DNA of 47,219 nt from Candidatus Bathyarchaeota archaeon (GCA_020351305.1 CP070730.1:1629826-1677044), one strand, 5' to 3'. Positions 1 through 47,219 are shown, counted from the stretch's first letter. Translations and numbers: made by a program. Notes: generated by a model from the letters alone, not told the origin.

Positions 1-22
1 GGTTCGAATCCCTTCGGGCCCG
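1..22 (+). tRNA. 3' end of a tRNA gene, truncated by window start
   Basis: The first bases hold a T-loop (TTCGAAT, 3-9), the 3' half of the T-stem (10-14), the 3' strand of an acceptor stem (CGGGCCC, 15-21) and a G at the discriminator position. No CCA is encoded. The anticodon lies outside the window, so the amino acid cannot be assigned. Confidence 0.7.
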
Positions 23-67
23 CTCCCTCCACTTGATGTTATAAACTCTTGCACTGATGAAAAAAAG

Positions 68-77
68 TTTTTATATC
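68..77 (+). promoter_or_regulatory. TATA-like box for initiator tRNA
   Basis: TTTTTATATC lies about 40 nt upstream of the tRNA 5' end, a usual distance for an archaeal tRNA promoter with a short leader. Assigned by sequence and position only. Confidence 0.5.
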
Positions 78-113
78 ATCTATATGATGTGCAGCGAGAT
101 TAAAACACGGAAC

Positions 114-212
114 AGCGGGGTGGGGTAGCCAGGTTTAACCCGCTGGGCTCATAGGGCTATGATACTCTGAGAGACCCAGAGATCAGTAGTTCAAATCTAC
201 TCCCCGCTACCA
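114..212 (+). tRNA. initiator tRNA-Met (CAT) with 20-nt intron, CCA encoded
   Basis: The acceptor stem is AGCGGGG (114-120) against CCCCGCT (202-208), then A209 and an encoded CCA (210-212). The D-stem pairs 123-125 with 139-141. The anticodon stem is CTGGG (143-147) with CCCAG (175-179), and the anticodon CAT is at 150-152. Removing 154-173 restores the loop CTCATAA, so this is a canonical intron between positions 37 and 38. The T-arm is AGTAG/TTCAAAT/CTACT (185-201). The A1:U72 pair and the three consecutive G:C pairs at the base of the anticodon loop mark an initiator rather than an elongator tRNA-Met. The splicing enzyme EndA is encoded in the same window at 14333. Confidence 0.93.
154..173 (+). 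other. tRNA intron (position 37/38)
   Basis: A twenty-base insert directly 3' of the anticodon-adjacent A153. GAG at 171-173 can pair with CTC at 148-150, extending the anticodon stem into a bulge-helix-bulge-like structure of the kind EndA cuts. Confidence 0.85.
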
Positions 213-341
213 AACGATTTTTCTCTTTTTCTAGCGTTTGCTAGCTGGAATGTGCAAGTATTTAGCCTTTTTTCAGCTTTCTGCACTCGGTTAAAGTTAA
301 TAGTGACCTTTCCAAACATTGGAATCTCTTGGTGTGTGAGC

Positions 342-956
342 ATGTTCGAATTTGGAAACCTACGATTTAGGCCTACTGAAAAGGAAGATTTGACGCTTCT
401 GCATGAATGGGAAAACGATTTCGAACTAATAATGTACTCTAGAAGCAAGCCGTTAAACTTCATGAGTATGGTTCAATTAGAAAAGCAGTTTGAGGATTGG
501 ATGAAAGATGAGAAACACCTTCACTTTATCGTTGAACTCATCGAGTCAAAAGAGGCTATTGGGATTGCCAGGCTACGGCAAGAGAATTGGGGAAACGTGA
601 AGACAGCAGATATTGGGACATACATTGGCAAGAAGGAGCTTTGGGGGAAAGGATTGGGCAGGCGCATCACTGTGGCTTTAATGGAAATGTCCTTTAACCA
701 ATTGAATGCTGACCGCTGCGAGGCTTGGAGCGTAGAATACAACCACCGTGCCCACAAAGCCCTAGAAGCGTGCGGGTTTAAAAAAGGAGGAGTGGTGAGA
801 AAAGCTGCCTTCGTCAATGGGCGTAAATGGGACGGTCTTCACTTCGACATCCTTCGAGATGAATACCTGAAAACACGAATGGACTTGCTTAAACAAACCT
901 TGGGAAATAAGTTAGAGGAATACCTCAAGAAACACTGCACAATTAAAGGGCATTAA
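342..956 (+). CDS. GNAT-family N-acetyltransferase (RimJ/RimL-like)
   Basis: A 204-residue cytosolic protein of the GCN5-related acetyltransferase fold, which moves an acetyl group from acetyl-CoA to an amine; the substrate is not identifiable. The start at 342 (MFEFGNLRFRPTEKED) is preferred over an ATG at 252 because GGTG at 331-334 sits at the right distance and the family begins with this 'LRFRPxEKEDL' strand. The acetyl-CoA loop reads LWGKGLGRR (Q/RxxGxG/A-type motif A), followed by the helix and 'ALEACGFKKGGVVRKAAFVNGR', typical of the RimJ/RimL group. It stands alone between the initiator tRNA and a convergent pgk gene. Confidence 0.85.
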   Translation: MFEFGNLRFRPTEKEDLTLLHEWENDFELIMYSRSKPLNFMSMVQLEKQFEDWMKDEKHLHFIVELIESKEAIGIARLRQENWGNVKTADIGTYIGKKELWGKGLGRRITVALMEMSFNQLNADRCEAWSVEYNHRAHKALEACGFKKGGVVRKAAFVNGRKWDGLHFDILRDEYLKTRMDLLKQTLGNKLEEYLKKHCTIKGH

Positions 957-969
957 GAAAAGAGATATA

Positions 970-2196
970 TCACTGTCTTTCTGCAGCAGCTTCTAATGCA
1001 ACTACACCTGGTAGTTTTTCACCCATCAGAAACTCTATCAATGCTCCACCAGCGGTGCTTACATAGCCCATCTTGCTTTTTAGCCCCAATTGCTCGATCG
1101 CTGCAACAGTATGACCTCCTCCAACAAGAGAGAAAGCTTTTGAGTCTCCTATCGCTTCCAAGATTTTTTGAGTTCCTTTTCTAAACTCCTCATCTTCAAA
1201 GATTCCAAGAGGTCCACTGATTACGATAGATTTGGCCTTCTTTATCATTTCACTAAATTGATGGATAGTTTTTGTGCCGATGTCACATATTGGATAGCTT
1301 GTCGGAAGCTCTTCTACATCAATTTCTCTACGCTTTCCATTCACATTCACAGCCAAGTCTTGAGGCGTGTTTACCTGGGCACGATAGTTCTCCATCAATT
1401 TTTTGATGCCCGAAACGAATTCCATAAGTCCTCTCTTTTCCAAGAATTCCATGTTTGGTCTTCCAAGGTCTAAGCCCTTTGCAGCGAGAAATAGATGACC
1501 TGCAACCCCACCAGCTAATATACTGTCAGCAATCCCATTGTCGAGAACATATTCAGAGATTTTCAGTGCATCATCTGCCTTTGCACCACCCAAAACGTAA
1601 ACGCAGGGCTTTTCTGGGGATACAAGAGCTTTGCCCAAAGCATTCAATTCTCTTTCCATTATACGTCCTGCAACACTGGGTAAAACCGCTGTGAAGCCCA
1701 CTATGGAAACATGAGAGCGATGAGCAGCTGCAAAAGCATCATTGACAAAAACATCGGCTTGAGGGGCGAGAGATTGGACGAAATCTGTGTTTGCCTGTTC
1801 TTCTGGCGATCCCTTTTTTCGTTCTTTTGGATATGTCCTAACGTTTTCAAGGACCAGAATTTCCCCACTTCTAAGATCTTCCATGGCCTTCTTTGCCCTT
1901 TCCCCGAATAGATCATCAACATATCTAACAGACTTTTTCAATATCTTGCCTAAAATCTGTGCGTGTTGCTCGAGAGGGATGAAGTCAGGTTCCCCTGGTC
2001 TTCCTTGATGGGCTAGAACAACAACTTTCGCACCTTTCTGAGAAAGTTCTTCAATCGTTGTTTCTCCATGTGCTTTAATCCTCGAATCTTCGAGAATCTT
2101 CTTCGATTGAGGTTCAACTGGGGAATTGAAATCCACCCTAACCAACACTGTCTTGTCTTTGAAGTCGAAGTCCGTCATAGTCAAGATTTTTGGCAT
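970..2196 (-). CDS. pgk: phosphoglycerate kinase
   Basis: Converts 1,3-bisphosphoglycerate plus ADP to 3-phosphoglycerate plus ATP in glycolysis, and the reverse in gluconeogenesis. At 408 residues it matches archaeal PGKs. Visible signatures are the substrate-binding RVDFNSPV near residue 21, the HQGRPG loop, 'VNDAFAAAHRSHVS', the nucleotide-site 'VLGGAKADDALK' and the C-terminal GGGHTVAAIEQLG. The start is well set by AAGGAGGTT about 5 nt upstream (2201-2210 on the plus strand). It lies 67 nt downstream of the GAPDH gene on the same strand, so the two are probably cotranscribed. It ends with TGA, convergent to the GNAT gene. Confidence 0.97.
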   Translation of the reverse strand: MPKILTMTDFDFKDKTVLVRVDFNSPVEPQSKKILEDSRIKAHGETTIEELSQKGAKVVVLAHQGRPGEPDFIPLEQHAQILGKILKKSVRYVDDLFGERAKKAMEDLRSGEILVLENVRTYPKERKKGSPEEQANTDFVQSLAPQADVFVNDAFAAAHRSHVSIVGFTAVLPSVAGRIMERELNALGKALVSPEKPCVYVLGGAKADDALKISEYVLDNGIADSILAGGVAGHLFLAAKGLDLGRPNMEFLEKRGLMEFVSGIKKLMENYRAQVNTPQDLAVNVNGKRREIDVEELPTSYPICDIGTKTIHQFSEMIKKAKSIVISGPLGIFEDEEFRKGTQKILEAIGDSKAFSLVGGGHTVAAIEQLGLKSKMGYVSTAGGALIEFLMGEKLPGVVALEAAAERQ

Positions 2197-2263
2197 TCTC
2201 CAACCTCCTTAATCAGAGAAGATATTAGTGGTGGGAAAGATGCTTGCAGAGAGCTATGTTTCG

Positions 2264-3298
2264 CTAGGAGCCGGCCATCCTGCAGATTTTCTCTATCATC
2301 CGCACCATTTTAACTGAGTAGCCCCACTCGTTGTCATACCAGACCAGCACCTTGACCAGATTTCCGATGACCATTGTGGAAAGACCATCCACAATCGCGG
2401 AGTAGGGATTGTGAATCAAGTCGGATGAGACTAGTGGTTCTTCGCTATACTCTAGAATACTCTTAAGCTCCCTTTCTGAAGCCTCTTTGAAAGCTGCGTT
2501 CACTTCCTCTTTGGTTACTTCTCTATTCAGGGTAGCCACTAAGTCAACTATAGATACGTCAGGTGTGGGAACACGTAATGCTAGCCCATTCATCCTTCCC
2601 TCGAGTTCTGGCAATGTAAGTGTAGCTGCTACAGCTGCGCCCGTGGTTGTCGGTATCATGTTGAAGGCTGCTGATCTTGCTCGACGCAGGTCTTTATGCT
2701 GCATATCCAAGAGTCTCTGATCATTGGTTACAGAATGAATAGTAGTCATGAGTCCGGCTTTAATGCCAAATCTATCGTTTAATACTTTGGCTACTGGCGA
2801 GACGCAGTTAGTTGTGCATGAAGCAAGAGAAATTATGTGATGTTTTTCAGGATTATACTTGTCATCGTTTACACCGTAAACTACGGTTAAATCCGCACTT
2901 GGAGCTGGACTCATTGGCGCGGAAACCAACACTTTTTTTGCGCCAGCTTGTAGATGCTTTGCAGCATCTTCTTTCTTTCTGAATCTTCCAGTAGATTCCA
3001 CTGCAAGGTAAACACCCATCTCGTTCCAAGGAAGCTTCGTTGGGTCTGGCTGTGCTAAAACCTTCAATTCCTGTTTAACAGCTCCATCTTTCTTGATAAT
3101 CAGAGTGTCTCCTCTGGCTTCCACATCAAAAGGTAGTTTGCCATGCACTGTATCGTTCTTTAAAAGGTGGGCCAGTGTTCTAGCATCGGTCAAATCATTA
3201 ACCACTGCAAAATTGATTTCAGTTCCAGTCTCGAGAGCAGCTCGATACAATAGTCTTCCTATTCTTCCAAATCCGTTTATTGCTACTTTTGTTGCCAT
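2264..3298 (-). CDS. gap: class I (bacterial-type) glyceraldehyde-3-phosphate dehydrogenase
   Basis: Phosphorylating GAPDH: glyceraldehyde-3-phosphate plus NAD(P)+ plus Pi to 1,3-bisphosphoglycerate. The 344-residue chain opens with the Rossmann motif INGFGRIGR. It has the catalytic cysteine in ASCTTNC, the catalytic histidine in TTIHSVTNDQ, the HKDLRRAR and IPTTTGAA stretches and the C-terminal WYDNEWGYS. All are diagnostic of the bacterial/eukaryotic class I enzyme and absent from the usual archaeal class II GAPDH (which has an SCNTTGL-type active site). It is the upstream partner of pgk, the order typical of bacterial gap-pgk operons. GGTGA (3305-3309 on the plus strand) supports the start. 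The terminator codon is TAG. Confidence 0.96.
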   Translation of the reverse strand: MATKVAINGFGRIGRLLYRAALETGTEINFAVVNDLTDARTLAHLLKNDTVHGKLPFDVEARGDTLIIKKDGAVKQELKVLAQPDPTKLPWNEMGVYLAVESTGRFRKKEDAAKHLQAGAKKVLVSAPMSPAPSADLTVVYGVNDDKYNPEKHHIISLASCTTNCVSPVAKVLNDRFGIKAGLMTTIHSVTNDQRLLDMQHKDLRRARSAAFNMIPTTTGAAVAATLTLPELEGRMNGLALRVPTPDVSIVDLVATLNREVTKEEVNAAFKEASERELKSILEYSEEPLVSSDLIHNPYSAIVDGLSTMVIGNLVKVLVWYDNEWGYSVKMVRMIEKICRMAGS

Positions 3299-3332
3299 TC
3301 AAATTCACCATTGTTCATAGATTTGCATAATT

Positions 3333-3343
3333 GTAAATATACT
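3333..3343 (-). promoter_or_regulatory. TATA-like box of the gap-pgk operon
   Basis: On the minus strand AAGTATATTTA lies about 40 nt upstream of the gap start codon. A start site near 3312 would leave a short leader containing the GGTGA ribosome-binding site. Confidence 0.45.
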
Positions 3344-3394
3344 TTCCATATTAATTTTCCTACTAATATTGAAGAAAAGAGAAAAGAAGGAGAA

Positions 3395-4747
3395 TTAAGT
3401 TTTGCGAAGTCTCATCAGAACCATTTCTGCAGCCAACACCATTGGTTCCCATGTTTCGCAGAGAGGCGGAGCGTAGGCTGTGTCTACTTTTGCTAATTCT
3501 CGGACAGTCATCTGTTTTTGTATGGCAAAGGATAAGGCATTGATGCGTTGTGTTGCCTCCTCCCCACCTATGATTTGTCCGCCAATGAGTCGTTGCGATT
3601 CTTTTTCTACAACTAACTTCACCTTTATCGGTTTGGCACCAGGATAATAATCAGCTCTTGTCTTCGAAGTTATGGTTCCAGTCACGGTTTCTATTCCTCC
3701 TCTCTTTGCGAAGAATTCTGTCAGGCCTGTAACACCGATTTGGGTTTCAAAAAGCTGGGATACCGCTGAGCCCAGAACACCTGTGAACTGCGCATATCCT
3801 CCCGCGGCATTTATGCCTGCTACCTTTCCATGTCTTACAGCTACTGTACCCAGTTGAGGGCAGTGAGGTTTCTGTGTGACTATATTGATGCTTTCAGCGC
3901 AGTCGCCTGCAGCGTAAATGCTGCTAATGTTTGTCTCCATTCTTGAGTTTGTCTTGATTGCCTTTGTCTCACCTGTGGCTATACCTGTCTTTGTAGCGAT
4001 GCCTGTATTGGCTCTCACTCCTGTTGCGACTACTACAATATCTGCTGGAATCTGTTCACCAGCCACTGAGACTGCTGTCGCTCTCTCTGTTCCTAGAATT
4101 TCGTCTACACCTTTTCCTATAATTATTTTCAGCCCTTTTTGTTCAAGCATTTCATGGACAATGTTAGCCATTTCCTTGTCCAGCATAACCGGCAGGACAT
4201 AGGGCAGCATCTCTACAACAGTTGTGTTCAGTCCTCTTTCCTTCAAGGCCACTGCTGTTTCTAGACCTATTAACCCAGCACCAATGACAACAGCGCTTCG
4301 AGCCCCATTTCTTATTGCTTGATCGATTTGCTGGCCATCCTCTATTGTACGGAGTGAGTAGACCCCTTGTTTATCTCTGCCATTTATTGGGGGGATGAAG
4401 GAGTAAGCCCCTGTTGTGAGAATTAAGCTATCATAATGTATTGTTTCCGTGTTGCCCGCTTTGTCGGTTGTGTCGACAATTTTATCAGTTGGGTTGATGT
4501 TTGTCGCAGTTGTCTCTGTTTTTAATTGCAGTTTCATCATTCTGTAGAAACTTGGGGGGAAGACTATGAGGTCTTTAAATTTGGATATGTGCCCTCCTAT
4601 TACAAAGGGTAGACCACATCTTGAGTAGCCTGTATATTTTTCCTTGGTTATTAGAGTGATTTCAGCAGTGCGGTCAGTTTTTCTGGCGGCTGAGGATGCG
4701 TCGACACCTGCAGCATGGGCACCGATTATGACTATTTTCCGGGGCAT
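3395..4747 (-). CDS. FAD-dependent pyridine nucleotide-disulfide oxidoreductase (CoA-disulfide reductase/NADH oxidase type)
   Basis: A 450-residue flavoprotein that would use NAD(P)H to reduce a disulfide such as CoA disulfide, or oxygen. The N-terminal FAD site is VIIGAHAAGVDAS. It is followed by the single active-site cysteine in YSRCGLPFVIGG, as in CoA-disulfide reductases and NADH oxidases; the CxxxxC redox pair of dihydrolipoamide dehydrogenase is absent. The NAD(P)H site is VVIGAGLIGLE near residue 160, a second FAD motif is YAAGDCAE, and a C-terminal dimerisation domain follows. No rhodanese domain is fused. It lies 16 nt downstream of gcvH on the same strand, so the pair is likely one transcript and the substrate could be linked to lipoyl chemistry (inference). 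Confidence 0.88.
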   Translation of the reverse strand: MPRKIVIIGAHAAGVDASSAARKTDRTAEITLITKEKYTGYSRCGLPFVIGGHISKFKDLIVFPPSFYRMMKLQLKTETTATNINPTDKIVDTTDKAGNTETIHYDSLILTTGAYSFIPPINGRDKQGVYSLRTIEDGQQIDQAIRNGARSAVVIGAGLIGLETAVALKERGLNTTVVEMLPYVLPVMLDKEMANIVHEMLEQKGLKIIIGKGVDEILGTERATAVSVAGEQIPADIVVVATGVRANTGIATKTGIATGETKAIKTNSRMETNISSIYAAGDCAESINIVTQKPHCPQLGTVAVRHGKVAGINAAGGYAQFTGVLGSAVSQLFETQIGVTGLTEFFAKRGGIETVTGTITSKTRADYYPGAKPIKVKLVVEKESQRLIGGQIIGGEEATQRINALSFAIQKQMTVRELAKVDTAYAPPLCETWEPMVLAAEMVLMRLRKT

Positions 4748-4763
4748 TATGTTGCCTTCTATT

Positions 4764-5165
4764 TTAGAGAGTATTGTGCCACTCTACTGCTTGAGCATGG
4801 TTCATTATTGTATTCAGTTCATCCTTATTGCTCGGGGTTACTATGAGGAGCCAGCCTTTGTTGTAAGGGTCCTCATTGAGAAGTTCTGGGCTGCCTTGGA
4901 CCTCGGAGTTTATTTGCTCAATTGTACCGCTTATTGGGGCTATCAAGTCTGAGACAGCCTTAACAGATTCCACTGTTCCATATGGTTCGTTTTGGGCTAT
5001 TGAGTCACCTTGGGAGGGGAGTTCGACGTAGACAATTTCGCGAAGTTGTTTCTGGGCAAAGTCGGTTATGCCTATACGGGCTTTTCCATTTTCGATTTTA
5101 ACCCACTCATAGTCTTTGGTGTAATACAGTCCTTCTGGGACTTCTGCGTCTTTTACTTTTACCAC
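4764..5165 (-). CDS. gcvH: glycine cleavage system H protein (lipoyl carrier)
   Basis: Carries a lipoyl group that shuttles the aminomethyl moiety between the P, T and L proteins of the glycine cleavage system. The 133-residue length is normal. The lipoylation motif GTVESVKAVSDL places the modified lysine near residue 67, and KDYEWVKIENGKARIGITDFAQ is the conserved N-terminal sheet. It begins with GTG, preceded by AAGGAG at about 9 nt. No P, T or L gene is visible in the window; the immediate partner is the single-cysteine flavoprotein downstream. A free-standing GcvH may also serve as a lipoyl donor or relay protein (known for the family in some organisms). Confidence 0.94.
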   Translation of the reverse strand: MVKVKDAEVPEGLYYTKDYEWVKIENGKARIGITDFAQKQLREIVYVELPSQGDSIAQNEPYGTVESVKAVSDLIAPISGTIEQINSEVQGSPELLNEDPYNKGWLLIVTPSNKDELNTIMNHAQAVEWHNTL

Positions 5166-5208
5166 GGTTGGTTTCTCCTTTTCATTAAGAGAGTTATTTT
5201 AGGGGTGT

Positions 5209-5226
5209 CAATCTTTTAAAAGATTG
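5209..5226. promoter_or_regulatory. 18-bp perfect palindrome containing a TATA-like core, upstream of gcvH
   Basis: CAATCTTTTAAAAGATTG reads the same on both strands. Its centre is about 52 nt upstream of the gcvH GTG. The TTTTAAAA core can serve as a TATA box, and the symmetry suggests overlap with a dimeric regulator site. A related TCTTTTAAAGA lies at 5294-5304 before the divergent antiporter gene. Confidence 0.5.
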
Positions 5227-5293
5227 CCTGTACGGACTGCTGCACGTGTGTTTTTTCCAAGATTTTGCTCTAGATACCTGCAGTCAAGTATAG

Positions 5294-5304
5294 TCTTTTA
5301 AAGA
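5294..5304 (+). promoter_or_regulatory. TATA-like box before the antiporter gene
   Basis: TCTTTTAAAGA lies about 25-35 nt upstream of the candidate start codons of the antiporter. The spacing would give a leaderless or very short leader transcript. It shares its core with the palindrome at 5209. Confidence 0.4.
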
Positions 5305-5318
5305 ATAGATGTTTAATT

Positions 5319-6533
5319 TTGTGTAGGTTGAGTGTCTTGGAAATCGCAGTCATTTTTTTCACTATTGCAGTTGTCATGGTTTTAAGTTTTATAGGAGACT
5401 TTATGTCTCGTCGGGTTTTGTTGCCTAATGCAATATTATTAATTGTCTTGGGGATTGTGTGTGGTCCAATATTAGGTCTTTTTGATATGACTGCCTTAGC
5501 TGATGTAGTGCCTTATCTCGCTCCGCTTACGATTGCGTTCATTGGTTTTGATGCAGGATTGGGAATGGATCTTTATGAAGTGTTGGCGCAGAGTCGAAGG
5601 GCAGCATTACTGTCAATTCTAGGCTTCATATTGAGTACAGGCATTGTGGGATTGTTTTTACACTTTGTGTTTGGTCTACGGTGGGCTTATGCATTTCTAT
5701 TGTCCTCAGCTTGGGGAGGTGTGAGCACAGCAACAGTTAACGCGGTTTGTAAGCATTTACGGATAGAAAAGGAGACTGCTACTACATTGACACTCTCTTC
5801 CTTGATTGATGACCCAATCGTCCTAGTTTCTACTTTGACAATCCTGAGCTACATCACTTTGGGAGATTTGGGAGTTGGTGACATCTCACTATTATTGGTG
5901 AGGAATGTTTCTGCATCAATCTTTCTGGGCGTGATATTTGGATTAGGATGGTTGAATATCCTCTATTACTCTCGAAAAAGCAAGTTCACCTATACGTTTA
6001 CGTTAGCAGCTGTTCTACTAGTATATTCAGCTACCGAGCTGCTAGGTGGAACTGGAGGAATTGCGATTTTTGTTTTTGGCCTGATTCTGGGAAATTCTCA
6101 GTCACTCGCCAAGTCACTTCGATTAAAGATTGATGTTGACCAATTGTCCAAATTAAAAGGTTTAATTGAAAGATTTCATTCGGAGCTGACATTCATTTTA
6201 ACCACATTTTTCTTTGTATTTATCGGTCTGCTCTATGTTTGGACAGGTTGGCTTGAGTTATTAGTAGGGTTGGCCATCAGTTTGATGTTGCATGGAAGCC
6301 GGTTAGTAACGGTTGGGATTGGAACTTGGAGGAGCTCTATGGCTGTTAGTTTTCCAGCAATTGGCTTGATTGTAGGGAAGGGTGTAGCTTCGGCTGCTAT
6401 GAGTACTTTACCTCTTGCTCATGAGCTTGTCAATGCTGAGCTGTTTTCAAGTATTGCGTTGAACGTGATTTTAATAACTAATATTATATCAATTGCTTTG
6501 CCGATTTTGGTTACCAAAACCTCGAAAAACTGA
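5319..6533 (+). CDS. cation/proton antiporter, CPA family membrane protein
   Basis: A 404-residue integral membrane protein with roughly a dozen hydrophobic segments, expected to exchange Na+ or K+ for protons across the cytoplasmic membrane. The sequence has the family's repeated pattern: LLPNAILLIVLGIVCGP near the N-terminus, an unwound-helix-like segment and SSLIDDPIVLVSTLT, whose paired aspartates resemble the ion-binding DD of electrogenic antiporters. There is no C-terminal TrkA regulatory domain. The exact start is uncertain: TTG codons at 5319, 5328 and 5337 are all possible and no strong ribosome-binding site decides. It is divergent from gcvH and convergent with the ribosomal block. 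Confidence 0.82.
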   Translation: MCRLSVLEIAVIFFTIAVVMVLSFIGDFMSRRVLLPNAILLIVLGIVCGPILGLFDMTALADVVPYLAPLTIAFIGFDAGLGMDLYEVLAQSRRAALLSILGFILSTGIVGLFLHFVFGLRWAYAFLLSSAWGGVSTATVNAVCKHLRIEKETATTLTLSSLIDDPIVLVSTLTILSYITLGDLGVGDISLLLVRNVSASIFLGVIFGLGWLNILYYSRKSKFTYTFTLAAVLLVYSATELLGGTGGIAIFVFGLILGNSQSLAKSLRLKIDVDQLSKLKGLIERFHSELTFILTTFFFVFIGLLYVWTGWLELLVGLAISLMLHGSRLVTVGIGTWRSSMAVSFPAIGLIVGKGVASAAMSTLPLAHELVNAELFSSIALNVILITNIISIALPILVTKTSKN

Positions 6534-6606
6534 AGGTCTACAAATATAATAATCGCTTTAAGTAATCTTGTCATTGATTTCTTACTTAGCAAGGCTCGTA
6601 TGTTGA

Positions 6607-6867
6607 CTACAATATTCCCAGCTTTATGGCGACATCCACTGCTTTATCCTCTGGATGAAGCTTTACAAATGCCTTCTTCTCCCCACGAGGCGTAATTAGA
6701 ACATTAACTTTCTCCACCCGCACCTCATATAACTCCTCCACTGCCCGGCTGATGTCATGCTTTGTAGCTCGAATGTTAACCATAAGAACCAACTTGTTCT
6801 CTGTCTCCAACAACCGACTGGCAACCTCGGTCATCAACGGATACAAAACAACATCATACGCATCCAA
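6607..6867 (-). CDS. rpl23: 50S ribosomal protein L23
   Basis: An 86-residue ribosomal protein near the peptide exit tunnel, where it helps dock SRP and chaperones. The sequence carries the family hallmarks YPLMTEVASRLLETENKLVLMV and the C-terminal KKAFVKLHPEDKAVDVAIKLGIL, and its length is normal for Archaea. It appears to start with TTG two bases after the L4 stop, so translation is probably coupled. It is the last gene of the L3-L4-L23 run; no L2 gene follows. Confidence 0.95.
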   Translation of the reverse strand: MDAYDVVLYPLMTEVASRLLETENKLVLMVNIRATKHDISRAVEELYEVRVEKVNVLITPRGEKKAFVKLHPEDKAVDVAIKLGIL

Positions 6868-6869
6868 AC

Positions 6870-7649
6870 TCAGTTGCCCCCAAACCTTTCATCAAGTTCC
6901 TCTACTGCAGATTGACTCCATACCGCAAGCCTGCCCATATGAGTACCCGGAGCCAGTAACTCCACGTTCAATCCTCCCACTAAAGCCACATCAACCCCAG
7001 GCAAATTCCGCCCCGCCTTTAGAATCCCAGCATCCTCAGCAACTACAATTAAGGGACCAACAGCTTGCTTATATCGACGACCACGACCCTTCCCTTTCCC
7101 AGCACGCACTTTTCGACTCTCACGAACACGAAATACATCCCCCCAGACACCCAACGCTAAAAGCACACTCTCCACATCCTTAGTACGCTTCAACTTCTCT
7201 ATGTCATCAACCACAACCAATGGAAAGTCCTTCACATCCTCAACCAAGTGGCCTCGACCTGCAACTAACTCCTTATTTCCTGTAGCAGCAACTGCTGATT
7301 GCAAAGCAAACCTTGCTTCTTTTCGCGGAATCTTCTTCACAATCTTCTTTTCAGATCTTGGTGGATGAGCACGATGACCCCCTACAATACTAACGCCAAA
7401 AGCAGCCCTCTGTCTACCCTTCACCCTAGGTACTCGAGCAATGCCTAACCCCACTCCTCGAGACTCGGCTGTCGTTCTCTTGCCAGCCATTGGATCTCGC
7501 CCCTGCGCCTGAAAACTCCTTGACTGCAAGGCTACAACAGCTCGATTAACAATATCAGGTCGTAAAGCCGTCATGAAAACACTAGGCAACTTAATCTTCC
7601 CAACATTTTTTCCCTGTAAATCAAAGACCTTCGACGATATCTTACCCAT
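6870..7649 (-). CDS. rpl4: 50S ribosomal protein L4 (archaeal L4/eukaryotic L1e type)
   Basis: A 259-residue large-subunit protein whose extended loop lines the exit tunnel. It is recognised by the QGRDPMAGKRTTAESRG-like stretch, GGHRAHPPRSEKK, the 'RKVRAGKGKGRGRRYKQ' segment and the C-terminal LNVELLAPGTHMGRLAVWS. It starts MGKISSKVFDLQG with GGGGAG just upstream. It lies 10 nt after L3 and 2 nt before L23, so the three are one operon. Confidence 0.96.
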   Translation of the reverse strand: MGKISSKVFDLQGKNVGKIKLPSVFMTALRPDIVNRAVVALQSRSFQAQGRDPMAGKRTTAESRGVGLGIARVPRVKGRQRAAFGVSIVGGHRAHPPRSEKKIVKKIPRKEARFALQSAVAATGNKELVAGRGHLVEDVKDFPLVVVDDIEKLKRTKDVESVLLALGVWGDVFRVRESRKVRAGKGKGRGRRYKQAVGPLIVVAEDAGILKAGRNLPGVDVALVGGLNVELLAPGTHMGRLAVWSQSAVEELDERFGGN

Positions 7650-7659
7650 TTTCTCCCCA

Positions 7660-8664
7660 CTAACCTTGCTTCGATTCTAAGGAAACACTCACGATTTTCG
7701 GGGGTTCTGCAGGAACCTTCTTTGGTCGTGCAGGAACACGAAGTCTAATCAAACGCTTTGCTGGGCCTGGTACACTTCCCTTTAGCAAAACAAAAGGGCC
7801 TCTCACAACTCCATATTTCACAAATCCACCGTTAGGCGTCACCTCTTTACCATCGACTCCAATCCTTAAAATGCGCTTGTTATATTCAGTCCTTTGATGA
7901 TATCCCATCTGCCCAGCTCGGGGAACAGTGTATAATACCCTTGGCGGCTTCCAAGGACCAATAACTGCCACACCCCTCTTGGTCTTTCTAGACTTGCGTT
8001 GCAGAATCCTGACACCCCACCGTTTCACAGGGCCTTGAAAACCTTTCCCTTTAGTAACCGCGACAACATCCACAAACTGCCCCTCTTTGAAGACCTCCAT
8101 CACACCTGCAGCTTTACCTAACAATCCTTTCGAGTACTCAAACAACTCCTGAATAGGCGCTCCGTCAACCTTTATCTCCATAAGCTCTGGCTTCTTCTTC
8201 GAGATGTTTGCCAGTCGTGGCTGAGAAACTGTCAAAAGACGAAGCTCAACAATGTCGTCCAATCTTTCCTCGATTTTCTTCAATCCACTCTCTGGATCAA
8301 AGTTTTCGGGCAAAGTGAAGACTTTCTTTAAATCCTTTGAAGGATTTTTCATCCAAGCTTCGGTAAATGACTTCAAACCATAGTCAGTTCTGATATATGC
8401 TCGGATTGCATAAACAAGGATTGGTGGGGTTTCAATAACTGTGACAGGTTGGTTGACCTCCTTACCAAAATTCGGGGAGCGTGGATGATCGTCTAGATAA
8501 AAAAGATGAGTCATTCCCGCCTTGTAGCCCATGAACCCGAGAAGTGTTGGTCCCTCTGCCTTAGAAGGCCAGTAGCGTATTCTGCCAGTTTCTCGAGCAG
8601 CACGACCCCTAGGCAAATACGCTAATGAACCGCGTTTTGGAGCATGTTTTTTCCTATGCCCCAT
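7660..8664 (-). CDS. rpl3: 50S ribosomal protein L3
   Basis: A 334-residue archaeal L3, an early assembly protein at the peptidyl-transferase centre. MGHRKKHAPKRGSLAYLPRGRA is the archaeal/eukaryotic start. GKGFQGPVKRWGV, PRAGQMGYHQRTEYNKRILRIG and VLLKGSVPGPAKRLIRLR are core L3 motifs. A GTGA ribosome-binding element sits about 7 nt upstream and a TATA-like box about 40 nt upstream, so the L3-L4-L23 operon probably has its own promoter. Confidence 0.97.
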   Translation of the reverse strand: MGHRKKHAPKRGSLAYLPRGRAARETGRIRYWPSKAEGPTLLGFMGYKAGMTHLFYLDDHPRSPNFGKEVNQPVTVIETPPILVYAIRAYIRTDYGLKSFTEAWMKNPSKDLKKVFTLPENFDPESGLKKIEERLDDIVELRLLTVSQPRLANISKKKPELMEIKVDGAPIQELFEYSKGLLGKAAGVMEVFKEGQFVDVVAVTKGKGFQGPVKRWGVRILQRKSRKTKRGVAVIGPWKPPRVLYTVPRAGQMGYHQRTEYNKRILRIGVDGKEVTPNGGFVKYGVVRGPFVLLKGSVPGPAKRLIRLRVPARPKKVPAEPPKIVSVSLESKQG

Positions 8665-8698
8665 GATTTTTCACTTGTCTCTGTTTCAATACAAGAGT

Positions 8699-8711
8699 GA
8701 AGTTATAAACT
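8699..8711 (-). promoter_or_regulatory. TATA-like box of the L3-L4-L23 operon
   Basis: AGTTTATAACTTC on the minus strand is centred about 41 nt upstream of the rpl3 ATG, leaving room for a short leader with a GTGA site. Confidence 0.5.
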
Positions 8712-8830
8712 TATTGTTAGGTGGATCTAGTAGGGCGGTTTCATAGATATTCTGCTTGCAGATTAATGAGAATGATGCGGGTGATGAAAATTTAGAATCA
8801 AAACTTCGTTGAGGCATAGACGTGTGGGCA

Positions 8831-9619
8831 CTAAGACTGGTGACGCGCACGCACGTAGACTATTCCGAAAGCAGCAAGCCAACCAAAAAGGACGACGAGG
8901 GTGGCAGGGAAAAAACCAGCAAACTCAAAGTTCAAGATGGCGATTTCAAAGATGAAAAAAGCAAATCCTGTTAGAACTGCGGAAATGGCTCCAGCTTTTC
9001 TACCGTATTTCAACTCGATCTGTATAGCCAATAATCCAGCCAGGAATATGTCTCCTAATCCCAAAAGGATGCCTCCTTGACGTGGAAATGTGGGTACCTG
9101 CAAAAGCACAGGTAATCGAAGGTCAATGAATTTTCCGGCAGCAGTGCCCATAAATCTTGTTATGAAAACCTGGATGAAATCCATAATAGTTATAAGTCCT
9201 GCAAAAACCAACACAGTCTTCCATGAAAACAAGCCACCCAAATATATTGAGATGAGAATGGCAAAAATTATCGCAAATACGTTGAGGAAGATAATGTTCC
9301 AAAAGCCAGAGAGATAAAGACCTACAAAAAAGATGGGAGGCAGCACAGCAAGGAACCATTTTTCCACAGCTATGTACGTGAAAAGAAAAAGTACAAAAGA
9401 GTAGGCAACCAGGAATAAGATTTGTAATGCTCTCTGAGGCACAAACACAATAATCGTTACGATGGTCCCCATGCTTACAACAAGAAACACCGCGTCACGA
9501 ATTTGAAACTCTTTTTCTTCAAAAAGCGACTTAATCTTCACTTCAAATCTCGTGTAAAGCCAAACAATACTCACAGTGATTAATGTGACGATTGATGGAA
9601 GCACAATATCGAACTGCAT
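8831..9619 (-). CDS. presenilin/signal-peptide-peptidase-like intramembrane aspartyl protease
   Basis: A 262-residue protein with about nine hydrophobic helices. Presenilin-fold proteases use two aspartates in neighbouring helices plus a C-terminal PAL motif. Here the first candidate is D in LITIMDFIQVF (usually YD), the second is in GILLGLGDIFLAGLL, matching the GxGD signature, and FFPATLVVL sits where PAL occurs. The length agrees with archaeal homologues. The Tyr-to-Met change next to the first aspartate is a deviation. It lies between the SPOUT methyltransferase gene (25 nt upstream) and rpl3. Ends with TAG. The assignment rests on motifs only. Confidence 0.78.
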   Translation of the reverse strand: MQFDIVLPSIVTLITVSIVWLYTRFEVKIKSLFEEKEFQIRDAVFLVVSMGTIVTIIVFVPQRALQILFLVAYSFVLFLFTYIAVEKWFLAVLPPIFFVGLYLSGFWNIIFLNVFAIIFAILISIYLGGLFSWKTVLVFAGLITIMDFIQVFITRFMGTAAGKFIDLRLPVLLQVPTFPRQGGILLGLGDIFLAGLLAIQIELKYGRKAGAISAVLTGFAFFIFEIAILNFEFAGFFPATLVVLFGWLAAFGIVYVRARHQS

Positions 9620-9644
9620 AAGCCTTCTTTGAATTGGCAGGATT

Positions 9645-10550
9645 TTAACCTTTAGTAGCCATCAAATTCAGAATCCCCAAAGTCACAAGGAGCGCTTCTT
9701 CAGTGCGGACAGTTTCAACTTTTTGATGAGGAATTGTGTTTGCCACAAAATCAGTAATCTCATCCAGTTTTAGTCCTTCCCGTTTGACAATCTCATATAA
9801 TCCTTGTGCAGGTGCTCCAAAGACAATGAGAATTTTATGTGATGTTCCCCAGCGACTTGTTAGCTCTTCCAAAATTCCTTGGAAAGGTTTCCCATTTCTC
9901 GAGGTTGCAAGGATTAAGTCATAAGTCTGCCTTTGCAGGAGTTTTCCCAATGTTCGGCTATAACACGTTATCTGGTATCCCCAGTATTCGCTTATTTCAT
10001 TGCGACTAACAATTTCTGCTTCCAGTCTTCTTTTAGTTTTTCTTATCCTCACTGTTACACGAACATTCTTAGGCAGTTTTTTACTCCGAATTAAGGCGTG
10101 TCTTTCAACACCTACATCTACAATAGTGCCTTCCTTTACATGGGATACAGTTACACCTTCACGGTATTCGCCAGTGACTAAATCCTTAGCTCGTTTTGGC
10201 AAGGGGTGGTGTGGGGTTCGGAGTGGCGGAAGCACTCCAGCATATTTTAGTTCAGGTCGTATTTTGAACAGTCGTTTTCTCAAATACTGAGGTGTCTCCA
10301 AATAAGAAAGAATCGTAGCAATGAGATCGATCTCTCGACTCTGGTTTTTCGCATATGAGTCTGGAAAAATCACAACTTCGTCCACGCCAAAAATCGCAGC
10401 CGCTCTCCCTATAGTTCCGATTCTCGATGTTTTCTCTCTAAGGTGAGGGATGTCCGAAACCAATGAAGCAGGGATGGCTATTGAAAGTTCATGACCGAAG
10501 AACAGTTGCTGAAACCTCCTTTCTAAGATACAAGATATGCCTCCGTGCAT
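9645..10550 (-). CDS. SPOUT-class RNA methyltransferase (DUF171 family)
   Basis: A probable SAM-dependent RNA methyltransferase of the knotted SPOUT superfamily; family members next to archaeal rpl3 are annotated as putative rRNA uridine-N3 methyltransferases. Up to 301 residues. The core begins with LSIAIPASLVSDIPHLREKT, followed by 'VDEVVIFPDS', 'IRPELKYAGVLPPLRTPHHP', a central OB-like insert and the C-terminal knot VFGAPAQGLYEI with IPHQKVETVRTEEALLVTLG. The start is uncertain: the ATG at 10550 has no visible ribosome-binding site, whereas AAGGAGGT lies 8 nt before an in-frame CTG at 10505, just before the conserved core. It heads the block followed by the presenilin-like gene and rpl3. 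Confidence 0.88.
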   Translation of the reverse strand: MHGGISCILERRFQQLFFGHELSIAIPASLVSDIPHLREKTSRIGTIGRAAAIFGVDEVVIFPDSYAKNQSREIDLIATILSYLETPQYLRKRLFKIRPELKYAGVLPPLRTPHHPLPKRAKDLVTGEYREGVTVSHVKEGTIVDVGVERHALIRSKKLPKNVRVTVRIRKTKRRLEAEIVSRNEISEYWGYQITCYSRTLGKLLQRQTYDLILATSRNGKPFQGILEELTSRWGTSHKILIVFGAPAQGLYEIVKREGLKLDEITDFVANTIPHQKVETVRTEEALLVTLGILNLMATKG

Positions 10551-10621
10551 CTATCAATTCTAAATCTAACCTCTGCTTTTAAAAGGCTAATATGAAGAAA
10601 AATATAGCGGACTGATGAAAA

Positions 10622-11737
10622 ATGTCAAGACTCACCATTCTAGATCAGCCTGATAAAGTCATGGAGATAGACAAGAGTAACATGATTGAGCTGTGCGAAC
10701 GAACTCCATTTTTTTGCGGAGATGCCATCAGACGAGTTGAAAAAATGAAACTGCCCTCCAACTACAGCACACTAAGAAATATCATTGTTGTCGGGATGGG
10801 CGGTTCTGCCATTAGTGGGGAATTGCTTAGAGATTGGCTGTTCGATCAAGTTATGGTTCCTATTCAGATCTGCAAAGACTACGTCTTACCTGCTTATGCT
10901 GATCAAAAGAGCCTTGTTATTGCAGTAAGCTACTCTGGAGAAACGGAGGAGACCTTAAGCTCTTTTTTAGAAGCTGTTAACCGCAATTGTATGGTTCTGA
11001 CAATATCATCTGGTGGGCACCTTCAAGCATTTTCGCAAAAGCTTCGTATTCCTCACATCCTAATACCTACTGGCTTTCCCCCACGCGCTGCAATCGCCTA
11101 TCTGTTATTCCCGCTCATAGTGTTAATGGAAAAACTTGGTATTATTGAAGGGGTAGACGAAGAGATTAAGGAAGCCTTAGATATTTTGGGAAAAGTGAGT
11201 AGAGAAAACGCTCAGTGCATACCTTTAAGAAGCAACAAGGCAAAAAGGCTTGCTTCGGAAATTAAGGATACAATCCCCGTAATTTATGGATTCAGACAAT
11301 ACGCCGCGGTGGCGCGACGTTTGAAATGTCAATTTAATGAAAACAGTAAGGTCCCAAGTAAATTTGATGTATTTTCTGAGCTCAATCACAATGATATTGT
11401 TGGGTGGGAGGCTTCCAAGAATCTTACACAATCTTTTTCATTGATATTTATTCGAGACCCGAAAGAACCCTCAGAGATAAGGCAGAGAATCGAGCTGACA
11501 AAGCAGTTAGTTTCTGAAAAAGTTTCTAGGGTTTTAGAGATTCCAGCATTGGGTGAAATGAAGCTGGCAAAAATGCTTTCAACTGTGTGCATAGGCGACT
11601 TTGTAAGTATATACCTGGCATTACTAAATGGTGTTGATCCGACGCCTACAAAGACGATTACGTATTTGAAGGAAGAAATAATGGCGAAATTGAATATGAT
11701 GAAGAAACTTGAAAAAGAGATTAAGAAAAGGGCGTGA
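10622..11737 (+). CDS. bifunctional phosphoglucose/phosphomannose isomerase
   Basis: Interconverts fructose-6-phosphate with glucose-6-phosphate and mannose-6-phosphate, as established for the archaeal PGI/PMI family. The 371-residue protein has two SIS sugar-isomerase subdomains. The first contains IIVVGMGGSAISGELL and the phosphate-binding VSYSGETEET. The later segment VFSELNHNDIVGWE carries the glutamate and histidine region expected at the active site. The C-terminus (PTPTKTITYLKEEI) is the family's typical end. It is divergent from the SPOUT gene and the first gene of the long plus-strand run. Together with PFK, GAPDH and PGK it fits an Embden-Meyerhof type route. Confidence 0.93.
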   Translation: MSRLTILDQPDKVMEIDKSNMIELCERTPFFCGDAIRRVEKMKLPSNYSTLRNIIVVGMGGSAISGELLRDWLFDQVMVPIQICKDYVLPAYADQKSLVIAVSYSGETEETLSSFLEAVNRNCMVLTISSGGHLQAFSQKLRIPHILIPTGFPPRAAIAYLLFPLIVLMEKLGIIEGVDEEIKEALDILGKVSRENAQCIPLRSNKAKRLASEIKDTIPVIYGFRQYAAVARRLKCQFNENSKVPSKFDVFSELNHNDIVGWEASKNLTQSFSLIFIRDPKEPSEIRQRIELTKQLVSEKVSRVLEIPALGEMKLAKMLSTVCIGDFVSIYLALLNGVDPTPTKTITYLKEEIMAKLNMMKKLEKEIKKRA

Positions 11738-11824
11738 AACCACTTCTCTGGAAGCTGTACGTTTGCTTTATTATGAAGAAGTAGCAATTAGCTGTGATTG
11801 TAGCGCCCAAAGAGATGAAGCTGA

Positions 11825-13570
11825 TTGCAGAAACCTGACAAATATGAAATCATAAGTGAACTTGCTAGACGTCGAGGATTTTTCTGGCCTTCCTATGAAA
11901 TTTATGGCGGCGCCAGTGGCTTCCTAACCTATGGTCCATTAGGTTCTACACTTAAACGAAAGGTAGAGGAAACCTTCAGAGATTTCTACATCAAACCCTT
12001 CCAAATTCTCGAAATGGAATCTTCTATTGTTACCCCCGCAAGAGTTTTCGACGCGTCAGGTCATGTAAACGCTTTTCGAGAACCTATGGTAGAATGCTCG
12101 AAATGCAAAAGAAAGTTTCGAGCTGACCATCTGCTTCAAGAAAAAGCAAAAATGAGCGACACTGAAACAGAGAAACTTGACCTTAAAGAAATCGCTGAAG
12201 AAATAACGAAACACAGTATAAAATGCCTTGAATGCGGTGAGGAACTAGGCAAGCCCAAATACTTTATGACAATGTTTTCTACAACCATCGGACCCTATTC
12301 GGAGTCAATTGGTTACGGTCGACCAGAGGCTGCCCAAGGTGTTTTTGTCGAGTTTAAACGCCTTTACGAGGTTGCTAGAGAAAGATTACCTATGGGCGTC
12401 GCTCAAATTGGTCATGCTCTGAGAAATGAAATCTCTCCTCGCCAAGGTCCTCTCAGGCTAAGAGAGTTCACCATAGCTGACATTGAGCTCTTTTTCGATC
12501 CGGCAGTCCCCCAATGTCCAATATTGAAGGAGATTGGGAAGGAGACTTTGAGACTCATTCCTGCAAAACTGAAACAAAGAGGTGCCGATAAATTAGTGGA
12601 AGTGACGGTGAAGGAAGCACTTGAAAAAGGTTACATAAGAACAGAATGGCAAGCGTGTTTCATGACGTTGGCTAAACACTTCTTAAACAAACTCGGTGTC
12701 CCAGACGATAAACAGCGTTTCATCGAAAAACTGGATTGGGAGAGAGCCCATTATTCCGCGCAAGGCTATGACCAAGAAATCTACTTAAAACGGTGGGGCT
12801 GGACAGAAGTATCAGGCCATAACTATCGCACAGATTACGATTTAAAACAGCACATGAAACACAGTGGTGTGGACATGCAGGTTTTCAAGGAACATGACAA
12901 ACCTATACTAAAAGAAAAAGTCATTATCGAACCGGTATTGGCTAGAATAGGTCCAACATTCAAAAAAGACTCATCAAAAGTAGCAGATTTACTTCGAAAA
13001 GCTGATGCACGCGAAGTCGAAAAATCTCTTAAAGAGGACGGATACTTCATGTTAAGATCATTTAGAATTATGCCAGATCATGTAAAAATTATCCACAGAA
13101 AAGTAGATGAAACCGGAAGACGGTTCATTCCACACACGGTTGAACCAAGCTTTGGAATAGATAGGCTGGTTTATGTGGTTTTAGAATATGCGTATAGTAA
13201 ACGAGAGGGCAGAACACTTCTGAAACTTCCAAGAGAGCTTTCACCTGTACAGGTGGGAGTCTACCCACTTGTCACAAAGGATGGTTTGGCAGAGAGAGCA
13301 AGGAAGTTACATAGAAATTTGCTGATTGAAGGCTTCGTAGCGGAATACGATGAAGCGGGCTCCATCGGAAGGCGCTATGCTAGAGCTGACGAGGCTGGCA
13401 TCCCTTTATGCATTACAATTGACTATCACACGCTGGACGACGACACAGTGACTATACGAGACCGTGACTCATGGAAACAGGTCCGCATAGAAACTAAATA
13501 CTTGTCAAAAAATTTGAATGCGTATTTCAGCTACAAGAATGAATTCAGAGACATGGGAAAAAGCTTGTAG
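11825..13570 (+). CDS. glyS: glycyl-tRNA synthetase (class II, alpha2 type)
   Basis: Charges tRNA-Gly with glycine using ATP. The 581-residue chain has the expected opening RRRGFFWPSYEIYGGASGFLTYGPLG (motif 1 region), a zinc-binding insert (CSKCKRKF around residue 95 and CLECGEE around 137), the motif-2-like GHALRNEISPRQGPLRLREFTIADIE and motif 3 in PSFGIDRLVYVVLEYAY. A C-terminal anticodon-binding domain (SPVQVGVYPLVT...GSIGRRYARADEAGIP) follows. A TTG start at 11825 gives the family N-terminus; no strong Shine-Dalgarno is visible. Ends with TAG. Confidence 0.96.
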   Translation: MQKPDKYEIISELARRRGFFWPSYEIYGGASGFLTYGPLGSTLKRKVEETFRDFYIKPFQILEMESSIVTPARVFDASGHVNAFREPMVECSKCKRKFRADHLLQEKAKMSDTETEKLDLKEIAEEITKHSIKCLECGEELGKPKYFMTMFSTTIGPYSESIGYGRPEAAQGVFVEFKRLYEVARERLPMGVAQIGHALRNEISPRQGPLRLREFTIADIELFFDPAVPQCPILKEIGKETLRLIPAKLKQRGADKLVEVTVKEALEKGYIRTEWQACFMTLAKHFLNKLGVPDDKQRFIEKLDWERAHYSAQGYDQEIYLKRWGWTEVSGHNYRTDYDLKQHMKHSGVDMQVFKEHDKPILKEKVIIEPVLARIGPTFKKDSSKVADLLRKADAREVEKSLKEDGYFMLRSFRIMPDHVKIIHRKVDETGRRFIPHTVEPSFGIDRLVYVVLEYAYSKREGRTLLKLPRELSPVQVGVYPLVTKDGLAERARKLHRNLLIEGFVAEYDEAGSIGRRYARADEAGIPLCITIDYHTLDDDTVTIRDRDSWKQVRIETKYLSKNLNAYFSYKNEFRDMGKSL

Positions 13571-13656
13571 AAACAGCCTACAAGTTTCGGCAGACTTTTT
13601 AGTGTATTCGTCTATTCTATGATGGTGCCTTAAGGGCATTTTCCGGGGTGAGACAA

Positions 13657-14316
13657 TTGGTTCTTCCGGTTGAAACAGAAGAACGTGTGAAGAGAAGAGC
13701 GCTTAACGTTTGCCAAGACCATCTACGAAAGGTTTTAGATATCACGCGTAAAGTCCCTCAAATGGTCGATTGCTTTGCGGAAGATGATAAAAATGCTGCC
13801 AGACAGGTATTTGCAGAGTTGAAGAGAACAGAAGAAGAAGTTGACAAGGCCAGACGAATGGTTTCTCAAGAGTTAGCCCAAATAGGGGCAATCCTCATCA
13901 ACAGAGAGGATTTTCTCCGCTTCACCAACTTGGCTAGTGAAATCGCGGATTTCTGTGAAGGCATTGGATTTTGGCTTCTTTCTATTATGGAACGTGGATG
14001 GAATGTGGAATCAGACATCAAGAAGGACCTTGTAAAGCTTTCAGATGCTATGTTGGAGACTGTAATAAAGCTTAGAGAGACCGCTATAACGCTTTCTTAC
14101 GGTTCCAGTAAGACATTGGAAAAAGCTAAGGAAGTTGAGATGGCTGAACGTATGGTAGATGATGTTTACAGAGAGCTGGAGGTTAAGATAATAAATAGCA
14201 ATCTAGAGATTCCAGCGATGTTGCTTCTAAGGGATATAACTCAACTTCTTGAAAACGCGGCTGATAAAGCTGAGGACGCTTCTGATGCCGCACGAATATT
14301 ATCTTTTACCATGTAA
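13657..14316 (+). CDS. PhoU-like DUF47 family protein
   Basis: A roughly 219-residue all-helical protein of the DUF47/TIGR00153 family, often paired with low-affinity phosphate transporters and thought to regulate them; no transporter gene is next to it here. Long amphipathic helices with heptad-like spacing run throughout (for example ELKRTEEEVDKARRMVSQ and ILINREDFLRFTNLASEIADF, the family hallmark). An upstream GTG (13648) is also in frame, but GGTGA at 13647-13651 is best placed for the TTG at 13657, giving MVLPVETEERVK. It overlaps nothing; endA starts 16 nt after its stop. Confidence 0.85.
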   Translation: MVLPVETEERVKRRALNVCQDHLRKVLDITRKVPQMVDCFAEDDKNAARQVFAELKRTEEEVDKARRMVSQELAQIGAILINREDFLRFTNLASEIADFCEGIGFWLLSIMERGWNVESDIKKDLVKLSDAMLETVIKLRETAITLSYGSSKTLEKAKEVEMAERMVDDVYRELEVKIINSNLEIPAMLLLRDITQLLENAADKAEDASDAARILSFTM

Positions 14317-14332
14317 CAAAGCTGACACACCA

Positions 14333-14890
14333 ATGGGCAAGCAAATTAAGGTTGAGCTCATCGAAAATTTCCTTGTAGTCTGGGATTCAGAGCAGAGTTC
14401 AGAGCTTTATAAAAGGGGATATTATGGCAAACCCTTAGGCATACCAAAACCAAAGAACGCGAAATTCAATGTCCCCTTGGTTCTAGACCTTATGGAAGGT
14501 TTGTATCTTGCCGAGGACAAGATTATAGATGTAAGAGAAGGACCAAAAAAGAAGAAAGTGGGCTTAAAGAAGCTTAAGAAAAAAGCTCGTGAGCTCTATG
14601 GCGAGTTTGAGTTGAAATATGCTGTTTATCGCGACTTAAGAGAGAGCGGGTTTGTAGTTGCTCCTGGAATAAAATATGGATGTGATTTTGCTGTATACAA
14701 GCATGGACCTGGGGTTGAGCATGCTCCTTACATGGTGACAGTTAAACGAAGCGAGGAAGATGTGACAGCAACCGAAATTGTGAAAGCTGGGAGACTTGCC
14801 ACAACTGTACGAAAAAGATTCATTGTTGCAACCCCTGATTTTGAGAAAACAAAGATCCAATACTTAATATTCAAGTGGTTCAAAGCATAA
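14333..14890 (+). CDS. endA: tRNA-splicing endonuclease
   Basis: Cleaves bulge-helix-bulge motifs to remove archaeal tRNA introns. Starting at ATG 14333 gives a 185-residue protein (MGKQIKVELIE), the size of single-domain subunits that form alpha4 or alpha2beta2 enzymes; the frame is open further upstream into the PhoU-like gene but that is not needed. The catalytic domain is clear: YAVYRDLRESGFVVAPGIKYGCDFAVYK, a histidine in VEHAPYMV, and the lysine in ATTVRKRFIVATP form the Tyr/His/Lys triad region. The intron-bearing initiator tRNA at 114 is an obvious substrate. No second subunit gene is visible. Confidence 0.93.
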   Translation: MGKQIKVELIENFLVVWDSEQSSELYKRGYYGKPLGIPKPKNAKFNVPLVLDLMEGLYLAEDKIIDVREGPKKKKVGLKKLKKKARELYGEFELKYAVYRDLRESGFVVAPGIKYGCDFAVYKHGPGVEHAPYMVTVKRSEEDVTATEIVKAGRLATTVRKRFIVATPDFEKTKIQYLIFKWFKA

Positions 14891-14987
14891 CCACCTCGCA
14901 GGACGAATACATCAACAATAGACAAACTATTTTAGAATCGCTTTCTTAGAGCACTATTTTTGTAGTAGTAATCATTAATGATGGTTC

Positions 14988-15821
14988 ATGGTTAATGTAG
15001 CACTTGTCAGGGGCCCAAGGGTATTAGGCACTGTTCTTGAAGCTATTAAGCTTGGAGGCGGATTAAATGGAAGCCCAGAAAGATTAGAAAGGGCTTTAAT
15101 CAAGGTAAATTTCATTTCAACCAAAACTTATGACACAGGTGTTACAACCGACCCATTGGTGGTAGAGGCTCTAATTCACGAAGCCTTAGAAGTTTTCAAT
15201 CAAGTCTTTGTTGTAGAATCAGATGCTAGCATGACAAACGCAGACAAGGCTTGTGAAACTACGGGAATGAAAGAGATATGTGACAAGAACGGTGTAAAAT
15301 TTCTTAACTTAAGAAGAGAGAAAGACCGGATAAAACTGCCTATCCCCAACAGCGAAACATTGAAAGTGATTAGTGTTCCACGAATAGTGGTGGACTCGGT
15401 CATAATCAATGCTGCAAAACTGAAGACGCATAGCGTCACAGGTGTGTCTCTTGGACTGAAGAACATGTTCGGTCTATTACCAACAAAAATGAAGTTTAAG
15501 TATCATGCCAGAAACATCAGCAAAGTCGTTGTGGACATAAATACAGTTTTATCGCCACGATTCACTGTAATAGATGGTTTTTATGCTCTTGAAGGAGCAG
15601 GCCCAATTTTTGGGTCACCAGTCAAAATGAACTTAGTAATCGCTAGCAAGGACATTGTTGCAGCAGATGCAACAGCTTGCCGAGTGATGGGCATAGATCC
15701 AGCCAAAATCTACCATATAAACCGTGCTTATGAAAAGGGCTTCGGTGAACTGAATGAATCGAAAATAGATGTGGTTGGTTCGAAGTTAGAGGAAGTTAGA
15801 AGGCAGTTCAGAAGAGGTTAG
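14988..15821 (+). CDS. DUF362 domain protein
   Basis: A 277-residue protein of the DUF362 family, whose biochemical role is unsettled; some members are fused to ferredoxin domains and have been linked to iron-sulfur or redox chemistry. Visible family features are ALIKVNFIST near the N-terminus, TTDPLVVEALI, 'PRIVVDSVIINAAKLKTHSVTGVSLGLKNMFGLLP' and TVIDGFYALEGAGPIFGSPVKMN, then IVAADATACRVMGID. No 4Fe-4S cysteine cluster is present. It begins MVNVALVRGP at an ATG and ends with TAG. It sits between endA and the S30e gene with no obvious functional link. Confidence 0.85.
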   Translation: MVNVALVRGPRVLGTVLEAIKLGGGLNGSPERLERALIKVNFISTKTYDTGVTTDPLVVEALIHEALEVFNQVFVVESDASMTNADKACETTGMKEICDKNGVKFLNLRREKDRIKLPIPNSETLKVISVPRIVVDSVIINAAKLKTHSVTGVSLGLKNMFGLLPTKMKFKYHARNISKVVVDINTVLSPRFTVIDGFYALEGAGPIFGSPVKMNLVIASKDIVAADATACRVMGIDPAKIYHINRAYEKGFGELNESKIDVVGSKLEEVRRQFRRG

Positions 15822-15880
15822 GAAACCCTTAAATGATTCCAGACGATTAGCTTTTCAGCAATAAAGGAGTTAAAAGCAAA

Positions 15881-16045
15881 ATGCCAACACACGGATCGCT
15901 TTCAAAGGCAGGTAAAGTACGTAGCCAAACACCTAAGATACAAGGCACATCTAAGAAAAACTCAGCTCCTAGGAGACGGGCAAGACGAAATTTTGAGAAA
16001 CGCATAATTCTACAGCGAAAAGCCGGCCAAAACTGGAGCCGATGA
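15881..16045 (+). CDS. 30S ribosomal protein S30e
   Basis: A short gene encoding 54 residues, starting [18 protein letters not shown] and ending with [10 protein letters not shown]. The [11 protein letters not shown] start, the basic [11 protein letters not shown] centre and the C-terminal Asn-Trp match eukaryotic/archaeal S30e, a very basic small-subunit protein near the decoding centre with no bacterial counterpart. AGGAG at 15865-15869 lies about 11 nt upstream. It is easy to miss because of its length. It supports archaeal origin of the window. Confidence 0.93.
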
Positions 16046-16092
16046 AACCCACAAACTAAACCTTTTAACACTACAGCCCAGTACTCTTCGTT

Positions 16093-17667
16093 ATGCTTTA
16101 CGCTGACCTAGTTCTCATAAATGGCAACATAATTAGTATGAATCCTGAACAACCGAAAGCCCAGGCCTTGGCAATAAAACATGGTAAGTTCGTTGCAGTT
16201 GGCACTGAAAAAGAAATTCTCCCTTACATTGGTAAAAACACAGAAAAAATCGATCTTGAAGGAAAATCAGTTGTACCCGGTTTCATTGATACTCATGTAC
16301 ATGGCGCATCACTAGGCAAAGGATTATCTCAAATCAACCTACGTTATGTTAAATCGATAAAAGAAATCCAGAAGAAGGTCAAACAAAGGTCCCAGGAAAT
16401 CCCTGAAGATAATTGGATAATTGGTCGCGGATGGGATCAAGATAAACTCGCAGAAAAACGATATCCCCAATGCTCAGACCTCGATCAAGCCGTGCCTAAC
16501 CAGCCAGTTTTTTTACTACGAGTATGCGGACATCTTGGTATAATAAATTCCAAAGCGATGAAACTTGTTGGACTTACAAAGGAAACAAAGCCCCCAAAAG
16601 GTGGAGTAATAGACAAAAATCCCAAAACCCACGAGCCAAATGGCATCCTGAGAGAACACGCTCTCAAGCTCGTTTACAAACACTTGCCGAAAACTGGCAT
16701 GGAAACTCTTAAACAATATTGCTTATTGGCTTGTCAGGTGATGGCTAAAAACGGTATAACCACCGCTCATTGGATAACTAATTCTGTAAACGAGATTCAA
16801 GCACTTCAAGAATTGAAGAAAAGTGACTTACTTCCATTACGCATCTATTTGCTCATTTCCGTTGAAAGCCTTGACAGGTTCATCGAGACCGGTTTGTCAA
16901 CTGGATTTGGTGATGATAAAATCAAGATTGGCAGCGTTAAAATATTAACAGATGGTTCTCTTGGGGGAAGGACAGCAGCATTAGATAAGCCCTATAATGA
17001 TGCGCCTGAAACCAAAGGAATTCTACTTCATTCGCAAAGACAACTTGAACGATATATGACAAGGGCGCATGAAGCAGGCTTTCAGTTAGCTATCCATACT
17101 ATTGGTGACAAAACGGTGAGAACAGTGTTGAGAATATTGAATAAGGTGCTCCAAAAGATACCAAGAATAAACCATCGACATCGGTTAGAGCATGTTTCTG
17201 TTCTGAATCCCAAACTTATGAAAAAAATTAAGGAAATCGGTGCAATAGCGTCTGTGCAACCTCACTTCGTGATTTCTGATTTCTGGATTGAAAAGCGTTT
17301 AGGCAAAACCAGAGCCAGATGGACTTATGCATTCAAAAGTATCTTAAATCAAGGCATTATGACAATGGGTGGCTCTGACGCCCCTGTAGAACCTGTCAGT
17401 CCAATATTAGGCATCTACGCAGCTGTTGCAAGAAAAACAATTCCTCAAGAACGCTTAACCTTGGATGAAGCGTTGCGGCTTTATACTGTAAATGCAGCTT
17501 ATGGCTCCTTCGAAGAAGACGTTAAGGGCTCGATACAGCCAGACAAATTTGCTGATTTGGTGGTGCTTTCCCAAGATCCTTACAAGACTACATATGAGCA
17601 AGTTAAGAACTTGAAAGTTGAGATGACAATTGTCGGCGGGAAAATCGTTTACACCAGGGAACAATAA
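16093..17667 (+). CDS. amidohydrolase (YtcJ-like, amidohydrolase-3 type)
   Basis: A 524-residue metal-dependent hydrolase with a TIM barrel; substrates of this subfamily are mostly unknown (amides, N-acyl compounds). Visible are the N-terminal beta-sandwich (NGNIISMNPEQPKAQALAIKHGKFVAVG), the metal ligands HVH in GFIDTHVHGASLG, SVKILTDGSLGGRTAAL, histidines in FQLAIHTIGD and HRHRLEHVSV and the catalytic aspartate in MGGSDAPVEPVSP. The C-terminus returns to the sandwich (GSIQPDKFADLVVLSQDP). No signal peptide is visible, so it is cytosolic. Confidence 0.88.
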   Translation: MLYADLVLINGNIISMNPEQPKAQALAIKHGKFVAVGTEKEILPYIGKNTEKIDLEGKSVVPGFIDTHVHGASLGKGLSQINLRYVKSIKEIQKKVKQRSQEIPEDNWIIGRGWDQDKLAEKRYPQCSDLDQAVPNQPVFLLRVCGHLGIINSKAMKLVGLTKETKPPKGGVIDKNPKTHEPNGILREHALKLVYKHLPKTGMETLKQYCLLACQVMAKNGITTAHWITNSVNEIQALQELKKSDLLPLRIYLLISVESLDRFIETGLSTGFGDDKIKIGSVKILTDGSLGGRTAALDKPYNDAPETKGILLHSQRQLERYMTRAHEAGFQLAIHTIGDKTVRTVLRILNKVLQKIPRINHRHRLEHVSVLNPKLMKKIKEIGAIASVQPHFVISDFWIEKRLGKTRARWTYAFKSILNQGIMTMGGSDAPVEPVSPILGIYAAVARKTIPQERLTLDEALRLYTVNAAYGSFEEDVKGSIQPDKFADLVVLSQDPYKTTYEQVKNLKVEMTIVGGKIVYTREQ

Positions 17668-17723
17668 TCTAATAACTACATGTTTATTTTGAGCGAAAGA
17701 ATGGATAGAAAGATGAGATCTTC

Positions 17724-19316
17724 ATGAATAAAGAGGCTTGCCGTGAAATCATCGAATCACTGATGCAGATTCCCGAGCCCAGAAGGGAAGACGTGAACAT
17801 TATAAAGATAAAAATTGCAGGCAAGCAAGGACTAGCTTGTGTTCTATCAAATTCAGATTTAATTCAACACCTGAAACCTACTGAAAGACGAAAACTTCTA
17901 CCTTTATTGAGAAGAAAGATTACACGCACAATTTCTGGCGTAACAATAGTCGCAGCTATGACAAAACCGTGGCCCTGCCCCAACGATGCACCATGCGCCT
18001 ACTGCCCCGGAGGGCCTTCACAAGGAGTCCCTCAAAGCTATACAGGCCATGAACCCGCAGCCATGAGGGGAATACAAAACCAATACGACCCGCAAAAGCA
18101 GGTAAAAAGCCGCATAACGCAACTTGAAGCAATTGGTCACGAGATTGATAAAGTGGAGCTAATAATCATGGGCGGCACCTTCCCCAGCATGCCCACAGAA
18201 TATCAGGAAATGTTTGTGAAAGGGTGCTTAGATGCATTGATTGGAGTTGACACGAATAGCTTAGAGGAAGCAAAGAAGCTTGCAGAGACCAGCCGGATTC
18301 GTAATGTTGGCATCACAGTCGAAACTCGACCAGATTGGTCAAGGACAAAGCATATAGACCATATGCTTTCCATGGGTGTGACCCGGGTAGAAATTGGGGT
18401 GCAGAACATCTATGATGACATCTACGATCATGTTAACCGAGGTCATACAGTTCAAGATGTGATAGAAGCAACACAAATGCTGAAGGACTCAGGATTGAAG
18501 GTTCTATACCACCTCATGCCTGGTTTACCAGGATCGAATCCTGAAAAAGACCTAGAAGGGTTCAGAAGGATTTTCACCGATTCGAATTTCAAGCCAGACA
18601 TGATAAAAATCTATCCATGTCTTGTCCTGAAAGGCACAAAGGCTTATGACTGGTGGAAGGATGGCGATTTTATTCCCTACTCCGTAGAGAATGCAGTCCA
18701 GCTAATAGCAGAAATTAAGAAGATAGTTCCACCCTGGGTTCGAATCATGCGGATCCAACGAGACATACCAGCTCGTCTGGTGCAAGCAGGGGTCAAAAAA
18801 AGCAACCTCAGACAGCTTGTTCTGCAAAGGCTAAAACAAGAGGACCTGAGATGCTGTTGCATAAGATGTCGTGAAGTTGGCCACCGATTGCTGAGAGATA
18901 AAGCAAAGATCACCTCAGAAAATGTCCAAATCCTTTCAATAAAGGAGAAGGCATCAGAAGGAGTGGACATATTCATCACCGCAGAAGATCCTGCCAATGA
19001 TGTTCTTGTAGCATATTTGCGGCTGCGCATACCCTCCGAAAATGCCCACAGACCTGAAATCTCCACGGAATCGTCTTCAATCGTACGTGAACTTCGTGTA
19101 TGTGGCTCCCTTGTCCCAGTTGGAAAGCACATAACTAAAGCGTGGCAGCATAAAGGATACGGCGAGATCCTTCTTTCTGAAGCTGAACGAATATCAGAGG
19201 ACGAGTATGACAGGCGAAAGGTTGCAGTTATAAGCGCTTTGGGAACAAAGGTGTACTACATGCGTCATGGTTACAGATATGATGGACCTTATATGTCTAA
19301 GACAATAGGGAAGTAG
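17724..19316 (+). CDS. elp3: Elp3-type tRNA U34 carboxymethyl transferase (radical SAM/GNAT)
   Basis: Modifies wobble uridine U34 of tRNAs (cm5U) using SAM radical chemistry and acetyl-CoA. In 530 residues it has the N-terminal tRNA-binding region, the Elp3-type cysteine motif CPNDAPCAYCPGGP near residue 90, 'TVETRPDWSRTKHID', a zinc region with CCCIRCREVG, and a C-terminal acetyltransferase domain with the acetyl-CoA loop KHITKAWQHKGYGEILLSEAE. Archaeal Elp3 acts as a single protein without the other Elongator subunits. gatD starts 4 nt after its stop, so elp3-gatD-gatE form a tRNA-focused operon. Ends with TAG. Confidence 0.95.
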   Translation: MNKEACREIIESLMQIPEPRREDVNIIKIKIAGKQGLACVLSNSDLIQHLKPTERRKLLPLLRRKITRTISGVTIVAAMTKPWPCPNDAPCAYCPGGPSQGVPQSYTGHEPAAMRGIQNQYDPQKQVKSRITQLEAIGHEIDKVELIIMGGTFPSMPTEYQEMFVKGCLDALIGVDTNSLEEAKKLAETSRIRNVGITVETRPDWSRTKHIDHMLSMGVTRVEIGVQNIYDDIYDHVNRGHTVQDVIEATQMLKDSGLKVLYHLMPGLPGSNPEKDLEGFRRIFTDSNFKPDMIKIYPCLVLKGTKAYDWWKDGDFIPYSVENAVQLIAEIKKIVPPWVRIMRIQRDIPARLVQAGVKKSNLRQLVLQRLKQEDLRCCCIRCREVGHRLLRDKAKITSENVQILSIKEKASEGVDIFITAEDPANDVLVAYLRLRIPSENAHRPEISTESSSIVRELRVCGSLVPVGKHITKAWQHKGYGEILLSEAERISEDEYDRRKVAVISALGTKVYYMRHGYRYDGPYMSKTIGK

Positions 19317-19320
19317 CAAA

Positions 19321-20640
19321 TTGACCGAGAAGTTTCCGGGTTATAAAGGTGAAGCTCTTAGAGCATTGAAAGAAGCTGGAGCGGGTATTGGAGACAAAAT
19401 TCGTGTTATGAAGGATGAGGAAATATACCAGGGAGTACTTATTCCAAGGTCAGAATTTGGCGACGATAGACACTTAGTTCTAAAGCTGAATACCGGATAC
19501 AATGTTGGAATCTTAGTGACCAAAGACACGAAGATCGAAAGAATTGGAGTAGGAGCCAAACCTGCATTTTCTACCCCTCCCTTGCCAAAACAGAAGGAAA
19601 ATCTTCCAAGAGTAGCCATTCTCAGCACTGGTGGCACAATTGCTAGCAGAGTCGACTACAGAACTGGTGGGGTGAGACCAGCACTCACAGCCAATGACCT
19701 TTATAGTGTAGTTCCAGAGCTCTCAGAAATAGCCTTTCTAGATGCTAGGATTCTCTTCAGCGTATTCAGCGAAAACATTACTGTGGAACACTGGTCAGAA
19801 GCGGCAAAAAGCATTGCAAAATTCGTCAAAAACGGTGTCGCAGGAGTTGTTGTCGCCCATGGAACAGATACTATGGGCTATACCGCTGCAGCATTGAGTT
19901 TTGCATTGCAAAACCTACCTGTCCCAGTGATCCTAGTGGGGTCTCAACGCTCAGCTGACCGGCCAAGTTCAGACGCTGCGACCAACCTAATCGGAGCTGT
20001 AAAAGCTGCAGCAAGTGCACCTTTTGCTGAAGTCGCCATTGCCATGCATGAAACAGTATCTGACGATTCAATCATTTTTCATCGAGGGGTTAAAGCGAGA
20101 AAATGTCACACAAGCCGCCGTGATGCGTTTAAGTCCATAAATGTGCCACCACTAGCCAGACTCAAAGATGGCAAAATTCGAATGCTTACAAGAGATTACC
20201 AAAAAAGGGACTCTGAAAAAGAGGTGATAGTAGAACCCAGATTCAATGAAGAAGTTACCCTCATTAAATTCCACCCTGGGATGGGACCAGTTATTGACTG
20301 GCACGTTGAGAATGGATACAAAGGCATCATTTTAGAGGGAACAGGTTTAGGGCATGTAAGTAATCGTTATTTCTCTGCTATAAGAAAAGCGATCACCAAA
20401 AAGATCATCGTCGGCATAACCTCTCAATGCATCTGGGGTCGAGTGAACATGAATGTCTACGACACCGGCAGAGACCTACTGGAAATTGGTGTCATCCCCC
20501 TAAAAGACATGCTGCCCGAAACAGCGCTGGTAAAAATGATGTGGGTCTTAGGTCAGACGAAAGATTTTACTGAAGCAAGGAAACTCCTCTCAAAGAATAT
20601 TGCCAACGAATTCTCTGAGCGAACCGTTTTTGGGGATTGA
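19321..20640 (+). CDS. gatD: glutamyl-tRNA(Gln) amidotransferase subunit D
   Basis: The asparaginase-like subunit that releases ammonia from glutamine for conversion of Glu-tRNA(Gln) to Gln-tRNA(Gln) with GatE, a system known only in Archaea. 439 residues with a TTG start (MTEKFPGYKGEALRAL). It has an N-terminal SH3-like domain, then the amidohydrolase domain with the nucleophile threonine in LSTGGTIASRVDYRTGGV, the second motif VVAHGTDTMGYTA and the lysine region KARKCHTSRRDAF. Ends 3 nt before gatE. Confidence 0.97.
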   Translation: MTEKFPGYKGEALRALKEAGAGIGDKIRVMKDEEIYQGVLIPRSEFGDDRHLVLKLNTGYNVGILVTKDTKIERIGVGAKPAFSTPPLPKQKENLPRVAILSTGGTIASRVDYRTGGVRPALTANDLYSVVPELSEIAFLDARILFSVFSENITVEHWSEAAKSIAKFVKNGVAGVVVAHGTDTMGYTAAALSFALQNLPVPVILVGSQRSADRPSSDAATNLIGAVKAAASAPFAEVAIAMHETVSDDSIIFHRGVKARKCHTSRRDAFKSINVPPLARLKDGKIRMLTRDYQKRDSEKEVIVEPRFNEEVTLIKFHPGMGPVIDWHVENGYKGIILEGTGLGHVSNRYFSAIRKAITKKIIVGITSQCIWGRVNMNVYDTGRDLLEIGVIPLKDMLPETALVKMMWVLGQTKDFTEARKLLSKNIANEFSERTVFGD

Positions 20641-20643
20641 AGG

Positions 20644-22554
20644 ATGGTTGCAGCAGATTATGAGAAACTTGGCTTGAAGGTAGGCTTAGAGGTCCATCAA
20701 CAACTGAACACAAAAACGAAACTCTTCTGCGACTGCAGGACTGAGCTATTCAAAGAAAGACCTGAAATCACTTTTCTGCGTAGGCTTCGCCCAACACAAA
20801 GTGAACTCGGGCAAATCGACCCAGTCGCACTTTTCGAGTTTCAAAAAGGTGTCAAGATTCTATATGATGGAAACAAGGAAACATCATGCTTAGTTGAGAT
20901 GGACGAAGAACCTCCTCATGACCTTAATCGAGAAGCCCTGGAAACTGCCCTTATTATTTCCCTCATGCTAGGTGCTAACCCTCTCGATGAGATCCATGTT
21001 ATGCGGAAGACCGTTATCGATGGATCTAACACTACAGGCTTTCAACGTACTTGCTGTGTGGCTTTCAATGGCGGGATTGATATCAAGGAAAAAGTTGTCC
21101 CAATTCAACACATAGGTCTCGAAGAGGATGCTGCAAGAAAAATGGGTGCTGAAGGTGATACTCTTCGATACCGCATTGATCGTCTTTGTATTCCTCTTGT
21201 GGAGGTTGCAACCTCGCCAGTTATATACACGCCAAAAGAGGCGGAAGAGGTTGCTTTGGCGATTGGTCGGATTCTTAGAGCTACGGGAAGGGTCAAAAGG
21301 GGTTTGGGAACCATACGTCAGGACTTGAACATTTCTATTACTGATGGCGCTCTTGTGGAGATTAAGGGCGTACAGGAGCTTGAGCTTGTTTCTCTCGTGG
21401 TAGAGAATGAAGTTCAGCGACAGCTAAATCTTTTGAAAATCAAGGAAGAGCTAGCAAAACGTGGCGCCAAGAAAGACGAAATTAAGGACGAGTTTGTAGA
21501 TGTCACATCTGTGTTTAGAAAGACTAAATGTAAAATCATTCATTCCGCTGTAGAAGAGGGAAAGCACGTTCTTGCAGTCAGACTGCCAAGATTTGGTGGT
21601 CTTTTGAAGAAAGAGCTTATGCCAAATGTCCGATTGGGCACAGAGATGGCTGATAGAGCAGGGCATTGGGGTCGTGTAGGAGGTATCTTTCACACAGATG
21701 AGTTGCCAGCCTATGGAATCACTGTCGAGGAGATAAAAACCTTAATGCAAACCATGAATGCGAAGCAAGATGACACTGTGGTTCTAGCTGCTGACATATT
21801 CGAGAACGTGGTTGACGCTTTGAAGGCAGTGAACGGGAGAGCGATGGAAGCCTTGAAAGGAATTCCAAACGAAACCCGCGCTGCGAAGCCAGACGGATCA
21901 ACACGTTACAGTAGACCCAGACCTGGAGCAACCCGCATGTATCCAGAGACTGATGTACCCCCCACAGAAATTCCTCGACCCTACGTCGAAAGACTAAACA
22001 AATACCTACCAGAGCTTCCTGAACAAAAGATGCAGCGTTTCATCCGAGATTACGGGCTAAACGAAAAATTATCGAAACAGGTGCTAAACTCCGAGTTCAC
22101 CCAACTTTTCGAAGAGACCATTGAAAGAAGTAATATATCCCCTACAATCGTCGCTGTAACCCTAACTGAGACGCTAAAGGCTTTGAATCGTGAAAGCGTT
22201 GAAGTTAAGAATGTTTCAGACAAGCAATTTCTGGAGCTATTTCATCTGGTCGGTTTGGGACATGTAGTAAAAGAAGCTATTCCAGACATAATTGCCTGGC
22301 TTTCAAGACACAAGAACGTAAAAACGATTGAAGCAATTGAAGCGCTTAGCTTAAGTATGCTCTCCCAAAAGGAGCTTGAGAATATTGTTGACAGCTTAAT
22401 TGAGGAAAATCGGAAACTTTTACTTGAAAATGAAAAGAGAGCCTTCGGAGTTATCATGGGTTTGACTATGAAAAAAGTCCGAGGAAAAGCTGAGGCTGGC
22501 GTCGTAAGCGAGATTGTGAATAGAAGGCTTACGCTTTTCAAGAAAAAATCCTGA
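20644..22554 (+). CDS. gatE: glutamyl-tRNA(Gln) amidotransferase subunit E
   Basis: The kinase and transamidase subunit that phosphorylates the glutamyl moiety on tRNA(Gln) and accepts ammonia from GatD. 636 residues: the GatB/E cradle starts with LGLKVGLEVHQQLNTKTKLFCDC, followed by EMDEEPPHDLNREALE, 'VMRKTVIDGSNTTGFQRT' and GLGTIRQDLNISI. An inserted AspRS-like domain carries the HTDELPAYGITVEEI region, and a YqeY-like helical tail completes it. Length and domain order are normal for archaeal GatE. It ends the operon; tRNA-Ala follows 142 nt later. Confidence 0.97.
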   Translation: MVAADYEKLGLKVGLEVHQQLNTKTKLFCDCRTELFKERPEITFLRRLRPTQSELGQIDPVALFEFQKGVKILYDGNKETSCLVEMDEEPPHDLNREALETALIISLMLGANPLDEIHVMRKTVIDGSNTTGFQRTCCVAFNGGIDIKEKVVPIQHIGLEEDAARKMGAEGDTLRYRIDRLCIPLVEVATSPVIYTPKEAEEVALAIGRILRATGRVKRGLGTIRQDLNISITDGALVEIKGVQELELVSLVVENEVQRQLNLLKIKEELAKRGAKKDEIKDEFVDVTSVFRKTKCKIIHSAVEEGKHVLAVRLPRFGGLLKKELMPNVRLGTEMADRAGHWGRVGGIFHTDELPAYGITVEEIKTLMQTMNAKQDDTVVLAADIFENVVDALKAVNGRAMEALKGIPNETRAAKPDGSTRYSRPRPGATRMYPETDVPPTEIPRPYVERLNKYLPELPEQKMQRFIRDYGLNEKLSKQVLNSEFTQLFEETIERSNISPTIVAVTLTETLKALNRESVEVKNVSDKQFLELFHLVGLGHVVKEAIPDIIAWLSRHKNVKTIEAIEALSLSMLSQKELENIVDSLIEENRKLLLENEKRAFGVIMGLTMKKVRGKAEAGVVSEIVNRRLTLFKKKS

Positions 22555-22696
22555 CTCAAAAAAAGAAGAAAAAGCAAATGAAATATTAACGAAGCGACCT
22601 CGCCGCACACACTAAATCTTTTCAGTTGAGAAAAGGCTTAAAGGAGCTTTACCATATTCCTTGCATTGCTAGATATGTAGCTTAGAAATAGAGTGA

Positions 22697-22771
22697 GGGC
22701 GGGTAGATCAGCCTGGAATGATCGCCACGTTGGCATCGTGGAGGCCGCGGGTTCAAATCCCGTCCCGTCCA
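22697..22771 (+). tRNA. tRNA-Ala (GGC)
   Basis: The acceptor is GGGCGGG (22697-22703) with CCCGTCC (22764-22770) and A73 at 22771. The D-stem is GATC/GATC (22706-22709, 22720-22723). The anticodon stem is CCACG/CGTGG (22725-22729, 22737-22741) with loop TTGGCAT, so the anticodon is GGC (22732-22734). The T-arm is GCGGG, TTCAAAT, CCCGT. The third acceptor pair is G3-U70, the alanine identity element. No intron; CCA is not encoded (ACA follows). A TATA-like GCTTAAAGG lies at 22636-22644. The last bases plus flank (22762-22776) recur exactly at 27864-27878. Confidence 0.96.
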
Positions 22772-22883
22772 CAAAACTACGCGAGGCTCTCTGCAACTAT
22801 ATATGAGAGAGGTATGGAAACTAATTCCATAAATCTTATACATAATTTTCTATCATTAGAAATGTCCGAGGGAGGAGGATATT

Positions 22884-23495
22884 TTGAATAAGCGCAATAT
22901 GCTTCATGTTTTTCTTATTCTTGGTTTAATCTGCTTGATTCCATCTGCATTGATTACACTGCCTGGTGAGGCAGATGAATTTAATAATCTTCCACTCCTT
23001 GATGACTTGTATTTTTGGATTATTGGAGATCCTGCTTACGCTCTGCTTAAGGCCCAGTTAGGAGAGCTTGATACGATGCTCATAACTCGCGAAAGTGATG
23101 CAGCTGAGCTCCATGGTAACTATAGTTGGAACATCAGCTACAATCCAGTGCACCATATGTGTTATTTGGGGCTTAACTGTCGAGAAAACCCTCCTACGCT
23201 TGGTCCTGACGAACCATATATGCCCGGTGCCCCTTATGGTAATCGAACTCCCGCTTCTGAACTTTATCCACTTAATGTGAGCACGTTTAGGAATGTTCTG
23301 CATTTCCTTACTGGAGATTTGAAAAGGGATTGGTTGAATGACATTTATGGTCCAGGCATAAACAGGGCATTAGATTCTCTAATCCTCCCCAGTAATTTGT
23401 TCTGGTTTAATACAGACATTGACCCCGTTCCCTATAATGCAACAAAGGCCTTGGAAATTCTAACAGGAGACCTGGGATGGACAAATTCTTCTTGA
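22884..23495 (+). pseudogene. N-terminal piece of an exported solute-binding/CARDB/dockerin protein, cut by in-frame TGA
   Basis: Starts at TTG 22884 after a GGAGGAGG site. The first about 30 residues form a signal peptide (MNKRNMLHVFLILGLICLIPSALI). It continues as part of an ABC-type peptide/solute-binding protein (NRALDSLILPSNLFWF, then YNATKALEILTGDLGWTNSS, the usual end of a family-5 lobe segment). TGA at 23493-23495 stops it. The same frame stays open without another stop through 23846 and into the ORF ending at 27818, so this is one gene of about 1,645 codons broken by one stop codon. It may be a point nonsense mutation, an assembly error or readthrough. Confidence 0.8.
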
Positions 23496-23846
23496 CATTG
23501 GATCACTGACCAAGGACAGGAACTAAGACCAATCTATGTCATCACACCTCAGGAATCTGGCGTAGTAGTTGCCTTCTGTAATTTTGTAGTCGAATCTTGG
23601 AATAACTTCTTTGGTGCTGCCAGCAATGCTTCAGAGTATCATCCTGGAACAAGCAGTGAGGGACTATACTTTCACAATTATGCGATCCCTTTCCAAAATC
23701 TTCTGGAATATGTCTTTCAGAATCGTGATTTCGACATATATTTCCTTTGTTGGGGGCTAAGAAGGAATCCAGATTATCTATACGATTTTTTCCACCCGAA
23801 TTTTGACAAATATAGCTGGGAGGACGAGAGTTATAATACACCGGGA

Positions 23847-26800
23847 TTGACAACTCCAGATGGTCATCTTGAGGCTTGGCTTTACGCGTTAGGAAATTGG
23901 GAGTTCCCAGAAGGCTACTCTGATCCCACCTATGGCACACACATAGAAAATCAAAGTGAAATGAAAATGCTCTGTGATGATATTCAATGGGAACTCCATT
24001 GGCAAACACCCTATATCCCCTTGTGGTCAAGAAACCTCATCATTGGGTATGCTCCAGAATTGGAGGGTTGGACAGATACCTTTCCGCATGATATTGGCAA
24101 TCAATACTCACCTAATTTTTGGGACCTTATAAGGCTCAACTGGAGCGCCACCCAGAAGACATCAGCCAATATACATCAACCCTATGTTCCAAATAATCTC
24201 CATCCGACCCAATATGACAGTTTTTCATATTCAATCAAGGAAGTAATTTTCGATAAGGGCGTACGTGTAAATCCAACCACACAAGAAGATTCTATGTGGT
24301 TAGTGAAAAATTATGCTTTTCAACCCTTCGAAGGGATTAACCCGTTTGGTGAGTACGTAAACGGTAGCCAAATCACTTTCAATCTACACAAACCAGTTGT
24401 CTGGCATGATAGCGAAGTTGCTGACGCATACGACATAAAATTCTGTTGGGACTCCTTAGATGAACATGAGCCCTCAGAATATTCCGATCTGTGGCTGACC
24501 TATGTGAACTCGACGGTAAACTCCCCTACAAGTATAACTGTCTGGCTAAACTCGACTAACAAATGGCTTATTAACGTATACACTGATACAATGTTTCTTC
24601 TTCCTCCTCAGATATACAATGCTTTCACAGGTAACACTACGGCCTTTGAAGCCTTTAGACCATGGGAAGTTGACTATACCAATCACACGGAAAACCCAAA
24701 ACCCGCCGAATACCCCGAGTTAACCTGTTTGATAGGAGTAGGTCCTTACGTTTTTGTCGAGTGGAACACAAGCCTGATCCACCTAACTAAAAACGTGTGG
24801 TATTCGACTTCATTTGATGAATCTCCCCCCTTTATCGAAATTGTGTCTCCACAGAATCTTACCTACCAATCAAGCACTATTCCCCTCTCGTTCACGCTGA
24901 ATGAATCATGCCAGTGGATTGGCTACAGCTTGGATGACAATGAGAACGTAACAATTGGAGAAAATACCACTCTGACAGGATTGTCCAATGGGCCTCATTC
25001 AATCATCGTTTACGCCCAAGATTACTTCGGAAATGTAGGCTCCTCAGATCTAATCTTTTTCACAGTGGATGCAGTAATAGATGAGTCTCCACCTTCCATT
25101 GACGTTTTGTCGCCTGAAAACTCGACATACACAACAAGTTCTATTCCTCTCACATTCGTGTTAAACGAGTCATGTCAATGGATAGGCTACAGCATAGATG
25201 GTGGCACAAACACAACGATTAGTGGGAATACAACTCTCTCGGGATTGTCCAATGGGCCTCATACATTACTGGTTTTTGCCCAGGACCTTTCTGACAACGT
25301 TGGGTCTTCAGGATTAATTGCATTCACGACCAGTGTTGAGACTGATTTGTCACTTCAATCCCCAGACATAACCTATTCTAACGATAATCCAAATGAAGGA
25401 CAAACTGTCACCATTTCCGCAAGAATCCACAACTCCGGAGGCCAAACCTTGAGCAACATTCCAGTTAGATTCCTCGATGGAAACACAACAATCGGGGACC
25501 AATCTATCCCCATAATCTCGCATCATTCCTCAGCCACAACATCGATTAATTGGACTGCTGAGCATGAAGGATTTCACCTGATCAAAGTAATTATCGATCC
25601 AACTAACATCATTAACGAATCATCTGAGGAGAACAACATAGCCACACGTTCACTATTGGTGGGAGAATTTCCCCATTTTGGCACAATAATCTTGAATGCC
25701 ACAGCTCATCCCACCACCATTTTTGTGGGTAACCAAACCACAATTTCTGGGGTAGCCATCTACAACACAACCTATAGCACGGGAGAACCAGTGGCAGGAG
25801 CTGACGTGACAATCTCAATCCCAGGAGGATACCAATACAAAACTCATACCATTTCAAATGGAAGCTACTCTCTAACGATTAGCAGCCCTCACAATGCGGG
25901 AAATTACACAATCACTGTCACCGTCACAGACTTCACATTCTCCACCAATGCACAAGCCGCTCTAACTGTATTGCCCATAATCGGAGTAGATCTTATTCTT
26001 TCCCAAGACGATATCATTCTCGTACCTGAGGAACCAGTTGAAAACGATATCGTGAGCATTATTGCAACGATACATAATGTTGGGACAATCAATGCCACTA
26101 ACGTTCTTGTCTCCTTCTTTGACGATGACTTGTTAATTGGGAATGCAACCATTGGCTTGATTCCCGCTGAAGGTGCAGAACCCGCCTTAGTTAATTGGCT
26201 GGCAAAACCTTCGCGAGATCATGTGATTACCATTATCATTGATCCAGAAAATTCAATTAAAGAGATTAATGAAGAGAACAATGAAGCTTCAAAAGAAGTG
26301 TATGTTTACCCTGCATTACCAGACTTCACCCCAGTAAGAATCTTCTTCTCAGACAGCACACCCACCACAGACGCAGAGGTCACAATTAATGCTGACGTAA
26401 CCAACATTGGGGGCTTGGATGGCCACAATGTTTCAGTCAACTTCTATGACGATGGAAGCCCAATTGGCAGTGTAATAGAGGATGTAATCCCAGGAAAAGG
26501 TGGACTCAGAACCGTTTCTCTAAACTATACTTTTTCGTCAGCTGGCTCCCATATTATCTGTGTGTTTGTGGACGAACCAAATGACATTGCAGAGTCGGAT
26601 GAAGGGAATAACCAGTATTGTGTACTTGTTGTTCCCCATCCACCCCTACCGGATTTAACACTTCAACGGTGGGAAATCACCTTCTCAAACAGCACACCCA
26701 CAGCCGGTGATGAAATCACAATATATGCTCAGATTCGAAACATTGGAGAACAAGCAGCTGCAAACGTTTCCGTAGAATTTTTCGATGGGAGCACAAGAGT

Positions 26801-27818
26801 TGGAGTCGTTACCCTTCTTTCGGTGAATTCAGGGAGTCACGAAGTGGCAAACATACTCTGGAACGCCACTCCAGAAGGATGGCACCAAATAAAGGTCATA
26901 ATCGATGGCAACAACACCATAATTGAGTCAGTTGAAACCAACAATGTTGCCAGTCGATGGCTTTATGCATATCCCGATGTGGCCCCTGATCCAGTTATCT
27001 ACTCTGAGGATATTATATTTTCAAACACAAATCCTGAACCTTCAGAGAGAGTGCTCATCTATGCTACTATCCGCAATATAGGAGATTTAGATGCTCATAA
27101 CATCACAGTCTGGTTCTATGTGGATGACCTGCAATTAGGTGCCCCACATCACATCAGTTTCATACCTGTGGATGGAAATTGGAATATCTCTGCTGAATGG
27201 ATTGCAGTCGACGTGGGCTCTCATGTTGTGAAGGTTCTTATAGACACCCCCTTAGAATCTGATAAGAACAATAATATGGCAACTCGGGCGTTGATCGTTA
27301 GTATTCATGATTTATCAATCATTGACGTCCAGGTTTCCAAAACCATTGTGGGCCAAGGGCAATTCATGAATGTCACAATCACTGTGAAGAACCTTGGTAA
27401 CACAACAGAGACTTTTGACATTAGCCTATTTGCAAATGATGTGATCATGGCTACTAATGAATTCAGTATTGAAGCGGGATTAACTGAGCTCGTTGAATTG
27501 GCGTGGAATACAACCATTTTAGAAAAAGGGAACTATACAATCAAAGCTTACATACCACAAGTCCCAAGCGAAGTGAACTTGTCAAACAATATCCTAGTCG
27601 ATGGCTGGGTCTTTGTAACAATTTTTGGCGACATAAATGGCGACACAATCGTCGACATTACAGATATCACCATGACGATTGCTGCATTTGGCAAGACAAG
27701 CAGTAGCCAGGGCTGGTTTGCTTCTGAATGGTACGCAAATTGCGATGTTAATGACGATGGAAAAATTGACATAACAGATATTACACTCGTCATTAGCCAT
27801 TTTGGGAGCCGTTGGTAG
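23847..27818 (+). CDS. C-terminal 1323 residues of the interrupted solute-binding/CARDB/dockerin protein
   Basis: In frame with the 22884 piece; the TTG at 23847 is only the first possible start after the stop, and the open frame really begins at 23496. The order is: rest of the family-5 solute-binding domain (to about residue 320), two similar Ig-like repeats of about 85 residues (from DESPPFIEIVSPQ and DESPPSIDVLSPE, each with 'LNESCQWIGYS' and 'LSNGPH'), a CARDB domain (about 500-608), a Big/Ig-like domain (611-713), five more CARDB-like domains (from about 713, 825, 935, 1048 and 1156) and a dockerin-like end with two calcium loops (GDINGDTIVDITD and CDVNDDGKIDITD). Many N-glycosylation-like NxT/S sites suggest a surface protein. 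No ABC permease or ATPase gene is nearby, so it may be an adhesive scaffold or polymer-binding protein rather than a transporter part. No C-terminal membrane anchor is seen. Confidence 0.82.
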   Translation: MTTPDGHLEAWLYALGNWEFPEGYSDPTYGTHIENQSEMKMLCDDIQWELHWQTPYIPLWSRNLIIGYAPELEGWTDTFPHDIGNQYSPNFWDLIRLNWSATQKTSANIHQPYVPNNLHPTQYDSFSYSIKEVIFDKGVRVNPTTQEDSMWLVKNYAFQPFEGINPFGEYVNGSQITFNLHKPVVWHDSEVADAYDIKFCWDSLDEHEPSEYSDLWLTYVNSTVNSPTSITVWLNSTNKWLINVYTDTMFLLPPQIYNAFTGNTTAFEAFRPWEVDYTNHTENPKPAEYPELTCLIGVGPYVFVEWNTSLIHLTKNVWYSTSFDESPPFIEIVSPQNLTYQSSTIPLSFTLNESCQWIGYSLDDNENVTIGENTTLTGLSNGPHSIIVYAQDYFGNVGSSDLIFFTVDAVIDESPPSIDVLSPENSTYTTSSIPLTFVLNESCQWIGYSIDGGTNTTISGNTTLSGLSNGPHTLLVFAQDLSDNVGSSGLIAFTTSVETDLSLQSPDITYSNDNPNEGQTVTISARIHNSGGQTLSNIPVRFLDGNTTIGDQSIPIISHHSSATTSINWTAEHEGFHLIKVIIDPTNIINESSEENNIATRSLLVGEFPHFGTIILNATAHPTTIFVGNQTTISGVAIYNTTYSTGEPVAGADVTISIPGGYQYKTHTISNGSYSLTISSPHNAGNYTITVTVTDFTFSTNAQAALTVLPIIGVDLILSQDDIILVPEEPVENDIVSIIATIHNVGTINATNVLVSFFDDDLLIGNATIGLIPAEGAEPALVNWLAKPSRDHVITIIIDPENSIKEINEENNEASKEVYVYPALPDFTPVRIFFSDSTPTTDAEVTINADVTNIGGLDGHNVSVNFYDDGSPIGSVIEDVIPGKGGLRTVSLNYTFSSAGSHIICVFVDEPNDIAESDEGNNQYCVLVVPHPPLPDLTLQRWEITFSNSTPTAGDEITIYAQIRNIGEQAAANVSVEFFDGSTRVGVVTLLSVNSGSHEVANILWNATPEGWHQIKVIIDGNNTIIESVETNNVASRWLYAYPDVAPDPVIYSEDIIFSNTNPEPSERVLIYATIRNIGDLDAHNITVWFYVDDLQLGAPHHISFIPVDGNWNISAEWIAVDVGSHVVKVLIDTPLESDKNNNMATRALIVSIHDLSIIDVQVSKTIVGQGQFMNVTITVKNLGNTTETFDISLFANDVIMATNEFSIEAGLTELVELAWNTTILEKGNYTIKAYIPQVPSEVNLSNNILVDGWVFVTIFGDINGDTIVDITDITMTIAAFGKTSSSQGWFASEWYANCDVNDDGKIDITDITLVISHFGSRW

Positions 27819-27841
27819 CTAATTATTTCGACCACGCAAGC

Positions 27842-27880
27842 TTTAAACGACAGTTTCTATCTAGTCCCGTCCACAAAAAA
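27842..27880 (+). repeat. intergenic repeat, copy A (short form)
   Basis: Contains the shared core AAACGACAGTTTCTATCTA followed by GTCCCGTCCACAAAA. The core opens with a small inverted repeat AAAC-GACA-GTTT. The last 15 bases (27864-27878) are identical to 22762-22776, spanning the 3' end of tRNA-Ala and its flank. It begins 23 nt after the dockerin gene stop. The right half present in copies B and C is missing here. Confidence 0.75.
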
Positions 27881-27982
27881 ATGCGCGCGCAATGAAATAA
27901 CTTCTTATATTTTATCCGTCCAGAATTAAAATCACACCGATATAGAAGTCTCGAAAACTGTGATATAAAGGGATGATTTGAA

Positions 27983-28945
27983 ATGAAGAAGATTGCTGTT
28001 GTCACTAGCGGCGGGGATGCCCCTGGCATGAATGCTGCGATACGAGCGGTTACACGTGTTGCCTATTCAAAGGGATTAAAGGTTGTGGGTTTCCATCGAG
28101 GTTGGGAAGGCTTGATGAAAAACAAGTTTACTTCCCTAACTCCCCGCTCCGTTGGGGGCATTTTAGGGCGTGGAGGAACAATTCTCTACACTGCAAGAAG
28201 CCCAGATTTTAGAACAATAAAGGGCGTTAAAAGAGCTGCAGAAACACTTGCGATGCACCATATCGATGGCCTTGTGGTGATTGGTGGTGATGGCTCTATC
28301 GCTGGTGCTTATGAACTTAGTAAGGAAACCAATACATCAATAGTTGTTGTTCCAGCCTCAATCGATAATGATGTCTTTGGAACAGATGAAACTATAGGCT
28401 TTGACACAGCTGTAAACACTGCAATGACAGAAATCGACAAAATCAGAGACACCGCTATGTCTCATGAAAGAATCTTCATCATCGAAGTAATGGGGCGTAA
28501 AAGTGGCTTCATCGCTTTAACAGCAGGGATAACTGCTGGTGCTGAAGTTATTTTAATCCCCGAAGCCAAGTTCAGAAGAGATGAAATCTTCCGAACAATT
28601 AAGAAAAATGAAGCTAAAGGCAAGAAATCTAGCATAGTCGTGGCAGCAGAAGGAGTAGGTAACAACCGCAAACTTGCAAGAGACATCGAAGAAAATACAG
28701 GGTCAGAGGTAAGGCTCTCCGTACTTGGCTATGCCCAGAGAGGCGGAAGCCCAACAGCTAGGAGCAGACTCTTAGCTTGCCTATTCGGAAACAAAGCTAT
28801 CGAATTGCTTTCGGAAGGGCAAAGGGGCAGAGTTGTTGGAATTCAAAACGGAAAAATAGCGTCCATTAACTTGGAAAAATCCTGCAAAACCAAAAGATTG
28901 CCAGATTTAACTCTACTCCAACTCGCAAATAAGCTAGCAACGTAA
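27983..28945 (+). CDS. pfkA: ATP-dependent 6-phosphofructokinase (bacterial PfkA type)
   Basis: Phosphorylates fructose-6-phosphate to fructose-1,6-bisphosphate. 320 residues, as in bacterial PfkA. Visible are the nucleotide loop VVTSGGDAPGMNAAIR, VIGGDGSIAGAYEL, the catalytic VPASIDNDVFGTDETIGFDTAVN (base Asp in IDND) and IIEVMGRKSGFIAL. The residue after the Asp of GGDG is Gly, and the position before SIDND is Ala rather than Lys, a pattern of ATP-using rather than pyrophosphate-using enzymes (family knowledge; prediction). Most Archaea use ADP-dependent or unrelated kinases for this step, so transfer from Bacteria is plausible. It is flanked by repeat copies A and B. Confidence 0.93.
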   Translation: MKKIAVVTSGGDAPGMNAAIRAVTRVAYSKGLKVVGFHRGWEGLMKNKFTSLTPRSVGGILGRGGTILYTARSPDFRTIKGVKRAAETLAMHHIDGLVVIGGDGSIAGAYELSKETNTSIVVVPASIDNDVFGTDETIGFDTAVNTAMTEIDKIRDTAMSHERIFIIEVMGRKSGFIALTAGITAGAEVILIPEAKFRRDEIFRTIKKNEAKGKKSSIVVAAEGVGNNRKLARDIEENTGSEVRLSVLGYAQRGGSPTARSRLLACLFGNKAIELLSEGQRGRVVGIQNGKIASINLEKSCKTKRLPDLTLLQLANKLAT

Positions 28946-28965
28946 ATATGCGCGTGCAACATACA

Positions 28966-29045
28966 CTTTTAAACGACAGTTTCAATCTATCCCCGTCCAC
29001 CATCCAAAAATGGCATTTAAGGTGTTTTCTGGGGTTTTTTGGGCA
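28966..29045 (+). repeat. intergenic repeat, copy B (full form)
   Basis: Left half: AAACGACAGTTTCAATCTATCCCCGTCCAC region (28971-29000). Right half: 29001-29045, containing CCATCCAAAAATGG and GTGTTTTCTGGGG plus a six-T run and GGGCA. The right half matches copy C base for base. CACC and GGTG can pair across it, followed by T tracts, so it could also act as a transcription terminator for pfkA. A GCGCG motif (28948-28960) precedes it. Confidence 0.85.
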
Positions 29046-29187
29046 AAGAAGCTGCTTAAATCTTGCTTTGAGTTTGCAAGATTCGTGAAAGGTATATCTA
29101 ACCTGACAATTCGGTTAGCTATCTCCCGCATATTCCTTATTCTTTCTCTACAATGCTTATGGAATGATGAATTTTTATTTCTGGGAA

Positions 29188-29199
29188 AGCTTTAAGTAT
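29188..29199 (+). promoter_or_regulatory. TATA-like box before the RHH-like gene
   Basis: AGCTTTAAGTAT lies about 50 nt upstream of the start at 29247. The remaining stretch from 29046 shows only a small hairpin (TCTTGC at 29061-29066 with GCAAGA at 29076-29081). Confidence 0.35.
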
Positions 29200-29246
29200 G
29201 TCTATTACGAAATACCAAATACTGATTACAAATCGAGAGTGAAAAA

Positions 29247-29633
29247 ATGGATGTTGATGTAAACGAAGAAGAGAAAGATGAATGCTGTCCTGAAGGAACC
29301 AAAGATGCTAAGAAAATAATGGTTAAGATGCGATGTCCTGAAGGAGAAGACGCTGATAAAATAAAAGAAAAGGTTCTCATGAAATTAGATAAAGAACTAG
29401 GTGGTCGAACTAACGTAGTAATGACAAGGCTGAATGACGAGGATCTAAAGCAGATAGATGGTCTTGTCGAGATTGAGGCTTTTAAAACGCGATCAGAGGC
29501 AGCTGCTTATTTCATTAAAGAAGGAATAAAGGCTCGCAAAGATTTGTTTCAAAAAGTGATGCCTACAGTTGACAAAATCAAAGAGCTGAAGGAGCAAGCC
29601 AAGAAATCACTCAGCCCAGAGAAGAGTCAGTGA
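29247..29633 (+). CDS. small protein with ribbon-helix-helix-like (CopG/MetJ-type) region
   Basis: A 128-residue protein. The N-terminal 25 residues are acidic with a Cys-Cys pair (EKDECCPEGTK), and a third cysteine is in KMRCPEG. Residues about 57-98 (VVMTRLNDEDLKQIDGLVEIEAFKTRSEAAAYFIKEGI, discontinuous motifs: beta strand, helix, turn, helix) fit a ribbon-helix-helix DNA-binding fold. A charged, lysine-rich helix ends the protein. AGTGA lies 7 nt before the ATG. No target is evident; it could regulate neighbouring genes. The function is not established. Confidence 0.6.
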   Translation: MDVDVNEEEKDECCPEGTKDAKKIMVKMRCPEGEDADKIKEKVLMKLDKELGGRTNVVMTRLNDEDLKQIDGLVEIEAFKTRSEAAAYFIKEGIKARKDLFQKVMPTVDKIKELKEQAKKSLSPEKSQ

Positions 29634-29831
29634 TCAACGGAACAATGTGTCAGCGTCTGTGCGCACATGACAATATCTATGAAAAACTGTTGGTGCTGGA
29701 TTAGTCTGAAACCCGAGAACTCACTTCAGGCGTTTAACGTGAACATAGTTCGCGCCTAGATGCGAATGCTTCTTCTTTGATGGGCGTAACAATTGAGGTA
29801 TAATTGAAAATACAAGAATAAGGTGAGAAAT

Positions 29832-30752
29832 ATGAAAATTAAATTTGGCTTAAAACCAGGGATTAATCACGTTTTCATCCCTGTGTATGTAAATGGTAAA
29901 GGCCCATATAATTTCACGTTGGATACTGGCGCTCAAAAAACAACAATATCTTCAGCTTTGGTAGATGAGCTGGGGCTGGAAACGCAAGAGGCTATAGGAG
30001 AAAAATATGAACATTTGAAGGAAAAGAGGAATCTAAAACGGGTTGAAGCTAGCTTAGGTGTAGGTGCAGAAGAATTAATTTCAGATGAAGTTTGGGCAAT
30101 GGATCTTGTCTTTTCTATTAAGGCAAAAGGAAAGAAAATTATTCAGTCATCTGAAAGCAATGGTAAAGAAGTGAAACGTGTTGCTCAACCAGCTATACGA
30201 AGAATTATCAAAACTACAAAATCAGGTGAAAGAGTGATAGAACCTACTAAAGGAGTGATTGGATATTCTACTTTGAAGAACTACTTCATATCTGTGAATT
30301 ATCGCACTAGAATACTCCAATTAGAAAAGAATAATACAGGTTTCACATACAACAATCAAGAACAGTTGCAGGAATTTGAATACATTTGTAATACTCATCT
30401 AGTTGGGATTCCAGTCACAATAAATGGTGATGGACCATTTCCCTTTGTATTAGACACGGGAGCTGGTGGTACTACAATTAGTAAAAAGTTGCATGAGAAA
30501 ATGGATTTACCATTAAGTGATATTGTAGTCAAAGCTATTGGTGTTCATGGGGCCCAAGAAACTCGCATGGCAATAATAGATCAAATGATAGTTTCATCTA
30601 ATACCTATGAGAATGTTAGTGCTGTTATAATTGATGAAAGCATTATTGGACCACGAGCTAATGAAATCGAAAATGGCATTCTAGGTTACAACATATTCCG
30701 AGATAAAGAATTAATCATTGATTATATCAATCAAACCTGCGCAATAATTTAA
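29832..30752 (+). CDS. two-lobed retropepsin-like aspartyl protease
   Basis: A 306-residue protein with two related halves, each with an aspartyl-protease active-site motif: FTLDTGAQKTTISSALVDELGL near residue 35 and FVLDTGAGGTTISKKLHEKMDL near residue 215. Each half ends with a glycine motif and a closing strand (GVIGYSTLKNYFISVNY and GILGYNIFRDKELIIDY). The single-chain double-DTG layout resembles pepsins or a fused retropepsin dimer, so it may be active as a monomer. No signal peptide is visible, suggesting a cytosolic role. ATG at 29832 is chosen because GGTGA at 29822-29826 is well spaced; a GTG at 29823 overlaps that site. Repeat copy C follows 45 nt after its stop. Confidence 0.85.
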   Translation: MKIKFGLKPGINHVFIPVYVNGKGPYNFTLDTGAQKTTISSALVDELGLETQEAIGEKYEHLKEKRNLKRVEASLGVGAEELISDEVWAMDLVFSIKAKGKKIIQSSESNGKEVKRVAQPAIRRIIKTTKSGERVIEPTKGVIGYSTLKNYFISVNYRTRILQLEKNNTGFTYNNQEQLQEFEYICNTHLVGIPVTINGDGPFPFVLDTGAGGTTISKKLHEKMDLPLSDIVVKAIGVHGAQETRMAIIDQMIVSSNTYENVSAVIIDESIIGPRANEIENGILGYNIFRDKELIIDYINQTCAII

Positions 30753-30797
30753 CAGCATGCCATAAGATAGTTTCAGATCCAAAGAAACAAATGCAGG

Positions 30798-30876
30798 TTA
30801 TAAACGACAGTTTCTATCTATCCCTGTTCACCATCCAAAAATGGCATTTAAGGTGTTTTCTGGGGTTTTTTGGGCA
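30798..30876 (+). repeat. intergenic repeat, copy C (full form)
   Basis: Left half has AAACGACAGTTTCTATCTA and CCCTGTTCAC (one-base variants of CCCCGTCCAC in copy B). Right half is identical to B from CCATCCAAAAATGG through the T run to GGGCA. A GCGCG motif follows at 30899-30913. Confidence 0.85.
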
Positions 30877-30910
30877 TAGGAATTGCATGATTGCCTAAAT
30901 GCGCGCGTGG

Positions 30911-30988
30911 CAGACCTCAAAACCTGGAGAGCGAACGATCACCTTCTAACTTGCACGCGTATCTTCTTAGAATGGTCGTTCAGGTCTG
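30911..30988 (+). other. long imperfect inverted repeat, candidate structured RNA or regulatory element
   Basis: Three nested arms pair in order: CAGACCT (30911-30917) with AGGTCTG (30982-30988); GAACG (30933-30937) with CGTTC (30977-30981); ACC then TTCTAA (30941-30949) with TTAGAA then GGT (30967-30976), with small bulges. The apical loop is about 17 nt, and a 15-nt bulge lies on the left side between the first two arms. It sits in the 380-bp gap between the protease gene and the purP pair. The rest of this gap holds repeat C and a TATA-like CTTATTTAA near 31070. No coding sequence is seen. Confidence 0.5.
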
Positions 30989-31132
30989 GTCTTGTTTGAT
31001 ATGGTTAGCCAGGACCGTGATGACCGCAGCTACTTTCTCTTCCACTGTCTGAGCTGTACGCGTTAGGCTTATTTAATGTCTAGAGCTTTAGTGATGTAAT
31101 GGAAGAATGCAAAACATATTTAGGCGAATAAA

Positions 31133-32230
31133 ATGAACCGTAGGAAGATTCAAGAAATTGTAGCGGATTATGATCCTAAAGAGATTAGAATCGGAGTGCT
31201 TGGATCACACTCGGCCTTGGAAATGGGTTATGGTGCCAAGCAGGAAGGATTCGAAGTAGTTGTTGTTTGCCAAAAAGGAAGAGAAAAAACTTACACAAAA
31301 CACTACAAGAGCCTGTTCGATCATGTCATGCTTCTGGACAATTTCGTGGATGTAATTAGAGAAGAAAACCAAGATATGTTACGAGGATTGGACACTGTTT
31401 TTGTGCCAAACAGATCCTTCTCAGTGTATGTGGGCTATGACAACATAGAAGAGAAATTTTCAGTCCCCCTTCTGGGGAATAGACACATGCTCAGAAGTGA
31501 AGAAAGAGATGTACTGAGAAACCAATATTACTTGCTGAAAAAGGCCGGCATAAAGACTCCTAAAATCTTCAGCTCGCATGAAAAAATAGACAGACTGGTG
31601 ATAGTAAAAGTTCTTGAAAAAGATCGGAAAATAGAAAGAGCCTTCTTTTACGCTTCTTCTCTCGAAGAATTCGAGAAAAGAGCTGACGAGAGAATAAAGA
31701 GGGGAACAATTGACATTAAAGACTTGGAAAGAGCAATAATAGAAGAATATGTCATGGGAGCCAAGTTTAACGCTAACTATTTCTGGTCTCCAATAACCGA
31801 CGAAATAGATTTGCTAGGATTTGACAGAAGAATACAAACAGATTTGGACGGTGTTTTGGATTTACCAGCTGATGAACAATTGGAGGCGAAGGTATCAACA
31901 CAAAATGTCGAAATAGGACACATAGGAGCTACTATGAGAGAATCCCAATTAGAGAAGATATTCGAAGCTGGAGAAAAGTTCGTTGAGCTCTGCAAAAAGG
32001 AATATCCTCCTGGGATAATAGGCTTATTCGCTTTACAGGGAGCCATGACAAAAGATTTGGAGTTTTATGTTTTTGATGTGAGCCCAAGAATCCCTGGCTG
32101 CCCCTGCGTAGAATCCACTTCTCCCTATATGAAGTACAAATATGGCAAAGAGGTAGGCCCAGGGAGAAGGGTTGCAATAGAGATCAAGCAAGCAATTGAG
32201 AAGAAAAAGCTTGAGATGATAGTTACATGA
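31133..32230 (+). CDS. PurP-like ATP-grasp protein, divergent paralogue
   Basis: A 365-residue relative of PurP (FAICAR synthetase). Conserved family features are RIGVLGSHSALEMGYGAKQEGFE near the N-terminus, FVPNRSFSVYVGYD, VPLLGNRHMLRSEE, the central EEYVMGAKFNANYFWSP, DLLGFDRRIQ and the C-terminal YPPGIIGLFALQ and YVFDVSPRI. At the ATP-grasp glycine loop, where the downstream paralogue has LPGARGGKGYF, this protein reads LEKDRKIERAFF and has lost the glycines. It may be a non-catalytic partner or use a different substrate. It overlaps the next gene by 4 nt (ATGA), so the pair is translationally coupled. Confidence 0.85.
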   Translation: MNRRKIQEIVADYDPKEIRIGVLGSHSALEMGYGAKQEGFEVVVVCQKGREKTYTKHYKSLFDHVMLLDNFVDVIREENQDMLRGLDTVFVPNRSFSVYVGYDNIEEKFSVPLLGNRHMLRSEERDVLRNQYYLLKKAGIKTPKIFSSHEKIDRLVIVKVLEKDRKIERAFFYASSLEEFEKRADERIKRGTIDIKDLERAIIEEYVMGAKFNANYFWSPITDEIDLLGFDRRIQTDLDGVLDLPADEQLEAKVSTQNVEIGHIGATMRESQLEKIFEAGEKFVELCKKEYPPGIIGLFALQGAMTKDLEFYVFDVSPRIPGCPCVESTSPYMKYKYGKEVGPGRRVAIEIKQAIEKKKLEMIVT

Positions 32231-33312
32231 TTACAAAAAGGGAAATAGATGATATCCTAAGGGAATACCAAAAGGGAAAAATCACAATAGGTACACTTGG
32301 ATCACATTCAGCGCTAAATATTTTCAAAGGGGCAAAGGAAGAAGGCTTTGAGACAGTTTGCATCTGCAGGAAGGATGATGAGATCATTTATCGAAGGTTT
32401 CCTCTGGCAGACGAGATTGTACTAGTTGAGAACTTCAGTGAGATTTTGTGTGATGATATCCACCAGAGACTAAGGCAGACAAACACAATATTGATTCCAC
32501 ACGGTTCCTTCAACGCCTACATCGGTGCAGAAAAAATAAGGAACGAGCTGCATATTCCACTTTTTGGTAACAGAGAGCTTCTACAATGGGAGACTGACAG
32601 AGAAAAGCAGAGAGAGTGGCTGCAAAGGGCAGGCTTAACATTACCTAAAACCTTCAAGAATTCAAATGACATAGAGGGGCTGGTCATCGCAAAGCTTCCT
32701 GGGGCAAGGGGTGGAAAGGGATACTTTCTAGCGAATTCTTCGGAGGCCTTTCATAAAAAAGCAGAAGACATGATCAAAAGAGGCCATTTGCGAAGAGAAG
32801 AGCTGGAAAACATACATCTCCAAGAGTACACCCTAGGAGTGAATGTTTATCCCCAATATTTTCATTCACCCCTCAAAAACGAAGTGGAGTTGTTAGGAGT
32901 AGATAAGCGATACGAGTCTGCAGTAGATAATCTGGGCCGAATACCTGCAAGCGAACAGCTACAACTTCCCTCGAATCCCACGTACACAGTTATTGGCAAC
33001 ATCCCGATAACTCTGAGAGAGTCACTTCTGCCAGAGATTCTCAGGATGGGAGAGAATGTAGCAAAAATGTCCAAAGAAATCGCTCCACCAGGGATCATTG
33101 GACCATTCTGTTTAGAAACTGTCATTACAGATGAGTTGGAGGTTTTCACCTTTGAAATATCTGCGAGAATAGTTGCGGGAAGCAATGTTGGCATTGGGAC
33201 TTCTCCTTATGCCTATCTAAACTATGGCGAAGGAATGTACATGGGCAGAAGGATTGCTAGAGAGATTCAAATTGCGATTAAAAATGACGAATTAAGCAAA
33301 GTTGTCTATTAA
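32227..33312 (+). CDS. purP: FAICAR synthetase, PurP family
   Basis: Formate- and ATP-dependent conversion of AICAR to FAICAR in archaeal purine synthesis, replacing the formyltransferase half of PurH. 361 residues with TIGTLGSHSALNIFKGAKEEGFETVCICRK at the substrate-binding start, LIPHGSFNAYIG, the intact ATP-grasp loop AKLPGARGGKGYFLA near residue 158, LQEYTLGVNVYPQYFHSP and the acidic metal-binding region EVFTFEISARIVAGSNVG. It is the second gene of a tandem pair with a degenerate paralogue. Its position between repeats C and D, rather than in a purine operon, is notable. Confidence 0.88.
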   Translation: MITKREIDDILREYQKGKITIGTLGSHSALNIFKGAKEEGFETVCICRKDDEIIYRRFPLADEIVLVENFSEILCDDIHQRLRQTNTILIPHGSFNAYIGAEKIRNELHIPLFGNRELLQWETDREKQREWLQRAGLTLPKTFKNSNDIEGLVIAKLPGARGGKGYFLANSSEAFHKKAEDMIKRGHLRREELENIHLQEYTLGVNVYPQYFHSPLKNEVELLGVDKRYESAVDNLGRIPASEQLQLPSNPTYTVIGNIPITLRESLLPEILRMGENVAKMSKEIAPPGIIGPFCLETVITDELEVFTFEISARIVAGSNVGIGTSPYAYLNYGEGMYMGRRIAREIQIAIKNDELSKVVY

Positions 33313-33331
33313 CTTATTGCGCGTGTGGCAG

Positions 33332-33392
33332 CTTTTTATCTATCCCCCTTTGCTTCTAGAAATTAGATTTTGAGGTGTTTTCTGGGTTTTTT
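33332..33392 (+). repeat. intergenic repeat, copy D (diverged)
   Basis: Begins 20 nt after the purP stop. It shares ATCTATCCCC and GAGGTGTTTTCTGGGTTTTTT with copies B and C, but the middle differs and the AAACGACAG part is lost. It is preceded by TTGCGCGTGTGGCAG (33317-33331), close to the motif beside copy C. Confidence 0.6.
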
Positions 33393-33445
33393 AGAAGATA
33401 AAGCAATTTAGCTACACTTAATACTATGTCTTTAGGTGTTGGGCT

Positions 33446-34510
33446 ATGAGTTCACTTGGAGAACGCGGTATTCCGAGGTTTAGAGTAAGAACTATTGAAA
33501 GCCCACCATATACTGTCGACCGATCTAGACTTCGTCGTTTCAACAGCAAACAGATAGTTTTTGATAGAATAACATGGGATTCGTCATGGAAAGGTTACAT
33601 GTGCATGTATGATGAACATGTTCTTGAGATGGTTTCAGAGGGGAAACCTGGCTATTCGCGACTTGACTTCGCACTGGCTTATGCTTCTTGGATAGTTCAC
33701 GATGCTTTTGAAGGCGGATTTTCATGGAAGAAAATTAAATTGAATAGAACCCCAGTTGCTACCATTGGAATCGATTGGACAAAACCGAGATATGAAGCTG
33801 ACGATCCACATAAAATAAGTAACCATATCAAGCGAGCAGCAAACCTTTTTGGCGCTTCACAGGTCGGAATCTGTAGACTCAACAGAGACTGGATATACGC
33901 AGACGCCGATATTTCTGAGAAGTTTGAGAATGTTATTGTCTTTGCAGTGGAAATGGATGCAAATGGGATTGCAGCTTCTCCTGCTGTCCCGGCAGCAGTT
34001 GCTACAGGATTAGGATATTCCAAAATGGCATTCATACTTGCCTTGATGGGAGAATTCATTCGGAATCTAGGATATGAAGCGCTTCAGTGCGGCAATGACA
34101 CTGCTTTAAGCATCCCACTCGCGATTGACGCTGGGCTTGGGGAACTAGGTCGTAATGGCTTGCTGATAACACCTAAAAACGGCCCCAGAGTTAGACTCTG
34201 CAAGATATTTACAGATCTTCCTTTGGAATCTGATACGCCCATAGAGTTTGGTGTAAAGAAATTCTGCAAGAAATGTAAGTTGTGTGCTGAAAATTGTGAG
34301 ACGGATGCAATTTCAATGGACGACGAACCTAGCTTTGAAATTGCATGTAGATCCAACAATCCAGGGGTATTGAAATGGTATGTTGATGTAGAGCGATGCT
34401 ATCTATATTGGTGCGAAAACGGGATTGACTGCTCAACATGCATAAAAGTCTGTCCATATAACATCGCATCAAGCCCACGCCCTGCACGAGACACTGAAAG
34501 AAAACTATAG
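33446..34510 (+). CDS. soluble reductive-dehalogenase-like corrinoid/iron-sulfur protein
   Basis: A 354-residue protein resembling RdhA reductive dehalogenases, with more distant similarity to epoxyqueuosine reductase. Family features are FGASQVGICRLNRDWIY, the substrate/corrinoid core 'AIDAGLGELGRNGLLITPKNGPRVRLCKIFTDLPLE', a first ferredoxin-type cluster CKKCKLCAENC near residue 275 and a second cysteine set CYLYWCENGIDCSTCIKVC near residue 312. The Tat signal of respiratory RdhA and a membrane-anchor gene (rdhB) are absent, so it is probably cytoplasmic. Whether it removes halogens or acts on another substrate is unknown. ATG 33446 follows a GGTG site (33434). Confidence 0.82.
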   Translation: MSSLGERGIPRFRVRTIESPPYTVDRSRLRRFNSKQIVFDRITWDSSWKGYMCMYDEHVLEMVSEGKPGYSRLDFALAYASWIVHDAFEGGFSWKKIKLNRTPVATIGIDWTKPRYEADDPHKISNHIKRAANLFGASQVGICRLNRDWIYADADISEKFENVIVFAVEMDANGIAASPAVPAAVATGLGYSKMAFILALMGEFIRNLGYEALQCGNDTALSIPLAIDAGLGELGRNGLLITPKNGPRVRLCKIFTDLPLESDTPIEFGVKKFCKKCKLCAENCETDAISMDDEPSFEIACRSNNPGVLKWYVDVERCYLYWCENGIDCSTCIKVCPYNIASSPRPARDTERKL

Positions 34511-34519
34511 AAAAGAACA

Positions 34520-35602
34520 CTAACTGGTTAACAACCATTTGTTTCCTATTCTTACATGTTCCAGATATTTTTCAGCACTCTCTTTGCATTCATGCGCTAG
34601 CTTCCGAGATATTAAAGGGAAGTTTTTCATTTCGAACCTTGGGGAGAAGGCGAGTAGAGAATAAGGGATTTTCGAGCTTGTTTCGCTTATGAACTTCGCT
34701 ATGTGATCCACTTCGTCGGGAGTAATGTATCCCGGTACCAAGAGGGTGGAAGCTCGTAAGAAAGGCACTTCTTTTCGTTCTTTGTGCATGGCCCCTAGGA
34801 TCTTGAAGCTTTCGTAGCTGTTATGGTTACTAATTCCTGTGACAGCTTTGTTGAGATCTGAGTTCCAGAATTTCAAATCAAATTTGATGCCTCCTCCGGA
34901 TCTTAGACTGATTTCAGCGAATTCCCTCAATAACTCTTGGTTGAAATTTCCATTGGTCTCAAGGCAGAACCTCAAGATTTTGTTCTTCCCCTCAACTTCC
35001 TTGCAGTAATCACTGATTTTATCCAGTTGAACAGCAGGATCTCCACCAAAGAAGCAAACACAACTAACCTTATCGTGGATCATTCTGTCAAAATCTTGCT
35101 TGCTTATTCCATAGCTCTCCTTTCGGTTCAACATCTCTCGATAACGCCAGTTTTGGCAGAAAGAACAATCGTAGCTGCAACCTACGCAAAAAACTGATAG
35201 ATTGTAGTAGTCGATTTCTCTCCCTGCAGTGTAAGAATATTTGGGATGCCCTACGCCAGAAGCTCCACAGAACTGAATTGGAACACAATTGGTGGGATGT
35301 TTATCGTAATATGCTTCAGCCTCCAGTTCTTTGGGTTTTAGAAGCTTTCCTCTTTTATTCCCTTTTAACCCACAAAAACCCACCTCCCCTTCCCCTATCC
35401 TACAATTGTTACCACACAGACCACACTCCACTCCGTGAGAAGGTTCAGGATATGGTAAAGAAAACTTAATCCTTGAAAATGTATGTTTTTCACTTGTTAT
35501 TTTTAAGGCCCTTTCCGGTCTGTTTATGATACACTCTCTACACACTCCTAGAAACGAGGAAATAACATTCGACTGTTCACCACATAATTCACATTTACCC
35601 AT
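34520..35602 (-). CDS. radical SAM protein, pyruvate-formate-lyase-activase-like
   Basis: A 360-residue enzyme expected to bind a [4Fe-4S] cluster and SAM. The radical SAM motif is CSYDCSFCQNW near residue 142. The N-terminus has a zinc-ribbon-like CELCGE/CREC pair and a second set HGVECGLCGNNC...GFCGLKGN that resembles the AmmeMemoRadiSam/PflA-like group. FFGGDPAVQ is the SAM-binding GGE-like motif. The substrate is not known. It is convergent with the RdhA-like gene, 9 nt apart. Confidence 0.85.
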   Translation of the reverse strand: MGKCELCGEQSNVISSFLGVCRECIINRPERALKITSEKHTFSRIKFSLPYPEPSHGVECGLCGNNCRIGEGEVGFCGLKGNKRGKLLKPKELEAEAYYDKHPTNCVPIQFCGASGVGHPKYSYTAGREIDYYNLSVFCVGCSYDCSFCQNWRYREMLNRKESYGISKQDFDRMIHDKVSCVCFFGGDPAVQLDKISDYCKEVEGKNKILRFCLETNGNFNQELLREFAEISLRSGGGIKFDLKFWNSDLNKAVTGISNHNSYESFKILGAMHKERKEVPFLRASTLLVPGYITPDEVDHIAKFISETSSKIPYSLLAFSPRFEMKNFPLISRKLAHECKESAEKYLEHVRIGNKWLLTS

Positions 35603-35664
35603 CTAAACCTCACTACACCAATAACAGCGCATATATCCAGGCATGCCTTTCAAATATTACAAAC

Positions 35665-38600
35665 TTAAACTGATTTTCCATACTGCCTTATGAGAATAAC
35701 AATGTCTATTATGTCGATTATGTCATCTTCATTCAAATCAGACTTGGTATTCCACCTTGAACTAAAGCGAGTGGAGCCAAAGGCTTCTATAGCTAGAAGT
35801 ATGTCTTCTATGTCCACTGTTCCATCTCCATTCACGTCACCCAATAGCCCATAAGGATGCATGAGTGGATAGTTGTCCTGATTTTCTTCATCAATAATAT
35901 ATGGTGTGTCGCCTATACCATCGCCATCAGTCGTGTTTTGGCCAGGTCCACTATTCAAGTCCACGCCTACATAATCACTCCAATAATTGCCACCAAAAGG
36001 ATAACCATAATCCCATGTGTTTATTGAGTTGAGACTAAGGACCTGCACCGTGTTTTCTAATAGGTTGTTGTAATATATTGTGTTATTATTGTTTTGATCT
36101 GACAATCCATATAGCCCCCAGTATCCCACGCAGAAACCATAACTGTTATTTTTCAATACATTCTTGGCAATTGTGTTATCATTTGAAGACCATTCTAGGT
36201 ATATTCCCGCACCAATAAAGAATTGGTTTTCTGACACTATATTTTCACTGATCAGGTTGTATGTCGCTCCCGTTAAAGCTATCCCCGCTAGCCCCTGCAG
36301 AAAAGAAGTGCCCCCAATGACCTTATTCATTATAATAGTGCTGTTGTGAGAGTTCCAATAAAGATGAATGCCAATGTTATTGTTTAACGCCAAATTGTTA
36401 CCGATATAGTTGAATTGTGAAGCATATGTGAGTATACCATAGTCGTTGTTTTCGACTCTGTTTTGAGAGATTGTGTTGTTGTTAGAGTAGTATAGACCAA
36501 TACCATCCCAAGAACTATATTCAATATTAGTTTTTGTTAGGTTGTTGTTGTCAGAATGCCATAAGTAAATGCCATCATTATTATGAGAAACTTTCACGCC
36601 AGTTACTACAGATTTAGTCGTGTATGCAAACAATATGCCTTGTCCATTTTCTGATAGGTCTTGATTCTTGATAATGATACCCGTAGAATTTATAAGTGCT
36701 ATGTATCCTGCATTTGTTGGAACCTGTTTATCACGCTGATTAATCCAGTAATAGATCGGTTTGCCATTGATGGTATTCGATGTGTCAACATCATTACTGT
36801 AGTCCGAAAGTGATAGGCTGAAAACGCCAAAGTTGAATGAATTGTTGGTCATATTGTTTTCTCTAAGCGTATTCATGCTAGAATAGTATAATCGCGTTCC
36901 TCTATCATTATTTGTAATAGTGTTGTTTCCAATTATGTTGTTGTCAGAGCTGACCAGATATAGCCCATTTCCTTCTTCCGTACTGTTGGCTATAGTGTTC
37001 CAGTTAATCGCATTATTCACTGATGACCAAAGGCCAAGACCTATGTAACTGTTTGAGATTAGGTTGTTGCTGATGACATTGTTATTGGAAGTCACCAATT
37101 GAATGCCTCGGTTGTAGTGGTGGTCGCGAGTACGCGCTGAGGTTACTGAAATATTAACTATGGTGTTGTTATGGGAACCGTGTAAGTAGATACCATAGCG
37201 GTTGTTCATGACCGTTACATTTTCTATTATGGAATTAGATGTGAATGCAAGAAGTACTCCTTGGATATTATTGATTAAGTTTAAACATCTTGCTGAAATG
37301 CTTGTTGAGTTTACCATAGCTACGTATCCTGCATCAGATGGAATCTCTTTTTCTATTTGATTTATCAAGTAATAGACTGGTTTCTCATCCACAGTGTTTG
37401 AAATATCAATGTCTTGAATGAAGTGTAAGAGATGATTTCCTGTCACACCGAAATTACGCAAGTTTGCTGTCATGACATTATCTTTAAGAGTGTTATTGCC
37501 AGACCTCTGTATGATAACACCATTTGTGTTATTTGATAATATGTTATGTGAAACAGTGTTATCATCAGATTTTTCAAGAAAGAGACCATCATCATTGTTA
37601 AGTAATAGGTTTAAGATGATGTTATTTCCCTTAGAATAGTGTAAGGAAATTCCATTTTCATTATTTTTCAGCGTGTTGTTTTCTATGTTAATTTTCTTCG
37701 AGTCCAATAGAAAAATGCCAGCATAGTTGCCTATCGGGTTGTTGCTACGAACCATACTATTATTGGAGTGTGCAAGGTATATACTATGATAATTCGTTGA
37801 AGCATTAATATTTTCAACAAGAGAATTTCTGGTATAGGCAATTAATAAGCCATTAAAGTTGTTCGTTAAGCTTAGGTTTTTTACAATGATGTTTGTCGAA
37901 TTCACTATGGCAACAAATCCGGCGTCTGAAGGAACTTCTTCGTTATGGGCGTTAATCCAATAATACAATGGCTTGCCATCAACTATGTTTGATCTGTCTA
38001 TATCATGAATAAAGCCTTCAAGACCATCAGCATTGACTCCAAAGTTGTACGTATTGTTCGTCATGTTATTGTTTCTGAGTGTGACGTTTGCTGCTCCCCA
38101 TAGGAACATGCCATGATAATTGTCTAATGTTGTTACTTCACTAACTGCAGCCCCTTCAGCTCCTATTACAGTTAAGCCAGAATATGTCAAAGAGCTCATG
38201 CTGTTCTTCAGTGTGAATTTGTTGATTCTGACACTATCTGCAGTCACTAGCACAACATCTGCTTTCCCTTCGCCATCAATTATCGTGCTCCTTTGATCTT
38301 CCCCCACAAGATTCAAATCTTCTTTGTCAACCCATATATTTTCTGAGTAAATTCCAGAAGCCACGAAAACAGTGTCTCCTTCAAGCGCTGCATCTATTGC
38401 CTTTTGTATTGTGTCAAAATCATCGGGAACCCTAATGACCTGTGGAACCCTAACCGCCATTTGGGTAGATAATGCATTATTATTGATTATGGTTTCGCCA
38501 ATTACAGGTTCAATGTAAGACGTAACATTATATATTCCTTCATCTAGAGGCTTCCACGAGTTGCTTACAAAAGTGGATAGCCCACTTGCTAGAAAGTCAA

Positions 38601-40149
38601 CTGATGTAGAATCAACAATACTCCCATTAACCAATAGGTCTATAACCAAGTCGCTTTCATGGCTTGTTCCCATATTAAGTATGGTTGTGTTGAAGATTCC
38701 GGTACTCCCAATGCTCATGTACGAGGGTGTTTCCCAGTTCAAAGCAAGGGCATCATGTTCAGCAGGAGCCTGCTCAACAGCCTTTCTGGCATTGATCCTT
38801 CCAAATCCATAATAGACATCAAAGCCTGGATTCCCTAGGTCATCTACAGCGTTTTGCAACTGAGCCCATACCTGGTCTCGAGTCATGTTGGGAAACTGGC
38901 TCCATATTAATGCTGCGACACCAGAAACATGAGGAGCTGCCATTGAAGTCCCACTCGCATATGCGTAAGAATCGTCCCAGATTGTTGAATATATGTCAAC
39001 ACCAGGTGCTGCTACTTTAACCCAAAATCCAAAATTTGTGAAACTAGCTGGAGCATCATTTTGATCAGTGGCCGTAATCGCAAGAACCTCATCATAGGCA
39101 GCTGGAAAATGTTTGCTGTCAATAGCATCATTTCCAGCTGCTGCAACTACAAGCACATCGCGCTCGTGCGCATATCTTACAGATTCATATAAAAGCGTAT
39201 TTTTCCTATAGCTGCCCAAGCTGCAGCTTATAATGTCTGCTCCCTGATCTACAGCATGGATAATAGCCCTTGCAACGTCGCTTGAACTTCCACTTCCACT
39301 CTCGTCCAAGCATTTTTCAGCCATGATGCGAACCTGAGCCAGCCCAGCAATACCGACGCTGTTATTAGCAACAGCTGCGATGACTCCAGCACAATGCGTT
39401 CCATGCCCATGATCATCCATGGGATCAGGATCGTTGTTCACCCAATCATAACCAAGCGGAACATAATTATCAGCAAGGTCAGGATGATTCCAATCTATAC
39501 CCGTATCAACAATTGCTACTAGAATGGAAGGATCACCGAGAGTCATATTCCAAGCGCTATCTACTTCAATTTTCTGTGGGCCCCATTGATTTGACCAATC
39601 TGGGTCGTTGGGGAAGAAATCTATCTCCAATCTTATGTTAGGTTCAATATATCTTCCCAATCCTGTGGTCTTGACTTTCCAAATAAAGGAAGATAATACA
39701 TCATAAGGCATTTCAGCTACCAAAGCTGCAACCTTGCCATCCATAGACACAGAACTAACAAACTTGCCTCCATCACTCACAATGAGATCCATTAGTTCTG
39801 AATAACCATTTGGTCGTAAATCACTGAGCCCAATAACTAGTTCAGAAGTATAATCATCCACATACGCCAAGTCACTGCGCTTCACTTCACTGTCGAAGCC
39901 CCATCCGCCACCAACCTCAAAAGGTAGTTGAAAATCATCTATTAACCATCTATCCAATCCCATCTTTTGAAAGGCTCTTATCGTCGCATCTGACCACCAT
40001 TCCATTGAAGATCGGGAAGTGCCGTTATTCATACGTAATATTTTGCTAGGCTCTGCTTCAACTATCTGAAAATTAAAAGCCTGCGTTGATGAGCTTACTA
40101 GCAACAGGATCAATATTAATCCTGAAAATATCTTAAACTTCAATTCCAA
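35665..40149 (-). CDS. secreted subtilisin-like (S8) protease with CARDB, NosD beta-helix and dockerin-like modules
   Basis: A 1,494-residue exported protein. A signal peptide occupies residues 1-25. A TTG at 40149 is directly next to GGTGA (40150-40154), so a second TTG at 40143 (MKFKIFSGLILI) is the better-spaced start. The catalytic domain spans about 190-450: Asp215 in VAIVDTGIDW, His249 in HGHGTHCAG, Asn340 in AAAGND, Ser402 in ASGTSMAAPHVSG. A CARDB-like domain follows (about 470-575), then a very long right-handed beta-helix of NosD type (about 575-1420) built of NNT/GIYL repeats, including three larger units with DGKPxYYWIN and VPSDAGYVA motifs. A dockerin-like end (GDVNGDGTVDIED and SDLNEDDIIDIID calcium loops) completes it. 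There is no membrane anchor, so it may dock onto a cohesin-bearing surface protein (inference). Confidence 0.92.
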   Translation of the reverse strand: MELKFKIFSGLILILLLVSSSTQAFNFQIVEAEPSKILRMNNGTSRSSMEWWSDATIRAFQKMGLDRWLIDDFQLPFEVGGGWGFDSEVKRSDLAYVDDYTSELVIGLSDLRPNGYSELMDLIVSDGGKFVSSVSMDGKVAALVAEMPYDVLSSFIWKVKTTGLGRYIEPNIRLEIDFFPNDPDWSNQWGPQKIEVDSAWNMTLGDPSILVAIVDTGIDWNHPDLADNYVPLGYDWVNNDPDPMDDHGHGTHCAGVIAAVANNSVGIAGLAQVRIMAEKCLDESGSGSSSDVARAIIHAVDQGADIISCSLGSYRKNTLLYESVRYAHERDVLVVAAAGNDAIDSKHFPAAYDEVLAITATDQNDAPASFTNFGFWVKVAAPGVDIYSTIWDDSYAYASGTSMAAPHVSGVAALIWSQFPNMTRDQVWAQLQNAVDDLGNPGFDVYYGFGRINARKAVEQAPAEHDALALNWETPSYMSIGSTGIFNTTILNMGTSHESDLVIDLLVNGSIVDSTSVDFLASGLSTFVSNSWKPLDEGIYNVTSYIEPVIGETIINNNALSTQMAVRVPQVIRVPDDFDTIQKAIDAALEGDTVFVASGIYSENIWVDKEDLNLVGEDQRSTIIDGEGKADVVLVTADSVRINKFTLKNSMSSLTYSGLTVIGAEGAAVSEVTTLDNYHGMFLWGAANVTLRNNNMTNNTYNFGVNADGLEGFIHDIDRSNIVDGKPLYYWINAHNEEVPSDAGFVAIVNSTNIIVKNLSLTNNFNGLLIAYTRNSLVENINASTNYHSIYLAHSNNSMVRSNNPIGNYAGIFLLDSKKINIENNTLKNNENGISLHYSKGNNIILNLLLNNDDGLFLEKSDDNTVSHNILSNNTNGVIIQRSGNNTLKDNVMTANLRNFGVTGNHLLHFIQDIDISNTVDEKPVYYLINQIEKEIPSDAGYVAMVNSTSISARCLNLINNIQGVLLAFTSNSIIENVTVMNNRYGIYLHGSHNNTIVNISVTSARTRDHHYNRGIQLVTSNNNVISNNLISNSYIGLGLWSSVNNAINWNTIANSTEEGNGLYLVSSDNNIIGNNTITNNDRGTRLYYSSMNTLRENNMTNNSFNFGVFSLSLSDYSNDVDTSNTINGKPIYYWINQRDKQVPTNAGYIALINSTGIIIKNQDLSENGQGILFAYTTKSVVTGVKVSHNNDGIYLWHSDNNNLTKTNIEYSSWDGIGLYYSNNNTISQNRVENNDYGILTYASQFNYIGNNLALNNNIGIHLYWNSHNSTIIMNKVIGGTSFLQGLAGIALTGATYNLISENIVSENQFFIGAGIYLEWSSNDNTIAKNVLKNNSYGFCVGYWGLYGLSDQNNNNTIYYNNLLENTVQVLSLNSINTWDYGYPFGGNYWSDYVGVDLNSGPGQNTTDGDGIGDTPYIIDEENQDNYPLMHPYGLLGDVNGDGTVDIEDILLAIEAFGSTRFSSRWNTKSDLNEDDIIDIIDIVILIRQYGKSV

Positions 40150-40264
40150 TCACCTTGCCAGTGACTGCCCCTTTCTCCAAACCAATATTAGTTGTAAATG
40201 ACATTAAAAGCTTTCATGTATACATAATAATTTATGCAATCATGCTTTATGGTGGGGAGAGATC

Positions 40265-40861
40265 ATGGGTGGACTGCTATTTCATGTTTCTCGTATGTAT
40301 ACTGAAGCGGAATTTAGAAACCTCGCAACTACCATCCCAGAAGATTTCAATCAAAAAACAATCGAATTCTGGAACTATGTAAATGAAAGACTGAACAAGT
40401 TAAGCGGGAAAATAGACAAGCTCTACCGAGATGGTATTTGCAAGGATAGCGGGGAAGCTCTATCTCAGCTTCAAATGATGGACAATGAAAACTACTTGGC
40501 AGTAAAGAGACTTGTTGAAAAAGGAGCTTGTTTTATAGCGACTGAGGATCCAGTACTTTTAGGTGAATCGGAGTCTTGGGCTGTGATGCTTAAGAATCAA
40601 CAGTGGGATATTGTTATTCAAGAACTTTTCCAAGAAAACCTTGAAGAACGGATGAAGTATATCTCAAACAGAATTGAGAACACCCTTAAGGATAATGAGA
40701 TAGGTATCCTTTTTCTAATGCCAAATTTGCGTGTAAGACTCAGCGAAGAGATTAAAATCATAAGAATGTGGCGATTTGATCCTTCCGACTACCTAAAATC
40801 ATGGCAAGTGAAACTTAGATTAAAGTCTGAAACAGAGAATGACAAAGATATAACTAAATAA
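40265..40861 (+). CDS. conserved-looking protein of unknown function
   Basis: A 198-residue soluble protein I do not recognise. It is mostly helical by composition. An alpha-beta segment (ACFIATEDPVLLGESESWAVMLKN) is followed by a helical stretch LEERMKYISNRIENTLKDNEIGILFLMP, then LRVRLSEEIKIIRMW near the end. The GGTGGGGAGAG site just upstream supports the ATG at 40265. It is transcribed divergently from the subtilase gene across a 115-bp gap with AT-rich TATA-like tracts. Confidence 0.6.
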   Translation: MGGLLFHVSRMYTEAEFRNLATTIPEDFNQKTIEFWNYVNERLNKLSGKIDKLYRDGICKDSGEALSQLQMMDNENYLAVKRLVEKGACFIATEDPVLLGESESWAVMLKNQQWDIVIQELFQENLEERMKYISNRIENTLKDNEIGILFLMPNLRVRLSEEIKIIRMWRFDPSDYLKSWQVKLRLKSETENDKDITK

Positions 40862-40975
40862 TGCATGCATCACACACCCGGGCAGTCTCAAGACTTTCAT
40901 GTTGACTCTGCTTTCTTGTTGACAAAACACCCATAAGCCATATATCTTTGTTTTGAGCCTTCGGTTTCGATTGGA

Positions 40976-42520
40976 ATGTCAAAGTCTACAGGAGCCTTAA
41001 ACTCTAATTATGAAGAGTTGATGGCTCAATTCAAAGAAATCATAACTCTTCATACAGCGACAAGCATTATCTACTGGGACATGGAGACGAAGATGCCTCC
41101 GAAAGGAGTCAACCTGCGAGGTCAACAACTAGCTGCTCTAAGCAAAGTTATCCACAGATTGACCACGAATCCTGAGATTGGAAATCTCCTCTCAAAGATT
41201 GAGAAGAACCCCAACTATGAAAGCATGGATGAATTACATAAAAGAAACATCTACCTCATCAGGAAGCATTATGACGAACAAACAAAACTGCCAGAGAAGC
41301 TTGTCGCTGATACAGCGAAGCAGGAAGCTATCGCGATAGATGTGTGGAAGAAAGCGAAAGCCACCAAGGACTTCTCTAAATTCAGACCAGAGCTAGAAAA
41401 GATGCTAGATCTGAAAAAGCAAGCTGCTAATATTCTCATGGAGGTCAAGAAAACTAAGACCCCATACGACGCTTTAATCGATATCTACGAACCAAAAATG
41501 ACGGCTGACTCCATTTCATCTGTATTCAAAGCCTTGAGAGATGGATTGATGGTGATCCTTCAGAAGTGCCTGGCCTCCCCTAATCAACCTAACCCAATGG
41601 CGTTGAAGAGAAAGATTCCACTTGATGTTCAAAGAAAGATTTCTAATGAAATTGTTAAGTTCATCGAATACGATGTTGAATCCCCGAAGGCTGGTGGCAG
41701 GATAGATGAGACAGAGCACCCCTTCACGACTGGTTACTTTGATGATGTGCGAATCACAACGCACTACTATGAAGAAGACATGACCTCCTCTCTGTTTTCC
41801 ATTTTACATGAAGGAGGTCACGCGATCTATGATCAAAACTTCAAACAAGAATGGATGTTCCAGCCGATAGGCGATTCAACCTCCTTAGGATTTCACGAGT
41901 CTCAATCTCGGTTTGTAGAGAACATAATTGGTCGATCACGAGAGTTCTGGACATACTTCTATCCACGACTGAACAAGCTCACTGGGAATACGTTTGCCGA
42001 TCTAGCATTAGATGATTTCGTCCGAGCCATCAATCATGTTAAACCCTCAAAAATCCGAGTTGAAGCAGACGAAGTTACGTATTGCCTTCACATAATCATT
42101 CGTTTTGAGATCGAGCAAGACTTGATACCGGGGAAGATTGATGTGAAGGACCTTCCGGAAACTTGGAATGAGAAATATAAGAAGTACTTGGGCATTGACA
42201 TCGAGAACGACTCGGAAGGTGTCTTACAAGACATTCACTGGGCAAGCGGCGGCTTTGGATACTTCCCCACATATGCTCTAGGCAACATAATCAGCGGGCA
42301 ACTTCTAAACACAATGGAGAAATCGATTCCTAACTGGAAGAAGCAGCTTGCAAATGGCAACTTCGGAGACATCAAGAAATGGCTGATTAAGAACGTACAT
42401 CAACAGGGGAACCTCTATGACCCAGCTGTCCTCGTTAAAAGAATCACCGGCGAGAACATGAACGTCAAACCTTACCTTGACTATCTGAATAACAAATGCT
42501 CTTGGGTGTACGAATACTAA
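40976..42520 (+). CDS. M32 family metallocarboxypeptidase (carboxypeptidase Taq type)
   Basis: Removes C-terminal residues from peptides in the cytosol. 514 residues, the usual length. The zinc site HEGGHAIYDQNF (HExxH) is near residue 277, followed by the third ligand region HESQSRFVENIIGRSREFW. Other family blocks are WDMETKMPPKG near the start, EHPFTTGYFDDVRITTHYYEEDM, RVEADEVTYCLHIIIRFEIEQDL and DIHWASGGFGYFPTYALGN. The ATG at 40976 gives the family N-terminus. It lies 114 nt after the unknown gene and is probably transcribed separately. Confidence 0.95.
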   Translation: MSKSTGALNSNYEELMAQFKEIITLHTATSIIYWDMETKMPPKGVNLRGQQLAALSKVIHRLTTNPEIGNLLSKIEKNPNYESMDELHKRNIYLIRKHYDEQTKLPEKLVADTAKQEAIAIDVWKKAKATKDFSKFRPELEKMLDLKKQAANILMEVKKTKTPYDALIDIYEPKMTADSISSVFKALRDGLMVILQKCLASPNQPNPMALKRKIPLDVQRKISNEIVKFIEYDVESPKAGGRIDETEHPFTTGYFDDVRITTHYYEEDMTSSLFSILHEGGHAIYDQNFKQEWMFQPIGDSTSLGFHESQSRFVENIIGRSREFWTYFYPRLNKLTGNTFADLALDDFVRAINHVKPSKIRVEADEVTYCLHIIIRFEIEQDLIPGKIDVKDLPETWNEKYKKYLGIDIENDSEGVLQDIHWASGGFGYFPTYALGNIISGQLLNTMEKSIPNWKKQLANGNFGDIKKWLIKNVHQQGNLYDPAVLVKRITGENMNVKPYLDYLNNKCSWVYEY

Positions 42521-42978
42521 AACCACTAACAAACAACTAAAGCATTAAATCTGGAAAACTTACATGCATAAACCTTTGAGGTATCAGGAGAGACGATCTT
42601 TAATCGGCATTAAAAAAAAGGGGAGGATGGCTGCTCATCTGAGCATAGTTAGCGAACTGCTTGTCGGCGTGTTAGCTCGACAGCCATGGACCGCCACATT
42701 TCAGCCTGTATATGATAATCATGAACAGACCTTCTTTCCTTGTTGTAGGATGAAGAAGGAGAACTTTGAGGCATGTGAGTGGTTGAAGATGACGGGTTTA
42801 GCGCCAAGGCTCTCGTAAGCCGAGATGGTTTCGTTTCGCTTTCTTGATGGTAACATTCATGTTTTGTCTTTGCTTTAATTTGGCTTTTCATACCAAACAT
42901 CTCTTTACTATTTAAACCGTCATTTACATACTAACACACAAGACTTTTATAAAGTTTTCGTTTTAATGGACAAAAGAT
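42521..42978. other. intergenic stretch without a supported gene
   Basis: About 460 bp between the carboxypeptidase and the ArsR-like gene. A short reading frame starting at 42627 after GGGGAGG (MAAHLSIVSELLVGVL..., 63 codons to 42818) has a good ribosome-binding site but an unusual composition and no recognised motif; an opposite frame overlaps it. TATA-like tracts lie near 42949-42955. No RNA gene is recognised. Confidence 0.4.
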
Positions 42979-42993
42979 TTTTATATATATTTA
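42979..42993 (+). promoter_or_regulatory. TATA box of the ArsR-like regulator
   Basis: TTTATATATATTTAA ends 28 nt before the ATG at 43021. No ribosome-binding site is seen before the ATG, so a leaderless or near-leaderless transcript is likely. Confidence 0.6.
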
Positions 42994-43020
42994 AGCCTTT
43001 AGTATAATAGGCAAAGCAAG

Positions 43021-43623
43021 ATGAAAAAATTAAAAGTTGTCAAAGATTCTGAAGCGTTTCGACTTTTGGCTGATGAGACAAGAAGAAAAATTGTGCAGAT
43101 ACTAAGACTAAAAGAAATGAACGTCAGTCAACTAGCTTCCGATTTGAATTTAACTCCACAAGCAGTCTATCACCATGTTAAGAAGCTAGTGAAGGGAGGC
43201 TTAATAGAAGTCACCCGTGAAGAACGATGTGGGCATCTCATCGAAAGCTACTACAGAGCAACGGCAGAGCTATTCTCTTTTAGCTATGGAAAAGCATCAG
43301 CTGCAGGCGCAAGGAGCAGAGAGTTGGCAAAAGAGGAAATCACGAATGTTCTCAAGGCTCTCAAGAAAGTTGGCTTCAATCTCGAATACGATGAAGCCCA
43401 AATCTCTCAGTTGGTTGACGCCAGAATTAAGCAGGAAAAATGCTGCAAGAATGTCGACGAGTTAATAGAATCAATATACGAAATGGATGACCTGGATTTA
43501 TTCGCCAAGGAAACCGCCGTAAGCTTCGCCAAGAATCTTGCAATGTCTGAAAAAGAATTCTCCAATGATCATGAAAAAAGAAAAAATTTCAGAAAGCTGC
43601 TCATTTCGCTTACCAAGAAATGA
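43021..43623 (+). CDS. ArsR-type winged-helix transcriptional regulator
   Basis: A 200-residue DNA-binding protein. Residues about 8-75 form an ArsR-like winged helix: ALRLLADETRR-type opening (FRLLADETRRKIVQILRLKE), recognition helix region NVSQLASDLNLTPQAVYHHVKKLVKGGLIEV and a wing with REERCGHLIESYYRA. The remaining 125 residues are helical with a Cys-Cys pair (KQEKCCKNVDELIE) that may form a ligand or dimer interface. The effector is unknown. It is preceded by a strong TATA box with no ribosome-binding site. Confidence 0.85.
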   Translation: MKKLKVVKDSEAFRLLADETRRKIVQILRLKEMNVSQLASDLNLTPQAVYHHVKKLVKGGLIEVTREERCGHLIESYYRATAELFSFSYGKASAAGARSRELAKEEITNVLKALKKVGFNLEYDEAQISQLVDARIKQEKCCKNVDELIESIYEMDDLDLFAKETAVSFAKNLAMSEKEFSNDHEKRKNFRKLLISLTKK

Positions 43624-43901
43624 AAGCACGAATAAACATCTGCATTTCTCCCAAGAATTGAAGAGAAAGCATTCATGTAGAAGAGACTTACAGCTTTGAA
43701 TTTCTTCAGCTATTAAGATTTTGTTAACAAGTAGATGGCATGTCATTGCCTACGGATTAGATTCTCTGCGTTGCATATGTGCTGTGGGTATGTCTAGAAG
43801 GAAACGTACTTGTATATATCGGGAATCGGAACATTTCAGGTGTTAGAAGATTGGTTATATTCTTAGAAAATAGTTATAGATTATTTCTTGAGGTGGTGGA
43901 A

Positions 43902-44249
43902 ATGCAATATTATGAGCGTCCACAAATCAATGTTTTGAAAGGAGAAGAAGCGGTTGAAGTCCTTAATGACTACATAAATGAGCTCAGGGAAAATAAACCT
44001 GATGAATTGACAAAAAACCAAACAACAACTATGATAAAGCTTGCAGAAGGGCTAATTCAAGCCATAGAAAGCGATCAATCAACAGAAGGAAGTAGGCTGA
44101 AGATCCCACAGGTTCTAAGTACACTTAGTTCAGCAATTACCACAAATATTGCTAAGATTCTTAAAGAACCATCTCCACCTTCCCCATCCCACCAAATCTC
44201 TTCTCAAAACCACCACCTCCCCCCACCGCCAAATGAGCATATACGATGA
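43902..44249 (+). CDS. small protein of unknown function with proline-rich tail
   Basis: A 115-residue protein starting at ATG 43902 (MQYYERPQINVLKGEEAVEVL) with AGGTGGTGG just upstream; an in-frame ATG at 43779 is less likely. The first 85 residues are helical and acidic/basic mixed; the tail (PSPPSPSHQ...HHLPPPPNEHIR) is rich in proline, serine and histidine and probably disordered. Not recognised. Confidence 0.6.
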   Translation: MQYYERPQINVLKGEEAVEVLNDYINELRENKPDELTKNQTTTMIKLAEGLIQAIESDQSTEGSRLKIPQVLSTLSSAITTNIAKILKEPSPPSPSHQISSQNHHLPPPPNEHIR

Positions 44250-44397
44250 CATTCGAAGAACTGAAGATTTGAATCCTTAGCAAAGCTACAAGCGGATGAT
44301 CCTAAATTCTGCAGTAGAACTCTGCTTAGAAGCGATATCCAACGATTTCATAGTCTTAATTGTATTTTAACCTAAAACTCATGATAGTAGCATTTAG

Positions 44398-44862
44398 TCA
44401 CACAATATAGTAATCTATCACTTTTTTGATTCTTTTTGGGATATCATACTTTTCCGCTAGTTCCTTTATGATCTTTGCCATTCCCAGATGGGCAGCTGCG
44501 ATATTTGTCATTGTTATAAGCCCCACGAGCTTTTCAGCTCTAACTACAGGTAGTTTCTTTATTCGTTTTTTCAGCATTAACTTAACAGCTTCTTCCAAGC
44601 TTAACTCAGGATTAACGGTTGTTAGGGGTCTGGACATAACTTGGCTGACAAATGCCTCTTCTGGATTGCGAGCTTTAGCTACAACTCTTGTTAGCACATC
44701 ACGTTCGGTTAATATTCCAGCAAAATGCCCCTTTTCAAGCACAACCAAGCATCCTATCTCATGAGCATTCATTCGTTGAGCAGCTTTTCTCACATTAACA
44801 TCAACATCAATGGTCACCACATTCGTGACCATTACATCCTCAACCTTTAACACAACTAGCAC
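44398..44862 (-). CDS. CBS-domain pair protein
   Basis: A 154-residue protein made almost wholly of two CBS motifs: VEDVMVTNVVTIDVDVNVRKAAQRM...GILTERDVLTRVV and VMSRPLTTVNPELSLEEAVKLML...LVGLITMTNIAAA. Such Bateman modules bind adenine nucleotides or SAM and regulate partner proteins. No catalytic domain is fused. GTG at 44862 or GTG at 44853 could be the start; GGAG lies directly before the first and is better spaced for the second. Confidence 0.9.
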   Translation of the reverse strand: MLVVLKVEDVMVTNVVTIDVDVNVRKAAQRMNAHEIGCLVVLEKGHFAGILTERDVLTRVVAKARNPEEAFVSQVMSRPLTTVNPELSLEEAVKLMLKKRIKKLPVVRAEKLVGLITMTNIAAAHLGMAKIIKELAEKYDIPKRIKKVIDYYIV

Positions 44863-45004
44863 TCCGCGGGTGCATTATAACACGCTTTGTTTCAATAATC
44901 TTTCCCCATAATAAGAAAGGTATCCTTGCATTGGTCAACGCCTAGGTATCTCCAACTAAAGCTAATGAACTTGCTTTCTCTCTTGGCGTGTGGGCACTCA
45001 TCCA

Positions 45005-45181
45005 TTATTCCTCCACGATCTTTGGTAGTTTTCTTGCGTTTTCGATATTGTTGACCAAGTCCTTTGGATTTGGAACCATGCCATCCCATCCAGATTTTTT
45101 AACGAATTCCACAAAGAATTCATGAAGTTGTTCTGGCTCAAACTCTGCGATTTTAGCTGGTGAGTCTAGCCCAGCATCATA
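45005..45181 (-). pseudogene. C-terminal remnant of the helix-hairpin-helix protein, beyond in-frame TAG
   Basis: Directly after the TAG at 45182-45184 the same frame continues for 58 codons to TAA: YDAGLDSPAKIAEFEPEQ, then LHEFFVEFVKKSGWDGMVPNP and ARKLPKIVEE. This matches the usual C-terminus of DUF4332-like proteins, where an '(A/S)RLYYDAGVDT'-type segment continues without a break. The stop appears to replace the first tyrosine codon of that segment. Confidence 0.75.
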
Positions 45182-45706
45182 CTAAAGCCGTGATAGCTTC
45201 TTCTTTACGTAGCCAATACGTGTTATATCAGAAAGTTTGACCAATTCTAAGATTGCTTTTGCTGGGATGTCTAATTGCTTAGCCAGTTGTTCACGCTGCT
45301 TCTTTGTTTTTCCATTTTCAAGCATTTGTTCAACGTTCCTTATGCCGAAAGCTGCAAGTTTCTTAGCATGATCTTGATTTATGTTTAGGAATTCTTTGAT
45401 AGGGAAGATCCTTCTCGTCTTCTTTGTTCTTTCATCTCTAAGCGTGTTTGCATGTCGCAGTAGATCTTTGTCGCCGAGGAAATGGAAATAATTCATTAGG
45501 ACATATAAGTAACCCTTTGCTGATTGTTTTCTGGCCTCAATTTCTGCAACAAAAGCATCTATATCATCTGTCTCTGCATCATCAAGATTTTTCTCTCTCT
45601 TCTCAAGCAAATAGGAAATGAAATCCTTCAAAACCTGTACATTTCTATCTACCACAGCTAGCTTTTTTCCTCTTCGTTTCAAATATTTCCTAAATTCTTC
45701 TTCATT
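45182..45706 (-). CDS. helix-hairpin-helix (DUF4332-like) protein, interrupted by TAG
   Basis: About 174 residues from MNEEEFRKYLKRRGKK (ATG 45706; a further in-frame Met at 45739 is possible). The N-terminal half is helical and resembles the SAM-like core-binding fold of site-specific recombinases (VVDRNVQVLKDFISYLLEKREK ... YLYVLMNYFHFLGD), without a catalytic domain. The second half has helix-hairpin-helix features (HAKKLAAFGIRNVEQMLENGKT, AILELVKLSDITRIGYVKKKLSRL). It stops at TAG while the frame and the homology continue to 45005. Family members of this build are frequent in uncultured archaea; their function is unknown. Confidence 0.75.
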   Translation of the reverse strand, partial: NEEEFRKYLKRRGKKLAVVDRNVQVLKDFISYLLEKREKNLDDAETDDIDAFVAEIEARKQSAKGYLYVLMNYFHFLGDKDLLRHANTLRDERTKKTRRIFPIKEFLNINQDHAKKLAAFGIRNVEQMLENGKTKKQREQLAKQLDIPAKAILELVKLSDITRIGYVKKKLSRL

Positions 45707-45842
45707 CATCTTCTGACCACATGAATTTCGTTTTACCATTTATTACTGCTTGGAGAAGATGTACATGTGCAATTAAAGCAATTCTATTCATGCGACTAGT
45801 TGCGCAATGTTGATGAAAAATGCGTATGCGTGCGCTTCAGGA

Positions 45843-46736
45843 TCATCGCAAAGTTGGGATGACATCTGTTGCAATCTTCTTGAAGGTTGGAAGTAGTTTT
45901 TCTCTGTAAGGGTAATAGAAAATCAACTCAGATATGCCAATGGCTGTGTATCTTTCGACAACTTCCTCAAAGTCTTTCTGTGAACGAAACACAGTCTCGG
46001 CATCTGTGCCGAAAACAAGCAGAGATCTTCGAAGGCTAGTCGGTTCTCGATCGATATCTCTGCAATATCTATCAAGTAATCTGTTTCTTCGACGGGTGTT
46101 TTCAACAATCTTTCCTGGAGGTGCACCCCATTGTTCATCTCCAAAAGAGTTCCAGCATTCAGCGTATTTAGCTGCAATTTGAAGCATTCGGGGGCCCATT
46201 GCTCCAATTGTTATTGGTGGTCGAGGTTGCTGAATAGGAGGAGGTGCCAATGTTGCGTCTTGAAGACGATAATATTGGCCCTCAAAGCTCGTAACTCTAT
46301 TTCGAAGGCACTTATCGATAATCTCCACCGTTTCCTTGAATCTTGAAACACGTTCAGCTGGGTTCCAATCTTCAATTCCTATCATTGAATATACAGGATC
46401 AATTGTCCCGGATGCTCCTGCACCAAGACCGAGTTCCAATCGACCATTTGAAATATGATCGACTGTTAATGCTTGTCGGGCTAGCAAGACTGGATTACGG
46501 AGAGGGATAGAACTCACCAGAGTGCCGATTCTAATACGGTTTGTATGATTTGCTAATGCTGCTAGAAGTGTCCAAGATTCAAACCAAGGCGCATTCGGTT
46601 GCATGTAATTTACAAAATGGTCAGCAAGCCAAATACTGTCAAAACCAAGATCCTCAATCATCTGCCAACGCTTAACCTCCTCTCGCCAAGGAAGGTGCTG
46701 GAGAGTCAAGATTCCAAACCTGATATCTCCAATCAT
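45843..46736 (-). CDS. LLM-class F420-dependent oxidoreductase (luciferase-like)
   Basis: A 297-residue TIM-barrel enzyme of the bacterial luciferase-like family, which in Archaea usually works with coenzyme F420 (for example secondary-alcohol or methylene-tetrahydromethanopterin-type reactions). Features are FGILTLQHLPWREEVKR, LGFDSIWLADHFVNY, the NRIRIGTLVSSIPLRNPVLLARQALTVDHISNGRLELGLGAG core in consecutive motifs and PPITIGAMGPRMLQIAAKYAECWN. GTGAG lies upstream of ATG 46736. The substrate cannot be assigned. Confidence 0.9.
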   Translation of the reverse strand: MIGDIRFGILTLQHLPWREEVKRWQMIEDLGFDSIWLADHFVNYMQPNAPWFESWTLLAALANHTNRIRIGTLVSSIPLRNPVLLARQALTVDHISNGRLELGLGAGASGTIDPVYSMIGIEDWNPAERVSRFKETVEIIDKCLRNRVTSFEGQYYRLQDATLAPPPIQQPRPPITIGAMGPRMLQIAAKYAECWNSFGDEQWGAPPGKIVENTRRRNRLLDRYCRDIDREPTSLRRSLLVFGTDAETVFRSQKDFEEVVERYTAIGISELIFYYPYREKLLPTFKKIATDVIPTLR

Positions 46737-46938
46737 TTTATTCTCACTTCAACCATGCACTCTGCAGCGATAAAAGACCAACTCACATATGATGATCACA
46801 AATAGTGACTTATTCTAAATAATCCTGTAGAAGGAATGCAACAGCATGTGTGTGCTGCTTCGCATGTGTGTGTTTCCATCACAGAAGGATTCACATGTAC
46901 AGGAGTAGACCTAAATGCATGAAAGAAATTGTGCGTGA

Positions 46939-47219
46939 CTAACTTCTCGCAGGGCTCTCTAATGAGGTGACAAGTGAATGCTTGCACATTATTATTCTGT
47001 TACAACTCAAACATTCAATGGGAACAGGGGCGTTTTTTGAAAGGGTTTTAAGATACCCAAAATGATGCGTGCATTCGGGGGCAACATCGACCTCCTTGCT
47101 CTTGTGCATTGTGTTTTCGTGAACTATTCTTTCCGGGCTTGAAGTATCTATATGTGAGGCTTCTTTGGAAAGAGCTTCTGCTTCAAACATCTCTTTGATT
47201 TTCTGTTGTGAAGTGGGAA
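46939..47219 (-). CDS. partial protein with C-terminal cysteine/histidine motif, cut by window end
   Basis: The minus-strand frame is open from the right edge (the codons before the ATG at 47190 are also open) to a stop at 46939. The C-terminal ECTHHFGYLKTLSKNAPVPIECLSC...MCKHS resembles a short Cys/His module seen at the end of several archaeal proteins ('CxHHFGYL...P-P-ECLxC'). It may bind a metal. The N-terminal part is outside the window, so the function is not assignable. Confidence 0.6.
   Translation of the reverse strand, partial: PTSQQKIKEMFEAEALSKEASHIDTSSPERIVHENTMHKSKEVDVAPECTHHFGYLKTLSKNAPVPIECLSCNRIIMCKHSLVTSLESPARS

Follow-up and report, generated by a model that had tools for sequence, protein, structure and literature searches.

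Repeats behind a tRNA-Ala gene as probable attachment sites of integrase-less gene cassettes in Bathyarchaeia

Four repeats that punctuate a gene array behind a tRNA-Ala gene are very probably the attachment sites of small, integrase-less integrative gene cassettes, which stack at tRNA 3' ends in Bathyarchaeia, abundant sediment archaea in which metabolic gene gain is little understood. The array lies in a 47,219-nucleotide stretch of a Candidatus Bathyarchaeota archaeon genome (GCA_020351305.1, CP070730.1:1629826-1677044), referred to here as the window and numbered from its first letter. The window genome groups with Bathyarchaeia, and the closest named relative of its pfkA gene is from a Candidatus Bathyarchaeota MAG. 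In order, the array consists of the tRNA-Ala gene, a solute-binding protein (SBP)/dockerin cassette, site A, pfkA, site B, genes for a ribbon-helix-helix (RHH)-like protein and a protease, site C, a purP pair, and a decayed site D.

RESULTS AND DISCUSSION

Organization of the array

An earlier note on this DNA had described four repeat copies, each following the end of a gene block, with near identity between B and C. All four were recovered at those places, on the + strand throughout, and each starts 20–45 bp past a stop codon. Copies B (28967-29055) and C (30798-30886) share 91% identity across 89 bp (E = 3e-26), and their right halves are base-identical for >40 bp, from ACCATCCAAAAATGG through GGGGTTTTTTGGGC. 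Copy A (27842) has just its left half in common with the other copies (84%) and is missing the T-rich half, and copy D (33333-33392) combines a weak left half with a T-rich right half (about 74% over 61 bp); E values for the copy pairs beyond B/C were about 1e-5 to 1e-7. In B, C, and D, the T-rich sequence of the right half reads TTTTCTGGGGTTTTTT. When copy B was used as a query against the whole 1.87-Mb single-contig genome, just A–D were returned at E < 1, and all four stand behind tRNA-Ala. Given these four genome matches and the E values, the repeat is local and far above chance.

The array is anchored, on what would be its attB/attL side, by an intact tRNA-Ala(GGC) gene (22697..22772, +; ARAGORN; Rfam RF00005, 57.9 bits), whose 3' end and first trailer bases comprise a 15-bp core, GTCCCGTCCACAAAA (22762..22776, +). 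Cassette 1 (22777..27841, +) contains a solute-binding/CARDB/dockerin gene with a frame broken between ORF 22884-23495 and ORF 23847-27818, and is followed by site A (27840..27878, +; model R1; nhmmer 35.0 bits), made up of arm TTTAAACGACAGTTTCTATCTA and an exact copy of the core. The gene of cassette 2 is pfkA, encoding an ATP-dependent 6-phosphofructokinase (27983..28945, +; TIGR02482). It precedes site B (28966..29004, +; R1 41.4 bits), an arm with core CCCCGTCCACC, and the T-rich, tRNA-Ala-trailer-like right half of copy B (29005..29045, +). Cassette 3 has two genes, encoding a small RHH-like protein (29247..29633, +; no Pfam match and a weak NCBIfam match) and a two-domain clan AA aspartic protease (29823..30752, +; GC 0.352). 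Next come site C (30797..30835, +; R1 34.8 bits), an arm with core CCCTGTTCACC carrying two core mismatches, and a right half (30836..30876, +) identical to that of B. Cassette 4, the purP pair, encodes two DUF1246/DUF1297 formate-AICAR ligase paralogues (31133..33312, +). At the far array end is site D (33322..33392, +), a decayed site (GGCAGCTTTTTATCTATCCCCC) with a trailer-like right half, undetected by R1.

The core of copy A (27864-27878) matches the tRNA-Ala 3' end and first trailer bases (22762-22776) at 15/15 bp. Compared with 62 tRNA 3' ends with trailers, the best match for copy A was the neighboring tRNA-Ala(GGC), and for B and C it was the tRNA-Ala and trailer of relative G003. Significance, taken as the maximum over all tRNAs, was borderline for A (p 0.05) and higher for B and C (p <= 0.003); copy D gave no tRNA signal in this test. 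The left half had previously been taken for a decayed tRNA 3' end: its tRNA likeness is real, but it is better described as a conserved recombination-site arm than as merely decayed tRNA. The match to G003 also implies that part of the B/C/D right half (AAAAATGG...GTGTTTT...GGTTTTTTGGG) is likely an old tRNA-Ala trailer. The T-rich right half is probably a displaced tRNA trailer, and it may have an additional role in transcription termination. Core match to CCCGTCCAC declines along the array (9/9 in A, 9/9 in B, 7/9 in C, and 5/9 in D), as expected if the farthest site were the oldest. However, B, C, and D have one trailer in common, which counts against plain serial integration, as this predicts the host trailer at the last site only.

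A site family matched to neighboring tRNAs

We searched 163 genomes of the order, by DNA search with copy B and then with a sequence-only model, R1. The left half of B was also found in other families in the DNA search (two such matches were near tRNA genes), and lenient searches identified further copies behind tRNA-Ala in relatives G007 and G008. R1 detected about 38 strong sites over the 163 genomes, and such sites are present in dozens of genomes from several families of the order. In these sites, the constant arm TTTAAACGACaGTnTnAAnCTA is joined to a variable end that reproduces a tRNA 3' end exactly or nearly so. A second arm unit often stands in front, resulting in direct repeats CGACgGTTTAAA / CGACaGTnTnAAnCTA. 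The variable end fits the neighboring tRNA, whether Ala-GGC, Ala-TGC, Leu, Phe, Met, or Ser; examples are G079 (tRNA-Leu, CCCCCCGCAC), G109 (tRNA-Phe, GCCCTCGGCACCAAATAACCTTA), G030 (tRNA-Met, CTCCCCGCTACCAA), and G014 (tRNA-Ala(TGC), CCCGGTCCACCA), while G140 has its own variant, CCTCGTCCACCA.

For tRNA mapping, flanks of up to 10 kb on each side of the sites were retrieved. Among 46 sites scoring >= 15 bits, a same-strand tRNA was located <=10 kb upstream in 28 and downstream in 3, and an other-strand tRNA in 11; most sites (the 28) thus lie 0.66–10 kb downstream of a same-strand tRNA gene. The upstream count (28/46) corresponds to p of about 5e-15 if a chance rate of 0.12 is assumed for each site. 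For ~40% of sites, many of them near contig ends, no tRNA was found <=10 kb upstream, which counts against reading the repeats as cassette sites. Site cores matched their neighboring tRNA with a mean score of 9.68, versus 6.61 when permuted (sd 0.41; 0/5000 permutations as high, p < 2e-4), and with one site per genome the match was 10.25 versus 6.87. Because the seed alignment contains tRNA ends, the comparison was repeated for non-seed loci with arm support alone, giving 9.70 versus 6.62 (sd 0.72, 0/5000 as high, n = 10). All arm-only matches >12 bits in the retrieved loci are sites (28/28). The 15-bp identity between tRNA-Ala and site A, together with the order-wide core-tRNA permutation, identifies an attL/attR-type repeat drawn from the tRNA 3' end. 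The tRNA-Ala(GGC) target stays intact (ARAGORN, Rfam), as do the tRNAs in the paired loci of relatives.

Precise cassette presence and absence in relatives

A natural experiment was found in two sister genomes. G008 has the order tRNA-Ala, GNAT gene, site a, DUF362 gene, site b, and in G007 the tRNA-Ala and GNAT gene are followed by a single site. The 97% identity between them stops inside site a (L100 11223) and resumes inside site b (12394). Both breakpoints are inside sites, and the difference amounts to precisely one 1.17-kb cassette, carried by G008 and missing from G007. In G109, the tRNA-Phe end is directly followed by its trailer, and in G110 the same end and trailer (78 bp, 95%) stand behind an arm. 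Another cassette end is common to G109 and G110 over 103 bp before different flanks begin, and the diverging G109 flank resembles the trailer of its tRNA-Leu. The place of the breakpoint varies, from the arm in G008/G007 to the edge of the core in G109/G110, which counts against the cassette-site reading. As for the crossover, the evidence from one event favors the arm and that from others the core edge or the terminal GCAC.

Serial accretion of modules behind a tRNA, as proposed for the window in the earlier note, is supported by this cassette difference and by the recurrence of the arm and tRNA end in the order. Among the relatives compared, none a close congener, no empty site was seen for the window array itself, which counts against the cassette-site reading.

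Cassette cargo

Cassette length, measured between tRNA and site, varies from 0.66 kb to about 10 kb, and short cassettes (0.66–1.4 kb) usually hold one ORF. As in integrons, there are single-gene units with one site each that are exchanged at the sites (one-ORF cassettes; G008/G007). Gene families carried include cupin, O-methyltransferase, PIN, GNAT, DUF362, deoxyhypusine synthase, 4Fe-4S protein, QueG-like protein, and nucleotidyltransferase.

In the window, the cargo, which the earlier note took to look accessory, is patchy. The pfkA gene is in G008 and missing from its sister G007, and no close relative of the window protease was detected among 12 other genomes of the family. Codon use and GC set apart mainly the protease module, which has a low GC. 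The purP pair has 88/81% identity to its counterparts in G011, against just 65% for gatE, suggesting transfer between lineages. The purP pair and pfkA also occur elsewhere in the family without recognizable sites, which counts against the cassette-site reading. Repeats next to purP were not found in relatives. As for the module synteny comparison that had been proposed, none was found in relatives for the tRNA-Ala region, or for pfkA with the window, although two relatives have a pfkA neighborhood in common with one another. Searches of relatives with the T-rich half gave weak matches, mostly inside genes, which we read as chance.

A possible mechanism and searches for a recombinase

We propose that each cassette would carry one asymmetric site at its right end, composed of a constant arm containing two direct repeats (consensus CGACgGTTTAAACGACaGTnTnAAnCTA) and a tRNA 3'-end mimic representing the acceptor strand, discriminator, and CCA or trailer. 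An enzyme acting in trans, presumably a tyrosine recombinase, would recombine the site of a cassette, plausibly as a circular intermediate, with either a tRNA gene 3' end or the site of a cassette already in residence. This would keep the tRNA intact and shift the displaced tRNA end and trailer to the far side. Repeated insertions could generate arrays of tRNA, cassette, site, cassette, site. The window would then represent four cassettes behind tRNA-Ala(GGC), with sites decaying with distance from the tRNA.

No clear tyrosine recombinase was found in or beside cassettes (profile from family integrases against array-locus ORFs), and Pfam identified no integrase among ten cassette proteins. This negative result counts against the cassette-site reading. 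Weak matches to the recombinase profile were observed at L244 87-1283 and L187, both outside cassettes.

Several other origins for the arm were considered. Two degenerate arm patterns had no match in viral contigs, and a 19-mer match in L123 lies inside an apparent RNA phage coding sequence and was read as chance. A CRISPR repeat remnant (GTTTCAATC...) is disfavored since each cassette behind a tRNA has the arm just once.

Whether Bathyarchaeia possess their own integron-like form of gene capture, with tRNA platforms, a chromosomal or virus-borne recombinase acting in trans, sites that steer to tRNAs, and metabolic genes shuffled across the order, is a broader proposition to which we give an even chance. 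The metabolic cargo concerned would be phosphofructokinase, purine ligases, and deoxyhypusine synthase. It would be one possible account of bacterial-type genes, such as pfkA, appearing singly in Bathyarchaeia. With a recurrent site of arm and tRNA end, gene capture can also be read from any genome in the order, and cassettes can be cataloged automatically along with their arrangement and cargo. The predicted recombinase, accepting many tRNA ends via one arm, would represent a new DNA-joining specificity and a possible tool.

Alternative explanations

The strongest competing explanation, which we consider unlikely but worth serious attention, is that the cassettes are what is left, after decay, of conventional tRNA-targeting elements (SSV/pNOB8-type or ICE-like islands) that once bore integrases and accreted as cis-mobilizable units. 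Tandem accretion with integrase gene loss is documented for CIMEs (PMC5704250), and relative G002 has an SSV-type integrase with a tRNA-Ala(GGC) att within its N-terminus. That att is without the arm motif, however, and no examined paired cassette had an integrase. Many units are single-gene and 0.66–1.4 kb long, and the arm is common across families, neither of which is expected under independent decay.

It is considerably less probable that the repeat is a transcription terminator or 3'-processing element, ending transcripts and multiplied by local duplication. The copies lie 20–45 bp past stop codons, in the orientation of the coding strand, and B, C, and D have a T-rich right half. Both features would suit such a role, as would the resemblance of this half to a tRNA-Ala trailer, itself possibly a terminator. 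Yet copy A is without the T-rich half, relatives conserve the arm and tRNA end with no T-run in common, cassette genes in G007/G008 are on the opposite strand, and the fit of the core to the neighboring tRNA is left unexplained. In its strong form, as a genome-wide terminator family, the alternative raised in the earlier note fails, with no genome copies beyond the four, and the reading is not needed. Local tandem duplication or gene conversion of an intergenic spacer, with incidental tRNA likeness, would account for the >40 bp of identity between the B and C right halves but is highly improbable given that the arm and a matching tRNA end occur in other families, behind other tRNAs, with permutation support.

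Relationship to known systems

Our preferred reading, of integrase-less cassettes at tRNA ends, has parallels in several known systems. The findings point to a form of gene capture that has not been reported and has no integrase of its own; no description of such a cassette system was found in the open-access literature searched. Integron cassettes and CALINs, including those of archaeal integrons (PMC9668308), are alike in having rows of cassettes with one site each, presence or absence at sites, and a recombinase acting in trans, as we predict here. In contrast to integrons, the Bathyarchaeia cassettes are anchored by a tRNA gene, with no intI or attI platform in the window or array loci, and have genes in either orientation. 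They also have no attC fold (z-scores 0.3 to 1.4, one -1.8; no long hairpin in common), and the R''/R' box layout of attC (RYYYAAC...GTTRRRY) is absent from the site alignment. Neither tRNA nor Bathyarchaeia comes up in the main text of the paper on archaeal integrons (PMC9668308).

tDNA islands and integrative elements (Islander type, PMC4383910; archaeal SSV/pNOB8-type) likewise insert at tRNA 3' ends, leave the tRNA intact, place a displaced tRNA fragment at the far end, and can insert in tandem. These elements encode an integrase and are generally larger, whereas the Bathyarchaeia units often comprise one gene, without an integrase, and have one constant arm whichever tRNA is hit. CIMEs (ICESt1-type, PMC5704250) are similar in being att-flanked, without recombination genes, and accreted behind a target gene, and can be mobilized with a related element (PMC5704250). 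They are, however, decayed ICEs/IMEs, while the Bathyarchaeia cassettes are recurrent compact gene units with an arm common across the order.

Casposons resemble the cassettes in tRNA 3'-end insertion and short target-like repeats at both ends. Unlike casposons, the cassettes have no terminal inverted repeats, as the arm is not consistently inverted at cassette left ends, and a casposon origin was rejected for this reason. Cas1 was not seen among the cassette families listed. Cryptic integrated elements of Thaumarchaeota (PMC6563490) are comparable in being archaeal, of unknown kind, and diverse in cargo. They differ in spanning 2.6–98 kb and in having integrase genes on their described maps, and no common arm is reported for them.

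Integrase-like sequences and tRNA-Ala

In a relative of the window genome (G002), an ORF for an SSV-type integrase at locus L103 (G002:C1:510114-510851) opens with 49 bp that are antisense to the 3' half of tRNA-Ala(GGC). This overlap in sequence shows that, within the family of the window genome, an ordinary integrative element uses tRNA-Ala as well. In the window itself, a 185-aa DUF4332-domain protein encoded approximately 12 kb past the array (45182-45739, minus strand) gave a weak match to Phage_int_SAM_1 (E 3e-4), and might be an integrase-like fragment.

Sequence features and gene content in and around the cassettes

TGCGCGYG-type motifs were found close to all four repeat sites, A-D, in the window (27882-27892, 28949-28956, 30900-30908 and 33319-33326). 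The SBP/CARDB/dockerin gene following tRNA-Ala (22884-27818) is broken, its two ORFs lying about 350 bp apart, and the SBP_bac_5 profile matches it twice in reversed order, the first ORF corresponding to the later profile half. At locus L232 (G125:C196, 91-753), tRNA-Ala and a site are separated by a 662-bp insert containing no ORF of at least 80 aa, possibly a gene-less cassette.

At locus L161 (G003:C1), a fragment resembling an antisense tRNA 3' end, GGGATTCGCACCCCCACCAACGTGG, lies approximately 150 bp upstream of purP1, which is truncated. Directly past site D, the window encodes a reductive-dehalogenase-like protein (33446-34510; TIGR02486, 197 bits); a tRNA-Ser-type cassette in G017 carries a QueG-like protein as cargo.
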